Positions 1 through 64,000 of a DNA stretch of 64,000 nucleotides are shown here, one piece after another. The first letter of the stretch is position 1. Each line of letters starts with the position of its first letter. The notes beneath the pieces are model-generated. The model was not told the DNA's origin, did not search any database, and saw nothing but the letters and a program-made list of their open reading frames with translations. The translations under genes were made by a program, and so were the position numbers. Source of the DNA: Salinisphaera sp. Q1T1-3 (lineage in GTDB: Bacteria > Pseudomonadota > Gammaproteobacteria > Nevskiales > Salinisphaeraceae); assembly GCF_003602005.1 (NCBI RefSeq), contig NZ_QZWD01000003.1, positions 124,001 through 188,000 of the forward strand. The letters run 5' to 3'.

Positions 1-665
1 ATGTGTGTGTCGTTAAGGGCCGGCTTTTCGATCCAGAAACGGGTGAACGCGGGGAAGGACTCCTGATCGGCCAGGCCGGTGTCCACGGCCAGACCACGGG
101 CCGACAGACCGTACTGATCGCGTGATCCCGGGCTACGGAAATAGCTTGCCCCCTTGAAGGCCAGCCATTCGTGATCATCGGTACGTCGGTCGCGCAGCCG
201 AAAACCGGCGTAGCCGAGATCATTTGGCAGCGCGGTGCCACCGTCGCTGTCCGGCAACGTGAACGCGGCCGGATCATAGGGCAGTCGGCGAACGATGCCG
301 TCCTCGACGAGATTGATTTCGACCGGCGTGTCCGCGCCGGCGTCCACGGGCAAGAGTTCGAGCGTGAATGGCGATTCGGCGTTCTGCCAACGTCGGCCGG
401 CGTCGGTGGTGCGGATGCGGCGCGATGTGTCGTAGTTCAGCGCGGCAAGCTGTTTGCTGTCGGGCGCCGGCGGTGCTGTGTAGGGTTGGGCAGCCTGTCG
501 GCGAGCGAGCGCAACGAGCGCTTCGAAAGAGAACGGTTGGCCGTCAGCCCACGGTGCGCCGGCGTCGGTGGCGAAGGCACGGGGCGAGGCGACCAGCGAC
601 GAAAGAAAGCCGGCGCCCGCCCATGCCGCACAGGACAGGAGTAGACGCCGGCGGGTCGGCATCAT
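1..665 (-). CDS. opgD: Periplasmic glucan biosynthesis protein, MdoG/OpgD family (3' end outside window)
   Basis: Reading leftward from an ATG at 665 the frame stays open to the window edge, giving the first 221 residues. The start holds Arg-Arg-Arg at residues 5-7 followed by a hydrophobic stretch and an Ala-x-Ala-like end near residue 32, a Tat-type export signal; this favours OpgD over the Sec-exported OpgG. After it come blocks typical of the family: a Phe-rich LARRQAAQPY segment, a Leu-x-Tyr-Asp block, GYAGFRL, GASYFR and YGLSARGLA. Proteins of this family act in the periplasm on the backbone of osmoregulated periplasmic glucans. The gene lies 21 bp after rpoH on the same strand and could share its transcript. 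A second ATG at 662 is possible. OpgG remains an alternative because the C-terminal part is missing. Confidence 0.82.
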   Translation of the reverse strand, partial: MMPTRRRLLLSCAAWAGAGFLSSLVASPRAFATDAGAPWADGQPFSFEALVALARRQAAQPYTAPPAPDSKQLAALNYDTSRRIRTTDAGRRWQNAESPFTLELLPVDAGADTPVEINLVEDGIVRRLPYDPAAFTLPDSDGGTALPNDLGYAGFRLRDRRTDDHEWLAFKGASYFRSPGSRDQYGLSARGLAVDTGLADQESFPAFTRFWIEKPALNDTH

Positions 666-686
666 CGGAATGCGATGCCGGGGCGG

Positions 687-1562
687 TCAGGCTGCCATGG
701 CGCCGCGCAGTTTCTTGATTGCAGCAACCTCGAGCTGGCGGATGCGCTCGGCGGACACACCATATTTGTCCCCGAGCTCCTGCAGGCCAATCTTGCCTTC
801 CTCTCGCAGCCAACGGGACTCCAGAATATCCCGGCTTCGATCGTCGAGTGACGTCATTGCACGGCCCAGATTGTCGTGCTGATAACTCTGCCAGTTATCG
901 TTCTCGATATCGTTGGCCGGATCGTCGCCTTCGCCGGAGGACAGATAGTCCTCGGGTGCGTAGGCGCTTTCCTCGTCCGAGGTCGGCAGTGCGTTGAACG
1001 ATTGGTCGCCGCCGGAAAGACGACGCTCCATCTGCAGTACCGTCTCCGGTTTGACGCCGAGATCGCCGGCAACCGTCTCGACTTCGGCATGGTTCATCCA
1101 GCCGAGCCGTTTCTTCGAGCTGCGCAGGTTGAAGAACAGTTTGCGCTGTGCCTTGGTGGTCGCCACCTTGACGATGCGCCAGTTGCGCAGGATGTACTCA
1201 TGAATCTCGGCACGAATCCAGTGCACGGCGAACGAGATCAGCCGTACGCCGACGTCCGGGTCGAACCGTTTGACGGCCTTCATGAGGCCGATGTTGCCTT
1301 CCTGCACGAGATCGGCCAGCGGCAGCCCGTAGCCGGAGTAGCCGCGTGCTACGTGCACGACGAAGCGCAGGTTCGAGAGAATGAGCTTCTGGGCAGCCTG
1401 GATATCGCCTTCGTCGCGCAGCCGGCGTGCCAGCTGCTGTTCGTCGTCCTGTTCCAAGACAGGAATGTTGGAAACAGCCTGAAGATAGGATTCGATGCTG
1501 GCCGACGACAGGGTCGGCAGGTTCATGTTCGTCGTGGTCGGAACAGTCACTTCACTGGCCAT
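687..1562 (-). CDS. rpoH: RNA polymerase sigma-32 factor RpoH
   Basis: The 291-residue product is a complete sigma-70 family factor of the heat-shock class (E. coli RpoH is 284 residues). Region 2 carries [20 protein letters not shown] and the RAEIHEYIL segment. The QRKLFFNLR stretch, near residue 139, is the RpoH box that separates it from RpoD and RpoS. Region 4 near the C-terminus has a helix-turn-helix ending in SAERIRQLE. The start is supported by GGAGG seven bases upstream of the ATG. A TAAAAT hexamer at 1599-1604 on the minus strand could be a -10 element, but I see no convincing -35. The gene follows ftsX, as in E. coli and many relatives. It directs polymerase to chaperone and protease promoters. 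Confidence 0.97.
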
Positions 1563-1764
1563 TTGCTAGCCTCCATTGGGCCACTGGCGTATGAACGCAT
1601 TTTAGCAAAATACGCCCGTCACGGCAGTGTGCACGGTCTGCGGGATAGACAACGCCCGTGATCGCGAAGTTCCCGCGAGCGCGACTGCCCTCGTGCCTTT
1701 AAAGAATCGTTGCCCGATTGATAACTCGGTGCGACTGGCGCCCGGCTGAACGGCCCGGTGTCAT

Positions 1765-2745
1765 TCACCCTGGTTCGATGGCGGCGAGCTGTCGATTGAC
1801 CGTGATCGCGCAGCCCACCCAGCCGAGCAGGATCCCGATCAGCACCACGAGCCCGATGCCCGACAGGCCGAGTCCTTCCAGTGCCAGCGCACCGTTATAC
1901 GACGAGACCAGCGTGGCCAGCGGGCCGCCGAGGGCGATGTAGCAGCCGCCGAGAACGACCAGGGCAACCACGGCGCCGAGCAGGCCGTACCACAGCCCGC
2001 TATAGAGAAACGGGCGACGGATGAAGGCATCGGGGGCGCCGAGCAGTTTCATCACCTCGATTTCCTGGCGTCGATTCTCGATGTCCAGGCGAATCGTGTT
2101 GCCCACGATGAAGACCACGGCAGCCGACAGCAGCAGCCCGATGACCCAGCTGGCCCGCGAGATCAGATCGAGGATCGCGCTCAAGCGTCGTAGCCAGGCC
2201 TGGTCGAGCTGGGCCTTGGCCACATGATCGGTGTCGGCGAGCCGGTCGACCAGCTCGCCCACCGCGGCTGGCGGCATCGCGGCTCGCGGTGTGACCTGGA
2301 TCACGCCCGGCAGCGGGTTGTGGCCGAGCGCATCGAGGGCATCGCCGAAGCCACTCGCCTTCTTGAACTCGGCCAGCCCCTGTTCGGCGGAGATGAAGTG
2401 CGTATTGTCGATATCGGCATCGTCGCGTAACCGCTGGGCCAGCGACGCGCCCTGGTCGGCCGACAGATCGGTGTTCAGATAGACCGAGATCTGTACCGAT
2501 TCGTGCCAGTTCGTCGCCAGATGGTCCATGTTCTTGACCAGAATATACAGCCCGGTGGGCAGCGCGAGCGCAATGCCGATGACCAGCACGGTGAGCAGAC
2601 TGGCGACCCAGCGTCGATGCAGACGGCCGAGGCTTTCCAGCAGACAGCGGGCGTGCGAGCCGGCCCAGCCGCTGGCGGCTTCGGAAAGCGAGGACTGCGA
2701 GGCCTGCTTGGGCGATGAAGCCCGGCGGGGGGAAGCGTCTGCCAT
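1765..2745 (-). CDS. ftsX: Cell division protein FtsX
   Basis: The 326-residue product has a basic cytoplasmic N-terminus, a membrane helix near residues 50-72, a periplasmic domain to about residue 200, and three further helices in the C-terminal third. The QEIEVMKLLGAPDAFIRRPF segment after the second helix is characteristic of FtsX. FtsX pairs with the ATPase FtsE in an inner-membrane complex that activates peptidoglycan amidases through EnvC at the septum. The gene starts 3 bp after the ftsE stop, which indicates translational coupling, and rpoH lies 202 bp downstream. No clear terminator is visible between ftsX and rpoH. Confidence 0.95.
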   Translation of the reverse strand: MADASPRRASSPKQASQSSLSEAASGWAGSHARCLLESLGRLHRRWVASLLTVLVIGIALALPTGLYILVKNMDHLATNWHESVQISVYLNTDLSADQGASLAQRLRDDADIDNTHFISAEQGLAEFKKASGFGDALDALGHNPLPGVIQVTPRAAMPPAAVGELVDRLADTDHVAKAQLDQAWLRRLSAILDLISRASWVIGLLLSAAVVFIVGNTIRLDIENRRQEIEVMKLLGAPDAFIRRPFLYSGLWYGLLGAVVALVVLGGCYIALGGPLATLVSSYNGALALEGLGLSGIGLVVLIGILLGWVGCAITVNRQLAAIEPG

Positions 2746-2748
2746 CGG

Positions 2749-3414
2749 TCAGTGCGTCTCCAGGTGGCCGTGGTCGAGCATGATGCGTCGATAGCCCATC
2801 TGCTGGACGAGATCGATGTCGTGCGTGGCGATCATCACGCTCGTGCCGGTTTCGTTGAGCCGTGTGAACAGCCGCATGATGTCGGCCGACAGATCCGGAT
2901 CCAGGTTGCCGGTCGGCTCGTCCGCCAGCAATAGATAGGGGCGATTGACCACCGCCCGGGCGATGCCGACGCGCTGCTGTTCCCCGCCCGAAAGTGTGAT
3001 CGGGAATTTCTTCTCGTGGGCGAGCAGGCCCACGGTATCGAGTGCGGCCCGCACGCGCCGCGTGATGTCCCGATGTGCCAGGCCGCGTATCACGAGCGGC
3101 AGGGCAACGTTGTCGAAGACCGTGCGGTCGAACAAGAGATTGTAATTCTGGAAGATCAACCCGACCCGCTGTCGATAGCGCGGCACCTGGCGACGATGCA
3201 CCCGGGCCAGATCGATCCCGTTGATCACCACCCGGCCGCGGGTCGGGCGTTCGATGAGGCCGATCAGCTTCATGAGCGTCGATTTGCCGGCGCCGGAGTG
3301 GCCGGTCAGAAACGCCATCTCACCGCGCGCGAGCGTCAGCGAGACCCGGTCGAGGGCGAGCTTGCCGCCGGGATAGCGTTTGACCACGTTGTCGAAGGCC
3401 ACGATATCGGTCAT
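2749..3414 (-). CDS. ftsE: Cell division ATP-binding protein FtsE
   Basis: This 221-residue ABC ATPase has Walker A GHSGAGKST near residues 38-46, a Q-loop in LIFQNYNLLFD, the signature LSGGEQQRVGIARA, Walker B LLLADEP with GNLDP as the D-loop, and the switch histidine in ATHD. The FDRTVFDNVALPL stretch and the overall length are typical of FtsE. It powers FtsX at the divisome and recruits amidase activators. It lies between ftsY and ftsX, with an 87-bp gap from ftsY in which I see no terminator. Confidence 0.96.
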   Translation of the reverse strand: MTDIVAFDNVVKRYPGGKLALDRVSLTLARGEMAFLTGHSGAGKSTLMKLIGLIERPTRGRVVINGIDLARVHRRQVPRYRQRVGLIFQNYNLLFDRTVFDNVALPLVIRGLAHRDITRRVRAALDTVGLLAHEKKFPITLSGGEQQRVGIARAVVNRPYLLLADEPTGNLDPDLSADIMRLFTRLNETGTSVMIATHDIDLVQQMGYRRIMLDHGHLETH

Positions 3415-3501
3415 CGGAAACCTTTAAGGCGCTGCACGGGCGGTTTCATCGAATCGTCCGCGAGCCGGGGCGCGAGCGCAAGGCCGGGATCGCGGCGCGG
3501 C

Positions 3502-4461
3502 TCAGCTCTTGTTGAACAGGGCATCCATGAAATTGTCGGCCTCGAACACGCCCAGATCATCGGCGGTCTCGCCCACGCCGATGAAGCGTAGCGGCAGTCC
3601 GAGCTTCTGACAGATCGCGAACACGATGCCGCCGGACGCGCTGCCGTCGAGCTTGGTCACCGTGATCCCGGTCAACCCGATCGCATCGTTGAAGGCTACG
3701 GCCTGTTGCAGCGCGTTGCCGCCGGTGGTGGCATCGACGACCAGCATGATTTCGTGCGGGGCCGTCTCGTCCTGCTTGCCCATGACGCGCTTGATCTTCT
3801 TCAGCTCCTCCATGAGATGCCCCTGCGTATGCAGTCGGCCGGCGGTATCGGCGATCAGGACATCGATGCCGCGGGCCTTGGCACGCGAATAGGCATCATA
3901 GACCACCGATGCCGAATCCGCGCCGCTGCCCTGGGAGACGACCGGTACATCGTTGCGATCGCCCCAGCCGATGAGCTGTTCGACCGCCGCGGCACGGAAG
4001 GTGTCACCCGCGGCAAGCATCACGGAGAGCTTGGAGTCCTGGAGCTTCTTGGCCAGCTTGCCGATCGTCGTGGTCTTGCCGACGCCGTTCACGCCGACCA
4101 TGAGAATCACGTATGGGCGGGTGTCGTCGGGAATCTCCAGCGGCTGCTCGCAGGGGGCGAGCACGTTACCCAGATGTTCGCGCAGCGCCTTGCCCAGATC
4201 CTTGGAACTGCGCAGCCGGCCGCCGTCGAACAGCGTCTGCAGGCGGTTCATCACCTGACTGGTGGCATCGACGCCGACGTCGGCCAGCAACAGACGCGTC
4301 TCGAGCTCATCGAGCGCGTCCTGGTCGACGGTCTCGCCGGGCAAGAGGTTGCGCAGGTCATAGGTCAGCCAGGAATCGCCCTTGTTGAGGCTGGCCCGCA
4401 TCCGGGTGAGAAAGCCCGGCTGCTTGAGTTTGGTTGTCTTGCGTTTTTCTGGGTTGGCCAT
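3502..4461 (-). CDS. ftsY: Signal recognition particle receptor FtsY
   Basis: The 319-residue product is the SRP-family GTPase that docks ribosome-SRP complexes at the membrane. The N domain covers about residues 15-100. The G domain has GVNGVGKTT (G1), the DTFRAAA insertion-box start, DTAGR (G3), TKLDGSASGG (G4) and GVGE near the end. Length is below the 497 residues of E. coli because the acidic A domain is nearly absent: only a short basic N-terminus precedes the N domain. Short FtsY proteins are known in other bacteria, and the basic segment with a nearby amphipathic helix (GFLTRMRASL) would be the membrane contact. It is the first gene of the ftsY-ftsE-ftsX-rpoH block. Confidence 0.96.
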   Translation of the reverse strand: MANPEKRKTTKLKQPGFLTRMRASLNKGDSWLTYDLRNLLPGETVDQDALDELETRLLLADVGVDATSQVMNRLQTLFDGGRLRSSKDLGKALREHLGNVLAPCEQPLEIPDDTRPYVILMVGVNGVGKTTTIGKLAKKLQDSKLSVMLAAGDTFRAAAVEQLIGWGDRNDVPVVSQGSGADSASVVYDAYSRAKARGIDVLIADTAGRLHTQGHLMEELKKIKRVMGKQDETAPHEIMLVVDATTGGNALQQAVAFNDAIGLTGITVTKLDGSASGGIVFAICQKLGLPLRFIGVGETADDLGVFEADNFMDALFNKS

Positions 4462-4499
4462 GGCGATCGAAGACGACGGGAAATGGAGACGCGCCGTGC

Positions 4500-6542
4500 T
4501 CAGCGCGGCGCTACTTTAGCATCGCTGGAAAGCGGCGCTGCCCAGAACAGCAACGGAGGCCGGCCTTGCCCGGCCGGCCAGAGATGGGCGATATCGTGGC
4601 CGGCGAGGCTGCGCGCGAGATAGTCCGCGGCCTGACTGTAGCCGGCGGTATCGCGGGCGGTGGTGACCAGACGCAGCTCGTGATCGACGCGCTGGGCATC
4701 GACGATCCCGATCCAGACCGGGCTGTCGTGCGGCCCGGTGACCGTGGTGGTCGGCCACAGGCGCACGACCCAGCGTCGCCCCGTACCGGCCACGGCATGC
4801 ACGCGCACGATACCGGCCATACGCCCGTCGTGGATACGCGGCCAGACTGCGAGTCGGTCGATCGGCGTATCCGGTGCCAGGCTCGTCAGCGCCTGGGCGA
4901 AACCCAGGCCGGGCGGTTCCTGCCAGCCGGCGACGGTCAGCGCATCGACCAGTGCATCGTGATCGCCGGCGGCCTGGATATTGATGGGCGCGCCGTCGCG
5001 CCCGCGCAGGGTCTGGATCCGGACCGGTAGATCGCGATAGCCGTCGGTCCGCCAGTCGGCGATGTGGCGCGTGTCGGCGGCCTGGGCCGCCAGCCCGGGC
5101 ACGCGTCGCATGGCACTGCCGGGCCAGAGCGCCATGATCGCGGCGGCGATGAAAAACACACCGGCCATGCCGGCCAGCGGGCCGCTGCGAACCTTTCTCG
5201 GGTGCTGACGGCGATAGCCGAGTGTCAGCAGGTTGATCCAGACGAAGGCCACGCCGAGGCCGATCAGGCTGTCACTGGCCCAGTCGAGACCGAGATACAG
5301 CCGGGCCAGGGCAATCATCACGATCGCGGCCACGGTGCCGGAATAGACATACGGCCGTCGATATTCCGGCTGCCCGGCACCGGCAATCATGCCGGTCAGA
5401 CCGTAGACGGTGGCGGCCAGGATCAGATCCTGGCCACCGCCGGCCAGCGAGACCGGGTCTGCGGCGATGCCATGAAAGAAGATCGCCGGCGGCGAGATCG
5501 CCAACAGCCAGCGCAACAGCAGCGTGGCCGAGGCCGAGAACAACAGGGCGACGGCCCAGTGCGTGGCTGCGCGCCAGTTGCCGAGCCCGACCAGCAGCCC
5601 GCCCATGATCGCCGCGAAGGGCAGATACACGATCGGCGAGCCCAGCTCGGCCAGGACGCGGGCAATCTGATCGGTCGGCTGATTGTGCAGTCCGCCGACG
5701 AGGTAGAAGACCACGGCATCGAACGTGGTCGGATACCGGGCCGGCCCCAGCCCCCAGAGGGCGAGATAGATCGCGCCGGTGATCAGCATGAGCAGCGTGG
5801 CGGCCACGGCGAGCGCGGGAATCTCGGGCTGGCGCGGATCGGCCAGGCCCGGGCCGAGCAGCCCGAGCCGTCGATGACGCGCGCTCCAGGCCATCAGGGC
5901 ATCGGCGTAGCGCCGTCCTGCCGACCGCCCGGCCACCAGGGCGAAGCGCGCCAGCGAGGTGAGAACCCAGACCACGGCAGCGGCCCCGATCAGCAGGATG
6001 GCCAGACGCGTGGCAACCTGGGCGGCGAGATCGAGCGAGGCCCCGAAGACCACGCCGGGCCCGATATAGATCGGTGCCCAGACCGCGGTCGCGATGACGT
6101 CCATGATCACGAAACGGGGTATCGAGAGGCCGGCGGCTCCGGCGATGGTCGGCATGACCGGTCGCAGGGCGCCGATCAGCCGGCCGAGCACGATGCCCTT
6201 GCCGCCGTGGCGGGCGAAAAACGCCTCGCCGCGCGCCACTCCGCCCGGTACCCGGGCCAGGCCCGGCAATTCCGAAAGCCGGCCCATGTAACGCCGGCCG
6301 AGGGCATAACTGGTCGAATCGCCGATCAACGTCCCCAGGATCGCGGCCGCGAAGACAGCGGTGCCCGACAGGGCATCGGTGCCGACCAGTGCCCCGAAGG
6401 CGAACATGAAGATCGCCCCCGGTATCAGAAGACCGAACAGAAAGATCGATTCGGCGACCGCGATCGCGAACACCACCGCGATCGCCGGGCCGGGATGGGC
6501 ACCGACCCAGGCCAGGATATCGGCGATCAGGGCATGAGCCAC
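4500..6542 (-). CDS. DedA/VTT - PAP2-like - LssY C-terminal fusion membrane protein
   Basis: The 680-residue protein has three parts. Residues 1-200 are a DedA (VTT) domain with the LLIPGAIF re-entrant loop, the GDSTSYALGRR segment and a GRLIGALRPVMPTIAG block. Residues 240-445 are a membrane bundle laid out like a PAP2 lipid phosphatase. Residues 500-680 resemble the soluble LssY C-terminal domain. Fusions of this order are known in Proteobacteria and are linked to lipid scrambling or undecaprenyl/phosphatidyl phosphate turnover. Here the PAP2 motifs are degenerate. The PSGH position reads GGGQ (368-371), the SRxxxxxH histidine is Asp420 within GLDWASD, and the KxxxxxxRP motif is not recognisable near 344-351. 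Phosphatase activity is therefore doubtful. The gene lies between hemL and ftsY, same strand. Confidence 0.85.
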   Translation of the reverse strand: MAHALIADILAWVGAHPGPAIAVVFAIAVAESIFLFGLLIPGAIFMFAFGALVGTDALSGTAVFAAAILGTLIGDSTSYALGRRYMGRLSELPGLARVPGGVARGEAFFARHGGKGIVLGRLIGALRPVMPTIAGAAGLSIPRFVIMDVIATAVWAPIYIGPGVVFGASLDLAAQVATRLAILLIGAAAVVWVLTSLARFALVAGRSAGRRYADALMAWSARHRRLGLLGPGLADPRQPEIPALAVAATLLMLITGAIYLALWGLGPARYPTTFDAVVFYLVGGLHNQPTDQIARVLAELGSPIVYLPFAAIMGGLLVGLGNWRAATHWAVALLFSASATLLLRWLLAISPPAIFFHGIAADPVSLAGGGQDLILAATVYGLTGMIAGAGQPEYRRPYVYSGTVAAIVMIALARLYLGLDWASDSLIGLGVAFVWINLLTLGYRRQHPRKVRSGPLAGMAGVFFIAAAIMALWPGSAMRRVPGLAAQAADTRHIADWRTDGYRDLPVRIQTLRGRDGAPINIQAAGDHDALVDALTVAGWQEPPGLGFAQALTSLAPDTPIDRLAVWPRIHDGRMAGIVRVHAVAGTGRRWVVRLWPTTTVTGPHDSPVWIGIVDAQRVDHELRLVTTARDTAGYSQAADYLARSLAGHDIAHLWPAGQGRPPLLFWAAPLSSDAKVAPR

Positions 6543-6607
6543 GACAGGTCAGCGATGACTGGCGTCATTGGAGGCAGGCGATCGGTCCGGCATGTGCGAC
6601 GGTCGAC

Positions 6608-7927
6608 TCAGTCGCCAGCGGCGGCGGCCGCGAATGCCTTGTCGGCCGCCGCCAGCGTGGCCTCGATCGCCTCGTCGTCGTGGGCGCGAGAGACGAAAGC
6701 CGCCTCGAAGGCCGCCGGGGCCAGATACACGCCGTTGTCGAGCATGCCGTGGAAGAAACGCGAGAACGCATCGAGATCGCAGGCCGCGGCCTCGTCGAAA
6801 CGTGTGACGGCCTCGCTTTCGGTGAAGAACATGCCGAACATCGCGCCGGCAGCCTGGGTCATGAATGGCACGCCGTGATGGTCCGCCCGGGCCTTGAGTT
6901 CGCGTCGCAGCGTCTCGACGCGGGGCGCGATCTGCTCGTGCACGCTGCCATCGCGGATCTGCTCCAGCGTGGCGATGCCGGCTGCCATACCCAGGGGGTG
7001 CCCCGAGAGCGTGCCGGCCTGATACACGGGACCGGTCGGGGCGAGTGTCTCCATCACGGCTTTCGAGGCGCCGACCGCGCCGACCGGCATGCCGCCGCCC
7101 ACGATCTTGCCGAGCGCGGTCACGTCCGGGGTGACGCCGAAGTGCGCCTGGGCACAGCCGGGGTGAACCCGGAAGCCGGTCATCACCTCGTCGAAGACCA
7201 GAAGTGCCCCGTGTTTCGTGCACTGATCGCGCAGGCCCTCGAGAAAACCGGGCACCGGGGGGATGCAGTTCATGTTGCCCGCCACCGGCTCGACCATCAC
7301 GCAGGCGATATCGTCCCCGTGCTGGGCGAAAGCCTCCTCGACCGAGGCCAGATCGTTGTAGGTGGCGACCAGCGTGTCGGCGACCACCGATTCCGGGACG
7401 CCGGGCGAGCCCGGGATGCCGAGCGTGAGCGCGCCGGAGCCGGCGTTGACGAGCAGGGCATCGACATGGCCGTGATAATTGCCGGCGAACTTGAGGATCT
7501 TCTTGCGCCCCGTGTACCCACGGGCCAGCCGCACGGCGGTCATGGCGGCCTCGGTGCCGGAATTGACCATACGCACCGACTCGATCGAGTCGACCATGTC
7601 GGTGATCAGTTCGGCGAGCTGGACCTCGAGGCCGGTGGGGGCGCCGAAGGACAGGCCCTTGGCGGCCTGGTTCTGGACCGCCTCGACCACCTGCGCATCG
7701 GCGTGGCCGAGGATCATCGGGCCGAACGAGCCGACGTAATCGACATAGCGGTTGCCATCGACATCGGTGATCCAGGCGCCCTTGGCGTGATCGATGAACA
7801 CCGGGGCGCCGCCGCCGACACCGTTGAAGGCACGGGCCGGCGAGTTCACGCCACCCGGCGTGAAACGCTGTGCGCGCTCGAACCATTGCTGGGACTGGGG
7901 GCCGGGGCGGGCGTGCGATGCGGCCAT
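6608..7927 (-). CDS. hemL: Glutamate-1-semialdehyde 2,1-aminomutase HemL
   Basis: The 439-residue PLP enzyme converts glutamate-1-semialdehyde into 5-aminolevulinate, the entry step of tetrapyrrole synthesis by the C5 route. It has the family start ([14 protein letters not shown]), the [11 protein letters not shown] block that binds the cofactor ring, the lysine in [15 protein letters not shown] that forms the Schiff base, and the GTLSGHPL motif. Length equals that of other HemL proteins. GAGGAG lies seven bases before the ATG, so the start is secure. A TAGAAT hexamer on the minus strand at 7957-7962 is a plausible -10 element. thiD and thiE lie upstream on the same strand, a common gammaproteobacterial order, but here a 475-bp repeat-rich gap intervenes. 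Confidence 0.97.
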
Positions 7928-7956
7928 CGAGAGCTCCTCAAAAACGTGTCACGGCC

Positions 7957-7962
7957 ATTCTA
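7957..7962 (-). promoter_or_regulatory. Candidate -10 element of the hemL promoter
   Basis: TAGAAT reads leftward 30 bp before the hemL ATG. At 17 bp spacing the -35 position reads TCGAAC, only a half match to the sigma-70 consensus, so this is a suggestion. Confidence 0.35.
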
Positions 7963-8300
7963 GGGCGTGTTGAGGTTTCGTTCGAGCGCCGCGTTGGCGC
8001 CACAAATCGTGTCCGGCAAGGCGCGAGTCGCCGTATCGTGGCGTGCCACGATCAAGGCTCGCAACGCCGCAGGGCGCCCATCGTCGATTTTTCATGGGCG
8101 GCCCAACCCGAAAGGACAAGTGACCCAAAATCAAAAACACGACGGCAATACAGCGTTCTAGCACGCTGGCGCAGAATGACACGCTATGCGTGCTACGCCT
8201 CGTCTTGCCGCCCATCGTCAATTTCAGAGCGCGCTTGGCGCGGACTCGCACGAAACACGAACAGGCCCCGGAGCCTGTTCGTGTTTCGTACGAGTCTGTC
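7963..8300. repeat. Hairpin-rich non-coding stretch between thiE and hemL, possible relic of a repeated element
   Basis: No convincing gene lies here. The sequence is crowded with dyads. ATCGTGGC and GCCACGAT face each other at 8035-8042 and 8045-8052. TAGCACGC and GCGTGCTA arms sit near 8150 and 8190 and extend imperfectly outwards to CGGCAA and TTGCCG. A 16-bp direct repeat, CGCCCATCGTCRATTT, occurs at 8075-8090 and 8209-8224 with one difference. A 24-bp-arm hairpin closes the region. Such density of dyads fits a small mobile repeat (MITE-like), a decayed insertion sequence end, or a structured RNA. Which of these applies cannot be settled from one copy. Confidence 0.5.
8243..8296. repeat. 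Near-perfect 24-bp inverted repeat
   Basis: The left arm at 8243-8266 (GACTCGCACGAAACACG...) and the right arm at 8273-8296 are complementary at 23 of 24 positions around a 6-nt loop. No T-run follows on either strand, so it is not a typical intrinsic terminator for thiE, which ends at 8403 on the minus strand. Confidence 0.85.
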
Positions 8301-8402
8301 GTCACTGTCTCGGCGTCGGCCATCCCGGGGTGCCGGTCGGCCCGAATCTACCGTTTGCCGGGCGGCCGGTCGAGACGACGTGGCCGCGCGACGCCAGTCG
8401 GG

Positions 8403-9029
8403 TCATGTGTCTGGTTCGACCGCGGGGAACAGGCGACCAAGCGCGCTCGCGGCCGTGCCCGGGGCCTCGGCATGAAACAGCGCGCCGGAAACGGCGATCA
8501 GATCGGCGCCGGCGGCGATCAAGGTACCGGCATTGGCCGCGGTGATGCCGCCGATCGCCACGACCGGGGCGCCGAGACGTCGGGCCGCGCCGAGTACCGC
8601 CGGGTCGGCGCCCGGGGCGTCCGGTTTGGTCTGTGAGGTGAAAAAACGGCCGAAGCTGACGTGATCGGCGCCGGCCGCCAGGGCGGCTTCGGCACGCGGG
8701 ATCCGGTCCTGACAGCTCACTCCGATACGCGCATCCGGCCCCAGCGCCCGTCGGGCCGCGGTCGGGTCGCCGTCGCTCTGACCGAGATGGACGCCGTCGG
8801 CGCCGATGTCTGCGGCGAGACGCCAGTCGTCGTTGACGATGAAAAGCGCGCCGTGCGCCCGGCAGAGCGACTGCAGTGAGGCGATCAAAGCCCGATCGGG
8901 GGCCTGTTCGCGCTTGTCCCGATACTGCAGCCAGACCACACCGGCGGCCAGGATGTCGTTCACGTGGTCCAGCCGATCGTCGGGCAGGCTGGCCCGGTCG
9001 TAGATGGCATACACGCCGCGCGTGTTCAT
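8403..9029 (-). CDS. thiE: Thiamine phosphate synthase ThiE
   Basis: The 208-residue TIM-barrel enzyme joins HMP pyrophosphate to the thiazole phosphate to make thiamine monophosphate. Family marks are the YAIYDR start, WLQYRDK (the pyrophosphate-binding arginine and lysine), FIVNDDWRLAADIGADGVHLGQ, the GVSCQD segment, the DHVSFGRFF block and the VAIGGI plus AVSGALF loops near the C-terminus. Length matches single-domain ThiE. Its ATG overlaps the thiD stop by 4 bp (ATGA), so the two are translationally coupled. Confidence 0.95.
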   Translation of the reverse strand: MNTRGVYAIYDRASLPDDRLDHVNDILAAGVVWLQYRDKREQAPDRALIASLQSLCRAHGALFIVNDDWRLAADIGADGVHLGQSDGDPTAARRALGPDARIGVSCQDRIPRAEAALAAGADHVSFGRFFTSQTKPDAPGADPAVLGAARRLGAPVVAIGGITAANAGTLIAAGADLIAVSGALFHAEAPGTAASALGRLFPAVEPDT

Positions 9030-9799
9030 CGCGCGTACCGGCTCGGAATCGCCTGACCCTGTCCGGCGGCGAAGGCCGAGGACAACATGTTCCAGGTGCG
9101 ATGCTGGGCTTCGATCACGGCGTCCTCGAGTGACCGGCCGCCGGCGAGCAGGCCCGCCAGCGTGGCGGCGAGCGTACAGCCGGAGCCGTGGAACGTGCCC
9201 GGCAGCCGAGGCCAGTCGTAGGCCCTGAGCCGGCCGTTCCGACCGTAGAGCTGATTGTGGACATGCGTGTCTTCGGTTTCGTCGCCGCCGGTGATCAGCA
9301 CATGACCGCCATGGCGCGTCAGTCGGGCACCGCAGGCAGCGATATCCGTCTCGCCGTCACACAGCGTCTGCGCCTCGCGGACATTGGGCGTGCTGATCGT
9401 CGCGCGGGGCAGCAGATCATCGACCATCGCAGCAGCGACGCTGTCGGCGGCCAGACGGCCGCCGCCAGCCGCCACGAGCACCGGGTCGACGACGAGAGGG
9501 ATCTCCGGCAGCGCTTCGGCCACGGCCGCGACCCGCCGGACCTGGGTGACATCGGCCAGTACCCCGGTCTTGATCGCGGCAAAGGTCATGTCGTCGAGCA
9601 GGCGCGTCAGGCAGTCATCGAAGAACGCCTCGTCGGTCGGCATGACCGCATGTACGTTGACGGTGTCCTGACACGTGAGGGCTGTGACCACGGTTGCGGG
9701 ATGGGCACCGCAGGCGCCGATGGCCTCGATGTCCGCCTGGATACCGGCGCCACCGCTCGGGTCGTGCCCGGCGATGACCAGAACGTTGGGTCTCGACAT
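9026..9799 (-). CDS. thiD: Hydroxymethylpyrimidine/phosphomethylpyrimidine kinase ThiD
   Basis: The 257-residue ribokinase-fold enzyme phosphorylates HMP and then HMP phosphate, supplying ThiE. It shows VLVIAGHDPSGGAGIQADI at the N-terminus, the TALTCQDT block, AIKTGVL, VVDPVLVA with the following Gly-rich segment, and the anion-hole sequence GSGCTLAATLA whose cysteine-adjacent Gly-rich turn is typical of ThiD. It is the first gene of the thiD-thiE pair. Its promoter must lie in the A+T-richer gap upstream. I see no TPP riboswitch there. Confidence 0.95.
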   Translation of the reverse strand: MSRPNVLVIAGHDPSGGAGIQADIEAIGACGAHPATVVTALTCQDTVNVHAVMPTDEAFFDDCLTRLLDDMTFAAIKTGVLADVTQVRRVAAVAEALPEIPLVVDPVLVAAGGGRLAADSVAAAMVDDLLPRATISTPNVREAQTLCDGETDIAACGARLTRHGGHVLITGGDETEDTHVHNQLYGRNGRLRAYDWPRLPGTFHGSGCTLAATLAGLLAGGRSLEDAVIEAQHRTWNMLSSAFAAGQGQAIPSRYAR

Positions 9800-9855
9800 A
9801 TGATGATTCTAACGTGTTGATTCATGGCCGTGACGGCTTCGTGCCAGGGCCTGGG

Positions 9856-9864
9856 TTATGCACA
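9856..9864 (+). promoter_or_regulatory. DnaA box (exact match to TTATNCACA)
   Basis: The 9 bases read TTATGCACA. The match is exact; binding has not been shown. Confidence 0.55.
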
Positions 9865-10046
9865 AAGCCGGTGCGCTGAATTTCGGGCGGTCTAAATTTT
9901 TTCGCGCCCATTGACAGAGACCACCGAAACTGTCGCAACCTCTTGATCCGCCAATCCTGTGTCGTATTGGTTACAAATTCGCCGCTTTGTGCAAATGCCT
10001 GAGTTGGCGCGGAGGATTGCCTGTCAACCGGCGCGTTTCCACAGAG

Positions 10047-10055
10047 TTATCCACA
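10047..10055 (+). promoter_or_regulatory. DnaA box (exact consensus TTATCCACA)
   Basis: The bases read TTATCCACA, the strongest known DnaA site. A related GTTTCCACAG lies just before it, starting at 10035, giving a tandem arrangement with near-helical spacing. Confidence 0.6.
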
Positions 10056-10147
10056 GCGTTTGTGAATCACGACGCTTTCGCGTTTGGCGTCAGGATTTTA
10101 GCGAGATTCGGGCAGCGCCGACCGATCCGGACCGGCGATATGCACTA

Positions 10148-10169
10148 ATTGTCAATCCATTGTCGATCC
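10148..10169 (+). repeat. Two adjoining 11-bp direct repeats
   Basis: ATTGTCAATCC is followed directly by ATTGTCGATCC; ten of eleven bases agree. The unit length equals about one helical turn. Confidence 0.7.
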
Positions 10170-10203
10170 GCAAACAGTCTGATAGTTCATCGTCCTGTCT
10201 GTT

Positions 10204-10225
10204 AAACGATTGATAAACGATTGAT
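10204..10225 (+). repeat. Two adjoining identical 11-bp direct repeats
   Basis: AAACGATTGAT occurs twice without a gap. Like the pair at 10148 the unit is 11 bp, so protein-binding sites would fall on the same face of the helix. Confidence 0.75.
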
Positions 10226-10367
10226 CCGGCGGGTCATCGGACGACCGTTCGATGATTGCGTCAAGCGCCGGCCGGCCCGATGCCCTCAAACCGGTCGCGG
10301 CATCGTGGCCGGTGGTTCCTGTGCTCGTATCCGGGGGGCTTGGCCCAAGAGATTTCGACGCGCCTGA

Positions 10368-11135
10368 TCAGGGGGCGAGGCGAGCCGTGTCGAGTCGATG
10401 AACACGGGTCTCGATCTCGCCGTTCGGGCCGAGTCGCAGATGACGATAGCCCGGATTCCGGCTGGGGTCTTCGGCAAAGTCGGGACTGCCGGGCCGGAAC
10501 TGTCGCATCGTCGAAGGCGTGGTCCAGACCGGGCAGGCGCCAAGAGCCGTCGTGCTGTCCTGATGGACATGGCCGGCCAGAATGCCGCGCACGTGATCGT
10601 GCCGGCCCAGCACGTCGGCCAGGTCGGCGGCATCGGTCAGACCCATGGCATCGATCCAGGGCGTGCCGACCGCGACCGGCGGGTGATGGACGACCGCGAG
10701 CGTCGGTGTCGCGTCCGCGCCCAGCGTGGCGTCGAGCGCGCTGAGCGCGGCGGTTCCGAGCCGACCGTGGGCGGCTCCGAGCACATGGCTATTCAAGCCC
10801 ATGAGCCGCCAGCCGGGCAGCGCGAGCGTGTCGTGCACAACGCAATGTGACAGACAGTCCGCCATCGTCTGCGGCGCATCGTGGTTGCCGGCCACTGCCA
10901 GCACCGGGCGATGCCAGGCCGCGACGTAGGCATCGAGCCAGCGATAACCTGCAGCACTTTCGTCGTCGACGAGGTCGCCGCCGAGCACCACGGCATCGGC
11001 GGCGGGGTGGTCGGCCAGGGCTTGGCGACACACGGCGTCGAACCGCGCGGCCACATCGTGGCCGGCAAGCCGGGCACCGGGTGTGTGCAACAGATGACAA
11101 TCGGTGATGTGCAGGATCTCGATCGCGGCCATCAT
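10368..11135 (-). CDS. cpdA: 3',5'-cyclic AMP phosphodiesterase CpdA-like metallophosphoesterase
   Basis: The 255-residue protein has all metal-binding motifs of class III phosphodiesterases: ITDCH (Asp, His) at residues 10-14, GGDLVDD, GNHD, VVHHPP and AGHVHQ. The ATPSTMRQF-like block (TTPSTMRQF) and the VHRLDT end closely follow E. coli CpdA, which is 275 residues. CpdA hydrolyses cAMP and so tunes CRP signalling. It stands alone between the DnaA-box gap and a 2-hydroxyacid dehydrogenase on the same strand. Two adjoining ATGs (11135, 11132) make the exact start uncertain by one residue. Confidence 0.88.
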   Translation of the reverse strand: MMAAIEILHITDCHLLHTPGARLAGHDVAARFDAVCRQALADHPAADAVVLGGDLVDDESAAGYRWLDAYVAAWHRPVLAVAGNHDAPQTMADCLSHCVVHDTLALPGWRLMGLNSHVLGAAHGRLGTAALSALDATLGADATPTLAVVHHPPVAVGTPWIDAMGLTDAADLADVLGRHDHVRGILAGHVHQDSTTALGACPVWTTPSTMRQFRPGSPDFAEDPSRNPGYRHLRLGPNGEIETRVHRLDTARLAP

Positions 11136-11232
11136 CTTCGCCGGCCGTGGCTCGATGGACCGAACGTGTGGCCCGGTCTTCGAGGTGTCGATCGGCGCGG
11201 GCGCCTTGCAGGATGCCGGTACCGTGGCTGCA

Positions 11233-12198
11233 TCATGGCGCGCGATTCACTCGGCCGCTGTCGTCGCCACGGCGAAAGGCTTCGATGTTCGCGGCGACGC
11301 CGTCGATCATGCGTTGTCGTGCCGATCGCGAGGCCCAGGCGACGTGCGGCGTGACGATCAGATTGTCCAGTGCCGCATCGAGCAGGGGATGGCCGTCTCG
11401 CGGCGGCTCGGTATCCAGCACGTCGACGGCGGCGCCGGCGATCGTCCCGGCACGCAGTGCGTCGATCAGTGCATGGCTGTCCACGACCGGTCCACGGGCG
11501 GTGTTGATCAGATACGCGGTTGGCTTCATGCGTTCGAGCGTCGTCGCATTGATCAGGTGTCGAGTCGCATCGGTCAACGGGCAGTGCAGGGATAGATAAT
11601 CGGCCCGGGCGATCGCGTCATCGAAAGCGAGTCGGCCGGACCGGATCGTCTGGGCATCCGGGCGCTCGGCAACGCATACGGTCATGTCGAATGCCTCGGC
11701 GAGCCGGCCCACGGCCGCGCCGAGTTCCCCGTGGCCAACAATGACGAGTGTCTTGCCGGCCAGTTCCTCGATCGGGTGATCGAGCCGACAGAAGAACTCG
11801 GATCGTTGCCAGGCACCGTCGGCGACATCACGCGCATAGCTGGACCAGCGCGTGGCGAAGGCCAGCATCAGTGCCAGCACATGCTGGGAGACAGCCGGTG
11901 TACCGTAACCGGTCACGTTGATGACCGGGATGCCGCGCTCGGTGGCGGCTGCCAGGTCCACGTTGTTGACCCCGGTGGCCGCCACGCAGATCAGCTTGAG
12001 CGCGGGGGCGGCCTGGATGGTGTCGCGATCCAGCACGACCTTGTTGGTCACCACGACGTCGGCTTCGATCAGGCGGGCATCGCATTCGGCCGGGGCCGTA
12101 TTGTGGTGCCAGGTCCAGCTGTCGAGCGCCGCGGTGAGACGGGACCAGTCCAGGGCATCGCCGGTCGATCCGGCATCGAGAAAAACGCCATGCATCAC
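11233..12198 (-). CDS. D-isomer 2-hydroxyacid dehydrogenase (glycerate/hydroxypyruvate type)
   Basis: The 321-residue NAD(P)-dependent enzyme has the nucleotide fold motif GHGELGAAVGRLAEAF and the catalytic trio: Arg in NTARGPVVD, Glu in DTEPPRDGHPLL and His in TPHVAW. The N-terminal segment ATGVNNVDLAAA and YGTPAVSQHVLALML is typical of the HprA branch, which interconverts hydroxypyruvate and glycerate. Substrate cannot be fixed from sequence alone; glyoxylate or another 2-oxoacid is possible. The frame opens with GTG at 12198, and an ATG follows directly at 12195. A MarR-type regulator is divergently placed 143 bp away and may control it. Confidence 0.85.
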   Translation of the reverse strand: MMHGVFLDAGSTGDALDWSRLTAALDSWTWHHNTAPAECDARLIEADVVVTNKVVLDRDTIQAAPALKLICVAATGVNNVDLAAATERGIPVINVTGYGTPAVSQHVLALMLAFATRWSSYARDVADGAWQRSEFFCRLDHPIEELAGKTLVIVGHGELGAAVGRLAEAFDMTVCVAERPDAQTIRSGRLAFDDAIARADYLSLHCPLTDATRHLINATTLERMKPTAYLINTARGPVVDSHALIDALRAGTIAGAAVDVLDTEPPRDGHPLLDAALDNLIVTPHVAWASRSARQRMIDGVAANIEAFRRGDDSGRVNRAP

Positions 12199-12341
12199 GT
12201 GAAAGGTCCCAATCGGCTGAACGGTTGGCCATGGTACCCCGTACGACCAATGTGTTCCGCAATGCCGGGTTCAGTTCCGGTATGCTGGAATCTTGTCCAC
12301 TTGAATTTGACTGAATCCCACTTTTCAGGAACAGCCAGACG

Positions 12342-12830
12342 ATGCAACGTCGTAGTGAGCAACAGGATCCGTCCCTGGGCAACCATCTGCCGAGCACCTG
12401 CCCGTCGGTGGAAGCCCTTGAATATGAACTCGCGTTTCTCGTGCGTCGGCTCGAGGCAGCGCGCCGTCGCTTCCACTACGGACTGGAGCGGGCACATTAT
12501 CTGTTGCTGATCCTGCTGGAGCGAAACGACCGGCAATCGGTCGGCGCGCTCGCCGAGCAGGTCAATCTCGATGCGTCGACCGTCACCCGCCAGGTGGCGG
12601 CAATGAAAAGTGCCGGGCTGGTCGACAAGCATGACAACCCGGATGATCGCCGGGGCGGTTTCGTCACGATCACCGAAGCCGGCCGGGATGCGGCCGTCGA
12701 GGTGCGCGAGCGCCGCCTGGACCGGATCGAGCAGGCCTTCTCCAGCTGGAGTGACGAGGATCGACGGGTCTATGCCCGTCTCATGGCGCGTCATAACGAT
12801 GCGCTGCGAGACATGCTCAACGAAGATTGA
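12342..12830 (+). CDS. MarR family transcriptional regulator
   Basis: The 162-residue protein has the winged-helix layout of MarR. An N-terminal dimerisation helix reaches to about residue 45, and a recognition segment reads LAEQVNLDASTVTRQVAAMKSAGLV. The DDRRGGFVTIT wing and a C-terminal dimer helix follow. MarR proteins are usually repressors released by small phenolic or lipophilic ligands, or by oxidation; no Cys that could act as a redox sensor stands out beyond Cys19. It is divergent from the hydroxyacid dehydrogenase, the most likely target besides itself. The intergenic stretch holds TATGCT near 12280, which could be a -10 element. Confidence 0.88.
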   Translation: MQRRSEQQDPSLGNHLPSTCPSVEALEYELAFLVRRLEAARRRFHYGLERAHYLLLILLERNDRQSVGALAEQVNLDASTVTRQVAAMKSAGLVDKHDNPDDRRGGFVTITEAGRDAAVEVRERRLDRIEQAFSSWSDEDRRVYARLMARHNDALRDMLNED

Positions 12831-13154
12831 GGGCGGCCGGCAGCGTCTGGCGTTCGCCAGCGTGTGATTACGCCACGTTGCTGCCGCCGCGATATCCGAT
12901 CGGGTTGAGAAAGAGGGCGGCAGGCGGCGTGGCGAGGTAGCGGGTCGCTTGCCGGCGTCTCTTGTTATCGCGACCAAGGCGTGAATGGATGGCCGCGGTT
13001 CGCGCGCCCGATCCGCGAGACCGGTGGCTCCTGTGGCGTGGCCAGCCAGCTGCCATGGCGCAGGTCGGCCGACTCGAGCAGCTTCAATTCACCGAGCGGA
13101 CAGAGCCCGGCGCATGGCCGGGTTGTCATCGTTTCTTGTCTTGCCGAGGCGCCT
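12831..13154. other. Gap between marR and metF without a supported gene
   Basis: The two genes converge here. Short open frames on both strands lack binding sites and known motifs. Hairpins occur just after marR (CTGGCG-TT-CGCCAG) and at 13106-13122 (CCCGGC and GCCGGG arms), but neither is followed by a T-run, so they are weak terminator candidates. Confidence 0.5.
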
Positions 13155-14024
13155 TCAGGCGGCCTTGTTGTCGGTGCCTGGCAGTTTGAGATCGTGCCAT
13201 AGCGTGGCTGTCGGCTCGGCCTTGTTGAGTGCGTAGAAGTGCAGGCCGGGGGCGCCACCGGCCAGGAGCTGTTCGCACAGGTTGTAGACGAGTTCCCGGC
13301 CGAAGGCACGGACCGAAGCCGTGTCGTCGCCGTAGCCTTCCATCTTCTGACGGACCCAGCGCGGGATATCGGCCCCGCACATGGCCGAGAAGCGCGAAAT
13401 CTGGCCGAAGTCATTGATTGGCATGATGCCGGGCACGATCGGTACGTCGATGCCGCGGGCGGCGACCTCGTCCACGAAATTGAAGTACGCGTCGGCGTTG
13501 TAGAAATACTGCGTGATCGCCGAGTCGGCGCCGGCTCGGACCTTGCGCACGAAGTTGTCGATATCGGTCTCGGGTGAGGCGGCAGCCGGATGAAATTCCG
13601 GATAGGCGCCCACTTCGAGATGGAAATCGTCGCCGTGGCGTTCCTTGATGAACGACACCAGTTCGTTGGCGTGATTGAACACGCCCGGTTTTTCCATGCC
13701 CTCGGGCAGGTCGCCCCGCAACGCGACGATGCGCGAGACGCCGGCGGCCTTGTAATTGTCGAGCAACTCCTCGATGGATTCCCGCGTGCCCTCGATGCAG
13801 GACAGGTGCGGCGCCGCCGGGCGGCCGGTGATATCCATCGCCAACTCGACGGTGTCGAGCGTGCCCGAGCGCGTGGTGCCGCCGGCACCGAAGGTCACCG
13901 AGAAGAACGCCGGGTTCAGACCGCCGAGTTCGGCCAGCGCGCTCTCCAGCCGTGCACGCCCCTTGGGGCCCTTCGGCGGAAAGAGCTCGATGGAGAAATC
14001 GTTGTGTGAGACATCCTCACTCAT
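13155..14024 (-). CDS. metF: 5,10-methylenetetrahydrofolate reductase MetF
   Basis: The 289-residue flavoenzyme reduces 5,10-methylene-THF to 5-methyl-THF, the methyl donor for methionine synthesis. It shows FSIELFPPKG near the start, VTFGAGGTTR, the ALRGD segment and the QYFYN block, all typical of MetF (296 residues in E. coli). The ATG at 14024 is preferred: CGGAG lies a few bases upstream and the protein then starts like its relatives. The frame runs 16 codons further up, but that would extend it into the ahcY terminator. It follows metK and ahcY, and together they run the methyl cycle. Confidence 0.95.
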   Translation of the reverse strand: MSEDVSHNDFSIELFPPKGPKGRARLESALAELGGLNPAFFSVTFGAGGTTRSGTLDTVELAMDITGRPAAPHLSCIEGTRESIEELLDNYKAAGVSRIVALRGDLPEGMEKPGVFNHANELVSFIKERHGDDFHLEVGAYPEFHPAAASPETDIDNFVRKVRAGADSAITQYFYNADAYFNFVDEVAARGIDVPIVPGIMPINDFGQISRFSAMCGADIPRWVRQKMEGYGDDTASVRAFGRELVYNLCEQLLAGGAPGLHFYALNKAEPTATLWHDLKLPGTDNKAA

Positions 14025-14056
14025 GGCATCTCCGAAAGATCGTTTGCGAATCGCAT

Positions 14057-14091
14057 AAAAAACCCGGCCCACGCGGGCCGCGGGCCGGGCT
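14057..14091 (-). terminator. Intrinsic terminator after ahcY
   Basis: On the minus strand GCCCGGCCC pairs with GGGCCGGGT and is followed by six T residues. It lies between the ahcY stop at 14122 and the metF start at 14024. Confidence 0.88.
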
Positions 14092-14121
14092 TGCCGGACA
14101 GGGCTTTAAGCCCCGGGGCGC

Positions 14122-15543
14122 TTAGTAGCGGTAGTGGTTCGGCTTGTACGGGCCGTCCACCGGCACGCCCAGGTATTCGGCCTGGTCGGGGGTGAGCTTC
14201 GTCAGCTTGGCGTTGACGCGCTCCAGGTGCAGTGCCGCGACCTTCTCGTCGAGATGCTTGGGCAGCACATAGACGTCGTTGTCGTAGCGCTCGCGATGGT
14301 TCCAGAGTTCGATCTGGGCCAGCACCTGGTTGGTGAAGGAGTTGGACATCACGTAGCTCGGATGGCCCGTGGCACAACCCAGGTTCACCAGACGGCCCTC
14401 GGCCAGCAGGATGATCTTCTTGCCGTCGGGGAAGGTGATGTGGTCAACCTGCGGCTTGATCTCTTCCCAGTCGTACTGGCGCAGCGCGGCGACATCGATC
14501 TCGTTGTCGAAGTGACCGATGTTGCAGACGATCGCCTCGTTCTTCATGCGCTTCAGATGATCGTGATTGATCACATGATAGTTACCGGTGGCGGTCACGA
14601 AGATATCGGCGGACTCGACCACGCCCGGATCTTCCAGATCCACCACGCGCAGGCCTTCCATGGCTGCCTGCAGGGCGTTGATCGGGTCGATCTCGGTCAC
14701 GCAGACCGTCGCGCCCAGGCCACGCAGCGACTGGACGCTGCCCTTGCCGACATCCCCGTAGCCGCAGACGATGGCGACCTTGCCGGCGACCATCACGTCG
14801 GTGGCACGCTTGATGCCGTCGACCAGCGACTCGCGACAACCGTAGAGGTTGTCGAACTTGGACTTGGTGACCGAATCGTTGACGTTGATGGCCGGGAAAG
14901 TCAGACCACCCTGCTTGGCCAGATGATAGAGCCGATGCACGCCGGTGGTCGTTTCCTCGGAAACGCCGGTGATCGATTCGCCGAGCTTCTTGTAGAAATC
15001 CGGCTGTTCGGCCAGACGCTTCTTCATGACCTTGAACAGAGCCCGCTCTTCGTCGGAGCCCGGGTTGTCGAGCAGCGACGGATCGTCGGTGGCGTTGACG
15101 CCGAAGGTGGCCAGCGTCGTGGCATCGCCGCCGTCGTCCAGGATCAGATTGGGCAGGCCGCCGTCATGCCAGTCCATGATGGCGTGCGCGTATTCCCAAT
15201 ATTCCTCAGCGGTTTCGCCCTTGTAGGCAAACACCGGGATCCCCTGTTCGGCGATCGCGGCGGCGGCATGATCCTGCGTGGAGAACACGTTGCAGGAGGC
15301 CCAGCGCACTTCGGCGCCGAGGGCGACGAGGGTTTCGATCAGAACCGCCGTCTGGATCGTCATGTGCAGCGAGCCGGCGATGCGCGCGCCCTTGAGCGGC
15401 TGCTGTGCGCCGTATTCCTCGCGGATCGCCACAAGACCGGGCATTTCCGTCTCGGCGATCTCGATCTCGCGCCGGCCCCACTGGGCCAGGCTGATATCGG
15501 CGATCTTGAAATCTTCGTTCATCTTCTCGGCAGGTGCACTCAT
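14122..15543 (-). CDS. ahcY: S-adenosyl-L-homocysteine hydrolase AhcY
   Basis: The 473-residue NAD-dependent enzyme splits S-adenosylhomocysteine into adenosine and homocysteine and so relieves inhibition of methyltransferases. Visible blocks are [16 protein letters not shown], the [12 protein letters not shown] segment, DDGGDATTL, the [15 protein letters not shown] block, the NAD-binding [13 protein letters not shown] and the C-terminal [14 protein letters not shown] and PYKPNHYRY. The length matches proteobacterial forms, which carry an insertion relative to the 432-residue human enzyme. AGGAAAC precedes the ATG. It lies 78 bp after metK on the same strand. I looked for an SAH riboswitch before it and did not find one. 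Confidence 0.97.
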
Positions 15544-15621
15544 GCGTTGTTTCCTGTCGTTGAAATCAGGGAAGGCGGACCGGGCCGTCGGCCCGATCCG
15601 AATCGAGGGCGGGCAGCCGGC

Positions 15622-16797
15622 TCAGGCCGCCTGGATACCGGCGTCGTTGGCCAGGGCATCGGCCTTGTCGGTGCGCTCCCATGGCAGGTCGATGTCTTCG
15701 CGACCGAAGTGGCCGTAGGCGGCCGTCGGCGCGTAGATCGGGCGCTGCAGGTCGAGCATCGCGAGGATGCCGTAGGGACGCAGGTCGAAATGCTCACGGA
15801 TGAGGCGGGTCATCTTCTCGTCGTCGACCTTGCCGGTGCCGAAGGTCTCTACCCAGATCGACGTCGGCTCGGCCACGCCGATGGCATAGGACAGCTGCAC
15901 TTCGCACTTGTCGGCGAGGCCGGCCGCGACGACGTTCTTGGCCACGTAACGCGCCGCATAGGCGGCCGAACGGTCGACCTTGGACGGGTCCTTGCCGGAG
16001 AAGGCGCCGCCGCCATGGCGTGCCATGCCGCCGTAGGTGTCGACGATGATCTTGCGACCGGTCAGACCTGCGTCGCCCAGCGGGCCACCGGTCACGAACT
16101 TGCCGGTCGGATTGATGTGGATGGTCGGATCGTCGGTCAACAGATCGCCGATCACCGGCTTGATGATCTGTTCATGCACGGCTTCGCGCAGGTCGGCCTG
16201 CGAGATGTCGGGATCGTGCTGTGTCGACAGGACGACAGCATTGATGGCCGACGGCTTGCCGTTTTCGTATTCGAAGGTGACCTGGGACTTGGCGTCCGGC
16301 CGCAGCCAGGACAGCTCGCCCGATGCGAGCAGTTCGGCCTGCTTGCGCACCAGTCGATGAGCATAGGTGATGGGTGCCGGCATGAGCACATCGGTCTCGT
16401 TGCAGGCATAACCGAACATCAGGCCCTGGTCACCGGCACCCTGTTCTTCGGGAGCCGAGCGTTCGACGCCCTGGTTGATGTCCTTGGACTGCTCGCCCAG
16501 GACGTTCATCACGGCGCAGGTGTCGGCATCGAAGCCCATCGCGGAATCGGTGTAACCGATCCGACGGATGGTATCGCGCACGATGTGCTCGACCGGCACG
16601 TTCACGTTCTTGTTCGGATCGGTCTTGATCTCGCCAAAGACCATGACCATGCCGGTCTTGGTGGCGGTTTCACAGGCGACCTTGGCCGTCGGATCCTGCG
16701 CGAGATAGGCGTCGAGAATCGCGTCCGAGACCTGGTCCGACAGCTTGTCGGGATGGCCACCGGTCACCGATTCGGAAGTAAACAGGGTACGACTCAT
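15622..16797 (-). CDS. metK: S-adenosylmethionine synthetase MetK
   Basis: The 391-residue protein makes S-adenosylmethionine from methionine and ATP. It has the signature [12 protein letters not shown], the Gly-rich [19 protein letters not shown] block that binds phosphates, and the N-terminal [20 protein letters not shown] with the catalytic histidine. Length and order of motifs are standard. GGAG lies about 11 bases before the ATG, a rather long spacing, inside the right half of a perfect palindrome. It leads the metK-ahcY-metF series and is divergent from a thioredoxin-like gene. Confidence 0.97.
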
Positions 16798-16809
16798 AGT
16801 CTATATCTC

Positions 16810-16831
16810 TCCATCCGGATATCCGGATGGA
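16810..16831. promoter_or_regulatory. Perfect 22-bp palindrome at the metK promoter, candidate operator
   Basis: The half-site is TCCATCCGGAT, and the other half is its exact complement. It begins at the last base of a TATAGT -10 hexamer (16831-16836, minus strand) and so covers the expected transcription start. The position is typical of a repressor site. If transcription starts upstream, the RNA would fold and hide GGAG before metK. Confidence 0.6.
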
Positions 16832-16836
16832 CTATA
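16831..16836 (-). promoter_or_regulatory. Candidate -10 element of the metK promoter
   Basis: The hexamer reads TATAGT, five of six matches to TATAAT, 34 bp before the ATG. The -35 region lacks a good hexamer and instead overlaps a second small dyad (GTTGCT and AGCAAC, 16853-16866), which may bind an activator. Confidence 0.5.
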
Positions 16837-17101
16837 CGGCATCTATCGGGGTGTTGCTACAGCAACGACGCATCCGTGTGGTCGGCCTCGCGTTCGAGCG
16901 GCATCGGGCAAGCCGGGCGTTGTGGCCGGCAGCGGCCGTGGCTTGCCGTATGTGACAGGTCGGTCATCGGTACGTTCCCCGCAGCCCCGAGCCGCTCCTG
17001 GGCCGGCGACAAACCATGACCGACCCGGCAATCAGGTCACAGCGTGCCCGGCTGAAACGGTAGACTTGTGGCATCAATCCTGTTCAGAAAAGGCACAAAT
17101 C

Positions 17102-17665
17102 ATGGCCCTGACCGATTCCACGATGATGCCGATCGGCACGCCGGCACCGGATTTCTCGTTGCCGGATGCCGTGTCCGGCAAGACCAAGCGCTTCGCGGAT
17201 GTCGCCGGCGAGAACGGCACGCTCGTGATGTTCATCTGCAATCACTGTCCTTACGTGATTCATATCGCCCGCGAGCTGGCGGCCGTGGCCGCCGAGTACG
17301 ATCCGAAAGGCATCGGGTTCGTCGCGATCTCCTCCAACGACGTCGACGAGCGCCCGGAAGACGGCCCGCAGCAGATGGCCGAATTCGCCGAACAGAACAA
17401 TTTCATCTTTCCTTATCTCTACGATGAGAGTCAGGCCGTGGCCAAGGCCTACGACGCTGTCTGTACACCTGATTTCTTCCTGTTCGGTGCCGACGGGCGC
17501 TGTGCCTATCGCGGCCAGTTCGATGGCTCGCGTCCGAAGAACAGCGAACCGGTCACGGGGGCCGATCTGCGGGCCTCGCTGGACGCGGTGCTGGACGGGG
17601 ATCTGATCCCCGAAGAGGCCCAGGTGCCGAGCCAGGGGTGCTCGATCAAATGGAAGGCGGCCTGA
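17102..17665 (+). CDS. Thioredoxin-fold redoxin family protein
   Basis: The 187-residue protein has an AhpC/TSA-like thioredoxin fold: APDFSLPDAVSG at the N-terminus, the active-site CNHCPYV near residues 43-49, and the cis-proline segment VCTPDFFLF near residue 120. The CxxC redox pair suggests a thiol oxidoreductase or a peroxiredoxin-like enzyme; no signal peptide is visible, so it is probably cytoplasmic. Proteins with this CNHCPYV site are widespread and poorly characterised. The ATG at 17102 has AAGG upstream. An in-frame extension to 16745 would run through the metK promoter and is unlikely. The 304-bp divergent region to metK holds both promoters. Confidence 0.85.
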   Translation: MALTDSTMMPIGTPAPDFSLPDAVSGKTKRFADVAGENGTLVMFICNHCPYVIHIARELAAVAAEYDPKGIGFVAISSNDVDERPEDGPQQMAEFAEQNNFIFPYLYDESQAVAKAYDAVCTPDFFLFGADGRCAYRGQFDGSRPKNSEPVTGADLRASLDAVLDGDLIPEEAQVPSQGCSIKWKAA

Positions 17666-17789
17666 CTGCGGCCAAGGCTCGACAGTCGGCGCCGTTCGCC
17701 GGCTGCCGGGCCCGATGGTCGCCGCACGCGAGTCGAAACGGCTTGCGCGTGTCCGGCCGGCCGGTCGTCCAAACGATGCCGTGTAGGTC

Positions 17790-18452
17790 ATGACCGATAC
17801 GACAACCGACAAACCGGCGCGTGGCGGTCGCGACTACGCTGGCAGGTCGCTTGCCCAGCGTCGTGCTGCACGACGTGATGCGTTGATCGGTGCCGGCGTG
17901 ACGGTCTTCGGCCGCGATGGCTTCCGGGCGGCGACCGTGAAAGCGATCTGTCGCGAAGCGGGTCTGACCGAGCGATATTTCTACGAGTCGTTCGTCAACA
18001 ACGAGGACCTGTTCGCCACGGTCTACAAGCGCCTGATCGCGGCGCTGGAGACCGCGATGCGCGCCGCCGTGGCTGCGGCCCCCGACGATGCCGAGGCCAT
18101 GTCTCGGGCGGCTTTGGATGTCTATTTCCGGCACATGGCCGATCCGTTGATCGCGCGAATCGTGCTGATCGAGATCTTCGGCATCAGCCCGACGATCGAC
18201 CGGACCTATCGCGCGGTCACGCTCAATTTCGCGCGCCTGACCGAGGAACTGACGGCCCGGATATTCGACCCGCAGGCCCTGCAACATCACGGCGCCACGC
18301 CGCGCCTGTTGTCGATGGGGCTCGTCGGTTCAACCATTCATATCGCGATGTACTGGAACCTCAACGGTTATCGCGAATCACACGACGATGTGGTCAATTC
18401 GGCGCTCGCGGTCTATCGCGCGCTGGCCGACTCGATCAATATCGGCGAGTGA
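17790..18452 (+). CDS. TetR/AcrR family transcriptional regulator
   Basis: The 220-residue protein has a TetR DNA-binding domain at about residues 25-75. The segment TVFGRDGFRAATVKAICREAGLTERYFYESFVN includes the helix-turn-helix; only the first and last parts need checking for family assignment. The C-terminal ligand domain is not assignable. A long basic N-terminal tail (ARGGRDYAGRSLAQRRAARRD) precedes it. The gene follows the redoxin gene by 124 bp and converges with the broken alpha/beta hydrolase gene, so its targets are unclear. Confidence 0.88.
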   Translation: MTDTTTDKPARGGRDYAGRSLAQRRAARRDALIGAGVTVFGRDGFRAATVKAICREAGLTERYFYESFVNNEDLFATVYKRLIAALETAMRAAVAAAPDDAEAMSRAALDVYFRHMADPLIARIVLIEIFGISPTIDRTYRAVTLNFARLTEELTARIFDPQALQHHGATPRLLSMGLVGSTIHIAMYWNLNGYRESHDDVVNSALAVYRALADSINIGE

Positions 18453-18581
18453 GGCGGGCGTCCGGGGCGGGGGACGCACGCCAGCGCATGCCCGACCGGT
18501 GAGCGACGGCCATGGTCCGCTACCGTCAGCCAGTCGGCCGGCACTCATCCGAGCGCGGCTGTGCGCCGACCCGGTCGTCGA

Positions 18582-19480
18582 TCAGGCCGCGTAACCGGCG
18601 TTGGCCTTGAAGTGTTCCCGGCAGCGCGCCGCCACCGTGGGGGCATGAGTCATCACCGCCCAGTGACCGGCTTCGATCTCGTCGACGCGCAGCTTTTCGA
18701 CCCAGGGGGCGACATCACGCACGAAGCCGCGGCCGACGAATGGATCGCGCGTGGCGACGATCAGCTGCACCGGCAAGTGTGTCGGGCGGTGCCGCGGGCG
18801 ACAGAGTCGGGGCAGTACATTGGCGCGATAGAGCTTGATGCCGTAGGCGCCGTCCGACACCCAGGTGGGGGCGACCGGCAGCGACTCGCCCGCAAGGCGG
18901 GCCAGCGCGGGGCGATGAAATGCCGCCATCCCAGGGCGCCGAGACCCGGTACCTGGAACAGGCCGATATACCAGGATCGGCGCAGCTGACGCATGACCCT
19001 GGCACGCTCATCGGTCCAGCGTCGCCGCAGACCGTGACCGACATGATCGAGACACGGCCCGGAAAGGCTGGTATAGCTTGCAATCCGGCGGCTCAGGGCC
19101 GTGTCCGTGACGGCCTCCCAGCTGCCGATCGAGCCCCAGTCGTGGCCGATCAGATGCACGGCGCGCCCGTCCGGGCAGGCCCAGTCCAGAACGGTCGCGA
19201 GATCGTCTCGCAGATGGGATAGCCGATAGGCCCGGGTGGCTCGCGGTCGCGACGAGCGCCCGGCGCCGCGCACGTCGTATCTTATACAGTAGTAGTCGCC
19301 GCTGAGTTCGTGCGTCAGCCGGTCCCAGACGCCGGCGGTATCCGGATAACCGTGCACCATGACGACCCTCGGATGGCCGGGGTCACCGTCGGTGTAGCAG
19401 GCCAGCGTGACGTGCCCGGTATCGATCAGCGCATCGGGCTCGCGTTCGGTGCGTATCCGGTTGGGTTCCGAATCGGGCAT
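18582..19480 (-). pseudogene. Alpha/beta hydrolase (Asp-nucleophile type) interrupted by a frameshift
   Basis: The N-terminal two thirds read in one frame from the ATG at 19480: the oxyanion segment VVMVHGYPDT, the lid-side YDVRGAGRSSRP, and the nucleophile elbow LIGHDWGS with Asp as in epoxide hydrolases and dehalogenases. Around 18890-18920 homology moves to a second frame, which carries NVLPRL, VQLIVATRDPFV with the acid residue, and the histidine in EAGHWAVM, and stops at 18582. The two halves together make a full-length hydrolase. The shift fits loss of one base (or gain of two). It may be a true pseudogene or a sequencing error. The start could also be GTG at 19543, but the ATG gives a more usual N-terminus. 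Confidence 0.75.
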
Positions 19481-19641
19481 GTCGAATCTCGATGCGATGT
19501 TGACATCGAAAAATGGCACAGAGGGTCCAGAGCGGCAAGACACGGCGTCGGCTCGCGTTCCCGCGGGTCTCTCGACATTGGCAGGATATCGTCATCCGGA
19601 TGCGATGCCCGATTCCCCGCGCCGCGCATCTCGTGTCGATA

Positions 19642-20457
19642 TCAGTCTGTCGTGTTGTCGGAACCGTCCTTGTCGTGGAGATGTTCCATGATCATGGCGA
19701 GCCGGTCGCCGAGATGCTGATCGGCCGAGTTGGCCATGGCACGCGCGACTTCCGGCAATACGGCCATCTCGACGAGCGGGCGCAGCCGCCATACCAGATC
19801 GGCCAGCGATGACAGATCCTCGCTGGGGGGCAGCTGGCCTTCGCCGTAACGATCGAAGACATGTCGGGCCACCAGCTTGACCATGGCATCGGAGGCCTGT
19901 TCGACGTTGGCGCGCAGATGGCCGACCACATCCAGCATGTCTTCCAACGGGATGCCGGCGCGTACCAGCTCGGCGCCGGCATGCAGCATGCGCGGGCTCG
20001 GCACCCGGAATCGCATACCTTCAGGACGCAGGACATCGAGCTCGATCGCCTTGTTGAGCGCCCGGCGCGAAAAGTTGCCCTGAAACATCCGGAGCAACTG
20101 CGGCATGGTCATGTAGTCCGGCAGTTCGTCGGACCAGGGCGTGGCGACCGCCGTCTCGAGTCCGAGCAGCGAGCCGATATCGTTGCCACGCTCCCAGGAT
20201 TCGATCAGTTCGCCGATGTTCGACAGCGTGTAGCCGCGCTCCAGAAGCCGGTTGATGATGCGCAGTCGCGACAGATGCGCGTCGTTGTAGATGCCCTTGC
20301 GTCCCCGGCGTTCCGGCGGGGGCAACAGGCCGCGATCTTGGTAGGCACGGATGTTGCGCACGGTCGAACCGGTCTTGGCGGCCAGTTCGTCGATCGAGAA
20401 TTCCGGGCGGGCCAGCGTGTCGGGACCGGCGATGTCAGGGAAGGGTTCGGTCATCAC
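19642..20457 (-). CDS. MerR family transcriptional regulator
   Basis: The 271-residue protein opens with a MerR winged-helix domain at about residues 18-90: FSIDELAAKTGSTVRNIRAYQDRGLLPPPER, then a Tyr/His-rich wing and the RLLERGYTLSNIGELIE helix. The long C-terminal part is helical and lacks the Cys clusters of metal sensors, so the signal is unknown. Proteins of this length and shape are common in Proteobacteria and Actinobacteria near lipid or hydrolase genes. It lies 161 bp upstream of the broken hydrolase on the same strand and may have controlled it. GTG at 20457 or the adjoining ATG is the start. Confidence 0.85.
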   Translation of the reverse strand: MMTEPFPDIAGPDTLARPEFSIDELAAKTGSTVRNIRAYQDRGLLPPPERRGRKGIYNDAHLSRLRIINRLLERGYTLSNIGELIESWERGNDIGSLLGLETAVATPWSDELPDYMTMPQLLRMFQGNFSRRALNKAIELDVLRPEGMRFRVPSPRMLHAGAELVRAGIPLEDMLDVVGHLRANVEQASDAMVKLVARHVFDRYGEGQLPPSEDLSSLADLVWRLRPLVEMAVLPEVARAMANSADQHLGDRLAMIMEHLHDKDGSDNTTD

Positions 20458-20508
20458 CCAAGGATAGCCGCCGGGATAACGTGCGTCATCCCGGCGGGGT
20501 GTGCGCTG

Positions 20509-21156
20509 TCACGCGCGAAGACGGTCTTCGTCGGCCTGCCGTCGATAGTGGGCGAGTTCGTCGATCGTCAGCACCGGCATATCGTGACGTTCGGCATATG
20601 CGGTGATCGCGTCGTTGTCGGCCATGGTGCCGTCGGGATTCATCAGTTCGCAGAGCACGGCCGCCGTGCGCATGCCGGCCAGCCGGGCGATATCCACGGC
20701 ACCTTCGGTATGACCGCGTCGGGCGAGCACGCCTTCGTCGCTGGCCCGAAGCGGGAAGATATGGCCCGGACTCACGATGCGAGCGCTGCCATCGAGCGCG
20801 CCCAGGGCGGCCTGGATGGTCACGAGCCGGTCGGCGGCCGAGACTCCAGTGGTTACGCCGTCAGCGGCTTCGATGCTGATGGTGAAGCCAGTGTGATTCT
20901 TGCTCTGGTTATTGGACACCATCGGCACCAGGCCGAGCGCATCGACATCGTCGGGCAGAAAGCACAGGCAGACGATGCCGGAGCCATCGCGGATCATCTT
21001 GACCATCGTGTCGAGACGCAGGTTCTCGGCCGCGGCCACGATATCGGCTTCGTTCTCGCGATCGGAGTCGTCGAGCAGCAGAACCGGCAGACCGGCCTGA
21101 TAGGCCGCCACCGCGGCGGCGATACGCGGGTAATCGGCAAAGGAATGATCGGACAT
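20509..21156 (-). CDS. ribB: 3,4-dihydroxy-2-butanone 4-phosphate synthase RibB
   Basis: The 215-residue enzyme turns ribulose 5-phosphate into the four-carbon precursor of riboflavin. Family marks are the acidic loop LDDSDRENEADIV, SKNHTGFTISIEA, the GVTTGVSAADR block and RRGHTEGAVDIARLAG with the metal-binding His. Length fits monofunctional RibB rather than a RibBA fusion. The gene stands apart from other rib genes and is preceded by an FMN riboswitch, so its expression should drop when FMN is plentiful. Confidence 0.95.
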   Translation of the reverse strand: MSDHSFADYPRIAAAVAAYQAGLPVLLLDDSDRENEADIVAAAENLRLDTMVKMIRDGSGIVCLCFLPDDVDALGLVPMVSNNQSKNHTGFTISIEAADGVTTGVSAADRLVTIQAALGALDGSARIVSPGHIFPLRASDEGVLARRGHTEGAVDIARLAGMRTAAVLCELMNPDGTMADNDAITAYAERHDMPVLTIDELAHYRRQADEDRLRA

Positions 21157-21225
21157 GAAACGTTCTCGCTGTTTTGAGTCAACGTTTCAGGGCATGCGAG
21201 CACGCCCTGCGACGAGCGTCGTCGC
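21157..21225 (-). promoter_or_regulatory. Candidate expression platform of the ribB riboswitch
   Basis: Between the riboswitch and ribB lie three successive dyads: GCGACGA and TCGTCGC (21209-21225), AGGGC and GCCCT (21189-21208), and GAAACGTT and AACGTTTC (21157-21164 and 21181-21188). The last pair brackets the ribosome binding site and ends next to the ATG. No T-run is present, so control of translation is more likely than termination. Confidence 0.6.
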
Positions 21226-21241
21226 GATGCGCGATCCCGCG

Positions 21242-21376
21242 TCTTCTTTCATCCGGACTGTGACCGTCGGCTCTGGCCTCTCACCAGATCTGCTGACCTT
21301 TCGATACGTCGAAAGCGCTCGTGGGCTCGGCTCGAAAGCCATACCACCGGTGGGGAATTGCGCCCCGCCCTGAAGA
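21242..21376 (-). ncRNA. FMN riboswitch (RFN element)
   Basis: On the minus strand the order of conserved RFN blocks is complete: GGGCGGGGCGCAATTCCCC, ACCGGTGGTAT, AGCCCACGAGCG, GGTCAGCAGATCTGGT, GAGAGGCCAGAGCCGACGG, and AGTCCGGATGAAAGAAG. It ends 85 bases before the ribB ATG. A TATACT hexamer at 21385-21390 on the same strand is placed so that transcription would begin at the edge of the aptamer. Confidence 0.98.
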
Positions 21377-21384
21377 CGGTTTCG

Positions 21385-21390
21385 AGTATA
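21385..21390 (-). promoter_or_regulatory. Candidate -10 element for the ribB leader
   Basis: The hexamer TATACT lies about 9 bp before the aptamer. The -35 position (CTGCGG at 17 bp spacing) is poor. Confidence 0.5.
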
Positions 21391-21426
21391 GCCCATCCCT
21401 GAAGGGGCCGCAGCGGATTGGCGACG

Positions 21427-21457
21427 AAAAACGACCCGGTCGCAATGGCCGGGTCGT
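21427..21457 (-). terminator. Intrinsic terminator of the ferritin-like gene
   Basis: ACGACCCGG pairs with CCGGGTCGT around a 9-nt loop, and the minus strand continues with a T-run. It follows the stop at 21513 and separates this gene from the ribB leader. Confidence 0.88.
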
Positions 21458-21512
21458 ATTGTGGCAACGACGGCATCCGCGGACGCTGCCGTCTTCAAGC
21501 CACAGCGCGGGA

Positions 21513-22574
21513 TCAGCTGTCGTCGCCGCTCTGATCGGCGCTGGCGGTCAACGTGCCTCGTGTGCCGTTCGGGAAGAAGCCGCCGCCGCTGCCCATCTCG
21601 CCGCCACCCGGTTTCTGTTGCGGCGTCAGATAGACGATGTTGTGAACCTGCTGCGGGGATCGGCTGTACGTGATGCCGTTGTCGTCGGTCGGTACGATGT
21701 TGGTCGCACGATAGTTTGCCCCGTAAATCGAGACCATGGTGTCGGCGTTGCCGATGCCCTGATCGAGATCGTCGTCGCCGTCGAGGCTGTCGCGGGCGTC
21801 GGAAATGGCATTGATGGCCTGGCCGATGGACAGGCCGGTGTCGCCGAGCGACTGGTCCATGCGCGAGGTCAGCACCGTACGCACGAGGCCCGCGTGGTAG
21901 CCCTCGACGGACAGGATGCCGGCGGCGGCGGTCAGCAGGTCCCGGTTGCGCAAGAAGCGCGCGCCGCCCTTGTAGGCCGTCACGCCGACATCCTCGAAGA
22001 TGAAGGCCCCGATCAGGAAATTGATCGGTCCGGCGAACGGGTCGAAACTGCTCAGGCCGGCGGCCTGGGCCGCGGCGTTGAAGGCGTCGGTGAAATTGAT
22101 CGCCGGGCGGGCGATTACGCCATCGCCGAGGCCGGAGCGAAGGAATTGCACATGATCGAGCTCGTCGCCTGCGATTTCGGCGGCGTATCGGCCGATCAGG
22201 GGCTCGCTCGAGAAATCGACCTGTCGTCCGCCGACCACATCGCCGGGCGATTGGCTGGACCCGTTGATGTCGTCTGTCTGCAGGCCCATGCCGGTGACGG
22301 CGCGAAGATAGTATTCGGCTTCCAGATATTCGAGGTTGAGTGCGAACTGCAGAACGGCTGCATCGCCCGGGCCGTCATCCGGTGTGTCGTCGTTGTTCTG
22401 GGCCACAGCGACACTGTTGCTGTCGCTACAGGCGCCGAGCAGGGCGCTGCCGACCAGGCCGGCGGTATACATGCCGCTGTGGGCCAGAAAACGGCGCCGA
22501 CTACGGCTCAGTGGGCCACCGGTCGTACTGTCGATGATCTTCGGACTGTCGTTCGTGCGTGCCGGGTCCGTCAT
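21513..22574 (-). CDS. Exported ferritin-like domain protein
   Basis: The 353-residue protein has a Tat-type signal (Arg26-Arg28 then a hydrophobic run) that ends in LLGAC with Cys49, so it may be a Tat-exported lipoprotein. Residues 70-240 form a ferritin-like four-helix domain. Glu85, Glu138-x-x-His141, Glu194 and Glu224-x-x-His227 are spaced as in diiron ferritins, so a metal site is likely kept. The domain resembles the Ferritin_2 group that includes plant desiccation-related PCC13-62. The C-terminal 110 residues are acidic then Gly-rich and unassigned. GGAGGA precedes the ATG. Its function is unknown; oxidative or dry stress protection is only an inference. Confidence 0.8.
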
Positions 22575-22993
22575 GTGTTGATCCTCCCCCGAGTCGGGTT
22601 ATTCGTATGTTCTTTGGATAACGTCGACGCGCCTGGCCGGCGTCGATGTCACGGGCGATCGCCAGATCGCCTGTCGGATCGACGCTAGCACAATAAAAAA
22701 TATTAAAAGTCAATCATTGGTCGTGGAAAATATTTTTAATTACATTCTAATAGTTGCCGTTTAAATGGTGTCGCGCTAACTGGTTGATCCGAGAGTATCC
22801 GCCGGTTGGTGGTCGTTTTGATTCGGCTATCGCAGCTCGTTTTTCGATTGCGAAAAGCAATGCCAGGAGGTGCTTCTGGTACCGGTTTTTCCTCCATCGG
22901 GCCCGGTGACGGCGGTTGACAGGCTGCTTGTTGCTCGGGTGGGCGCGTTGCCTGACAATGGCCCTCTTCAAAAAAACTAGCCGTGGAGTGGAG
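22575..22993. other. Divergent promoter region between the ferritin-like gene and tkt
   Basis: No gene is supported. An A+T-rich core at 22690-22760 contains an imperfect inverted repeat. GCGATC and GATCGC face each other at 22655-22670. A small dyad TTTTCG-ATTG-CGAAAA lies at 22851-22866. A TTGACA at about 22917 could be a -35 for tkt, but no good -10 follows it. Confidence 0.5.
22692..22741. repeat. A+T-rich inverted repeat, 13-bp arms
   Basis: AATAAAAAATATT at 22692-22704 and AATATTTTTAATT at 22729-22741 are complementary at 12 of 13 positions with a 24-bp centre. The composition contrasts sharply with the GC-rich flanks and could serve as a nucleoid-protein or promoter upstream element. 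Confidence 0.7.
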
Positions 22994-24997
22994 ATGCCAG
23001 AACGTCGTGATCTCGCCAATGCGATCCGTATTCTTTCGATGGACGCTGTCCAGCAGTGCGGCTCGGGTCATCCCGGCATGCCGATGGGCATGGCCGATAT
23101 TGCTGAAGTACTGTTCAATGACCACCTGAAGTTCAACCCGACCAATCCCGACTGGTTCGATCGCGACCGGTTCGTGTTGTCCAACGGTCACGGCTCGATG
23201 CTGCAGTACGCCGCGCTTCATCTGAGCGGCTACGATCTGTCGATCGACGATCTCAAGCAGCTGCGACAGCTGCATTCGCGTACGCCGGGCCATCCCGAGA
23301 ATACTGAAACGCCCGGTGTCGAGACGACCACCGGCCCGTTGGGTCAGGGGCTTGGCAACTCGGTTGGCATGGCTCTGGCCGAAGCCAGCCTGGCGGCGCA
23401 TTTCAACAAGGACGGCCACGAAGTCGTCGATCATTACACTTATTGCTTCGCCGGCGACGGTTGCATGATGGAAGGGGTCTCCCACGAGGCCTGTGCGCTG
23501 GCCGGCACACTGGGGCTCGGCAAGCTGATCGTCTTCTATGACGACAACGGCATCTCCATCGACGGCGAAGTGAAGAACTGGTTCACCGACGACACCGCCA
23601 AGCGCTTCGAGGCTTATGGCTGGCAGGTGATGCGGGATGTCGACGGGCATGACGCCGATGCCATCAATGCCGCCATCGAGGCGGCCAAGAACGAATCGTC
23701 GAAGCCGACACTGGTTTGCTGCAAGACCGTGATCGGCTTCGGCGCGCCGAACCTGGGCGGTACGGCCAAGGCTCACGGCGCCGCGCTCGGCGACGACGAG
23801 ATCGCCGCGGCCCGCAAGGAACTGGGCTGGTCCGACGAGACCCGTTTTGCGATCCCGGACGATATCTACGCGGCCTGGAACCATCGCGACGCCGGCCAGA
23901 AGGCCGAATCGGACTGGAATCAGCGTTACGAGGCGTTCTCCCGGGCCGCCCCCGAGCTTGCGGCCGAATTCGTGCGTCGCACCAACGAGCGCTTCCCGGA
24001 CAACTGGGCCGAGACCGCCACGCAGTTCATCGAGCAGACGCAGGCCGAGGGCAAGCGCACTGCAACGCGCAAGTCCTCCAAGGCTGCGCTCGGCGCCTAT
24101 GCGACGGTCCTGCCGGAACTGTTCGGCGGCTCGGCGGATCTGAGCGGGTCGAACGGCACGGATTTCGACGGCTACCAGCCGGTCTCTGCTGCCGACAAGA
24201 CCGGCAACTATGTCTGCTACGGCGTGCGCGAGTTCGGCATGTCGGCGATCACCAACGGTCTGTCGCTGCACGGTGGCCTGATTCCGTTCGGTGCCACGTT
24301 CCTGACCTTTTCCGACTATGCGCGCAACGCGGTACGCATGGCTTCGCTCATGAAGGCGCGCAACGTGTTCGTCTATACCCACGACTCGATCGGGGTCGGC
24401 GAGGACGGGCCCACGCATCAGCCGATCGAGCATGTGGCTTCGTTGCGGCTGATTCCGGGGCTGCACGTCTGGCGTCCGGGCGACGATGTGGAAGTGGCCG
24501 TGGCCTGGCGTGCCGCCATCGAGCGCGCCGACGGTCCGGTGGCGCTCGCGCTGTCGCGTCAGGACACCGATCATCAGGATCGCGATGCCGAGGCCGTGGC
24601 CAACATCGCGCGCGGCGGCTATGTGATCAAGGACACCCAGGGCAAGCCCGATGCGATCGTCATGGCGACCGGCACCGAGCTCGAGCTGGCGGTCAAGGCA
24701 GCCGACCGGCTCGCCGGTGAAGGCGTGGCCGTGCGCGTTGTGTCCATGCCGTGTCTGGATGTGTTCGTCGACCAGGACACGGCCTATCGCGAATCGGTCC
24801 TGCCGGCCGACATCAGCGCGCGCGTGGCCGTCGAGGCCGGGGTCAGCGATTCCTGGTTCCGCTATGTCGGTGCCACCGGCGAAGTGGTCGGCGTCAACCA
24901 GTTCGGCATGTCCGGCCCGGGCGACGAAGTCTTCAATGCGCTCGGTGTGACCGTCGATGCCGTGGCCGACGCCCTGCGTCGTCAGGTCAAGGGTTGA
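22994..24997 (+). CDS. tkt: Transketolase
   Basis: The 667-residue thiamine-diphosphate enzyme moves two-carbon units between sugar phosphates in the pentose phosphate pathway. It has [20 protein letters not shown], the NGHGSML block, [14 protein letters not shown], the ThDP motif beginning GDG and ending in the FYDDNGIS segment, and GVREFGM with the catalytic Glu in the pyrimidine domain. The ATG at 22994 is preferred: GGAG lies five bases upstream and the length then matches TktA (663). An in-frame extension to 22916 lacks a binding site. gap and pgk follow, a common order. Confidence 0.96.
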
Positions 24998-25055
24998 TCG
25001 ACCCCGCCACCTGCGCCAGATTTTCAAACGTCATCAACGTGAGGAGTTAATCCAC

Positions 25056-26063
25056 ATGGCAGTCAAGATCGGAATCAATGGCTACGGCCGCATCGGGCGC
25101 AACGTGCTGCGGGCGCTCTATGAGGCCGGCCGCACGAATGAGCTCGAAATCGTCGCGATCAACGATCTGGGCGATGCGAACATGAATGCGCATCTGACCC
25201 AGTACGACACCGCCCATGGCAAGTTCCCGGGCGAAGTCAAGGCTGAGGGCGAAGATCTCGTCGTCAACGGCGACAAGATCAAGGTGCTGTCCGAGCGCAA
25301 TCCGGCGGATCTGCCCTGGGGCGATCTCGGTGTCGAGGTGGTGCTGGAGTGCACCGGCCTGTTCGCCAGCGAAGAGAAAGCGAGTGCGCATCTGAAGGGC
25401 GGCGCCAAGAAGGTGCTGGTCTCGGCGCCGGCCGGCGACATGAAGACGATCGTCTACGGCGTGAACCATGAAACGCTGACCGCCGACGACAAGATCGTCT
25501 CCAACGCCTCCTGCACGACGAACTGCCTGGCACCGCTGGTCAAGCCGCTGCATGAGGCCTTCGGTATCGAGTACGGGCTGATGAACACCATCCACTCGTA
25601 CACGAACGACCAGGTGCTATCGGACGTCTATCACAAGGACATCCGTCGGGCGCGCAGCGCGACTCAGAGCATGATCCCGACCAAGACCGGCGCGGCGGCC
25701 GCCGTCGGCATGGTGTTGCCGGATCTCGACGGCAAGCTCGACGGCTTCGCCGTGCGCGTGCCGACCATCAACGTCTCGTTCGTCGATCTGTCGGCGACGG
25801 TTCGCCAGGACGTCACGATCGAGCAGGTCAACGAAGTCCTGAAAAACGCTGCCAACGGCGAACTCAAGGGCGTGCTGGCCTACACCGACGAAGAGCTGGT
25901 GTCGCAGGACTACAACCACAATCCGGTGTCCTCGACGGTCGATTCCAAGCTGACCAAGGTGGCCGGCGGTCGCCTGATCAAGGTCTGCTCCTGGTACGAC
26001 AACGAATGGGGCTTTTCCAACCGCATGCTCGACACGGCACTGGCCATGGCCAAGGCCGGCTGA
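25056..26063 (+). CDS. gap: Glyceraldehyde-3-phosphate dehydrogenase
   Basis: The 335-residue protein has the NAD-binding start [18 protein letters not shown], the active-site [12 protein letters not shown], the catalytic histidine in [10 protein letters not shown], the phosphate-site [16 protein letters not shown] and the C-terminal [12 protein letters not shown]. These are marks of phosphorylating GAPDH rather than erythrose-4-phosphate dehydrogenase. The INDLGD segment after the second strand points to NAD. The start has GAGGAG ten bases upstream. It sits 58 bp after tkt. Confidence 0.97.
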
Positions 26064-26086
26064 TCGACCGGTTCATCGCCCAGACT

Positions 26087-26115
26087 GCAAAGGCCGGACA
26101 CTGTCCGGTCTTTGC
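26087..26115 (+). terminator. Hairpin between gap and pgk, possible terminator or mRNA end
   Basis: A 13-bp stem (GCAAAGGCCGGAC against GTCCGGTCTTTGC, one G-T pair) closes a 3-nt loop. Only a short mixed T-run follows, so read-through into pgk is likely. Confidence 0.6.
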
Positions 26116-26199
26116 GTTTGTGGGCCTCTGATACCCCTTGCCGGCCGCTGCGCCACCGCGCCGACGCGGCCGATCACGAATTCAAGAATGGTGTAAGAC

Positions 26200-27375
26200 A
26201 TGACCCTGCTTTCGATGGACGATGTCGAACTCGCTGGCAAGCGCGTGCTGATCCGCGAGGATCTCAACGTCCCGATCAAGAACGGCGAAGTCGCCTCCGC
26301 CGCCCGCCTGCGGGCGTCCCTGCCGACGATGAAGAAAGCGATCGAGGCGGGCGCGCGCGTGATGGTCACGGCTCATCTGGGCCGGCCAACCGAAGGCGAG
26401 CCCTCGGAGGCCGATTCGCTGGCGCCGGTGGCGCGCTGGCTGTCGGCCGAACTCGGCTTTGAGGTGCCGCTGGTCCGTGACTGGCTCGACGGCGTCGATG
26501 TGGCCGAAGGGCAGCTCGTGGTCTGCGAGAACGTGCGCTTCAACGTGGGCGAGAAGGGCAACGATGAAACGTTGGCCCGGAAGATGGGCGCGCTGTGCGA
26601 TGTGTTCGTCATGGACGCGTTCGGCACGGCGCATCGTGCCCAGGCCTCGACCGAAGGCGTGGCCCGCTTTGCGCCGGTGGCCTGTGCCGGCCCGTTGCTG
26701 ATGGCCGAGGTCGAGGCGTTGACGGCGGCGATGGATGATCCGAAGCGGCCGCTGGTCGTGGTTGTCGGCGGCTCCAAGGTCTCGTCCAAGCTGGCGCTGC
26801 TCAAGTCCCTGTCCAAGCTGGCCGACCAGCTGATCGTCGGCGGTGGGATCGCCAATACCTTCCTCGCCGCGGCCGGGCATGACGTCGGGGGATCACTCTA
26901 CGAGGCCGATCTGGTCGATGAGGCCAAGGCCATCCTGGCCGATATCCGCTCGCGCGGCGGCGATATTCCGTTGCCGGAAGACGTGATCGTGGCTAACGAG
27001 CTGTCGGAGCATGCCAAGGCAGCCGAGCGTGCCATCGACGCGGTCGGTTCCGACGAGATGATCCTCGATGTCGGTCCGAAGGCGCGTGCGGTGGTGTCCG
27101 ACGTGCTCAAGTCGGCCGGCACGATCGTCTGGAACGGCCCGGTCGGCGTGTTCGAGATCGATGCCTTCGGCGGCGGCACCAAGGCCTTGTCCGAAGCGAT
27201 CGCTGCATCCGCGGCGTTCTCGATCGCCGGCGGCGGCGACACGCTCGCTGCGATCGAGAAATACGACGTCGGCGACGATGTCTCCTATATCTCGACCGGC
27301 GGCGGTGCCTTCCTCGAGTTTCTCGAGGGCAAGACGCTACCCGCGATTGCCGCGCTGCGCGACCGCGCTGGCTGA
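26200..27375 (+). CDS. pgk: Phosphoglycerate kinase
   Basis: The 391-residue enzyme transfers the acyl phosphate of 1,3-bisphosphoglycerate to ADP. It shows the family signature near residue 15 ([12 protein letters not shown]), the basic patch [10 protein letters not shown], the ENVRFNVGE block, [11 protein letters not shown], the nucleotide loop WNGPVGVFE and the final [11 protein letters not shown] and STGGGAFLE. It follows gap by 137 bp and is followed after 7 bp by the MoxR gene, so those genes should be co-transcribed. Confidence 0.97.
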
Positions 27376-27381
27376 GGGGGC

Positions 27382-28233
27382 ATGAGCATGGATTTTGTCG
27401 GCACCGAGCGCTATGTCGCTACCGATGCGCTCAAGATGGCGGTCAACGCTGCTGCCACGCTGTCGCGTCCGCTGCTGATCAAGGGCGAGCCGGGCACCGG
27501 CAAGACCATGCTCGCCGAGGAAGTCGCCGCCGCGCTGGGCAAGCCTCTGTTCGCCTGGCACGTCAAATCGACGACCAAGGCGGCTCAGGGGCTCTACGAA
27601 TACGATGCGGTCGCGCGGCTGCGCGACTCGCAGCTGGGCGAGGCGCGGGTCCACGATATCGCCAACTACATCGTGCCGGGGCCGCTCTGGTCGTGTTTCA
27701 CCTGTGACGAACAGCCGGTGTTGTTGATCGACGAGATCGATAAGGCCGATGTCGAATTCCCGAACGATCTGCTGCGCGAGCTAGATCGTATGGCCTTCGA
27801 TGTCTACGAGACACGTCAGACGATCGAGGCCCGGCATCGGCCGATCATCATCATTACGTCCAACAATGAAAAGGAATTGCCGGACGCGTTTCTGCGCCGT
27901 TGTTTCTTTCATTACATCGCGTTTCCGGATCGCGAGACGATGCAGGCCATCGTCGATGTGCATTTCCCGGGGCTGAAACAGCGCCTGCTATCCGATGCGC
28001 TGGATCTGTTCTTTGATGTACGCGAGGTGCCGGGCATCAAGAAAAAGCCCTCGACCTCGGAGTTGATCGACTGGCTCAAGCTGCTCGTCGCCGAGGATAT
28101 GCCGGCCGAGGCGCTGCACGCTGCCGACACGGCGAATTCCTTGCCGCCGTTGCACGGGGCACTGCTCAAGAACGAGCAGGACGTGCATCTGTTCGAACGT
28201 CTCGCCTTCATGGCGCGTCGCGGTCGACGCTGA
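27382..28233 (+). CDS. MoxR-type AAA+ ATPase
   Basis: The 283-residue ATPase has Walker A GEPGTGKT (residues 35-42), Walker B VLLIDEIDKAD, sensor 1 IITSNNEKELPDAFLRRC with the arginine finger, and a C-terminal lid with the GIKKKPSTSELIDWLKLL segment. This type (CoxD-like or APE2220 branch of MoxR) pairs with CoxE-type VWA proteins and acts as a chaperone that loads cofactors or assembles complexes. The VWA partner follows after 14 bp. No cox or mox structural genes are nearby, so the client is unknown. It directly follows pgk. Confidence 0.92.
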   Translation: MSMDFVGTERYVATDALKMAVNAAATLSRPLLIKGEPGTGKTMLAEEVAAALGKPLFAWHVKSTTKAAQGLYEYDAVARLRDSQLGEARVHDIANYIVPGPLWSCFTCDEQPVLLIDEIDKADVEFPNDLLRELDRMAFDVYETRQTIEARHRPIIIITSNNEKELPDAFLRRCFFHYIAFPDRETMQAIVDVHFPGLKQRLLSDALDLFFDVREVPGIKKKPSTSELIDWLKLLVAEDMPAEALHAADTANSLPPLHGALLKNEQDVHLFERLAFMARRGRR

Positions 28234-28247
28234 GTCGGCGCTCACCC

Positions 28248-29441
28248 GTGCTCATCGCGTTCTTCCAGGAACTGCGTCGCGGCGGGCTCGCGGTTTCGGT
28301 CGGTGAGTTTCTGACCCTGCTCGAAGCACTCGATGCGCATCTGGCCGGCACGAGCGTCACGGCCTTCCATGCGCTGGCGCGCATGACCCTGGTCAAGGAC
28401 GAGACTCGATTCGATCTGTTCGACCGGATCTTCGGCCATTATTTTCGGGGTATCGAATCGCTCGCCGAGCCCGAAGGCGAGGTACCGGCCGCATGGCTGG
28501 AAAAAATGGCCGAGCTCGAGCTCGATGATGCACAGAAACGCCGCGTCGAGGCGCTCGGTGGCTGGGAAGCGTTGATGCAGACCCTGCGCGAGCGCCTGGC
28601 AGAGCAGGGCGAGCGTCATCAAGGCGGCAATAAATGGATCGGCACGGCCGGTCGTTCGCCGTTCGGTGCCTATGGCTACAATCCCGAAGGGGTGCGCATT
28701 GGTCAGCACACCAGCCGGGAACAGCGTGCCGTCAAGGTTTGGGATAATCGTGAATACGCCGATCTGGCCGACGATCGACAGCTCGGCGTGCGCAACCTTC
28801 AGGTCGCGTTGCGACGACTGCGGCGGTTTGCTCGGGAAGGCGCTGCCGATGAGCTCGATCTCGGGGCGACAATCCGGGCCACGGCCCGACAGGGCGGCCA
28901 GCTCGATCTGGTGATGCGTCCGGAGCGGCGCAATGCCATGAAGCTGTTATTGCTCTTCGACGTCGGCGGATCGATGGACGCGCATGTCTCGATCTGCGAA
29001 CAGCTGTTTTCTGCCGCGCGTTCCGAGTTCGCCCATCTGTCCTATTTCTATTTTCACAATTTCATCTATGAATCCGTCTGGCAGGACAATGCCCGGCGCC
29101 ACAGTGAGCAATGGGATACATCGACCCTGTGCCGAACCTTCGGCTCGGATTACCGCGTGATCATCGTCGGCGATGCCAGCATGAGTCCCTACGAGATCGC
29201 CTATCCCGGCGGCTCCGTCGAACATTTCAATGCTGCATCAGGCGAGAGCTGGCTGCGGCATCTGCTGACCGCTTTTCCGCGCACCGTCTGGCTCAACCCC
29301 GTGCCGGCCGCGCGCTGGGCGGCCACGCCATCGATCGGCATGACGCGGGAGCTGATGGGCGACCGTATGTTCGCGCTGACGCCGGCCGGACTCGATTTGG
29401 CGATCAACGAATTGTCGAGCCCGGCTCAGGCGGTGCGTTGA
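28248..29441 (+). CDS. CoxE-like VWA domain protein
   Basis: The 397-residue protein has an N-terminal helical half and a C-terminal von Willebrand factor A domain beginning at about residue 230. The MIDAS metal motif reads DVGGSM (238-243), the variant usual in this family, and ICEQLFSAARSEF and the VIIVGDASMSPYE strand follow. It starts with GTG, 14 bp after the MoxR gene. Such pairs work as ATPase plus metal-dependent adaptor in protein maturation, mostly in the cytoplasm. The RRLRRFAREGAADELDLGATIRA-like block before the VWA domain (residues 189-211) is typical. Confidence 0.9.
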   Translation: MLIAFFQELRRGGLAVSVGEFLTLLEALDAHLAGTSVTAFHALARMTLVKDETRFDLFDRIFGHYFRGIESLAEPEGEVPAAWLEKMAELELDDAQKRRVEALGGWEALMQTLRERLAEQGERHQGGNKWIGTAGRSPFGAYGYNPEGVRIGQHTSREQRAVKVWDNREYADLADDRQLGVRNLQVALRRLRRFAREGAADELDLGATIRATARQGGQLDLVMRPERRNAMKLLLLFDVGGSMDAHVSICEQLFSAARSEFAHLSYFYFHNFIYESVWQDNARRHSEQWDTSTLCRTFGSDYRVIIVGDASMSPYEIAYPGGSVEHFNAASGESWLRHLLTAFPRTVWLNPVPAARWAATPSIGMTRELMGDRMFALTPAGLDLAINELSSPAQAVR

Positions 29442-29475
29442 CAAGCCGCGGCTGCGCGACGATTCTCGGAGCCGT

Positions 29476-30258
29476 ATGGGCAAGCGCCGTAGTGCGGCAG
29501 GGACGATTCGAATGGGCCAGCGCCATGTCGTGGCGATGATGCGCGCCGCCGCACGGCTGGTCCGAGGGCGCGCAAGCGCTGTGCGCACCGCGCTCTGCGC
29601 GCTCGTGAGCCTGGTGGGGTCGCTGGCCCTGATCGCCATCGCCGTGAACGCCTGGGTCATCGAGTCGACGCGGGGCCAGATCTACGATACGCCGGTACAC
29701 ATGCCGGTCTTCGATATCGCGCTCGTGCTGGGTACCAGCCCGTATACCCATACGGGGAATCCGAACCTGCTGTTCGAAAATCGTATCAAGGCGGCTGCGC
29801 AGCTCTATCGTACGGGGCGGGTTCGTCATCTGCTGCTGTCGGGCGCCAACCCCAGCAAGGCGTATAACGAACCACAGAAGATGTATCAGGCGCTGCGCCG
29901 CAGGGGCGTGCCGGACGAGGCGATGACGCTGGATTTCGCCGGGTTCCGCACGCTGGACTCGGTCATGCGGGCCCGACGGGTGTTCACGCTCACGCATGTG
30001 GTGATCGTCTCGCAGCGCTACCATGAATACCGGGCCCTGTTCATCGCCCGTCATACGGGGCTGAGCGCGATCGGCTATACATGGCCGGACGAGGATCGGC
30101 GCCAGCCGCTGCGTACTGAAGCCCGCGAGTATTTCGCGCGGATCAAGGCGTTACTCGACCTGTTCGTCTTTCATACCGCGCCGCGGTTTCTGGGGCCGAA
30201 GCGGCCGATCAATCTGCAGCCACCCGACATGAGTGGCTATTACGCGCAGCGAGCGTAA
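29476..30258 (+). CDS. SanA/ElyC-like membrane protein (DUF218)
   Basis: The 260-residue protein has a basic N-terminal tail, one membrane helix at about residues 40-60, and a DUF218 (YdcF/SanA) domain: ALVLGTSPYT, the ENRIKAAAQLYRTGRV block, LLLSGANPS, DFAGFRTLDSVMRA, and VVIVSQRYHEYRALFIA. E. coli SanA helps keep the envelope tight to vancomycin; its biochemical role is not settled. GGAG lies just before the ATG. It is 34 bp after the VWA gene and probably the last gene of the pgk transcript. A short dyad (ATTACGC and GCGTAAT) spans its stop codon. Confidence 0.85.
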   Translation: MGKRRSAAGTIRMGQRHVVAMMRAAARLVRGRASAVRTALCALVSLVGSLALIAIAVNAWVIESTRGQIYDTPVHMPVFDIALVLGTSPYTHTGNPNLLFENRIKAAAQLYRTGRVRHLLLSGANPSKAYNEPQKMYQALRRRGVPDEAMTLDFAGFRTLDSVMRARRVFTLTHVVIVSQRYHEYRALFIARHTGLSAIGYTWPDEDRRQPLRTEAREYFARIKALLDLFVFHTAPRFLGPKRPINLQPPDMSGYYAQRA

Positions 30259-30402
30259 TGACATGCGACGGTCGCGCGATGTGCTGCATGCCGACCGTGT
30301 CGAGGTCGAACACGATGCCGCAGCGGGTCAGCCCGGCCGGCGACAGGTGGACTCGCCGCCGACGTGTCGATCGCTTGCCGCCGGCTGGCGGGACGTTGTC
30401 GC

Positions 30403-31053
30403 TCAGGACGACGTCGCGGTTTGCTCGGGGCTTGGCAGGGGAAAGAGGCCATTCAGAAGCGCCTCGATCTTGGTTTCCGCGCCGTGTTCGACGCGGTAGG
30501 TATCCGGATGACGAAGGCTGCATTCATACAGGCCGGCCATGTACGCCATGATCATGTCGGCGATGTCTTCGGCTGTCAGTCCCGCCGGCAGGCTGCGCTG
30601 CTCGGCGACTTCGTGGGAAATCGCCACGAGTGCGGCCCGGGTCTCGTCGAACATGGCGGCCAGAAGGCGGGCGCTGGCGGCTTCGCTCTGGTCGATCTCA
30701 CAGCGATGCAGCACGATATGACAGACGCGCCGGTGCTGATCGTCGGTGGCCAGGCGGTTGACGCCGTGCAGCATCATCTCCTTGAGCAGCTCGAGCGGCG
30801 CGGCCCCCGGGATGTGTTCACTCAGGCATTGACGCAGATCGCGCATCGGCATCTTGGTCCGGGCGACCATGGCGGCCAGCAGCGCACTCTTGTCCTCGAA
30901 ATGCCAGTAGATCGCACCGCGCGTGACATTGGCGCGCTGTGCGATGCGTTCCAGGGAAGCCTTGCCAACGCCGCGATCCAGCATTTCGGCTTCGGCCGCA
31001 TCAAGGATGTGTTCGCGGGTCTGCTCGGACTCGCTTTTCGTTTTACGTGCCAT
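30403..31053 (-). CDS. TetR-family repressor of the RND pump (AcrR/TtgR-like)
   Basis: The 216-residue protein has the AcrR-type N-terminus: ETRE-like QTREHILDAAE, then the helix-turn-helix SLERIAQRANVTRGAIYWHF. The C-terminal domain is that of the TetR_C_2 (AcrR/TtgR) group. It is divergent from the efflux operon, and the gap between them contains a near copy of the AcrR operator. It should repress the pump and itself and let go on binding hydrophobic drugs. Confidence 0.92.
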   Translation of the reverse strand: MARKTKSESEQTREHILDAAEAEMLDRGVGKASLERIAQRANVTRGAIYWHFEDKSALLAAMVARTKMPMRDLRQCLSEHIPGAAPLELLKEMMLHGVNRLATDDQHRRVCHIVLHRCEIDQSEAASARLLAAMFDETRAALVAISHEVAEQRSLPAGLTAEDIADMIMAYMAGLYECSLRHPDTYRVEHGAETKIEALLNGLFPLPSPEQTATSS

Positions 31054-31099
31054 AACTCGCTCTGTTCGCGCCGCGTCTCCGTCGCCGTGACGCCTATCT

Positions 31100-31123
31100 T
31101 ACATACATACGCGAATGTATGTA
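31100..31123. promoter_or_regulatory. AcrR-like operator
   Basis: TACATACAT and ATGTATGTA form perfect 9-bp arms around ACGCGA. From memory of the E. coli acrR-acrA operator the arms are identical and only the centre differs. The site lies between the divergent repressor and pump genes. Confidence 0.88.
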
Positions 31124-31165
31124 TGATGCGAACGGTCAGGGAAGTCCACCTCAGGGATTCGCGGT

Positions 31166-32428
31166 ATGCGTGATTACCATTTCGGCGTCGCTCGGCGCCT
31201 TCCAGTACACCGTGCGCTGTTCGTCGTCATGGCGTCGCTTGCTCTGGCCGCATGCGGTCAGGGCGACGGCGGACAGGCGCAGGGCGGCGGAGGGCAGCAA
31301 CAGCCGCCCACACCGGTTCAAGTCAAGACACTCCAGCCGCATCAGGTCGATGTGTACGCCGAGTATCCGGGACGCGTCGAGGGCAAGCAGACCGCGCGCA
31401 TCATCGGGCGTGTCACCGGCGTGTTGCTGGACAAGAATTATCGAGAGGGGTCAATCGTCCACAAAGGCGATCGGCTGTTCACGATCGATCCGAAGCCCTA
31501 CCAGGCCACGGTCAATCAGCGCAAGGCCGAGCTGTCCAGTGCACAGGCGTCGCTGGCCAATTCGCGGCGTATCTGGAATCGCACGAAGAAACTCTACGAT
31601 TCCAACGCGGTCAGTCAGGCCGAACGGGATCAGGCTCTGTCGAACTATGATTCGGATCGCGCCAGCGTTCAGCAGGCCAAGGCGAATCTCGACTCGGCTC
31701 AGATCGATCTCGGCTATACGCACGTGGAAGCACCGATCACCGGCGTGACCAGTCTGCGCGACATCGATCTCGGTTCGCTGGTCACGGCCAACCAGACCCA
31801 GCTGACCACGATCACGCAGCTCGATCCGGTCTATGTCCTGTTCGCGCTACCCGAGGACGATGCCTTCGCCCGACGCAAGGCGCTGTCCGACATGGGCAAG
31901 GAATCGTCCGATGCCTCGACTCGCGAGGCCACGATCCTGCTCAATAATGGCCAGCCTTTCCCGTACAAGGCGCAGGTGGATTTCACCCAGAGCACGATCG
32001 ATCCGGATACCGGCACCGTGCAGCTGCGCGCCGTGGTCAAGAATCCGAACAATGAACTGATGCCGGGGCGTTATGTTCGGACGCGTCTGCGTATTCAGAC
32101 GCTGGACAAGGCGTTGACCGTACCGGACAGCGCGATTTCGGACAGCGGCCAGCAGGTTCAGGTGTTCGTTGCTCGCAATGGCAAGGCACAGACCCAGGCC
32201 GTCAAGCTCGGCCCGAACACCAGCGACGGGCGTGTCATTTCCAGCGGCCTGAAGCCGGGTGACAAGGTCATTGTCAGCGGCATCGGTTCGCTGCAGTCCG
32301 GCGCGCCGATCAAGATTCAGCAGGGCGCCGGCAATAAGAACGGCGATCCGGCCTCGAATGGTGGCGCCCAGTCGTCGGGCGATGCGTCCGGCGGCGGTAG
32401 CGGCGGCCAGTCCGGGCAGAACAGCTAA
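31166..32428 (+). CDS. RND efflux periplasmic adaptor (AcrA/MexA family lipoprotein)
   Basis: The 420-residue protein has a lipoprotein signal ending in LALAAC (Cys30), then a lipoyl-like domain (VEGKQTARIIGRVTGVLL and the partner VEAPITGVTSLRDIDLGSLV), a helical hairpin between them (residues 115-180) and beta-barrel and membrane-proximal domains. This is the AcrA/MexA/TtgA pattern. It links the inner-membrane pump to the outer channel. The C-terminus is a Gly/Ser/Gln-rich tail of some 40 residues. It is the first gene of the operon and ends 14 bp before the pump gene. Confidence 0.95.
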   Translation: MRDYHFGVARRLPVHRALFVVMASLALAACGQGDGGQAQGGGGQQQPPTPVQVKTLQPHQVDVYAEYPGRVEGKQTARIIGRVTGVLLDKNYREGSIVHKGDRLFTIDPKPYQATVNQRKAELSSAQASLANSRRIWNRTKKLYDSNAVSQAERDQALSNYDSDRASVQQAKANLDSAQIDLGYTHVEAPITGVTSLRDIDLGSLVTANQTQLTTITQLDPVYVLFALPEDDAFARRKALSDMGKESSDASTREATILLNNGQPFPYKAQVDFTQSTIDPDTGTVQLRAVVKNPNNELMPGRYVRTRLRIQTLDKALTVPDSAISDSGQQVQVFVARNGKAQTQAVKLGPNTSDGRVISSGLKPGDKVIVSGIGSLQSGAPIKIQQGAGNKNGDPASNGGAQSSGDASGGGSGGQSGQNS

Positions 32429-32442
32429 GCGAGGACGTACGC

Positions 32443-35400
32443 GTGCTGTCTAAATTCTTCATCGACAGGCCGGTCTTTGCGACCGTCCTGGCTATCATCA
32501 TCACGCTGTCGGGTGTGCTGGCGATGCGTTCGCTGCCCATCTCGCAGTATCCGGACGTCGTGCCGCCCGAAGTGGTCGTGCGTGCCAACTATCCCGGCGC
32601 CAGTGCCGAGGATATTGCCAAGACGGTGGCCGCGCCCCTGGAGACCGAGATCAACGGTGTCCAGAACATGATCTACATGACCTCGACGTCTTCGGACTCG
32701 GGGCAGATGCAGCTCAACGTCACGTTCAAGATCGGCACCGAGCCCGAGCAGGCGACGATCGACGTCAACAACCGCGTCCAATCGGCGCTGTCGCAGTTGC
32801 CGGACACCGTGCAACAGACCGGCGTGACCGTGCGCAAGCAGTCCACCAGTATTCTGCAGGTGGTCACGCTGTACTCGCCGAACAAGAAGTTCGATACGAC
32901 CTACATCAGTAACTACATGCTGGTGTATCTCATCGATCCCATCAAACGACTCGACGGGGTCGGCGACGCGCGTCTGTTCTCGACCGAGGACTACTCGATG
33001 CGCATCTGGCTGGATCCGGCCAAGATGGCACGTTTCGATATCACCGCCAGCGACGTCGAGTCGGCGATTCGCGAGCAGAACTCGCAGTTCGCGGCCGGCA
33101 AATTCGGTGAGCGGCCCTACGGTGGCGCGGATATCGCCTTCACCTACACGGCCAGCACGGCCGGGCGTTTCTCCAAACCGTCACAGTTCGAAAACATCAT
33201 TCTGAAGTCGCTCGACAACGGGCGGGTATTGCGGCTCAAGGATGTGGCAAGAGTCGAGCTCGGGGCGCAGTCGTATGCGACGCTGCACAGTTTCAACGGC
33301 CAGCCGGCCGTGCCCGCAGCCATCTATCTGCAACCCGGGGCCAACGCGCTCGCAACGGCCGAGCGTGTACGGCACTTGATGGAGGACCTGGGCAAGAATC
33401 TGCCCCAGGGTCTGGAATACAAGATCCCGTACAACACGACCCAGTTCGTGCACGCGTCGATCGAAGAGGTGATCTTCACCTTCTTCATCTCGCTGATTCT
33501 CGTGCTGTTGGTCATCTATCTGTTCCTGCAGAACTTCTGGGCGACCATCATTCCGATGCTGGCGGTGCCCGTCGCGGTGGTCGGGACATTCGCCGGCATC
33601 TACATGCTCGGCTTCTCGATCAACCTGCTGACATTGTTCGGCATGATTCTGGCGATCGGTCTCGTGGTCGATGACGCGATCATCGTGATCGAGAACATCG
33701 AACGCATCATGACCGAGGAGAAAGCGCCACCGCGGCAGGCGGCGATCAAGGCTATGGAGGAGGTGACCGGCCCGGTCATCGCTGTCGTGCTCGCCTTGAA
33801 CGCAGTGTTTGTCCCCGTGGGCTTTCTCGGCGGCCTGTCCGGGCAGATGTACAGCCAGTTCGCGATCACCATCGCGGTCTCGGTGCTCATTTCCGGCTTT
33901 GTCGCACTCACGCTCACGCCCGCGCTGTGTGCCCTGTTCCTAAAACCGAGTAGCGATAAGAAGAACTGGTTCTTCCGCAAGTTCAACCAGGGCTTCGACA
34001 AGTGCGCCGATGCCTATCTCTGGGGCGTGAACTTCCTGCTCAAGCGCGCGATTCTCGGCCTGCTGCTGTTTGCCGGTGTGATCGGCGCGACCTGGTTCTT
34101 CTCGACCCAGGTGCCCAGCGGTCTCATCCCGCAGGAGGACCAGGGCTATATCTTTGCCTACTACCAGCTGCCGCCGGGCGCGTCGCTGCAACGTACGGAA
34201 AAGGTCAGCCAAGAGTTCTACAAGAAGGCACGAGCCAACATGAACGGGCTGTCCGGCGTGGTCAGCGTGCCGGGTTACGACTTCCTGGCCAGCGCACCGC
34301 GCACCTGGGCCGGCGTCATGTTCCTGACACTGGAGGACTGGGGTAAACGCGATTCGTCGTCGTTCGACCTGGTCAATCAGGCCTTCGGACTCGGCGCGCA
34401 GGTGCCCGGTGCACAGGTGATCGCCTTCAACCCGCCGCCGATCATCGGCCTGTCGACGACGGGCGGTTTCGAAGGCTATGTCCAGAGCAAGGAAGGCTCG
34501 GATTACAACGCGTTGTTCAAGCAGACGCAGAAGCTGATCGCGGCCGCCAACAAGCGACCGGAGCTCCAGCGGGTCCGTACAACGCTCAACACCGACGTGC
34601 CGCGTTACAAGGTCACCGTCGACCGCGAAAAGGCCAAGGAACTGGGTGTGCCGATCGGCGACCTGTTCTCGACGCTGCAGTCGACGTTCGGTCAGCTGTA
34701 CGTGAACCAGTTCACGTTCCTGGGCCGTAACTGGCAGGTCAATCTGCAGTCCGATGCCGCGTATCGCATGCAACCGGATGATCTGCGTCAGGTGTTCGTC
34801 AAATCGAACAAGACAGACGAGATGATCCCGGTGTCGTCGCTGGTCAGTACCAAGCGCACGACCTCGGCCGACGTGGTGCAGCGTTTCAACGTCTTCCCGG
34901 CGGCACAGGTTCAGGGGGCTGCGGCACCGGGGTATAGCTCCGGTCAGGCCAATGCGGCCATTCAGCAGGTCGCCTCTCAGGTTCTGGGCTCGAATTACGA
35001 CTTTGCCTTCACCGGGACGGCGTATCAGGCCCAGCACGTCGGGGATGCTGCAATCATCGCGCTGGTGTTCGGCGTGGTCATGGTGTTTTTGATCCTCGCG
35101 GCCCAGTACGAGAAATGGAGTCTGCCGATCGCGGTGTTGACGGCGGTGCCGTTTGCCACGCTTGGCGCGTACATGGCGGTCTGGCTGCGCGGGGTGGATA
35201 ACAACATCTACTTCACGGTGGGCCTGCTGGTGCTGATCGGACTGGCGGCGAAGAACGCGATTCTCATCGTGGAGTTCGCTGTTCTTGAGAGACAAGCCGG
35301 CAAATCCCCCGCCGATGCGGCCTATTCGGCGGCCAAACTGCGTTTCCGACCGATCGTGATGACGTCGATGACGTTCGTGCTGGCCTCCGTGCCGCTGGCT

Positions 35401-35655
35401 GTGGCCAGCGGGGCGGCCGCCAATAGCCGTATCGCCATCGGTACGGCCGTCATCGGCGGTATGCTGTTCGCCACGTTCTTCGCCATTCTGTTCGTGCCGA
35501 TGTTCTACGATCTGATCGAGAAGGGATCGGAGAAACTCGCCCGCGCGCGTGGCAAGACTCAGGACGAAGATGAAAACGATGAGTTCGACGATGATTCCCG
35601 CCAGCTGTCGCACGACGACGATCAGACCCGGAACAGGGAAGACGACAATGCGTAG
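32443..35655 (+). CDS. RND multidrug efflux pump, HAE1 family (AcrB/MexB-like)
   Basis: The 1070-residue protein has the twelve-helix RND plan with two large periplasmic loops. The start FFIDRPVFATVLAI, the proton-relay Asp pair in GLVVDDAIIVIENIER, the lysine in GLAAKNAILIVEFA and the arginine in LRFRPIVMTSMTFVLA are all present, so it should be active. Substrates of this family are hydrophobic and amphiphilic compounds. It begins with GTG and overlaps the next gene by 8 bp. The C-terminal tail after the last helix is long and acidic (DEDENDEFDDDSR and onward), longer than in AcrB (1049). Confidence 0.97.
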   Translation: MLSKFFIDRPVFATVLAIIITLSGVLAMRSLPISQYPDVVPPEVVVRANYPGASAEDIAKTVAAPLETEINGVQNMIYMTSTSSDSGQMQLNVTFKIGTEPEQATIDVNNRVQSALSQLPDTVQQTGVTVRKQSTSILQVVTLYSPNKKFDTTYISNYMLVYLIDPIKRLDGVGDARLFSTEDYSMRIWLDPAKMARFDITASDVESAIREQNSQFAAGKFGERPYGGADIAFTYTASTAGRFSKPSQFENIILKSLDNGRVLRLKDVARVELGAQSYATLHSFNGQPAVPAAIYLQPGANALATAERVRHLMEDLGKNLPQGLEYKIPYNTTQFVHASIEEVIFTFFISLILVLLVIYLFLQNFWATIIPMLAVPVAVVGTFAGIYMLGFSINLLTLFGMILAIGLVVDDAIIVIENIERIMTEEKAPPRQAAIKAMEEVTGPVIAVVLALNAVFVPVGFLGGLSGQMYSQFAITIAVSVLISGFVALTLTPALCALFLKPSSDKKNWFFRKFNQGFDKCADAYLWGVNFLLKRAILGLLLFAGVIGATWFFSTQVPSGLIPQEDQGYIFAYYQLPPGASLQRTEKVSQEFYKKARANMNGLSGVVSVPGYDFLASAPRTWAGVMFLTLEDWGKRDSSSFDLVNQAFGLGAQVPGAQVIAFNPPPIIGLSTTGGFEGYVQSKEGSDYNALFKQTQKLIAAANKRPELQRVRTTLNTDVPRYKVTVDREKAKELGVPIGDLFSTLQSTFGQLYVNQFTFLGRNWQVNLQSDAAYRMQPDDLRQVFVKSNKTDEMIPVSSLVSTKRTTSADVVQRFNVFPAAQVQGAAAPGYSSGQANAAIQQVASQVLGSNYDFAFTGTAYQAQHVGDAAIIALVFGVVMVFLILAAQYEKWSLPIAVLTAVPFATLGAYMAVWLRGVDNNIYFTVGLLVLIGLAAKNAILIVEFAVLERQAGKSPADAAYSAAKLRFRPIVMTSMTFVLASVPLAVASGAAANSRIAIGTAVIGGMLFATFFAILFVPMFYDLIEKGSEKLARARGKTQDEDENDEFDDDSRQLSHDDDQTRNREDDNA

Positions 35656-37258
35656 TGCCCTGATTCTCTGTGCGGCCGCGTTGTTGGCAGGCTGTGCGGT
35701 CGGTCCGGACTATGAGCGTCCCGACATGGACCTGCCGCAGTCGCAGCTGGATTCGACGCTCCTGTCCGCCGATCAACAGCAGAAGCTGGCCTACTGGTGG
35801 ACCCGGTATAAGGATCCGACGCTCAACAAGCTCATTGACCAGGCACTGGATTCCAACCTCGACATCGCGCTGCAGTTCCAGCGCGTTCGTCAGGCAAGGG
35901 CGGAGCTGGGCTATCAGAATGCCCAGCTCTATCCCACCATCCAGGGCCAGGCCCAGGGGCTTCGCGAGCGTGCCAGTTCGGCTACCGGTGGTGCCAGTGG
36001 TGGCTCCAGCGCGGGGAGTGGATCGTCGTCTGGTGGCGGTGCCGGTGCGGGCGGCGGCTCGAGTTCGAGCGCTGCTGGCGCCTCGGCTGGCGCCCAGCGC
36101 TATAACTATTATTCCGTGGCCGGCACGCTCAACTACGAGCTGGATATCTGGGGCGCGCTGCGACGGTCCGACGAGCAGGCGCGTGCGCAGTTGTTGTCCT
36201 CGGCCTACACCGAGGACTCGGTGCGGCTGATGGTCGTCTCCGACGTCGTGACGAACTACATGTCGTTGCGCAATTATCAGCGTCAGATCGACGTCACGAA
36301 GAAGACGATCCGTACGCGTGAGCAGGCCTACGCCCTGGATCAGAAGCGTTATCAGTACGGCGCGATCGACAAGTTGACGTTGCTCCAGACCAAGTCGTTG
36401 CTCGACTCGGCCCGGGCACAGCTGCCGCCGCTGGAACAACAGGCCAGCCAGCTGCAGACAGCACTCGCCGTGCTGACCGGCAAGACGCCGCGTCAGATCA
36501 TGACCGCCACCGATATTCCGGACGGTGATTTCGACGACATCACGTTGCCGCAGGATCTGCCGAAGGTGCTGCCCTCGCAGCTCATCGAGCGTCGCCCGGA
36601 TGTTCGAGCGGCCGAGGCGAGCCTGATCGCGTCCAATGCCAACGTCGGTGTGGCCAAGGCCCGTTTCTTCCCGACCTTCAATCTGTCGGCGATGATCGGT
36701 ACACAGGCCCTTTCGGTCGACGATCTGTTCGAGCCTTACTCGAAAATCGAACAGGTCGGCGGTTCGATCACGGCGCCGATTCTCGATTTCGGTCGTATCA
36801 ACTCGCAGTATCGCAGTGCCAAGGCACAGAAGGCCCAGGCCGAGATCCAGTATCGTCAGACCGTGCGCCAGGCGTTCCAGGACGTCCACAACGCCCTGGA
36901 TGAGGTCAAGTACAGTCGACAGCGCTTCGTCGCGGTCCAGGAACAGGTCGCTTCCTATCGCGATACGTTGCAACTGGCCAATCTGCGTTATCAGGTCGGC
37001 CGGACGGATTATTTCGACGTGCTCGATGCCCAGCGGAATCTGTTTTCCAGCCAGCTGAATCTTGCCCAGGCCATTGCCGATCGCTTCACCGCGACCGCTG
37101 ACCTGTACAAGGCGCTCGGCGGCGGCTGGACGCAGCAGAGCGATTCGCTGGATCCGGCGCTCGAAGAAGTCGCGCATGACTACGACCCGGTGCCGGACGC
37201 CAAGGACGGCGCCCACGCCGCGACGGCCAATCTGCCCGTGCCCGGCAACGATCCGTAG
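35648..37258 (+). CDS. RND efflux outer membrane factor, NodT/OprM family lipoprotein
   Basis: The 536-residue protein has a lipobox LLAGC (Cys16), the CAVGPDYERP start of this family, and two repeats of the outer membrane factor fold, with ERRPDVRAAEASLIASNANVGVAKARFFP in the second (only its ends are diagnostic). It forms the trimeric exit channel of the pump. Residues about 110-149 are an almost pure Gly/Ser/Ala stretch lying in the first repeat, near where the first extracellular loop is expected. The ATG overlaps the pump gene (ATGCGTAG). The MlaE-like gene begins 15 bp after its stop. Confidence 0.95.
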   Translation: MRSALILCAAALLAGCAVGPDYERPDMDLPQSQLDSTLLSADQQQKLAYWWTRYKDPTLNKLIDQALDSNLDIALQFQRVRQARAELGYQNAQLYPTIQGQAQGLRERASSATGGASGGSSAGSGSSSGGGAGAGGGSSSSAAGASAGAQRYNYYSVAGTLNYELDIWGALRRSDEQARAQLLSSAYTEDSVRLMVVSDVVTNYMSLRNYQRQIDVTKKTIRTREQAYALDQKRYQYGAIDKLTLLQTKSLLDSARAQLPPLEQQASQLQTALAVLTGKTPRQIMTATDIPDGDFDDITLPQDLPKVLPSQLIERRPDVRAAEASLIASNANVGVAKARFFPTFNLSAMIGTQALSVDDLFEPYSKIEQVGGSITAPILDFGRINSQYRSAKAQKAQAEIQYRQTVRQAFQDVHNALDEVKYSRQRFVAVQEQVASYRDTLQLANLRYQVGRTDYFDVLDAQRNLFSSQLNLAQAIADRFTATADLYKALGGGWTQQSDSLDPALEEVAHDYDPVPDAKDGAHAATANLPVPGNDP

Positions 37259-37273
37259 CCGGGAGCCCACGGC

Positions 37274-38395
37274 TTGAGCCAGGCAGAATCCCGGTCGCTC
37301 TACGAGGTCTCGCGCGAAGAGAGCCGGACCATACTGCGTCTGCAGGGCGACTGGGGGCAGGCGGCGCGACCGCCTGCCTCGCGGGATGTCGCGGCGCGGC
37401 TCGGCGACACCGGTGCGGTGGTGATCGACGGCCAGGGGCTATCGACCGGCCATCCGCGTGTCGCAGCTTTCGTTCACGGCTTGGGACTACGCCTCGACGA
37501 TGCCGACCGCGCGGTTGAACATCGCGCACTGCCGTCGGATGTGGCGGCGCTGATGGCGCTGTCCAGCGCGGCGCCGCCCCGTGGCGCGCCAGCGCGTCCG
37601 CCGGGACTGCTGGCACGGCTCGGGTTGCGACTGAACCGGCGTCTGGTCACCGCACGTGACACGGCCAATCTCGTCGGCCACGCGCTGGCCACGACGCCGG
37701 CCCTGGTCTCCGGGCGGGCCCAGACCCGCTGGCGCGATTTCATCGAGCTCGTGCGCGAAACCGGGGCGGCGTCGCTGCCGGTTGTGACCGTGGTCAATCT
37801 GTTGATCGGCGCGGTTCTCGGGTTCATCGGTGCCGTTCAGCTCCAGACCTTCGGTGCCGGCATGTATCTGGCGGATCTGGTGGGCATTGCCTCGGCCCGC
37901 GAGATGGCGGCCATCATGACCGCGTTCATCATGGCCGGCCGGATCGGGGCCACGTTTGCGGCGCATCTGGCGACGATGGAATCGAACGAAGAGATCGACG
38001 CCCTGCGCATGATCGGGGTCTCGCCGTTCGAATTCCTGGCGCTGCCGCGTCTGGCCGCGCTCACTCTGATGATGCCGCTGCTGTTTCTCTACGGCGCAAC
38101 GCTGGCGATCATCGGTGGCATGGTCGTGGCCAATATCGTGCTCGGTACGCCACCGGCCGCCTTCGCCGAACGCCTGCAGGATGCGATGGGCCTGACCGAG
38201 TTCGTGATCGGGTTCGTCAAATCGATCGCGTTTGGCGTGTTGATTGCGCTGACGAGCTGCTACATCGGCCTGAACGCGGGGCGCAATGCGGCCGAAGTCG
38301 GCCGTGCGGCAACACGAACGGTGGTTGTCTGTATCATCGGTATCATCTCGATCGATGCCGTGGCCGCTCTATGCACGAATGCGCTGGGTATCTGA
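37274..38395 (+). CDS. MlaE-family ABC permease with N-terminal STAS domain
   Basis: The 373-residue protein starts with a STAS-like domain (residues 15-100, with VVIDGQGL) and continues as a MlaE permease: FIGAVQLQTFGA, REMAAIMTAFIMAGRIGATFAAHLATM-type core with the conserved EMAxxM and MxxxEEIDALRMIG segments, and five to six membrane helices. The built-in STAS part would replace the separate MlaB. It opens with TTG, supported by GGGAG upstream. It is the membrane part of an MCE lipid transporter and follows the efflux genes by 15 bp. Confidence 0.9.
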   Translation: MSQAESRSLYEVSREESRTILRLQGDWGQAARPPASRDVAARLGDTGAVVIDGQGLSTGHPRVAAFVHGLGLRLDDADRAVEHRALPSDVAALMALSSAAPPRGAPARPPGLLARLGLRLNRRLVTARDTANLVGHALATTPALVSGRAQTRWRDFIELVRETGAASLPVVTVVNLLIGAVLGFIGAVQLQTFGAGMYLADLVGIASAREMAAIMTAFIMAGRIGATFAAHLATMESNEEIDALRMIGVSPFEFLALPRLAALTLMMPLLFLYGATLAIIGGMVVANIVLGTPPAAFAERLQDAMGLTEFVIGFVKSIAFGVLIALTSCYIGLNAGRNAAEVGRAATRTVVVCIIGIISIDAVAALCTNALGI

Positions 38396-38424
38396 GCGTC
38401 CGCGTGCCGTAACCGTTTTCTGCG

Positions 38425-39213
38425 ATGGCGAAACTCAGCTCGAACGACAATCCGGAGCAGGGCGTGGTCGTGCGCGATCTGCAGCTTGCCTTCGGCGATA
38501 CCGTGGTGCAGAAGGATCTGAACTTCACGGTCGCCCCGGCTTCGGTGTTCGTGATCATGGGCGTGTCGGGCTGCGGCAAGAGCACGCTGCTGCGCCACAT
38601 GATCGATCTTGCCCGCGCCGATCAGGGCGAGATCCTGTTCGACGGCCAGCGACTGACCAGCGATGATCCGCGGGCGCGGGCGGCGCTGCAACGTCGGATC
38701 GGGGTATTGTTCCAGTCGACCGCCCTGTGGAGCTCGATGACCGTGGGCGAGAACGTCGCACTGCCACTGCAGCTGCATACCGCCATGCGACCGGCCGAGA
38801 TTCGCGACCAGGTGGCCTTCAAGCTGTCGTTGGTCGGGCTCGCGGGACAGGAGCAGCGCATGCCGAGCGAATTGTCGGGTGGCATGCAGAAACGCGCCGG
38901 GCTGGCGCGGGCGATCGCGCTTGACCCGGACTATCTGTTTCTCGATGAGCCGAGCGCCGGGCTGGATCCGATCACCTCGCAGCGCCTGGATGCCCTGATT
39001 CTGCGGCTGCGGGATGCGCTCAAACTATCCGTGATCGCGGTGACCCACGAGTTGCCGAGCATCTTTTCGATCGCGGACGACAGTATCTATCTGGATAATC
39101 AATCGAAGACGGCGATCGCCCACGGGGATCCGCACGAGCTGGTCCGCAACGGCCCCGATCGCGTCCAGGCTTTTCTCAAACGCGAGCCGATCGAGGCAGA
39201 TGCCGATGCATGA
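38425..39213 (+). CDS. MlaF-like ABC transporter ATP-binding protein
   Basis: The 262-residue ATPase has Walker A GVSGCGKST, Q-loop VLFQSTALWSSMTVGENV, signature LSGGMQKRAGLARA, Walker B YLFLDEPSAGLDP and the switch histidine in THELPS. The MQKR variant of the signature and the SAGLDP loop are typical of MlaF/Ttg2A. It energises the lipid transporter with the permease encoded 30 bp upstream. Confidence 0.95.
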   Translation: MAKLSSNDNPEQGVVVRDLQLAFGDTVVQKDLNFTVAPASVFVIMGVSGCGKSTLLRHMIDLARADQGEILFDGQRLTSDDPRARAALQRRIGVLFQSTALWSSMTVGENVALPLQLHTAMRPAEIRDQVAFKLSLVGLAGQEQRMPSELSGGMQKRAGLARAIALDPDYLFLDEPSAGLDPITSQRLDALILRLRDALKLSVIAVTHELPSIFSIADDSIYLDNQSKTAIAHGDPHELVRNGPDRVQAFLKREPIEADADA

Positions 39214-39256
39214 GCATCGTCGCCCGGTCCGGGTTTGCAAACGGTAATCACGATTC

Positions 39257-40240
39257 ATGGCGAGCAATCGGAACTACACCGTCATCGGCGCGTTTCTGCT
39301 GGGCGCGATCATCCTGGCGGCCGCCGGCGTTCTGGCCTTCGGCAACACCGGGCTGTTTCGCCAGGATCGCCAGGCCATCATCTTCTTCAATCAATCGGTT
39401 CTGGGCCTGACCAACGGCTCGCGCGTGCTGTTTCGCGGCGTGCAGGTGGGGACCGTGAAGAAAGTGCAGCTGCGTCTGGCCGACAGCGGGCAGGGGGCCC
39501 GGATCGCGGTGACCATCGACATGAGCGGCGACAACCTGACCATGCTCAACGGTCAGGCGACGTCGCAGGATCTGACCGTGGATGAAATGGTCCAGCGCGG
39601 ACTGCGCGCGCAGCTGGTGGTCTATAGTTACGTCACCTCGCAGCTGGCTGTGAACCTCGATTTCCGCCCGGACAGTCAGCCGAACTTCGTGGTTGACCCA
39701 TCCGCGCTCGATGTCCCCGAGATACCGGCCGTGCCCTCGCAGCTCGACCAGCTCAAGGATACGGTGGCCGATCTGCCCTGGAAGCAGACCATGGAGCGTG
39801 TCGATCACGCGATGAAGACCATGGTCAAGCTGGCCGAGGACATGGACTCGGCCGTGAATACGCTCACACCGACGCTGAATCAGACCGGTGAGTCGACGCA
39901 GAAGACGCTGGCCGCGGTGCGCGAGGCGGTCAGCGACAACGACAAGCAGCTCAAGCAGACGCTGGCCAGCGTGCAGCGTCTGACCGACACCGCGAACGAC
40001 CAGATCGACAATCACGATCAACAGGTCGCCAAGATTCTGTCCAACGTCCAGCAGACGAGCGCGAGTCTTGCGCAGATGTCGCGCCAGTTGCAGAACATCA
40101 CGGCGCCGGATTCCGGCACGCGACAGGATATACAGAGCACGATTCGCGACCTGTCGGCCACGGCGGCATCGCTTCGCCAGTTCTCTGAGACCATCGAGCG
40201 CAACCCGCATGCGCTGCTCTACGGAAAAGGCTCCCGCTAA
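39257..40240 (+). CDS. MCE domain protein (MlaD/PqiB-like substrate-binding subunit)
   Basis: The 327-residue protein has one N-terminal membrane helix (residues 8-30) followed by a single MCE domain (about 40-120) with VLGLTNGSRVLFRGVQVG and a conserved Gly-rich turn. A long helical, coiled-coil-like tail holds repeated Gln/Asp/Leu heptads and may form a periplasmic tunnel or needle. MCE proteins form hexamers that guide phospholipids across the periplasm. The gene overlaps the next one by one base (TAATG). Confidence 0.92.
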   Translation: MASNRNYTVIGAFLLGAIILAAAGVLAFGNTGLFRQDRQAIIFFNQSVLGLTNGSRVLFRGVQVGTVKKVQLRLADSGQGARIAVTIDMSGDNLTMLNGQATSQDLTVDEMVQRGLRAQLVVYSYVTSQLAVNLDFRPDSQPNFVVDPSALDVPEIPAVPSQLDQLKDTVADLPWKQTMERVDHAMKTMVKLAEDMDSAVNTLTPTLNQTGESTQKTLAAVREAVSDNDKQLKQTLASVQRLTDTANDQIDNHDQQVAKILSNVQQTSASLAQMSRQLQNITAPDSGTRQDIQSTIRDLSATAASLRQFSETIERNPHALLYGKGSR

Positions 40241-40791
40241 TGGCCGGATCGACGCTTCGTCAAATTCTCGCCGTTGTCTGCACGGCGGCCGTACTCGCTG
40301 GCTGCGCCAGCGCGCCGCCGCTCAAGCGCGTGACGCTGAACCCGCCACAGACCGACCGGGCCAGCGCGCAGCCGAGCGAATGGACTGTCCGTCGGGTCCT
40401 GGTGCCGGAATATCTGGACAATTACGACATCCAGCTGCGCACCGAGGACTACGTCATCGATCGAATGGCCGACGCGAAATGGGCGGTTCGCCTGCCTGTC
40501 GCGATGACGAATCTGCTGCAGCAGACGATCAACGAGAAACTGCTTACCGGTCGCGACCGGCATTATGTGGTGCATGTCTCGGTGGATACGTTCGAGCCAC
40601 AGCCCTCCGGAAACGTCGTGCTCAATGCCCAGTGGCGTGTGACCGACGACCAGCGGGTGGTCGCCAGTGACAGCGCGTTGATCACCGAGCCGTTGCCGGC
40701 CGGCGCCACACATCGCCCGGAAGCCGTCGGTCGTGCGATGTCGTCGGCGGTACGCGAGCTGGGCATGCAGATCCTCTCGCGCGCGGGCTGA
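40240..40791 (+). CDS. ABC-type transport auxiliary lipoprotein, PqiC family
   Basis: The 183-residue protein has a lipoprotein signal with LAGC (Cys22) and the ABC-trans_aux (DUF330) fold: RVLVPEYLDNYDIQLRTEDYVI at the start, WAVRLPVAMTNLLQQTIN in the middle and a C-terminal helix. PqiC-type lipoproteins sit in the outer membrane and receive the MCE tunnel. Its presence, and the absence of mlaC, makes the system closer to PqiABC/Yeb or to MCE operons of other bacteria than to E. coli MlaBCDEF. Confidence 0.88.
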   Translation: MAGSTLRQILAVVCTAAVLAGCASAPPLKRVTLNPPQTDRASAQPSEWTVRRVLVPEYLDNYDIQLRTEDYVIDRMADAKWAVRLPVAMTNLLQQTINEKLLTGRDRHYVVHVSVDTFEPQPSGNVVLNAQWRVTDDQRVVASDSALITEPLPAGATHRPEAVGRAMSSAVRELGMQILSRAG

Positions 40792-41279
40792 ATCGAACCG
40801 ATATCGACCCGAGCGGCCGGCCGAGGCCGCTGGCGTATGCCCTATGCCGGTGCGGATCGAAGCGCCGGGATGACCTGATGCGGGCAGTACCGCGTTAGGC
40901 CTGACGGGCGCTGTGCCATTCCTTGCTCGGTTCGAAAGCCGAGGTTGATTGACGGTCGTCGAGCCGATCCGGAAAGTGCTTGCGTGTCGTAGGGGATGCG
41001 CACGGTGATCATGGGGTCGGAGCCGATCGGGGCGCGCTCGTGTCGGTACCATCGCCCGAGCCCATATGAGGCCTGTGTGTCTTGAAGGCACGGGTTTGGG
41101 CGTCCGGGCGAGCTCGCTCCGCGGCATGATCGCCGTAAGACCTCGGCCGCGATCCAGGTACCGGTCGTGACTGTTCTCTTGGACGTATCGATGGCGCTAT
41201 GGCGCGGGCCCGCGCGCATGGTCGCCCCGTTGGGTCTGATGGGCGTGATCCGCCGAGGGGCAGATCGACGACGGCCCAC
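40792..41279. other. Non-coding gap after the lipid transporter operon
   Basis: Open frames occur on both strands, but none has a binding site or a recognisable motif. I see no terminator for the efflux/lipid operon here; the only strong hairpin belongs to the convergent lipoprotein gene. Decayed coding sequence is possible. Confidence 0.5.
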
Positions 41280-41314
41280 AAAAAAGCCCCCGATCTCCGA
41301 TGAGATCGGGGGCT
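41280..41314 (-). terminator. Intrinsic terminator of the Ig-like lipoprotein gene
   Basis: GCCCCCGATCTC pairs with GAGATCGGGGGC around a tight loop, and the minus strand then runs into T residues. It lies 29 bp past the stop at 41343. Confidence 0.93.
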
Positions 41315-41342
41315 GCGAGCGCACTCGCGAAGCGTCTGCCGT

Positions 41343-44300
41343 CTAGCGGGACGGGAAGGCGCGTCCGCCGTGGGCTTCGTTGCCGGTCAGCTGAAAGTTC
41401 AGCGCGCCGGGGTTGATGGTCGCCGCGGCCGGCAGCAGGCCCAGCGCCTGGGCTTGCAGATTGACCGTATTGACGTTGCGCAACGAGATCACCAGACGAC
41501 CGTTCTGCTGGAACGAGACGGGGCCGACCAGATTGATGGTGAAGTCCTGCTGATCGAGCGTCACGCCCTGACCGTCGGGTGCATTGGCGACCAGATTGAG
41601 CGAGGTCGCAAAACACGGCTCGTAGTCATAGGTCGATCCATCGGCCCGGGTACCTTCGCACTTCGGAATGATGTAGCCCGACTGCGTGCCGGCATCGTCG
41701 TCGCCGTTGGAGGCCAGGTCCGGGAAGCGCAGGAGAATGCGACCGGTGTTGATCGGATCCAGGGTGGTGCCACCGCCCTGCAGTGCCTGGCCGATGGCCT
41801 GGTTGAGCCCGTTTTCAAGCTCGGCCACCGTCGACGCGACGCCATTGAGCGTACCGCTGAGCAAAGGCCCGAGAACCGGGATGTCGCCGATCGGTGTCTG
41901 ATCCGGCACTTCGGCCAGTGTTCCCAGGAGATCGGACAGGCCCGGCAACGCCTCGTTGAGGCTGATACCGATGCCGGTCAGCGCGCTGATGCCGCCGGGC
42001 AACAGCGATACCTGAATGCATTCCTGCGGCGTCTCGCCGACCGCGCTGTCGCCGTCATCGGTGACGACGCCGGACAGCCGATCGCCGCAGTTCGTCTGTG
42101 TCTTGCGGATCGCCACCGGACGCGTGAGCGACAGATACGACGGATACGCGCCGTTGGTCTGCTGGCCAACCTGATCCGAGTTGGTGATCTGCTGACCCAG
42201 CAGGCTCAGCGCCACCAGGCTGCGATTGGACGCCTGCGGGCGCTCATCGCCCGAGTCGTAGACCCCGTTGCCGTCGGCATCATCGAACTGACCGTTCCCG
42301 TTGGTATCGGTCGTCGGCAGCGTGAACTGATCGGCGTAGTAGTCGGCCGAGTAGGCGGTGGCATCGAACGGCACGATGATATCCGGCCCGCCGGCTGCAT
42401 CGTCCGGGGCGACGGTCGAGCCGGTGCCGTTGAGCGGATCGGTGTTCAGCGCTAGACCGTCGGCATCGACGATCGTACGGCTGCAGACCGAGTTCTGGTC
42501 GCCGCAGACGACAACCCAGTAACGGCTGCCGACCTCGAGATCGTCGACCGGGCGAATCGAGAATCCGCGGACCAGATCGCTACGCGTGTTGAAAAAGGCC
42601 AGACGGGCCTCGGGAACGCCGGTGCACTGACCGGAGCCGTCGATCTGCTCGAGCGCGACCGTGGCGCCGTCAACGCTGTTGCTGTCGCCCGAGCCGCCGG
42701 TCAGGCAGCCGTCGGCGAGCACGACCGAATCACGGCGCACGAACTTGGAGAACGAGGCGTTGACCGGCACGTTGCGTGGACTGCTGAATACAGCGAGATC
42801 GTTGGTCGTGCCGTTGTCGGCATCGCCGGCGCACTGGCCGGCCGTGTCGCCGCCGTTACGAAAATCGCCGCGATCCGTGTCAAGCGCGCAGGGAATGCCC
42901 GGCGTGAGCTCACCGAGCAGCGCCGGGGCCGGATTGTTGTCGACCCGCGGTTCTGTCGTGAAGCTGATGGTCTGGCCGGGGCCGCCACCCTGGTTGGGCA
43001 CCAGGTCATTGCCGCCCAGATCACGCAGCGAATCGCCGCCGTTGAGCGTGATGGTGTACTGGGTATCCGGTTCGAGCAGGTCGGCCGGGTGCAGCACCAC
43101 CGACGAGCCGTCGATCTGATAGCTGACATCGACCGTGCCGCTCGGGCCATTGAACTGGATGCTGTCCGAGTTCACCGACAGCGGATCGATCGGTTCGCTG
43201 AACACCAGCGCCGGGCTGCCCTCGACCTGGAAGTCGCTGATGCCGGAGGTAGTGTTCAGGGCACTACCGGCGTTGAGGACGCTCACGCAGGCCTGTTCCG
43301 GGAGTACGGTAGGCGCAACGCCGCGCTGCGCATAGAGCGCGTCATAGGCCGGGGTGCCGAAGGTATACAGACAGGCGCTGGGCACCTGTGCGGTGATGAA
43401 GGGCGGGACATCATCAGACTGCACCGGCGTCTGCGTGCTTTCCGGCAGGCGCAGCGTCAGCGAGAAGTCGATGGTCAGATCATCGGTCCGGTTGACCGTG
43501 AGCGGGAAGGTACCGACCGTGCTGATCACCAGGTCGCCGTTGTCCTGCGGGATCGCCAGACCCGAGGCCTGGATGTTCAGTGCGGACTGGTTGAACACGC
43601 CGTTGGCCAGAGCCTGAACGATGTATTCCGGCGTGCCGGGAGCGGCCGATATCAGCGTGGTGTTGTTCAGGTCGAAACGCAGACGTACGGCGGTCGGCGT
43701 CGTGATGCTGCGATAGTCGTTGGACATCAGGTAGACGTTGGCATCGGTGCCGAACTGAACCTGGATGGGGCCGCTGTTGACCGGCGTCTGGATATCCCCG
43801 TTGAGGCGCACGGACAGCGGCTTGAGCTGGATCACCTGGCCGGCGGGGATGCTGTTGGGGAAGACGTCGCCGAATCCGGGCATGCCGGGCGTGGCCAGAT
43901 TCGACAGCACACCCTGACGCGCCGGTTGATTGCGCGCCGGCTGCTGGTTCACGCCGATCAACTGATTGCGCAGCGTGACGAGATTGTCCATCTGGCCGTC
44001 GAGGATGCTGTCGTCGGCATCGCCGGAGAAGCCCTCGTCGTTATCGACAAGCAGGTTCTGCTGCACGATCTTGCCGGAATCCAGCACGGTGCGCTGCGCG
44101 TTGAAGGCACGAAGGCTCTTGCCGAACGCCGATTTCACATCGTCGGTCAGAGCCAGCGTGTATGTGCCCGGCGCGAGATTCTCGGCCGGATCGAAGGTGA
44201 TCTCGTGTCCGGACACCGTGAGCGCGCCGCGGACTTCATCGCCGTCGCTGTTGGTGAAACGGAACGAGTCGCCGTCCACGACGCTGGTCGGGTCGATCGT

Positions 44301-44942
44301 TTCCGACAGCGAGACGTGCACGGTGTTGAACTGGGCGAAGACCGAGGTACGCCCGGTCGCCGGATTGGTCTCGCCCGGCGAGGCCTCGGTCACCCGGAAG
44401 GCGCCGGCCGCGGGGCGGCCCGGGGCGGGGGCGGTCGTGAACTGGAACAACACATCGCCGCTGTCGAACGTCGTATTGCCGGCGGTCAGGTTGCGCGCCG
44501 CCACGATCCGGTAGGTCGTGCTGCCGCGCAGCGGCTGGGACGTGTCGATACGATAGATGCCGGGCTGGTCATCATCCTGGGTGACGGTGATGTCCGTGTT
44601 ACGGGCCTCGTCGCCGCTGCCGGCCTGCAGCCGGAATGCGCCGTCGGCCTGGCCGTCGAAGGATGAAGCCGCTCGCAGAGCGATCTGGGAGGTGAGGGTC
44701 ACGTTCTGCTGGCCGTTGTACGGATAGCTGAACAGCAGGCCGGTCGCGTTGTCGACCGAACTCTCATAATCCGGGTTACCGTTGCTGCCGCCGTCGCCGC
44801 TGGTGCAGCCCGTGAGCGCGAACCCGCTGGCAGCAGCCAGACAGAGCGCCAGCCCGGCGTGGCGGATGATGGATTTCGCGCGGTCGGCGCCGGGCGCTGG
44901 AACGGTGCGCGCGTGCCCCCTGCAGAAACGCTGACTATTCAC
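41343..44942 (-). CDS. Large exported lipoprotein with Ig-like domains
   Basis: The 1199-residue protein starts at GTG 44942 with AAGGGAG upstream. A hydrophobic signal ends in FALTGC, with Cys46 as the lipid site, after an unusually long N-region. At least three bacterial Ig-like (SbsA/Big_5) modules follow; each has a pattern of the type ETIDPTSVVDGDSFRF or EPIDPLSVNSDSIQF and a GTYTLALTDDV or TQYTITLNGG strand. Around residues 860-885 an Asp/Asn-Gly-rich stretch (DTNGNGQFDD and DGNGVYD) looks like calcium-binding repeats. The C-terminal third is unassigned. It is probably on the cell surface or in the periplasm; its role is unknown. A strong terminator follows. Confidence 0.82.
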   Translation of the reverse strand: MNSQRFCRGHARTVPAPGADRAKSIIRHAGLALCLAAASGFALTGCTSGDGGSNGNPDYESSVDNATGLLFSYPYNGQQNVTLTSQIALRAASSFDGQADGAFRLQAGSGDEARNTDITVTQDDDQPGIYRIDTSQPLRGSTTYRIVAARNLTAGNTTFDSGDVLFQFTTAPAPGRPAAGAFRVTEASPGETNPATGRTSVFAQFNTVHVSLSETIDPTSVVDGDSFRFTNSDGDEVRGALTVSGHEITFDPAENLAPGTYTLALTDDVKSAFGKSLRAFNAQRTVLDSGKIVQQNLLVDNDEGFSGDADDSILDGQMDNLVTLRNQLIGVNQQPARNQPARQGVLSNLATPGMPGFGDVFPNSIPAGQVIQLKPLSVRLNGDIQTPVNSGPIQVQFGTDANVYLMSNDYRSITTPTAVRLRFDLNNTTLISAAPGTPEYIVQALANGVFNQSALNIQASGLAIPQDNGDLVISTVGTFPLTVNRTDDLTIDFSLTLRLPESTQTPVQSDDVPPFITAQVPSACLYTFGTPAYDALYAQRGVAPTVLPEQACVSVLNAGSALNTTSGISDFQVEGSPALVFSEPIDPLSVNSDSIQFNGPSGTVDVSYQIDGSSVVLHPADLLEPDTQYTITLNGGDSLRDLGGNDLVPNQGGGPGQTISFTTEPRVDNNPAPALLGELTPGIPCALDTDRGDFRNGGDTAGQCAGDADNGTTNDLAVFSSPRNVPVNASFSKFVRRDSVVLADGCLTGGSGDSNSVDGATVALEQIDGSGQCTGVPEARLAFFNTRSDLVRGFSIRPVDDLEVGSRYWVVVCGDQNSVCSRTIVDADGLALNTDPLNGTGSTVAPDDAAGGPDIIVPFDATAYSADYYADQFTLPTTDTNGNGQFDDADGNGVYDSGDERPQASNRSLVALSLLGQQITNSDQVGQQTNGAYPSYLSLTRPVAIRKTQTNCGDRLSGVVTDDGDSAVGETPQECIQVSLLPGGISALTGIGISLNEALPGLSDLLGTLAEVPDQTPIGDIPVLGPLLSGTLNGVASTVAELENGLNQAIGQALQGGGTTLDPINTGRILLRFPDLASNGDDDAGTQSGYIIPKCEGTRADGSTYDYEPCFATSLNLVANAPDGQGVTLDQQDFTINLVGPVSFQQNGRLVISLRNVNTVNLQAQALGLLPAAATINPGALNFQLTGNEAHGGRAFPSR

Positions 44943-45446
44943 GTTTGTGTCTCCCTTGTTGCGGCATCGAAGCCGGTAGAGCGTCGTTTTTTTGTTCTAC
45001 CGCGATCGAGAGTAGCGAATGTCGCGAGGCCGCAGTAGCCGCATGCGCCCAACCAGCGCGTGTCGGTGGCGTACCGTGACCGAATACAGCCGGACAGGGC
45101 ACGCCGAAAGCCCGTGTTTGCAAGCGATATGGCAACCTGACGTCGCTTGTCGGGAGGCGCGCGATGGCCGCAAACGATGGCTTATACCTTAGTCGGAATG
45201 AGGCCGCCGACCGCGTTCGAGGCGGCAAAACGCGCTTATCTGAAAATTTATGATTTCGGTGAGCCGCATCCGTGGTACCGGCGCAGGATGTGCTGCCACG
45301 GCCGGTGATCTGACGGCGCTGCCAATCGGCAAGCAGGATGTGTCGATGTCTGCCCGTACGCGTTCCTTTCGGGTTTTGATACAGCGTAGGGTAAAACCGA
45401 TTTCTCGGGCGGTGCCGACCCGCTGTCGAGGCGGGCCGGCGGGGTT
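44943..45446. other. Leader and promoter region of the Ig-like lipoprotein; end of fadE
   Basis: No gene is supported. Toward the lipoprotein the minus strand has TATAAG near 45185 and an A+T-rich block near 45240-45252, either of which could be promoter sequence. A dyad CGGTAGA/TCTACCG with an A/T-rich loop lies near 44972-45002 in the leader. No clear terminator for fadE is visible. Confidence 0.45.
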
Positions 45447-47924
45447 TCAGGCGGCGTTTTCGGCTCCGTCGGTGGCCGGACTCGCACGACCGGCCCGCAT
45501 ATCGGTCGGATCGAAATCGTCGACCCGGATCACGGCCATCTGCAGGGCATGCGCCTCGCGCAGGCGAGCCGCATCCTCGGCGGACAGCACGCCGGCGGTT
45601 TCGGCCTCGTCGATCTGGTCGGCCGGATGATCGGCGATGATCGTGCCGGCCTTGCGGGCCTTGATCACATCGCGCATCGGCTCGGCGGTATCCAGCGTGG
45701 CCTGCATCGCACGTTCGAACAGGGTCAGACCCGTGTCGGTCTTGGTGGCCGACAGATAACAGCGCGGCGTGAGCCGGTCGCGTGCCGCCCCGGGCGTTTG
45801 TACGAGCCGTGCCACCCGGCGCCCGAGATGATCGCTCGGCACCCGTGCCGTGCGGCCGAGCGGAAAGATCAGCACCCGAGCGATCGCGGCGGCGACGCGG
45901 TTGGGCAGATGGCGCAACACGCCGGACAGGGCGGTCTCGATATCCGCGAAGGCCTGCTCGCAGACCCAGGCCACGTAGGGCCGGTCCTCGGCGTGGGCAC
46001 CGTCCTCGACGAATCGCTTGAGCGTGGCACTGACGATATAGAGTTGTGAGAGCACATCGCCCAGGCGTGCCGACAGCGATTCGCGGAATTTGAGGCTGCC
46101 GCCCAGCGTGGCCATCGCGATATCGGACAGCAGGGCGAGGTTGGCCGAATAGCGATTCATGGCCTGATAGAAAGGCTTGAGATCGCCGTGTTCGCCGACG
46201 GCGGAGCCCAGCCCGCCGGTGAAACCCATCACCAGAGAGCGGGCGGCCGCCCCCAGATCATGGCCGATGTGGGCATAGAGCAGATCGTCGAAGTCCGTGA
46301 GTGCGGCTTCCTGATCGCGATTGTTGGCGGCCTCGATTTCGGCCAGTACGAACGGATGACAACGAATCGCGCCCTGGCCGAAGATCATCATCGACCGTGT
46401 CAGGATGTTCGCGCCTTCCACAGTGATGTTGACCGGGGCGGCCTGGAAGCTGCGGGCGACGGGATTGGACGGGCCCAGCATGACGGCCTTGCCGGCATGT
46501 ACATCCATCGCGTCCTTGGCCACGTCCTGGGCCATTGTCGTGACATGGAACTTGGCGATCGCCGAGGACACCGAGGGCTTTTCGCCGAGATCCACGGCAT
46601 TGGCGGTGAAACGTCGGACCGATTCACAGGCATAGGTCTTGCCGCCGATACGCGCCAGCGCCTCCTGCACGCCTTCGAACGCGCCAATCGAGACATTGAA
46701 CTGACGGCGGATCACGGCATAGGCGCCGGTATGGCGGGCGTTGGAGATGGCATCGCCGGTCGAGCCGGAGGGTAGCGAGATCGCCCGGCCGACGGACAGA
46801 CACTCCATGAGCATGCGCCAGCCCTGGCCAATCATCTGCTGGCCGCCGATGATCATGTCCAGTGGCACGAACACGTCCTCACCCCAGGTCGGGCCGTTCT
46901 GGAACGGGGCGCTTGCCGGGAAATGGCGGCGACCGGTGTGACAGCCGGGCGTATCGGTCGGGATCAGGGCACAGGTCACGCCCAGCTCGCGTTCGGTGCC
47001 CAGAAGACCGTCGGGATCATAGAGCTTGAACGCCAGGCCAAGTACGGTCGCCACCGGGCACAGGGTGATGTAGCGCTTGTCCCAGGTCAGGCGCATGCCC
47101 AGAACCTGCTCGCCCTGCCATTCGCCATGACAGATGATGCCGCGATCCGGAATCGCCCCGGCGTCCGAGCCGGCATGCGGACTGGTCAGACCGAAGCAGG
47201 GGATCTCATCGCCGAGGGCCAGGCGCGGCAGGTAATGGTCCTTCTGTGCACCGGTACCGTAGTGCATGAGCAGCTCGGCCGGGCCGAGCGAGTTCGGTAC
47301 CGCCACGATCGGGCCGACCGTGCCGCCGGCCGGGCCGGAGCCGATCTTGGCCAGGACACAGGAATGGGCATAGGCCGAGAACGCCAGCCCGCCGTACTGG
47401 CGCGGGATGATCATGCCCCAGAATCGGTTGTCCTTGATGTACTGCCAGGCCTCGGCCGGCAGATCGGCATCTTCGTGCGTGATCTGCCATTCGTCACACA
47501 TGTCCAGCAGGGTCTGGACCGGCCCGTCGAGAAAAGCCTGCTCCTCGGCCGTCAGCTCGGCGCCCGGGAGATTCTCGAGACGCCGCCAGTCGGGCCGGCC
47601 CGAGAACAGCTCGCCTTCCCACCAGACGGTCCCGGCATCGAGTGCCGTGCGCTCGGTGGCCGACAGGGTTGGCAGAACGCGCCGGAACAGATTCAGGGCC
47701 GGGGCCGTGATCAGTGTTCGGCGCACCTGGCCGACGTGCAGTGTGACGGCGATGGCCCCGAACACTACCCAGAGAATCAGCGCCGTGAGCCAACCACAGC
47801 TGGTGACCGTGCAGACGGCCAGCAGCACGCCGATCAGGCCGGTTGCGGTGCGCAGTCGCGCTCGCGCGTAGGCGAGAGCGATGAACGCGGCGATAAAGAT
47901 CACCAGCCACAGAAGTGCAAGCAT
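45447..47924 (-). CDS. fadE: Acyl-CoA dehydrogenase FadE
   Basis: The 825-residue protein matches the large FadE type (814 in E. coli). It has two N-terminal membrane helices (residues 1-50), an acyl-CoA dehydrogenase core with FGLTSPHAGSDAG and GAFEGVQEALARIGG, and the FadE-specific C-terminal domain. It performs the first oxidation of fatty acyl-CoA. The ATG at 47924 is preferred because GGAGGA lies just upstream; the frame continues upstream for 45 codons into sequence without family likeness. The gene is not in an operon with other fad genes. Confidence 0.95.
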   Translation of the reverse strand: MLALLWLVIFIAAFIALAYARARLRTATGLIGVLLAVCTVTSCGWLTALILWVVFGAIAVTLHVGQVRRTLITAPALNLFRRVLPTLSATERTALDAGTVWWEGELFSGRPDWRRLENLPGAELTAEEQAFLDGPVQTLLDMCDEWQITHEDADLPAEAWQYIKDNRFWGMIIPRQYGGLAFSAYAHSCVLAKIGSGPAGGTVGPIVAVPNSLGPAELLMHYGTGAQKDHYLPRLALGDEIPCFGLTSPHAGSDAGAIPDRGIICHGEWQGEQVLGMRLTWDKRYITLCPVATVLGLAFKLYDPDGLLGTERELGVTCALIPTDTPGCHTGRRHFPASAPFQNGPTWGEDVFVPLDMIIGGQQMIGQGWRMLMECLSVGRAISLPSGSTGDAISNARHTGAYAVIRRQFNVSIGAFEGVQEALARIGGKTYACESVRRFTANAVDLGEKPSVSSAIAKFHVTTMAQDVAKDAMDVHAGKAVMLGPSNPVARSFQAAPVNITVEGANILTRSMMIFGQGAIRCHPFVLAEIEAANNRDQEAALTDFDDLLYAHIGHDLGAAARSLVMGFTGGLGSAVGEHGDLKPFYQAMNRYSANLALLSDIAMATLGGSLKFRESLSARLGDVLSQLYIVSATLKRFVEDGAHAEDRPYVAWVCEQAFADIETALSGVLRHLPNRVAAAIARVLIFPLGRTARVPSDHLGRRVARLVQTPGAARDRLTPRCYLSATKTDTGLTLFERAMQATLDTAEPMRDVIKARKAGTIIADHPADQIDEAETAGVLSAEDAARLREAHALQMAVIRVDDFDPTDMRAGRASPATDGAENAA

Positions 47925-48116
47925 GACAGTCCTCCATCGCCGCGGCGGGGCGAACGGTGGGTAAAAGATTGGCTTCGAGCATAGGCGGCGGCGCATGGCC
48001 GCCGCAACTGGATCAGGCGCGGCTCGCGCGTCGGTCGCCGACGACGCGCGATAGACCATTGCGCGCCCGGCCAGCCGGGTCCGAGCGAAGGGCCGAGGGG
48101 CGTGGAGGCGGTGTAT

Positions 48117-49043
48117 TCAAACCTCTGAAACGCCGCCAGGCGAGTCGCCGAGGGCCGTCATGAAGGCCGCGATGTGTTCGGCCACGGCCTCCGGTGCCTG
48201 CCAGTGGATCATGTGACCCAGGCCGTCCAGAACCACGTGTCGACGGTGTGTGAAGCAGGCGCGTCGTTCGGCCATTTCCGCAGGCTGGACCAGCGCACCC
48301 GCCGGCGACGCGCCGCCGTCGATGAGCAGTGTCGGCGCCACGACGGCCTGCCATACCGCCTTGGCCTCGGCCGCCCGGAACCCCTGTGCGTTCTTTTTCA
48401 TATGGGCCGGGTCGGCACGCAGGCGAATGCGTCCGTCATCGGTCGGCGTCGACCAGAGCCGTGCCAGGTGCGCCTGCTGCTCGGCCGAGAGCTCCGGGTA
48501 GCGTCTGGCCAGTCGGGCAGTGAAGGCCGGGATATCCGCGTAGGTCTTCGGCGCGGGCGGCGCGCGTCGTGTATCCAGCCACTCCGCGTAGCGGTCGGGC
48601 GCCTGCGCGGTGTCGGCATCGGGGACATTGATCGAGTCGAGCAGGATCAGACACGCCACGCGTGACGGGCGGGCACCGGCGTAGAGGCTGGCGACCTGGC
48701 CGCCCATGCTGTGGCCGATCAGCGTGACCGTCTCGTTGGGGCACAGGGCATCGAGCAGGGCATCGAGATCGGCCAGATAATTGGGAAAGTGATAATCCCC
48801 CGGCGTCCATTCACTTTCCCCGTGGCCGCGCCAGTCCGGGGCCACGAACCGATCGCCGGGACCGCGCTGGGCGACAAGTGCTGAAACCAGGTTCGCGAAC
48901 GTCGCCGAGGTATCCAGTAGCCCGTGTAACAGGATCACCGGCGCGCCGGTGGCCGCACCGGCCGTACGGTAGGCGATTGCGTGGGTGTCGAGCGTCACGC
49001 GTTGCGTGTTCGTGGCAAGCGATTGCGGGCGCGTATCGATCAT
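48117..49043 (-). CDS. Alpha/beta hydrolase
   Basis: The 308-residue protein has the classic triad setting: oxyanion VILLHGLLDT, nucleophile elbow LIGHSMGG with Ser, an acid near APTLLIDGG, and the histidine in DGLGHMIHWQAPE. The DWRGHGES segment and the overall order resemble esterase YbfF and similar carboxylesterases. The substrate is unknown. It is divergent from minC with about 150 bp between them and stands apart from fadE by 192 bp. Confidence 0.88.
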   Translation of the reverse strand: MIDTRPQSLATNTQRVTLDTHAIAYRTAGAATGAPVILLHGLLDTSATFANLVSALVAQRGPGDRFVAPDWRGHGESEWTPGDYHFPNYLADLDALLDALCPNETVTLIGHSMGGQVASLYAGARPSRVACLILLDSINVPDADTAQAPDRYAEWLDTRRAPPAPKTYADIPAFTARLARRYPELSAEQQAHLARLWSTPTDDGRIRLRADPAHMKKNAQGFRAAEAKAVWQAVVAPTLLIDGGASPAGALVQPAEMAERRACFTHRRHVVLDGLGHMIHWQAPEAVAEHIAAFMTALGDSPGGVSEV

Positions 49044-49191
49044 CGGCAGGCTCTTGATGACGGGCGGTTGTCGTTGCGCGGCCCGGTTGCGCGCGGGCCG
49101 TCATCTATACGCGATCGGCGAACGAAATGCAGGCTCGGGCAGCCGCGATCAGCGTGATAGACTCGGCGCTTTGCAAATAGCGACTCGGGGC

Positions 49192-49938
49192 ATGGCGCAA
49201 ACGACGTCTTCAAACGCAGCCGGCGTGGTCTTCAAGGGCCGGATGATGACGCTGACCGTCGTCGAAATCGGCGAGAGCGATTGCGACGTCATCGCAGGCC
49301 AGGTCGAGCAACAGCTTGCCAAGGCGCCCGAGTTCTTCGCGCGCATGCCCGTGCTCCTCTCGCTGCGCGGCGAACTGCCGGATCTGGCACGCCTGGTGGC
49401 GGTCATGCAGGCCGCGGATCTGGTCGTCGTCGGGCTGCTCGATCCGGATGACGCCGCCGCCGAGGCCGCACGTCACGCCGGGCTGGGCGTGCTCCATTCA
49501 CCGGGGCGCAACACCGAAGCGCCGACGCCGAGCAAGGCCGAGCCCGCGGCCGCGGCGGCCGAGCCCGCCTCGGAACCGGCGCCGCGCGAGACCGAGACAC
49601 CGGCCCGGACGCCGACACGTCTGGTCACCAAGCCCGTGCGCTCGGGGCAGCAGATCTACGCCCGTGGCGGTGACCTGGTGATCGCGGCCTCGGTCTCGGA
49701 AGGGGCCGAAGTGCTGGCCGATGGCCATATTCATGTCTACGGTGCCCTGCGTGGCCGCGCGTTGGCTGGTGCATCAGGCGACACGCAGGCCAGAATCTTC
49801 TGTCGGCGCTTCGAACCTGACCTGGTGGCCATCGCCGGGTGTTATAAAGTCGCCGACGCCATCGACGAGGGGATCCGGTCGAAACCGGTGGCGGTTCGGC
49901 TCGAAAACGACAATTTGCTGATCGAATTGCAGGAGTAA
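49192..49938 (+). CDS. minC: Septum site-determining protein MinC
   Basis: The 248-residue protein has an N-terminal MinC domain (residues 10-105), an Ala/Pro/Glu-rich linker (about 105-145), and the C-terminal beta-helix with VRSGQQIYARGGDLVI, GAEVLADGHIHVYG, LRGRALAGASGD and ARIFCRRFEPDLVAIAG. It blocks FtsZ polymers away from midcell. ATG at 49192 gives the expected N-terminus; an in-frame extension to 48985 would overlap the neighbouring gene. It is first in minCDE. Confidence 0.95.
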   Translation: MAQTTSSNAAGVVFKGRMMTLTVVEIGESDCDVIAGQVEQQLAKAPEFFARMPVLLSLRGELPDLARLVAVMQAADLVVVGLLDPDDAAAEAARHAGLGVLHSPGRNTEAPTPSKAEPAAAAAEPASEPAPRETETPARTPTRLVTKPVRSGQQIYARGGDLVIAASVSEGAEVLADGHIHVYGALRGRALAGASGDTQARIFCRRFEPDLVAIAGCYKVADAIDEGIRSKPVAVRLENDNLLIELQE

Positions 49939-49941
49939 TCA

Positions 49942-50748
49942 GTGGCCAAGATCATCGTAGTCACGTCTGGCAAGGGCGGGGTCGGCAAGACCACCACCTC
50001 GGCGTCGTTCGCCGCGGGGCTTGCCTTGCGGGGGCACAAGACCGTAGTGATCGATTTCGACGTCGGGTTGCGCAACCTGGATCTCATCATGGGGTGCGAA
50101 CGCCGCGTGGTGTTTGATTTCGTCAACGTGATCAACGGTGAAGCCAATCTCAAGCAGGCGTTGATCCGCGACAAGCGCATCGAGAATCTGTACATCCTGG
50201 CCGCCTCGCAGACGCGCGACAAGGATGCGCTGACCAAGGAAGGCGTCGGCCGTGCGCTGGACAAGCTGTCCGAGGACTTCGATTACATCATCTGCGACTC
50301 GCCGGCCGGTATCGAGACCGGGGCGATCATGGCCATGTATTTCGCCGATGAAGCGCTGATCGTGACCAACCCGGAAGTCTCGTCGGTGCGCGACTCGGAC
50401 CGCGTGCTCGGCATGCTGTCCTCCAAGACCAAGCGCGCGCAGGAAGGCGACGAGCCGGTCAAGGAGCACCTGGTCGTCACCCGCTATGCAGCCTCGCGCG
50501 TGGGCAAGGGTGAAATGCTCTCGCTGGATGACATCAGCGACATTCTGGCCATTCCGCTGCTCGGTGTGGTGCCGGAGTCCGAAACTGTGCTCAACTCGTC
50601 CAACGCGGGTCAGCCGGTGGTGCTCGAGAACGAGGCCGATGCGGGCGGTGCGTACAAGGATATGGTGTCTCGTTTCCTGGGCGAAGAACGGCCGATGCGT
50701 TATACCCAGGCCAAGAAAGGCTTTTTCGATCGCCTCATGGGGAGATAG
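49942..50748 (+). CDS. minD: Septum site-determining ATPase MinD
   Basis: The 268-residue ATPase has the deviant Walker A KGGVGKTT, FDVGLRNLDLIMG, DSPAGIE and the C-terminal amphipathic membrane helix (GFFDRLMGR). It carries MinC to the membrane and oscillates under MinE. The start is GTG at 49942 with AGGAG six bases upstream, three bases after minC. Confidence 0.98.
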   Translation: MAKIIVVTSGKGGVGKTTTSASFAAGLALRGHKTVVIDFDVGLRNLDLIMGCERRVVFDFVNVINGEANLKQALIRDKRIENLYILAASQTRDKDALTKEGVGRALDKLSEDFDYIICDSPAGIETGAIMAMYFADEALIVTNPEVSSVRDSDRVLGMLSSKTKRAQEGDEPVKEHLVVTRYAASRVGKGEMLSLDDISDILAIPLLGVVPESETVLNSSNAGQPVVLENEADAGGAYKDMVSRFLGEERPMRYTQAKKGFFDRLMGR

Positions 50749-50751
50749 ACG

Positions 50752-51015
50752 ATGGGTTGGCTCGACGTATTCCGGTCCGAGAAGAAGGGCTCGGCTCAGA
50801 CGGCCAAGGAACGTCTCCAGGTCGTCGTGGCACATCGCCGATCCGGTAGCGGTGGCAATCAGCCGGCTTATTTCCCGCAGCTGCAGCAGGATCTGCTGGC
50901 GGTGCTGCGCAAGTACATCGAGGTTGGCGATGACGCGGTCCAGATGGACATCGAGCGCGAGGGCGATCTCGAAGTGCTCGAACTGAATATCACCCTGCCC
51001 GAATCTCGACACTGA
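50752..51015 (+). CDS. minE: Cell division topological specificity factor MinE
   Basis: The 87-residue protein has the MinD-contact region with AKERLQVVVAHRR and the topological domain with LQQDLLAVLRKYIEV. It frees MinD from the membrane and restricts MinC to the poles. It follows minD by three bases, with GGGGAG in the end of minD as binding site. Confidence 0.97.
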   Translation: MGWLDVFRSEKKGSAQTAKERLQVVVAHRRSGSGGNQPAYFPQLQQDLLAVLRKYIEVGDDAVQMDIEREGDLEVLELNITLPESRH

Positions 51016-51028
51016 CCTCTGTTAGAGT

Positions 51029-51070
51029 CGTCCGTGACCCTGTCGACGATGGTTGACGAGGTCACGGACG
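51029..51070. repeat. Inverted repeat after minE, 11-bp arms
   Basis: CGTCCGTGACC and GGTCACGGACG are exact complements around a 20-nt centre. No T-run follows. It may be a Rho-dependent or processed end of the min transcript, or an operator for the oxidoreductase gene at 51158. Confidence 0.7.
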
Positions 51071-51157
51071 CGCTCACGGCACCGGCCCCGCCGCGTCCGC
51101 GCCGAATCATGGATTTGGCCGGAATATAACGCCTGGTAAAAGGCGGAGGAGCGTGCC

Positions 51158-52786
51158 ATGGACGACAAGCAGGCGTCGGCCTACGACTATGTGATCGTGG
51201 GCGGCGGTTCGGCCGGCTGCGTGCTGGCCAATCGACTGAGTGCAGACGCCGACGTGTCGGTGCTACTCCTCGAGGCCGGACCACCGGACTGGTCACCGCT
51301 CATCCATATACCCAGCGGCATCATCGGCCTGATGTGGTCGCGCCTGGCCAACTGGTATTACTGGACCGCACCGCAACAGCACATGCACGGACGACGGCTG
51401 TACTGGCCGCGTGGCAAGACGCTGGGCGGATCATCCGCCATCAACGCCCAGTGCTACACTCGTGGTGCGGCTGCCGACTACGACCACTGGGCAGCACTCG
51501 GCAATCGAGGCTGGGGCTACGCCGAGATGCTGGCGTATTTCAAGCGTTCCGAGCGTTTCGAGGGCGGGGCCAACGATTACCACGGCGCCGAGGGCAGCTA
51601 CACCGTCAGCCGGCTGCGCCACGTCAATCCGCTCAACGAAAAATTCGTGGCCGCTGCCGAGCACTGCGGCTACCCACGCAATGACGATTTCGGCGGCGCC
51701 ACCGACCAGGGGTTCGGGCTCTACAACGTGGCCCAGAACAACGGCCGGCGCTGTTCGAATGCCGATGCGTTTCTGCATCCCGTGCGGCACCGTCGGAATC
51801 TCACCGTGCTGACCCGGTGCCAGGCCGAGCGCATCGTCTTCGATGCTGACCGGGCCACGGATGTGGTTTTTCGGCAGGGCTGGCTGCGCCGCCGACGGCG
51901 CGTTCGTGCACGTCGGGAAATCCTGCTTTGCGGCGGTGCCATCAATTCGCCGCAGTTGCTCATGCTCTCCGGCATCGGGCCCCGTGATGCGATTACCCCG
52001 CACGGCATCGATATGGTGTCGGAATTGAATGGGGTCGGGCGCAATCTGCAGGATCATCTCGATATCAGCGTCATCGATATCGAAAAGACACGTCTGAGCC
52101 TGCGTCTGTCGGCTCGATTCCTGCTCCTGCAGGCGCCACGTGAAATCTATCGGTATTTCCGACACGGGCGTGGTCAGTTCACGAGCAACATCGCCGAATC
52201 GGGCGGTTTCATCAGTTCGAGCGACGATCCGCGCCAGTCCGATCTGCAGTTCCATTTCATCGCGACGATCGAGCAGGACCACGGCAATCTGATCAACACC
52301 ATGCGTCATCATGGCTATACGCTGCGGGTGTGTGATCTGCATCCGGCCTCGCGCGGTCGGATCACGCTCGCCAGTGCCAATCCGCGCGATTACCCGGTCA
52401 TCGATCCGAACTATCTCGCCGAGCCGCGCGACGTGCAGCAGATGGTGTCCGCGGTCAAGATCGCGCGCCGCATCATGCGCGCGCCGCCGCTGGCCGCGCA
52501 TTTCGAACGGCCGCTCGAGCCGCTCGAGGATGACATGGCCGACGACGCGGCAATTGCCGACTATGTGCGTCGCCGCGCCGAGACCATCTATCACCCGGTG
52601 GGCACTTGTCGCATGGGCCACGATCCAGACGCCGTGGTCGACGATCGTCTGCGCGTGCGCGGCATCGCGGGCCTGCGAGTGGTTGACGCCTCGATCATGC
52701 CCACAGTCGTCGGCGGCAACACCAATGCCCCGACTACGGCCATCGCCGAAAAAGCGGCGGACATGATCATCGAGGACAACGCCTGA
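51158..52786 (+). CDS. GMC family FAD-dependent oxidoreductase (choline/alcohol dehydrogenase type)
   Basis: The 542-residue flavoprotein has the dinucleotide motif VIVGGGSAGCVLANRL, GMC signature 1 (GKTLGGSSAINAQCYTRG), signature 2 (GAINSPQLLMLSGIG), and the catalytic histidine in YHPVGTCRMG with the final GGNTNAPTTAIAEKAADMI-type segment. The closest types are choline dehydrogenase BetA and alkanol dehydrogenase AlkJ. No betaine genes or betI regulator are near, so an alcohol dehydrogenase of lipid or alkanol use is as likely. GGCGGAGGAG precedes the ATG. Confidence 0.9.
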   Translation: MDDKQASAYDYVIVGGGSAGCVLANRLSADADVSVLLLEAGPPDWSPLIHIPSGIIGLMWSRLANWYYWTAPQQHMHGRRLYWPRGKTLGGSSAINAQCYTRGAAADYDHWAALGNRGWGYAEMLAYFKRSERFEGGANDYHGAEGSYTVSRLRHVNPLNEKFVAAAEHCGYPRNDDFGGATDQGFGLYNVAQNNGRRCSNADAFLHPVRHRRNLTVLTRCQAERIVFDADRATDVVFRQGWLRRRRRVRARREILLCGGAINSPQLLMLSGIGPRDAITPHGIDMVSELNGVGRNLQDHLDISVIDIEKTRLSLRLSARFLLLQAPREIYRYFRHGRGQFTSNIAESGGFISSSDDPRQSDLQFHFIATIEQDHGNLINTMRHHGYTLRVCDLHPASRGRITLASANPRDYPVIDPNYLAEPRDVQQMVSAVKIARRIMRAPPLAAHFERPLEPLEDDMADDAAIADYVRRRAETIYHPVGTCRMGHDPDAVVDDRLRVRGIAGLRVVDASIMPTVVGGNTNAPTTAIAEKAADMIIEDNA

Positions 52787-52981
52787 CCGCGATCGACTGG
52801 TTCGACGGCGCATCGGCGCCTCACGACGTTGATTACGCGCCGCTCGTGGTTGCGTTCGGCGGCTGGTCCCGCGGTGGTATGGCCATCGATCCGGCAAGTT
52901 GGCAACACGCAAAGGTGTGATTGGACGCCAGCGAGCGCGGTTCGTAGGCTTTGCGACTCTTGAGCCGTCCCCGGAGTCTCC

Positions 52982-53929
52982 ATGACGTCGGTCATCAATG
53001 TTCTGCTGCCGATCTTCGGCCTCATTCTGGCCGGTTATGTCGGGCGGCGCAGCGGCGTGCTGGGCGAGGCAGCGGCCGGGGAACTCAATCGATTCGTGGT
53101 CTGGTTCTGTCTACCGGCACTTCTGTTCCAGGCGACGGCGACCGCGAGCTGGAGCGCGCTCTGGCAGCCCGGCTTCATCGCCGTCAACGTCTTGTCCACC
53201 GCAGCCGTTTTCGGGCTGACGATCCTGTGGCGCTGGCAAAGCGGACAACACCCGATCGATGCAACGATCGACGGCCTGTCAGCGGCCTATGCCAACGTCG
53301 GTTATGTGGGCATCCCGCTATGTGTGCTGGTGTTGGGTGATCCGGGCCTGGCGCCTGCGCTGATCGCCACGCTGGTCGTGGTCTGCGTATTGTTTGCGCT
53401 GGCCATCGTGACCGTGGAGATCCTGAGACAGGAGGATGGTGGGGTATGGCGCCCGCTCGGCATGGTCGCGCGCGCGCTGATGCGCAACCCGATCGTCGTC
53501 GCCCCGGTCATCGGCGGGCTGTGGGCCGCGGGCGGCATACCGCTGGGCGCGCCGCTGGCCAAGTTCGTTTCGTTGCTCGGGGCAGCCACCACGCCCTGCG
53601 CGCTCGTGTCGATCGGGGCATTCGTGGCGCGGCCGCTCAGTGGCGCCACGGACCGCGGTCTGGGCGGGCTGATCGCGCTTAAACTGATCGTGCATCCGGC
53701 GCTCGCAGCACTGCTGGCATTCGGTGTGTTCGGGCTTGATCCGCTCTGGGGCACGGCTGCTGTGCTGCTGGCTGCCTTGCCGACCGGCACCGGCCCCTAC
53801 ATGCTGGCGGATTTCTACGGACGTGACCTGACCGTCACATCACGTGTAATCCTTTGGAGTACGGTCGGTTCCGTGGTGACGCTCGGTGCCTGTCTGGTCT
53901 TCGTGGCCCCGATGAACGGCGGCGGTTGA
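52982..53929 (+). CDS. AEC family transporter (auxin efflux carrier type)
   Basis: The 315-residue protein has about ten membrane helices and a central hydrophilic loop, the layout of the AEC/MTR family. Typical segments are VLLPIFGLILAGYVGRR at the start, AAYANVGYVGIPL in the first half and LLAALPTGTGPYMLADFYG in the second. In bacteria these carry malonate, malate or other organic anions. The substrate cannot be told from sequence. It stands alone, 195 bp after the GMC gene. Confidence 0.88.
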   Translation: MTSVINVLLPIFGLILAGYVGRRSGVLGEAAAGELNRFVVWFCLPALLFQATATASWSALWQPGFIAVNVLSTAAVFGLTILWRWQSGQHPIDATIDGLSAAYANVGYVGIPLCVLVLGDPGLAPALIATLVVVCVLFALAIVTVEILRQEDGGVWRPLGMVARALMRNPIVVAPVIGGLWAAGGIPLGAPLAKFVSLLGAATTPCALVSIGAFVARPLSGATDRGLGGLIALKLIVHPALAALLAFGVFGLDPLWGTAAVLLAALPTGTGPYMLADFYGRDLTVTSRVILWSTVGSVVTLGACLVFVAPMNGGG

Positions 53930-53946
53930 GCGAGAAAACCGCCGCC
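53918..53946. terminator. Bidirectional hairpin between convergent genes
   Basis: GGCGGCGGTT and AACCGCCGCC pair around a 9-nt loop. The left arm covers the end of the AEC gene and the right arm lies just past the acyl-CoA ligase stop. A-rich loop sequence and short T tracts inside the arms could serve both directions. Confidence 0.65.
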
Positions 53947-53954
53947 GCCGAGCG

Positions 53955-55616
53955 TCAGGCCTGTCGCAGGTCCTTGCGCAATATCTTGCCCACGTTCGAT
54001 TTCGGCAGCTCGTCGATGAAGACGACGTGCTTGGGTACCTTGTAGCCGGTCAGCTCCTTGCGACAGAAGGCGATGAGCTCGTCCTCGTCCAGCGTGTCGT
54101 CGGCCTTGACCACGAAGACCTTGACCGCCTCGCCGGAGCGTTCGTCGTCGATGCCGATACAGGCGGCTTCCAGCACCTTGGGATGCGTGGCGATCACGTC
54201 CTCGATCTCGTTCGGATACACGTTGAAGCCGGAGACGAGAATCATGTCCTTCTTGCGATCGACGATGTAGAGAAAGCCGGCGTCGTCGAAGCGGGCGACG
54301 TCGCCGGTGCGCAGGAAACCATCGGGGAAGAAGGTCTTGTCGTTTTCTTCCGGCTTGTTCCAGTAGCCGGCCATGACCTGCGGGCCGGCCACGCAGAGTT
54401 CGCCCGGCTCGCCGAGCGGCACATCGTTGCCCTGCTCGTCGCGGATTGCGACCTCGGTGGAGGGCAGGGGCACGCCGATCGAGCCGCTATAGCTTTCCAG
54501 GTTCAGCGGGTTGATCGCCACGGCCGGCGAGGTCTCGGTCAAACCGTAGGCCTCGATGAGGGGATGCCCGGTGATTTTGTGCCATTTCTCGGCCACCGAG
54601 CGCTGCACGGCCGCGCCGCCGCCAAGCGCGAATTTCAGGCGCGAGAAATCCAGCTTCCGGAAGGCGTCGTTGTTGGTGAGCGCGTTGAACAGGGTGTTGA
54701 CGCCGGTGAATGCGGTCGGCTGCTGTTTCTCGAATTCCTTGACCAGCGCTGGAATATCGCGCGGGTTGGTGATCAGGACATTGCGCCCGCCCTGACGCAT
54801 GAAGACCAGACAGTTCGCCATCAGCGCGAACACATGATAGAGCGGCAGCGGCGTGAGGATGACCTCGTTGCCCTGGTCAATCCACGGATTCAGCCAGGCC
54901 TCGGCCTGGGCGACGTTGGCGACCATGTTGCGATGCCGCAGGATTGCGCCCTTGGCCAGCCCGGTCGTCCCGCCCGTGTACTGCAGGAACGCGATATCGT
55001 CCGGGGCCACGTCGACAGCCTTCATCGATTGCTTCGCGCCGTCGGCCAGCACGGTATTGAAACCGATGGCACCGGGCAGCTGGAACGATGGCACCATGCG
55101 CTTGACGTGCTTGACCACGAAGTTGGTGAGCAGCCGCTTCGGGGTGCCCAGCGCATCGCCGATCTGGGTCGTGATCACGGCTTCGAGTGCGACCTTGTCG
55201 ACCACCTTCTCCAGCGTGGCCGCGAAGTTTTCGACAATCACGATCGCCCGGGCGCCGGCGTCCGATAGCTGGTGCTCCAGCTCGCGCGCGGTATACAGCG
55301 GATTGACGTTCACCGCGACCATGCCGGCGCGCAGGATGCCGAGCAGCGCGATCGGGTACTGCAGCAGGTTGGGCATCATGAGCGCCACGCGATCGCCCTT
55401 GGCGAAGCCGAGCTCGTGCTGCAGGTAGGCCGCGAAATGCGCCGAGCGCGCATCGAGCTCCGCGTACGTCAGGCTCGCCCCCATGTTCTCGAACGCAGGC
55501 CGGTCGCCGAATTCACGAAAGCTGGCCTCGATCAGTTCGACGAGGGTACCGCTCTCGGCATCGGCGATCTCGGCGGGAACGCCGTCCGGATACTGCTTGA
55601 GCCAGAACTTTTCCAC
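53955..55616 (-). CDS. fadD: Long-chain fatty acid-CoA ligase (FadD type)
   Basis: The 553-residue adenylate-forming enzyme activates fatty acids with ATP and CoA. It has the P-loop-like [12 protein letters not shown], the [16 protein letters not shown] block, [25 protein letters not shown]-type hinge with the Gly-Asp pair, and GYKVPKHV with the final catalytic lysine in [11 protein letters not shown]. Length and motifs match E. coli FadD (561). It starts with GTG and has AAGGAG seven bases upstream. With FadE it connects outside fatty acids to beta-oxidation and to PHA precursors. Confidence 0.94.
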
Positions 55617-55935
55617 GCAATCTCCTTTGCTCGCAGGGCACCGCGAGGTCGCCCAGGGCGTGTCGAGTGGAGTATATCAGCCCGGTCCGGGGCGCTGGAC
55701 CGGCGCTTGATCTACGCCTTTAGGCGAGTCAGACCCGAAGGCGCGTCGTCACGAGAGAGGCCGTCGCACCCACGGCCAAGCGGCGGCAAGACAAGGCATC
55801 GTGAGCATGGCTCGGCCACGCGCGGCGGCCCGTGCCTTGCTCAAGCCGTCCGGCAGGGGCAATGCGGCTGCCTATCTCGTGACGACATGCCCTGGTCGTG
55901 CGTCACACCAGCGGCACTGGACCGCCGGTCGTTGG
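55617..55935. other. Promoter region of the acyl-CoA ligase and end of yihY
   Basis: No gene is supported. TATACT on the minus strand at 55671-55676 is a good -10. At the expected -35 lies a dyad, CCGGTCC at 55682-55688 and GGACCGG at 55697-55703, a candidate operator. The remainder up to yihY shows nothing distinctive. Confidence 0.5.
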
Positions 55936-57279
55936 TCAGCCGTCGTGTCGCGGGACCGCCTCGACCAGGTCGCGTAGCGTCGTCTCGCCGATGGCGTTAT
56001 CGCGTGCTGTGTCGGCGCGCGCCAGCAGGCTGTCGACAGCCTGCACGGGAACATCCGCACGAGGCACCAGACGTGCTTGCCGGTCGCCGCTGCGGACCAC
56101 GGCGAGCACATCGCGTACACGCAGCGTCGACAGATCGGCCCGTGGCACGACGCTCGTATCCGAGGCGTCGGCCGTCTCGACGAGCAGTCCGGCGGCGACG
56201 AGCCGCGCGATGGCGTTGTGAATATGGTCCGGTGCGGCACGCAGCAGATGGACGAGCAAGGCCACATCCGTCGGCCCGTCGCCACGGGCATAGCGGCTGG
56301 CCACGGTCGCTGCCGTGAGCAACGCCAGACGCTCGGCCTCGGCTGCTCCCAGACGCGGGGGATAGCTGCCGCGCGCCAGGCGTTCGGGGTATTGCAGCCA
56401 GAACGCCACGCGACACCCCATGAGCAGAATCATCCAGGAGACATAGAGCCAGATCAGCAGCAGGATCAGGATCGCGAAGCTGGAATAGATCGCGTTGACG
56501 TTGCCGGCATTCTTGGCGAACAGCGCGAACCCGACGCTGGCGGTCTGCCAGAGCACGCCGGAGAAGATGCCGCCGCCCAGCGCCGGCAGGAACCGGACGC
56601 GAGTGTTGGGAATGAACTTGAACAGCAGCGTGAATCCGATGCTGTAGAGCACGTAGGGCAACAGGCGGCCGATGCCGTAGAGCAGCATGCCGAACGGTTC
56701 GAGCTGCGACAGATAGGCCACGCTGCTGTTGCGGCCCAGACTGGCGGTGATGCTGGCAGCGGCGAGGATCACCAGTGGGCCGGCTACCAGCACACTGATG
56801 TAATCGGTCACGCGGCGGGCCAGCGGTCGCGGGGCCCGCACACGCCAGATGAAATTGCAGCCGGCCTCGACCTTCTGGATCAGCGATAGCACCGAGTAGA
56901 TCAGCGCCACCACGCCAACCACGCCAAGCACGCCGACCTGGACGTTGGAGACGAAGCCCACGATCTTGTCGACGATATCGCTGCTGCCCGAGCCCAGCGG
57001 TGCGAGAAAGCGTTCCAGCGTCGGACGCAGCGCGTTGTCGACGCCGAAGGCCTTGAGCAGCGAGAAGGCCAGGGCCAGCAGCGGCACGAGCGAGACGAGT
57101 GTCGTGTAGACGAGGCTCATCGCGCGCAGCGTGATTTCGCCGTCGCGGAACTCCGCGACCAGCGCCATCAGCATGCGCACCAGCCGGATCGGGGCCCGGC
57201 GATGGCGTGGCAGTGCCTCGAAGTTCGATGGCCAGATCCAGCGTTCGTAGGTTTGCCGGGCTGTGGCGAGCGCGCTCAT
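55936..57279 (-). CDS. YihY/BrkB family membrane protein with C-terminal winged-helix-like domain
   Basis: The 447-residue protein has six membrane helices (residues 45-295) in the YihY (formerly RNase BN) pattern: ITLRAMSLVYTTLVSLVPLLALAFSLL-type first segment, KVEAGCNFIWRV, RRVTDYISVLVAGPLV, and the GGIFSGVLWQTASVGFALF block. The last 130 residues (320-447) form a soluble part that looks like a winged helix. It is not a ribonuclease; its role is unknown, and some relatives are thought to act as transporters. It is divergent from phaC with 94 bp between them. Confidence 0.88.
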   Translation of the reverse strand: MSALATARQTYERWIWPSNFEALPRHRRAPIRLVRMLMALVAEFRDGEITLRAMSLVYTTLVSLVPLLALAFSLLKAFGVDNALRPTLERFLAPLGSGSSDIVDKIVGFVSNVQVGVLGVVGVVALIYSVLSLIQKVEAGCNFIWRVRAPRPLARRVTDYISVLVAGPLVILAAASITASLGRNSSVAYLSQLEPFGMLLYGIGRLLPYVLYSIGFTLLFKFIPNTRVRFLPALGGGIFSGVLWQTASVGFALFAKNAGNVNAIYSSFAILILLLIWLYVSWMILLMGCRVAFWLQYPERLARGSYPPRLGAAEAERLALLTAATVASRYARGDGPTDVALLVHLLRAAPDHIHNAIARLVAAGLLVETADASDTSVVPRADLSTLRVRDVLAVVRSGDRQARLVPRADVPVQAVDSLLARADTARDNAIGETTLRDLVEAVPRHDG

Positions 57280-57373
57280 GCACGTTCCACTTGAAAATAG
57301 TCAGCCGACATTGTAACCATCAAACAACCGCCCTGAACGGCATGGCCGTTCGCGACAACCGCCGAGAGGCTCC

Positions 57374-59071
57374 ATGGGAGAGCGCCGAACCGATTCGCTG
57401 CCGGCGCGCCGTGATCGCGGCTCGTTCGAGCCCGACGTCGCGGACCCGAGTCAGGACACCCAGCCGCCGTCGCTCGGCGGCTCCGCGGCCGAGTTGCTGT
57501 CGGCCTGCGCCCGCCAGCCGGCAGTGCTCGCACGGATCGAACTGGCCCTGGCCGGGCGGCTGGCTCTGATCGCGCTCGGCCGGACGCCGATGAGCGTCGA
57601 TACCGCCGATCGACGATTCGCGCATCCGGCCTGGCGGCGACGCGCGCCCTTCCGGCGGGCGCTGCAGGGCTATCTGGCGTGGTCGCATTCGTTACGCGAA
57701 CTGATCGAGGCACTGCGTGTCGACGCCCAGACGCGCGAACGTCTGCGCTTCGTGGTCGAGCACGTCGTCGCGGCCGGCGCCCCGAGCAACCTGTGCCTGA
57801 CCCATCCCGGGTTCTACGACAATCTGGTGGCTACCCGAGGGCGTTCGCTGCTCAATGGTCTGCGCCAGCTTGTCGACGACTGGCGACACAATGACGGTCT
57901 GCCACGCCAGGTCGATCCTGCCGCCTTCCGGGTCGGCCGCGATCTCGCGGCCACGCCGGGGGCGGTGATCTTTCGCAATGATCTGTTCGAGCTGATCCAG
58001 TACGCGCCGCGCCGGGCCGAAGTCGACGCGCGACCGCTGCTGTTCGTGCCGCCGCAGATCAACAAGTACTACGTGCTCGATCTGGCACCGGACAACAGCC
58101 TCGTGCGGCATGCGCTGGAGGCCGGTCAGCAGGTCTTCATGATCTCATGGCGCAATCCGACCGCCGCCCAGCGCGACTGGGGACTCGATGCCTATGTCGG
58201 CGCCGTCGGTGATGCCGTGGACATCGTCTGGGGCATCGGCGGCGAGCAGCCGGTCAAGCTGGTCGGTGCCTGTGCCGGCGGGCTGACCGCTGCCATCGCG
58301 CTGGCGCTGGCGCATCGGCGAGGGCGCGCCGCCCGTGTGGCCTGTCTGTCCTTGTTCGTCACGCTGCTCGGCGAGCTGACGGACAGCGCGTCCAGCCGCG
58401 GCACGTTCGGCAACCGGGCGATCCGGCATGCACTGGCGCACTCATCGCGCACCGGCGTGCTGGACGGCGCCGACCTGGCGCGTGCCTTTGCCTGGCTGCG
58501 ACCCGATGATCTGATCTGGCGGTTCGTCACCAACAACTACGTGCTCGGCCAGCGCCCGCCGGCCCACGATATCCTGTTCTGGAACGCCGACACCACGCGT
58601 CTGCCGGCGCGCCTGCACGCCGATCTGCTGTCGATCTACACGGCGGATTCGCTGCGGACGCCCCGGGGCGTGCATATCGACGAGACTGCCATCGATCTGA
58701 GCGAGATCGATCAGGACGTCTTCATCGTGGCCGGTGCGCGCGACCACATCACGCCCTGGACGGCCTGTTTCCGCACGACACGATTGCTGGATACGAACAT
58801 GCGTTTCGTGCTTGCCGACGCCGGCCATGTGCAGACCGTGGTGTCGCCGCCCCGATCGGGCGGCGGGTATCTGAGCGATACCTGTGCCCGGGATGAAGCG
58901 GCGGCGGACTGGCAGGAACGCGCACCGCGTCGGGACGGCTCCTGGTGGCCGGAATGGTTCGACTGGTGTCGGGCACGTGGCGGGCCGACGGTCGCGGCCT
59001 CGATGCGATACGGCAACGATGCCCACGAACCGATCGAAGCGGCGCCGGGACGCTATGTGCGCCAGCGCTGA
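57374..59071 (+). CDS. phaC: Class II polyhydroxyalkanoate synthase PhaC
   Basis: The 565-residue protein aligns with Pseudomonas PhaC1/PhaC2 along most of its length: HNDGLPRQV, FRNDLFELIQY, VPPQINKYYVLDL, MISWRNP, WLRPDDLIW and a DGSWWPEWFDW end. The catalytic Cys300 lies in GACAGG, with Asp457 in RDHITPW and His485 in AGHVQT, so the synthase should be active. Class II enzymes polymerise medium-chain 3-hydroxyacyl-CoA. GAGG lies before the ATG; TTGAAA and TAACCA at 17-bp spacing in the divergent gap may be a weak promoter. The two following genes overlap it and each other. Confidence 0.95.
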   Translation: MGERRTDSLPARRDRGSFEPDVADPSQDTQPPSLGGSAAELLSACARQPAVLARIELALAGRLALIALGRTPMSVDTADRRFAHPAWRRRAPFRRALQGYLAWSHSLRELIEALRVDAQTRERLRFVVEHVVAAGAPSNLCLTHPGFYDNLVATRGRSLLNGLRQLVDDWRHNDGLPRQVDPAAFRVGRDLAATPGAVIFRNDLFELIQYAPRRAEVDARPLLFVPPQINKYYVLDLAPDNSLVRHALEAGQQVFMISWRNPTAAQRDWGLDAYVGAVGDAVDIVWGIGGEQPVKLVGACAGGLTAAIALALAHRRGRAARVACLSLFVTLLGELTDSASSRGTFGNRAIRHALAHSSRTGVLDGADLARAFAWLRPDDLIWRFVTNNYVLGQRPPAHDILFWNADTTRLPARLHADLLSIYTADSLRTPRGVHIDETAIDLSEIDQDVFIVAGARDHITPWTACFRTTRLLDTNMRFVLADAGHVQTVVSPPRSGGGYLSDTCARDEAAADWQERAPRRDGSWWPEWFDWCRARGGPTVAASMRYGNDAHEPIEAAPGRYVRQR

Positions 59072-59879
59072 CATACCGGAAATCGTCTCGTGTCGTGTCG
59101 GCGGCCAGATCCTGCGTGCCCGGCATCGGCCCGGCACCGGACGGCCGGTGCTGATCTGCAGCGATTTTGCCGTGAATATCGAGGTGCTGGATGATTTCTG
59201 CGCGGCGATGTCGCGCCCCACGATCGTGTTCGACTGGCCCGGTGTCGGTGCTCCGGGGGTGTCGCGTTTTCAGCGGATGCCGGCCCTGGCAGCGCTGCTC
59301 GTCGGGCTGCTCGATGCGCTGGGCGTGGCGGCAGTCGATGTGCTCGGCATGGGCTGGGGCGGGCTGCTCGCCCAGCAGTTCGCGCGCGATCACGCACACC
59401 GCCTGGGGCGGCTCGTGCTGGTGGCGACCTCGACCGGCGCCATCATGCTGCCCGGTCGGCTGGCGAATCTGCGTCGACTCGCTCGCACGTCTGGCCTTCG
59501 GGATATCGCCCGCGATGGCTCGGCGGCGCGGGCGCTGTTCGGCGGCCGGCGCGACACCGAGTGCCGCGCCGTGGCTGGTGCCTTGCACCGGGCCCGTGCG
59601 CCGGCCCTGTCGGCAGTCGCCGCACAGGTCTACGCGCTCGCCGGATTCTCGAGCCTGACCTGGGCACACCGGATCAGCGCGCCCACGTTGATCCTGGCCG
59701 GCGACGACGACCGGCTGATGCCGCTGGCCAACGCGCGCGTGCTGCAGATGTTGATTCCCCATGCCGAGCTGTCGGTGCTGTGCGCGGCCGGCCACTGGCT
59801 CCTGATCGAACGCCAGTTCGAGGCGATACGCCGAATCGAGGCGTTTCTGGCCGGCGATGATGCGAGAACACGACGATGA
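59055..59879 (+). CDS. PhaZ-like alpha/beta hydrolase lacking the nucleophilic serine (Gly100)
   Basis: The 274-residue protein resembles the intracellular PHA depolymerase PhaZ of Pseudomonas (283 residues): a CSDFAVNIEVLDDF block at the site of the usual GANLE motif, DWPGVGAPG, a nucleophile elbow, LILAGDDDRLMP and a C-terminal GHWLL. The elbow reads G-M-G-W-G (98-102) in place of G-x-S-x-G, so the serine is glycine; the codon at 59352 is GGC. Asp217 and nearby, and His247, remain. A classic serine hydrolase mechanism is not possible. The start ATG at 59055 overlaps phaC by 17 bp. It may be a granule-bound or regulatory pseudoenzyme. Confidence 0.85.
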   Translation: MCASADIPEIVSCRVGGQILRARHRPGTGRPVLICSDFAVNIEVLDDFCAAMSRPTIVFDWPGVGAPGVSRFQRMPALAALLVGLLDALGVAAVDVLGMGWGGLLAQQFARDHAHRLGRLVLVATSTGAIMLPGRLANLRRLARTSGLRDIARDGSAARALFGGRRDTECRAVAGALHRARAPALSAVAAQVYALAGFSSLTWAHRISAPTLILAGDDDRLMPLANARVLQMLIPHAELSVLCAAGHWLLIERQFEAIRRIEAFLAGDDARTRR

Positions 59880-60865
59880 GTGAAACGACGCCTCCGCGAC
59901 GAAAACTGCCGCCGGAGTTGAGTGTGTTGCGGCGGCGTACGCGCATGCAGATCGAGTGGCTGGACATCGACGGCGTGCAGCTGCGCTGCGGCATCCGGCG
60001 CGGGCGGGGCCGGCCGATCGTGTTGCTCAACACGCTGGGCGCCAATCTCGACATGATGCTGCCGCTGGTCAACGCGCTGGATGACAGCGAACTGATCGTG
60101 CCGGAACTGCCGGGCGCCGGGCAGACGCCGAGCCTGAGGCTGCCCCGGACGATGGGCTGGCACGCGCGACTCCTGGCCACATTGCTGGATCGGCTCGGTT
60201 ACGACGGCCCGCTCAATTTCGTCGGTCTGGCCTGGGGCGGCGCGCTGGTCCAGACCTTTGCGCTGGCCTATCCGGCGCGCACCAACCGTATCGTGCTGGC
60301 TTCCAGTTCCGTGGGCGTGCTGGGGCGCACGTTCGGTACCAACGGCTGGCGTCGGCTGCAGGCGGTTCGACGATATCGGAAAGCCGAAGCACCCAGTCCC
60401 GGCCTTGCCGGACTGTATGGCGGACTGATCCGGCAACGCCCGGAATTGCTACGGCCGCGCGGCGAGCACGCCAGCGGGCCCAGTACGCGTGGCTATCTTC
60501 ATCAGGCCCTGGCCGGGGCGGCCTGGACCAGCGTCCACCGGCTGCACAATCTCGGCTGTCCAACGCTGATCATGGGCGGTGACGACGACCCGATTTCGCC
60601 ACTGGTCAACAGCCGGTTTCTCTACTGGCTGATTCCCAAGTCGCATCTGCACGTGGTGCGTGGCGGCGGGCACCTGTTCTTGTTGCTGCGTGCCAATGAA
60701 AGCGCGGCCGTGATCCTGCGTTTCATCAACGAGCGTCGCTACGACGGCACCGACAACGCCGATTACCATCTGGCTCGCGGGTTGCCCCGCGACGGGCAAC
60801 TCGTTCCCCCGGCGCCCGGCGATGGCGACGCGCCATTGGCGTGGCCGGAAGCGCCCGAGCCCTGA
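59876..60865 (+). CDS. Second PhaZ-like alpha/beta hydrolase lacking the nucleophilic serine (Ala119)
   Basis: The 329-residue protein is even closer to PhaZ: NTLGANLDMMLPLVNALD, ELPGAGQTP, AWGGALVQTFALAYPAR, AWTSVHRLHNLGCPTLIM-type region and GGGHLFLL. The elbow reads G-L-A-W-G (117-121), so Ala119 stands where the serine should be; the codon at 60230 is GCC. Asp236-238 and His266 are in place. It overlaps the previous gene by 4 bp (ATGA). A Pro/Asp-rich tail of about 45 residues follows the hydrolase domain. Two inactivated copies in a row speak for a kept, non-hydrolytic function. Confidence 0.87.
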   Translation: MSETTPPRRKLPPELSVLRRRTRMQIEWLDIDGVQLRCGIRRGRGRPIVLLNTLGANLDMMLPLVNALDDSELIVPELPGAGQTPSLRLPRTMGWHARLLATLLDRLGYDGPLNFVGLAWGGALVQTFALAYPARTNRIVLASSSVGVLGRTFGTNGWRRLQAVRRYRKAEAPSPGLAGLYGGLIRQRPELLRPRGEHASGPSTRGYLHQALAGAAWTSVHRLHNLGCPTLIMGGDDDPISPLVNSRFLYWLIPKSHLHVVRGGGHLFLLLRANESAAVILRFINERRYDGTDNADYHLARGLPRDGQLVPPAPGDGDAPLAWPEAPEP

Positions 60866-60980
60866 GTCGGGCACCCGCCATCGTCGCGCAGCCCACGCGT
60901 TTTCGCATGCCAGCTGGTGCGGCGGGCGGCGGATCGTCATGACAATGCGTGCGACGTCGCCGCAGGCGACGGATGCCGGC

Positions 60981-61808
60981 TCAGGCGTCGTCGGCCGTAT
61001 GCGCCGATGCGGTACGGCGGGCGTTGCGTGCGGCGGCCATCGCCTGACGATGGGCCACGGCGGTACGGGCGGCCTCGGCCAGACTGCGACGATCGTAGCC
61101 GCGCGGGTTGATCGGCGCGCAGACCCGCAGTTGAGCGGTAATGCCGTGCAGCTTGAACAGATCCCGGAAATGCGGCCCCAGCGGCGCCTCGTTCACCCAG
61201 GGGGCCAGTGCATGATGCATGCCGGGCGGCGTGGTGTCGTCGGCATAGCGCAGGCCCACGGGCAGCACCGGGTAGCCGCCGTCGATCGCCGCCGCGAACA
61301 GACGTGCGTGGAAGCGATGTGGCGTCGGGTCGTAGGTGGTCGTGCCCTCGGGAAAGAACAGCACCGAGCGATCATGATCGAGCACTTCGCGGATCGCAGC
61401 ACTCGTCTCGCCGGTCTTGCCGGCCCCGCGCGACAGGAACAACGTGCCGCCGGCGCGGGCGAACGAGCCGACCAGTGGCCACTTGCCCACTTCGGCCTTG
61501 GATACGAAGGCCGTGTTGAAGGCTCGACCGAGCACCAGGATATCCAGCCAGGAACAATGATTGGCCACGACCAGCATCGGCCCGGCCGGCGCTTCGCCGT
61601 CCAGTTCAACGGTCACGCCGAGCGCGGCCAGCATGCGGCCGAGCCACCAGTTGATCAGGTATTTGCTGTAGCGGCCGAGCAGCGGCACCGTCGGTAGCAG
61701 GATCGTGCCCAACAACAGGACGCTCGCAAAATGCACGGCCTTGATCGTGAGACGAAAACGGCCCAGAAGCGGTCGGTCGGTCGAAAACGAGGGAGTCGTT
61801 GCTGACAT
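60981..61808 (-). CDS. 1-acyl-sn-glycerol-3-phosphate acyltransferase (PlsC family)
   Basis: The 275-residue protein has a membrane helix near residues 22-45, the catalytic NHCSWLD (H-x4-D), the GKWPLVGSF block, FPEGTT and the LPVGLRY segment. These are motifs I to IV of lysophosphatidate acyltransferases, so it should add the second acyl chain in phospholipid synthesis. Some relatives act on ornithine lipids (OlsA) or other lyso-lipids. A basic, Ala-rich tail ends the protein. It converges with the PHA operon and lies 68 bp downstream of rnt. Confidence 0.9.
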   Translation of the reverse strand: MSATTPSFSTDRPLLGRFRLTIKAVHFASVLLLGTILLPTVPLLGRYSKYLINWWLGRMLAALGVTVELDGEAPAGPMLVVANHCSWLDILVLGRAFNTAFVSKAEVGKWPLVGSFARAGGTLFLSRGAGKTGETSAAIREVLDHDRSVLFFPEGTTTYDPTPHRFHARLFAAAIDGGYPVLPVGLRYADDTTPPGMHHALAPWVNEAPLGPHFRDLFKLHGITAQLRVCAPINPRGYDRRSLAEAARTAVAHRQAMAAARNARRTASAHTADDA

Positions 61809-61876
61809 AGCGATGAAACGAGGACTTGGCGAACGGGGCGTGAGACGAGGCGACGTGTATGCGTCTTTGCCGGGCG

Positions 61877-62533
61877 CTAGGTCTGCGGTGCGGGCGGCAC
61901 CGCGTCGTAGATCGGCTGGAAACGGTTGACGATGTCACAGAACAGACGCGCGGTCTGTTCCGTATCGTAGCGGGCCGAATGCGCGGCTGCATTGTCCCAG
62001 GGCATGCCGGCGGCCGCGGCGGCGCGGCGCAGCACGGTCTGGCCATAGGCCACGCCGGCCAGCGTGGCCGTGTCGAAGCAGGAAAACGGATGAAACGGGC
62101 TGCGCTTGATGCCGGTGCGCGCGATCGCGGCATTGAGAAAGCCGAGATCGAAGTGCGCGTTGTGACCGACCAGCACGGCGCGCTTGCACTCGGCGGCCTT
62201 CATCGCCTCCCGGACCACGCGAAAGATACGGCCCAGCGCATCGCGTTCCGGGATTGCCGGGCGCAGCGGGTGGTGCGGATCGATCCCGTTGACCTCCAGC
62301 GAGGCCGGTTCGATGTTGGCGCCCTCGAACGGCGCCACGTGATAGGAGGTCGACTCCCGCAGACCCAGTTGGCCGTCGTCATCGAAACCCACCGTGACCG
62401 CCGCAATCTCGAGCAACGCGTCCGTCGCGGCGTTGAAGCCGCCGGTTTCGACATCGACGACTACCGGGAGAAAGCCGCGAAAGCGGGTGGCCATCCGCGG
62501 AGTCGCGGGACCATCGGATTCAATATCGCTCAT
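61877..62533 (-). CDS. rnt: Ribonuclease T
   Basis: The 218-residue DEDD exonuclease has Asp27 and Glu29 in [24 protein letters not shown], and [15 protein letters not shown] with the final His and Asp. The [12 protein letters not shown] block and [10 protein letters not shown] segment are specific to RNase T, which matures tRNA and other RNA 3' ends. Length equals that of E. coli RNase T (215). It is divergent from argG with 131 bp between. Confidence 0.95.
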
Positions 62534-62589
62534 GTGCCGATGGTAGCACCGAGTGAACGAATCCGGGCGCGTCCGCGGTCGCGCTTTTG

Positions 62590-62595
62590 TATACT
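62590..62595 (+). promoter_or_regulatory. Candidate -10 element of the argG promoter
   Basis: TATACT lies 70 bp before the argG ATG. The -35 region has no good match. No ARG-box-like dyad was recognised. Confidence 0.45.
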
Positions 62596-62664
62596 CGTGG
62601 CCAGCTTAGACCGCCGGTTGTCACAGCATCGACCGGCCCCAGACATTTTTCGGCGGAGCGCAGC

Positions 62665-63876
62665 ATGAGCGGCGACGTTTCCAAAGTGGTCCTGGCCTAT
62701 TCGGGCGGGCTCGATACCTCGGTGATCCTGAAGTGGCTGCAGGACACCTATGATTGCGAAGTGGTGACCTTCACGGCCGATATCGGCCAGGGCGAGGAAC
62801 TGTCCGAAGTACGCCCGAAGGCCGAGCAGCTGGGCGTCAAGGAAGTCTTCATAGACGATCTGCGCGAGGAATTCGTGCGTGATTTCGTCTATCCGATGTT
62901 CCGGGCCAACGCCATCTACGAAGGCGAATACCTGCTCGGCACATCGATCGCCCGCCCGCTGATTTCCAAGCGTCTGGTGGAAATCGCGCGCGAGACCGGC
63001 GCCGATGCCATCGCCCACGGGGCGACCGGCAAGGGCAACGACCAGGTCCGCTTCGAGCTGTCGGCCTACGCGCTGGCCCCGGATATCAAGGTCATCGCCC
63101 CCTGGCGCGAATGGGATCTGAACTCGCGCGAGCGCCTGTTGGCCTACGCCGAGGAAAACGGCATCGACATCCGCAAGAAGGCCGACGGCGGGTCGCCTTA
63201 CTCCACCGACGCCAACGCCCTGCATATCTCCTACGAAGGGGGCGTGCTCGAGGATCCCTGGACGCCGGCCGAGGATGTCATGTGGGAATGGAGCGTGGCG
63301 CCCGAAGCGGCGCCCGATACGCCGCAGGAGGTCGATCTGACTTTCGAGCAGGGCGATATCGTGGCCGTGGACGGTCAGCGCATGACGCCGTATGAAGTGC
63401 TGGCCCGGCTCAATACGCTGGGCGGTGCCCACGGCATCGGGCGTATCGACATCGTCGAGAACCGTTATGTCGGCATGAAGTCGCGCGGTTGCTACGAGAC
63501 GCCGGGCGGCACAATCATGCTGCGTGCGCATCGTGCCATCGAATCCATCACGCTCGACCGTGAGGCCGCGCATCTCAAGGACGAGCTGATGCCGCGTTAC
63601 GCCAAGCTCATCTACAACGGTTACTGGTTCTCGCCGGAACGACGCATGATGCAGGCGGCGATCGATGAATCGCAGGGCCACGTCAACGGCACGGTCCGCG
63701 TCAAGCTCTACAAGGGCTCGGTCAGTGTGGTCGGCCGGTCCTCGGACCAGGACAGCCTGTTCGATGCCGCGATCGCGACATTCGAAGACGACCGCGGGGC
63801 CTACGATCAGGCCGATGCGGCCGGCTTCATCCGGCTCAACGCACTGCGTCTGCGGCTCGGGCATCGTCAGGGCTGA
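62665..63876 (+). CDS. argG: Argininosuccinate synthase ArgG
   Basis: The 403-residue enzyme joins citrulline and aspartate with ATP in arginine synthesis. It has the N-type ATP pyrophosphatase loop AYSGGLDTS (11-19), [22 protein letters not shown], the [14 protein letters not shown] block and [12 protein letters not shown]. The length fits the 400-residue branch found in most bacteria. The ATG at 62665 is supported by GGAG upstream; an extension to 62587 would run through the -10 region. argH is not adjacent. Confidence 0.97.
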
Positions 63877-63948
63877 TCGCCGAGTCACATCGATTCTCAA
63901 AGCGTTCTTTTGCCCGCGCAGGGTTTCACGTACGCTCTGGAGGCTCAA

Positions 63949-64000
63949 ATGGATAGGAAAGAGGCCATGAAACGAACGATTGCACTGTCTGCGTGTGCGC
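63949..64000 (+). CDS. Start of an exported protein (3' end outside window)
   Basis: Only 17 codons are visible. GGAGG lies six bases before an ATG at 63949, and a second in-frame ATG at 63967 has AAAGAGG close before it. From the second ATG the product begins MKRTIALSACA, the basic and hydrophobic start of a signal peptide. The family cannot be told. Confidence 0.45.
   Translation, partial: MDRKEAMKRTIALSACA

Follow-up and report, generated by a model that had tools for sequence, protein, structure and literature searches.

A PhaZ-like protein with Gly in place of the nucleophilic Ser (gene A) is encoded directly after the polyhydroxyalkanoate (PHA) synthase gene phaC, and overlapping its end, in 14 genomes from two genera of one bacterial family. 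We propose with moderate confidence that A is a fixed PhaZ-family pseudoenzyme, expressed with PhaC via the gene overlap, that would serve as a non-hydrolytic partner of PhaC or of the PHA granule. A second PhaZ-like gene, B, follows A and retains the nucleophilic Ser in most of the species compared.

The phaC-A-B locus

The window analyzed is a 64,000 nt stretch of Salinisphaera sp. Q1T1-3 (NZ_QZWD01000003.1, positions 124,001–188,000; genome G000), in which all features discussed here lie on the + strand. The synthase gene phaC (57374..59071) encodes a class II-like protein of 565 residues. A first-pass annotation of this DNA had called it an intact class II PhaC, which stands as regards the catalytic residues and less well as regards the class: Cys300 (GACAGG), Asp457, and His485 are present, as placed by motifs that we presume to mark them, and the class II model TIGR01839 scores best of the three classes matched, at 572.2 bits against a curated cut-off of 855.4 bits. 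Because the model match starts at residue 38, the true start of phaC may lie further downstream.

Gene A (59055..59879; 274 residues) has its candidate start within the end of phaC, giving an overlap of 17 nt (59055..59071). Its elbow codon, GGC (59352..59354), encodes Gly100 in the context GMGWGG, and the triad residues Asp219 (59709..59711) and His247 (59793..59795) are kept. Gene B (59876..60865; 329 residues) overlaps A by 4 nt (ATGA, 59876..59879) and carries Ala119 (GCC, 60230..60232) at the elbow, in the context GLAWGG, together with Asp238 (60587..60589) and His266 (60671..60673). Both frames are open, and the codons bear out the earlier description of two overlapping, otherwise intact PhaZ-like genes that have each lost the lipase-box Ser and retained the Asp and His. 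According to the available part of PMC12504323, the corresponding triad of Pseudomonas putida PhaZ is Ser102, Asp221, and His248, and its activity is abolished by deletion of an FNGIG loop or by changing Asn35 within it; at the position of this loop, A carries Asp37 (59163..59165).

The PHA depolymerase model TIGR02240 is the best match for both window proteins (A, 147.2 bits; B, 180.9 bits), each of which falls below its curated cut-off of 250.6 bits. The cut-off is reached by B of six other Salinisphaera, such that 6 of 14 genomes hold a passing protein, and A remains below it throughout the genus. An α/β-hydrolase fold is indicated for both proteins by the family match and by predicted models. 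The single-chain AlphaFold model of A (pLDDT 88.7) places Gly100 between a strand (94–99) and a helix (101–112), as part of a predicted fold whose structural matches include Bacillus thuringiensis PhaZ and its S102A mutant (PDB 8ynw; Z 27.4, rmsd 2.9 over 253 residues, 19% identity). The mutant shows the same kind of Ser loss on a related fold, with the difference that 8ynw is engineered and A is natural.

In Pseudomonas, phaZ adjoins phaC. The predicted fold, the GxxWGG elbow context, the retained Asp and His, and the position beside phaC all liken A and B to the medium-chain-length PHA depolymerase PhaZ of that genus (TIGR02240). Unlike Pseudomonas PhaZ, A lacks the nucleophilic Ser in all 14 genomes and has a changed FNGIG loop, and B lacks the Ser in 5 of 13 Salinisphaera.

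Elbow residues across the family

Gene A was compared in the 14 genomes that carry it, comprising 13 Salinisphaera and one other genus of the same family (G015). The elbow residue is Gly in every one, no Ser being found at this position in any of the 14 proteins, and the triad Asp and His are invariant. Of the 14 proteins, 13 have a Trp following the triad His, and the first Gly of the FNGIG loop is replaced by an acidic residue in 13 and by Asn in the remaining one. Within the elbow stretch (residues 98–107), 8 of 10 positions are invariant versus 54 of 274 over the whole protein, which argues that the pocket region is still under selection. An ATG, the candidate start of A, lies 17 nt inside phaC in all 13 Salinisphaera, and the overlap is 4 nt in G015. 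The genus is represented by 14 genomes (G000–G013), of which 13 have the order phaC-A-B; the exception, G006, is 85% complete and has neither A, B, nor a phaC over the cut-off, which means that phaC was never seen without A among these 14 genomes. This linkage may be simple inheritance in place. Several of the species with a naturally Ser-less PhaZ beside phaC are named and cultured; examples are S. japonica, whose B is Ser-less, and S. shabanensis, whose B bears the Ser.

In B, 8 of 13 Salinisphaera keep the elbow Ser, as does G015. The five Ser-less proteins belong to the window's clade (G000, G009, G010, G013) and to G001; all five retain Asp and His, and all have Thr at the loop position. 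A single clade of these five is rejected (AU p = 0.001), so the Ser must have disappeared on two or more occasions or, after a single loss, have been regained. The 4 nt ATG overlap of A and B is found only in the four genomes of the window's clade among the 14 loci, and G005 has a possible GTG start of B 14 nt inside A.

Judged from these sequences, the loss of Ser in A is one old, fixed event that predates the divergence of the 14 genomes; it counts as one event because all of them belong to one family. Because Gly recurs in A of 14 of 14 genomes, and a non-Ser elbow in B of 5 of 13 Salinisphaera, the replacements seen in the window are neither chance nor a sequencing error. The independent losses suggested by the first-pass annotation are upheld, with that in B coming later. 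Random decay of the window's genes, set against near relatives that carry both elbow Ser, was sought among the 14 genomes and not found. The proposed layout of a synthase plus two pseudo-depolymerases describes the window's clade and G001 and fails for the remaining 8 of 13 Salinisphaera, whose B has the Ser. By elbow residue, the usual layout is a synthase, a putative pseudo-depolymerase, and a Ser-bearing PhaZ, and two putative pseudo-depolymerases are a derived state of 5 of 13 species.

Selection and origin

Selection was examined by pairwise dN/dS in eight genome pairs, with G009/G010 included and G002/G008 and the near-identical G011/G012 left out, over gap-free columns only (264 codons of A, 306 of B, and 546 of phaC). 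Values were 0.09–0.32 for A and 0.06–0.35 for phaC in the same pairs, figures that are rough because dS is 0.65–1.33 in seven of the eight and the same genomes enter more than one pair. A exceeded B in all eight, and the close pair G010/G013, both with Ser-less B, gave 0.08 for B. In line with the selection postulated earlier, these values, well below 1, indicate that A and B are maintained under purifying selection. Outside the eight pairs, B of G011/G012 gave 0.39 from very few changes. By sequence and predicted model, A thus has the marks of a pseudoenzyme, with the fold kept, a catalytic residue lost and its loss fixed over the long term, and purifying selection acting on what remains.

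As to the origin of A, which might lie in a duplication of B, the AU test does not reject a tree constrained to group A with B (p = 0.21); in the free tree, A falls nearer to the PhaZ of three genomes of the same order (G018, G037, G044) with weak support (64/89). A pattern census found Gly or Ala elbows in 3 of 369 genomes of the class, all Salinisphaera, a count of little power since the control for Ser/Thr-type codons matched just 5 of 369 (including one Salinisphaera and two genomes whose motif, GFTWGA, is a different one).

Possible roles of A

That A and B are remnants being lost is scarcely credible. Their nucleophile is gone and their scores lie under the family cut-off, as decay would have it, but both frames are open in all 14 loci, dN/dS is well below 1 even where B is Ser-less, and the start of A keeps a constant distance; decay was rejected on the open frames and dN/dS. 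It is also very improbable that A serves only as a phasin-like granule coat, without contact with PhaC or the chain end. The phasin model PF05597 has no match in the 14 genus genomes, which would leave room for such a coat, but Phasin_2 (PF09361) matches in all 14, over the cut-off in 13, and few stretches of A are as well conserved as the elbow. Another reading, which we consider quite unlikely, makes A and the Ser-less B different enzymes, in which the His-Asp pair, the room left at the elbow by Gly or Ala, and in A the acidic loop residue would support a chemistry without a Ser nucleophile. The invariant Asp and His of A, their retention in all five Ser-less B, and the acidic loop residue in 13 of 14 A fit this reading; against it, the Asn in one A and the Thr in five of five Ser-less B mean that there is no common new nucleophile, and the motifs holding Asp and His may be conserved for structure.

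An enzyme and a pseudoenzyme side by side are a common arrangement, and A could be a regulatory pseudoenzyme that pairs or competes with B as the active PhaZ and dampens breakdown; where B is Ser-less, another enzyme would degrade PHA or breakdown would be lost. The Ser-bearing B that adjoins A in nine genomes, and the TIGR02240 cut-off passed in six, favor this explanation, which is nonetheless unlikely. However, A is retained in the five species with Ser-less B, where those pairs that were tested show constraint, which argues against A serving only to regulate an active B, and it is phaC, not B, that A overlaps by a constant length. In these five species, A might instead regulate another depolymerase. 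A further depolymerase is not clearly seen in the window's genome by the models searched. The only PF06850 match among the 14 genus genomes is in G000, at 24.7 bits versus a cut-off of 27. PF10503 matches in 7 of 14, three of which (G001, G005, G007) exceed the cut-off, with no match in G000. NF050089 matches in all 14, never over its cut-off, and says little about depolymerases because 13 of 14 control genomes match as well. Beyond A and B, nothing in the genus exceeds 60 bits with TIGR02240, a model that also matches general hydrolases (11 of 14 control genomes).

On the preferred reading of A as a non-hydrolytic partner, the protein would still bind the PHA chain or granule surface without cutting and would act on the synthesis side as a PhaC accessory, affecting chain length or initiation through chain-end or granule binding; its role would not be merely that of a brake on B. 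B would originally have been a true depolymerase that turned non-hydrolytic in the window's clade and in G001, where it may have joined A in its role, and the overlap of A and B in that clade suggests coupled expression. As described in the available part of PMC3918157, deletion of phaZ in P. putida U yields shorter polymer, which has raised the suspicion that PhaZ contributes to PHA synthesis or influences chain length, a role that the authors leave open. The invariant Asp and His of A would equally fit a residual catalytic role, and gene overlap suggests no more than coupled translation and does not imply a complex.

The PhaE and PhaR subunits of class III and IV synthases are made with PhaC and required by it. 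The likeness of A to them lies only in its proposed role as a protein made with PhaC; unlike those systems, PhaC here is class II-like and A has a predicted α/β-hydrolase fold, whereas PhaE and PhaR are, to our knowledge, not α/β hydrolases. The eukaryotic NDRG proteins and neuroligins have an α/β fold, have lost the nucleophile, and were recruited to another task; compared by description only, they resemble A in keeping the hydrolase fold without the nucleophile and differ in being neither bacterial nor linked to PHA. A literature search, covering titles and, for broad topics, the best matches, returned no paper on a Ser-less PhaZ beside phaC in Salinisphaera, and nothing for a pseudoenzyme or inactive depolymerase with polyhydroxyalkanoate or for Salinisphaera with phaC. 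For Salinisphaera with depolymerase, the one paper returned was PMC9152352, in the available part of which Salinisphaera occurs only within a reference title.

With a natural family of Ser-less PhaZ proteins linked to phaC, the idea that PhaZ has a non-hydrolytic role can be put to a direct test, and such proteins might provide a way to control polymer length when bioplastics are produced. For the Salinisphaeraceae, a tentative and on balance unlikely extension is a new type of PHA-synthesizing complex, in which the class II-like PhaC would require a catalytically inactive subunit of PhaZ fold to hold the nascent chain, and in one clade both PhaZ-like proteins would be such subunits.

The phaC-A-B locus and its inheritance

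In the 3.87 Mb genome of Salinisphaera sp. Q1T1-3, phaC (57374-59071) lies upstream of two PhaZ-like open frames, A (59055-59879) and B (59876-60865). The first-pass annotation had described both as lacking the Ser that serves as nucleophile in Pseudomonas PhaZ while keeping the Asp and His, and this is confirmed, with the elbow reading GMGWGG in A (Gly100) and GLAWGG in B (Ala119). TIGR02240, a PHA depolymerase model, is the best-matching model for both proteins, which nevertheless score under its cut-off. The predicted structures are ordinary alpha/beta hydrolases (pLDDT 88.7 for A and 76.6 for B, with stretch 149-171 of B poorly predicted); the solved structures nearest to them are esterases, with B. 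thuringiensis PhaZ further down the match list.

The phaC-A-B order recurs in 12 of the 13 other genomes of the genus and in another genus of the family (G015). The remaining Salinisphaera genome (G006, 85% complete) lacks both A and B as well as any phaC scoring over the cut-off, and two genomes of a third genus (G014 and G016) gave no match to A. The larger order fadD-yihY-phaC-A-B-plsC-rnt-argG (53955-63876), with neighbor names read from translations rather than library-matched, is constant in 12 Salinisphaera, while the G009 contig stops after B, and only fadD and yihY of these neighbors were found in the G015 stretch. This conserved order indicates that phaC, A, and B were inherited in place. 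The acyl-CoA synthetase read as fadD, two genes from phaC, may supply monomers. The same phaC-A-B block occurs in a contig titled Endozoicomonas sp. G2_2 (NZ_JAGHQU010000004.1), a title that looks mislabeled.

In all 13 Salinisphaera, a candidate ATG start for A overlaps the end of phaC by 17 nt (by 4 nt in G015), and of the start codons in the A frame it is the only one common to all 13. A candidate ATG for B that overlaps A by 4 nt occurs only in the clade formed by G000 (the Q1T1-3 genome), G009, G010, and G013; this coupling is thus a single event and weak evidence for a link to Ser loss. In G001, where B is also Ser-less, the first ATG of B falls 54 nt past the end of A, and the Ser-bearing B of G005 has a possible GTG start 14 nt inside A.

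Phasin_2 (PF09361) matches occur in each of 14 genomes, and the top-scoring matches fall within frames of 239-437 aa. An additional weak match was seen in G003, and that of G006 is under the cut-off; the match in Q1T1-3 (G000:C58:137108-137371) lies away from phaC. A weak, sub-cut-off match to PF06850, the PHB depolymerase C-terminal model (G000:C22:187542-187829), was seen only in this genome among the 14.

The elbow of A and the FNGIG loop

Gly occupies the A elbow in all 14 genomes that have A. A scan of genome contigs based on an alignment of A proteins, using one pattern that favors Gly and one that is neutral, and thus missing relatives that match neither, retrieved 66 loci encoding a relative: all 11 from Salinisphaeraceae carry Gly, all 47 others with a readable elbow carry Ser (in 44 of these loci a PhaC-like frame of 70 bits or more is present), and eight have no readable elbow. 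Elsewhere in the order, in six genomes that represent six other genera and two families, PhaZ adjoining phaC carries Ser in six of six. Ser-bearing second PhaZ-like genes were also observed off the main locus, in G015 (L158, 2468-3292, GHSWGG) and in G018 (L159, GVSWGG), the latter beside a second PhaC.

Activity of P. putida PhaZ is abolished by deletion of its FNGIG loop or by change of the loop Asn (PMC12504323). At the first Gly position of this loop, A has Asp (11/14), Glu (2/14), or Asn (1/14), and B has Thr in all five Ser-less proteins and Gly in seven of the nine Ser-bearing ones.

Loss of serine in B

B retains Ser in eight Salinisphaera (G002, G003, G004, G005, G007, G008, G011, and G012) and in G015, carries Ala in Q1T1-3 and G001, and carries Gly in G009, G010, and G013. 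In a tree of five neighbor genes (two of the five for G009, 38% of columns for G015), Q1T1-3 groups with G009, G010, and G013 (100/100), and G001 falls outside the group that joins this clade with the Ser-bearing G005 and G007 (100/99); constraining the five Ser-less genomes together was rejected (AU p = 0.001). The tree built from B recovers this branching; the PhaC tree moves G001 to a different place, beside the six other Ser-bearing genomes (88/93), again apart from that clade. B therefore lost Ser at least twice, or once with regain in G005/G007, an equally short count that we judge the less likely. The G005 and G007 proteins (L034 and L041) have Ser, altered loops (LNTIG and LNAMG), and TIGR02240 scores below the cut-off; their activity is doubtful too.

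Selection and proposed roles

Across the same eight pairs, pairwise dN/dS was 0.09-0.32 for A, 0.06-0.27 for B, and 0.06-0.35 for PhaC, with A above B in every pair; these values are rough, since dS is 0.65-1.33 in seven pairs and genomes are shared between pairs. The Ser-less B pair G010/G013 gave 0.08 (bootstrap 0.05-0.13).

By sequence, A lacks a serine-hydrolase nucleophile. Every phaC found in the genus is accompanied by A, which also persists in the genomes whose B has no Ser. This suggests that A acts in synthesis, where it would be a PhaZ fold that binds the chain or granule and serves PhaC. We give lower weight to A acting as a brake on B, to chemistry that dispenses with serine, and to a coat role. 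No account of such a protein appeared in the literature searched, which covered few subscription journals and, for several searches, the top of the listing. The proposal of a non-hydrolytic pair is better founded for A than the first-pass annotation could know, and narrower for B. Most likely, B is the former depolymerase, whose nucleophile was lost in the clade of Q1T1-3 and in G001, and whose Ser-less form, in the pair close enough to test, remained under selection.
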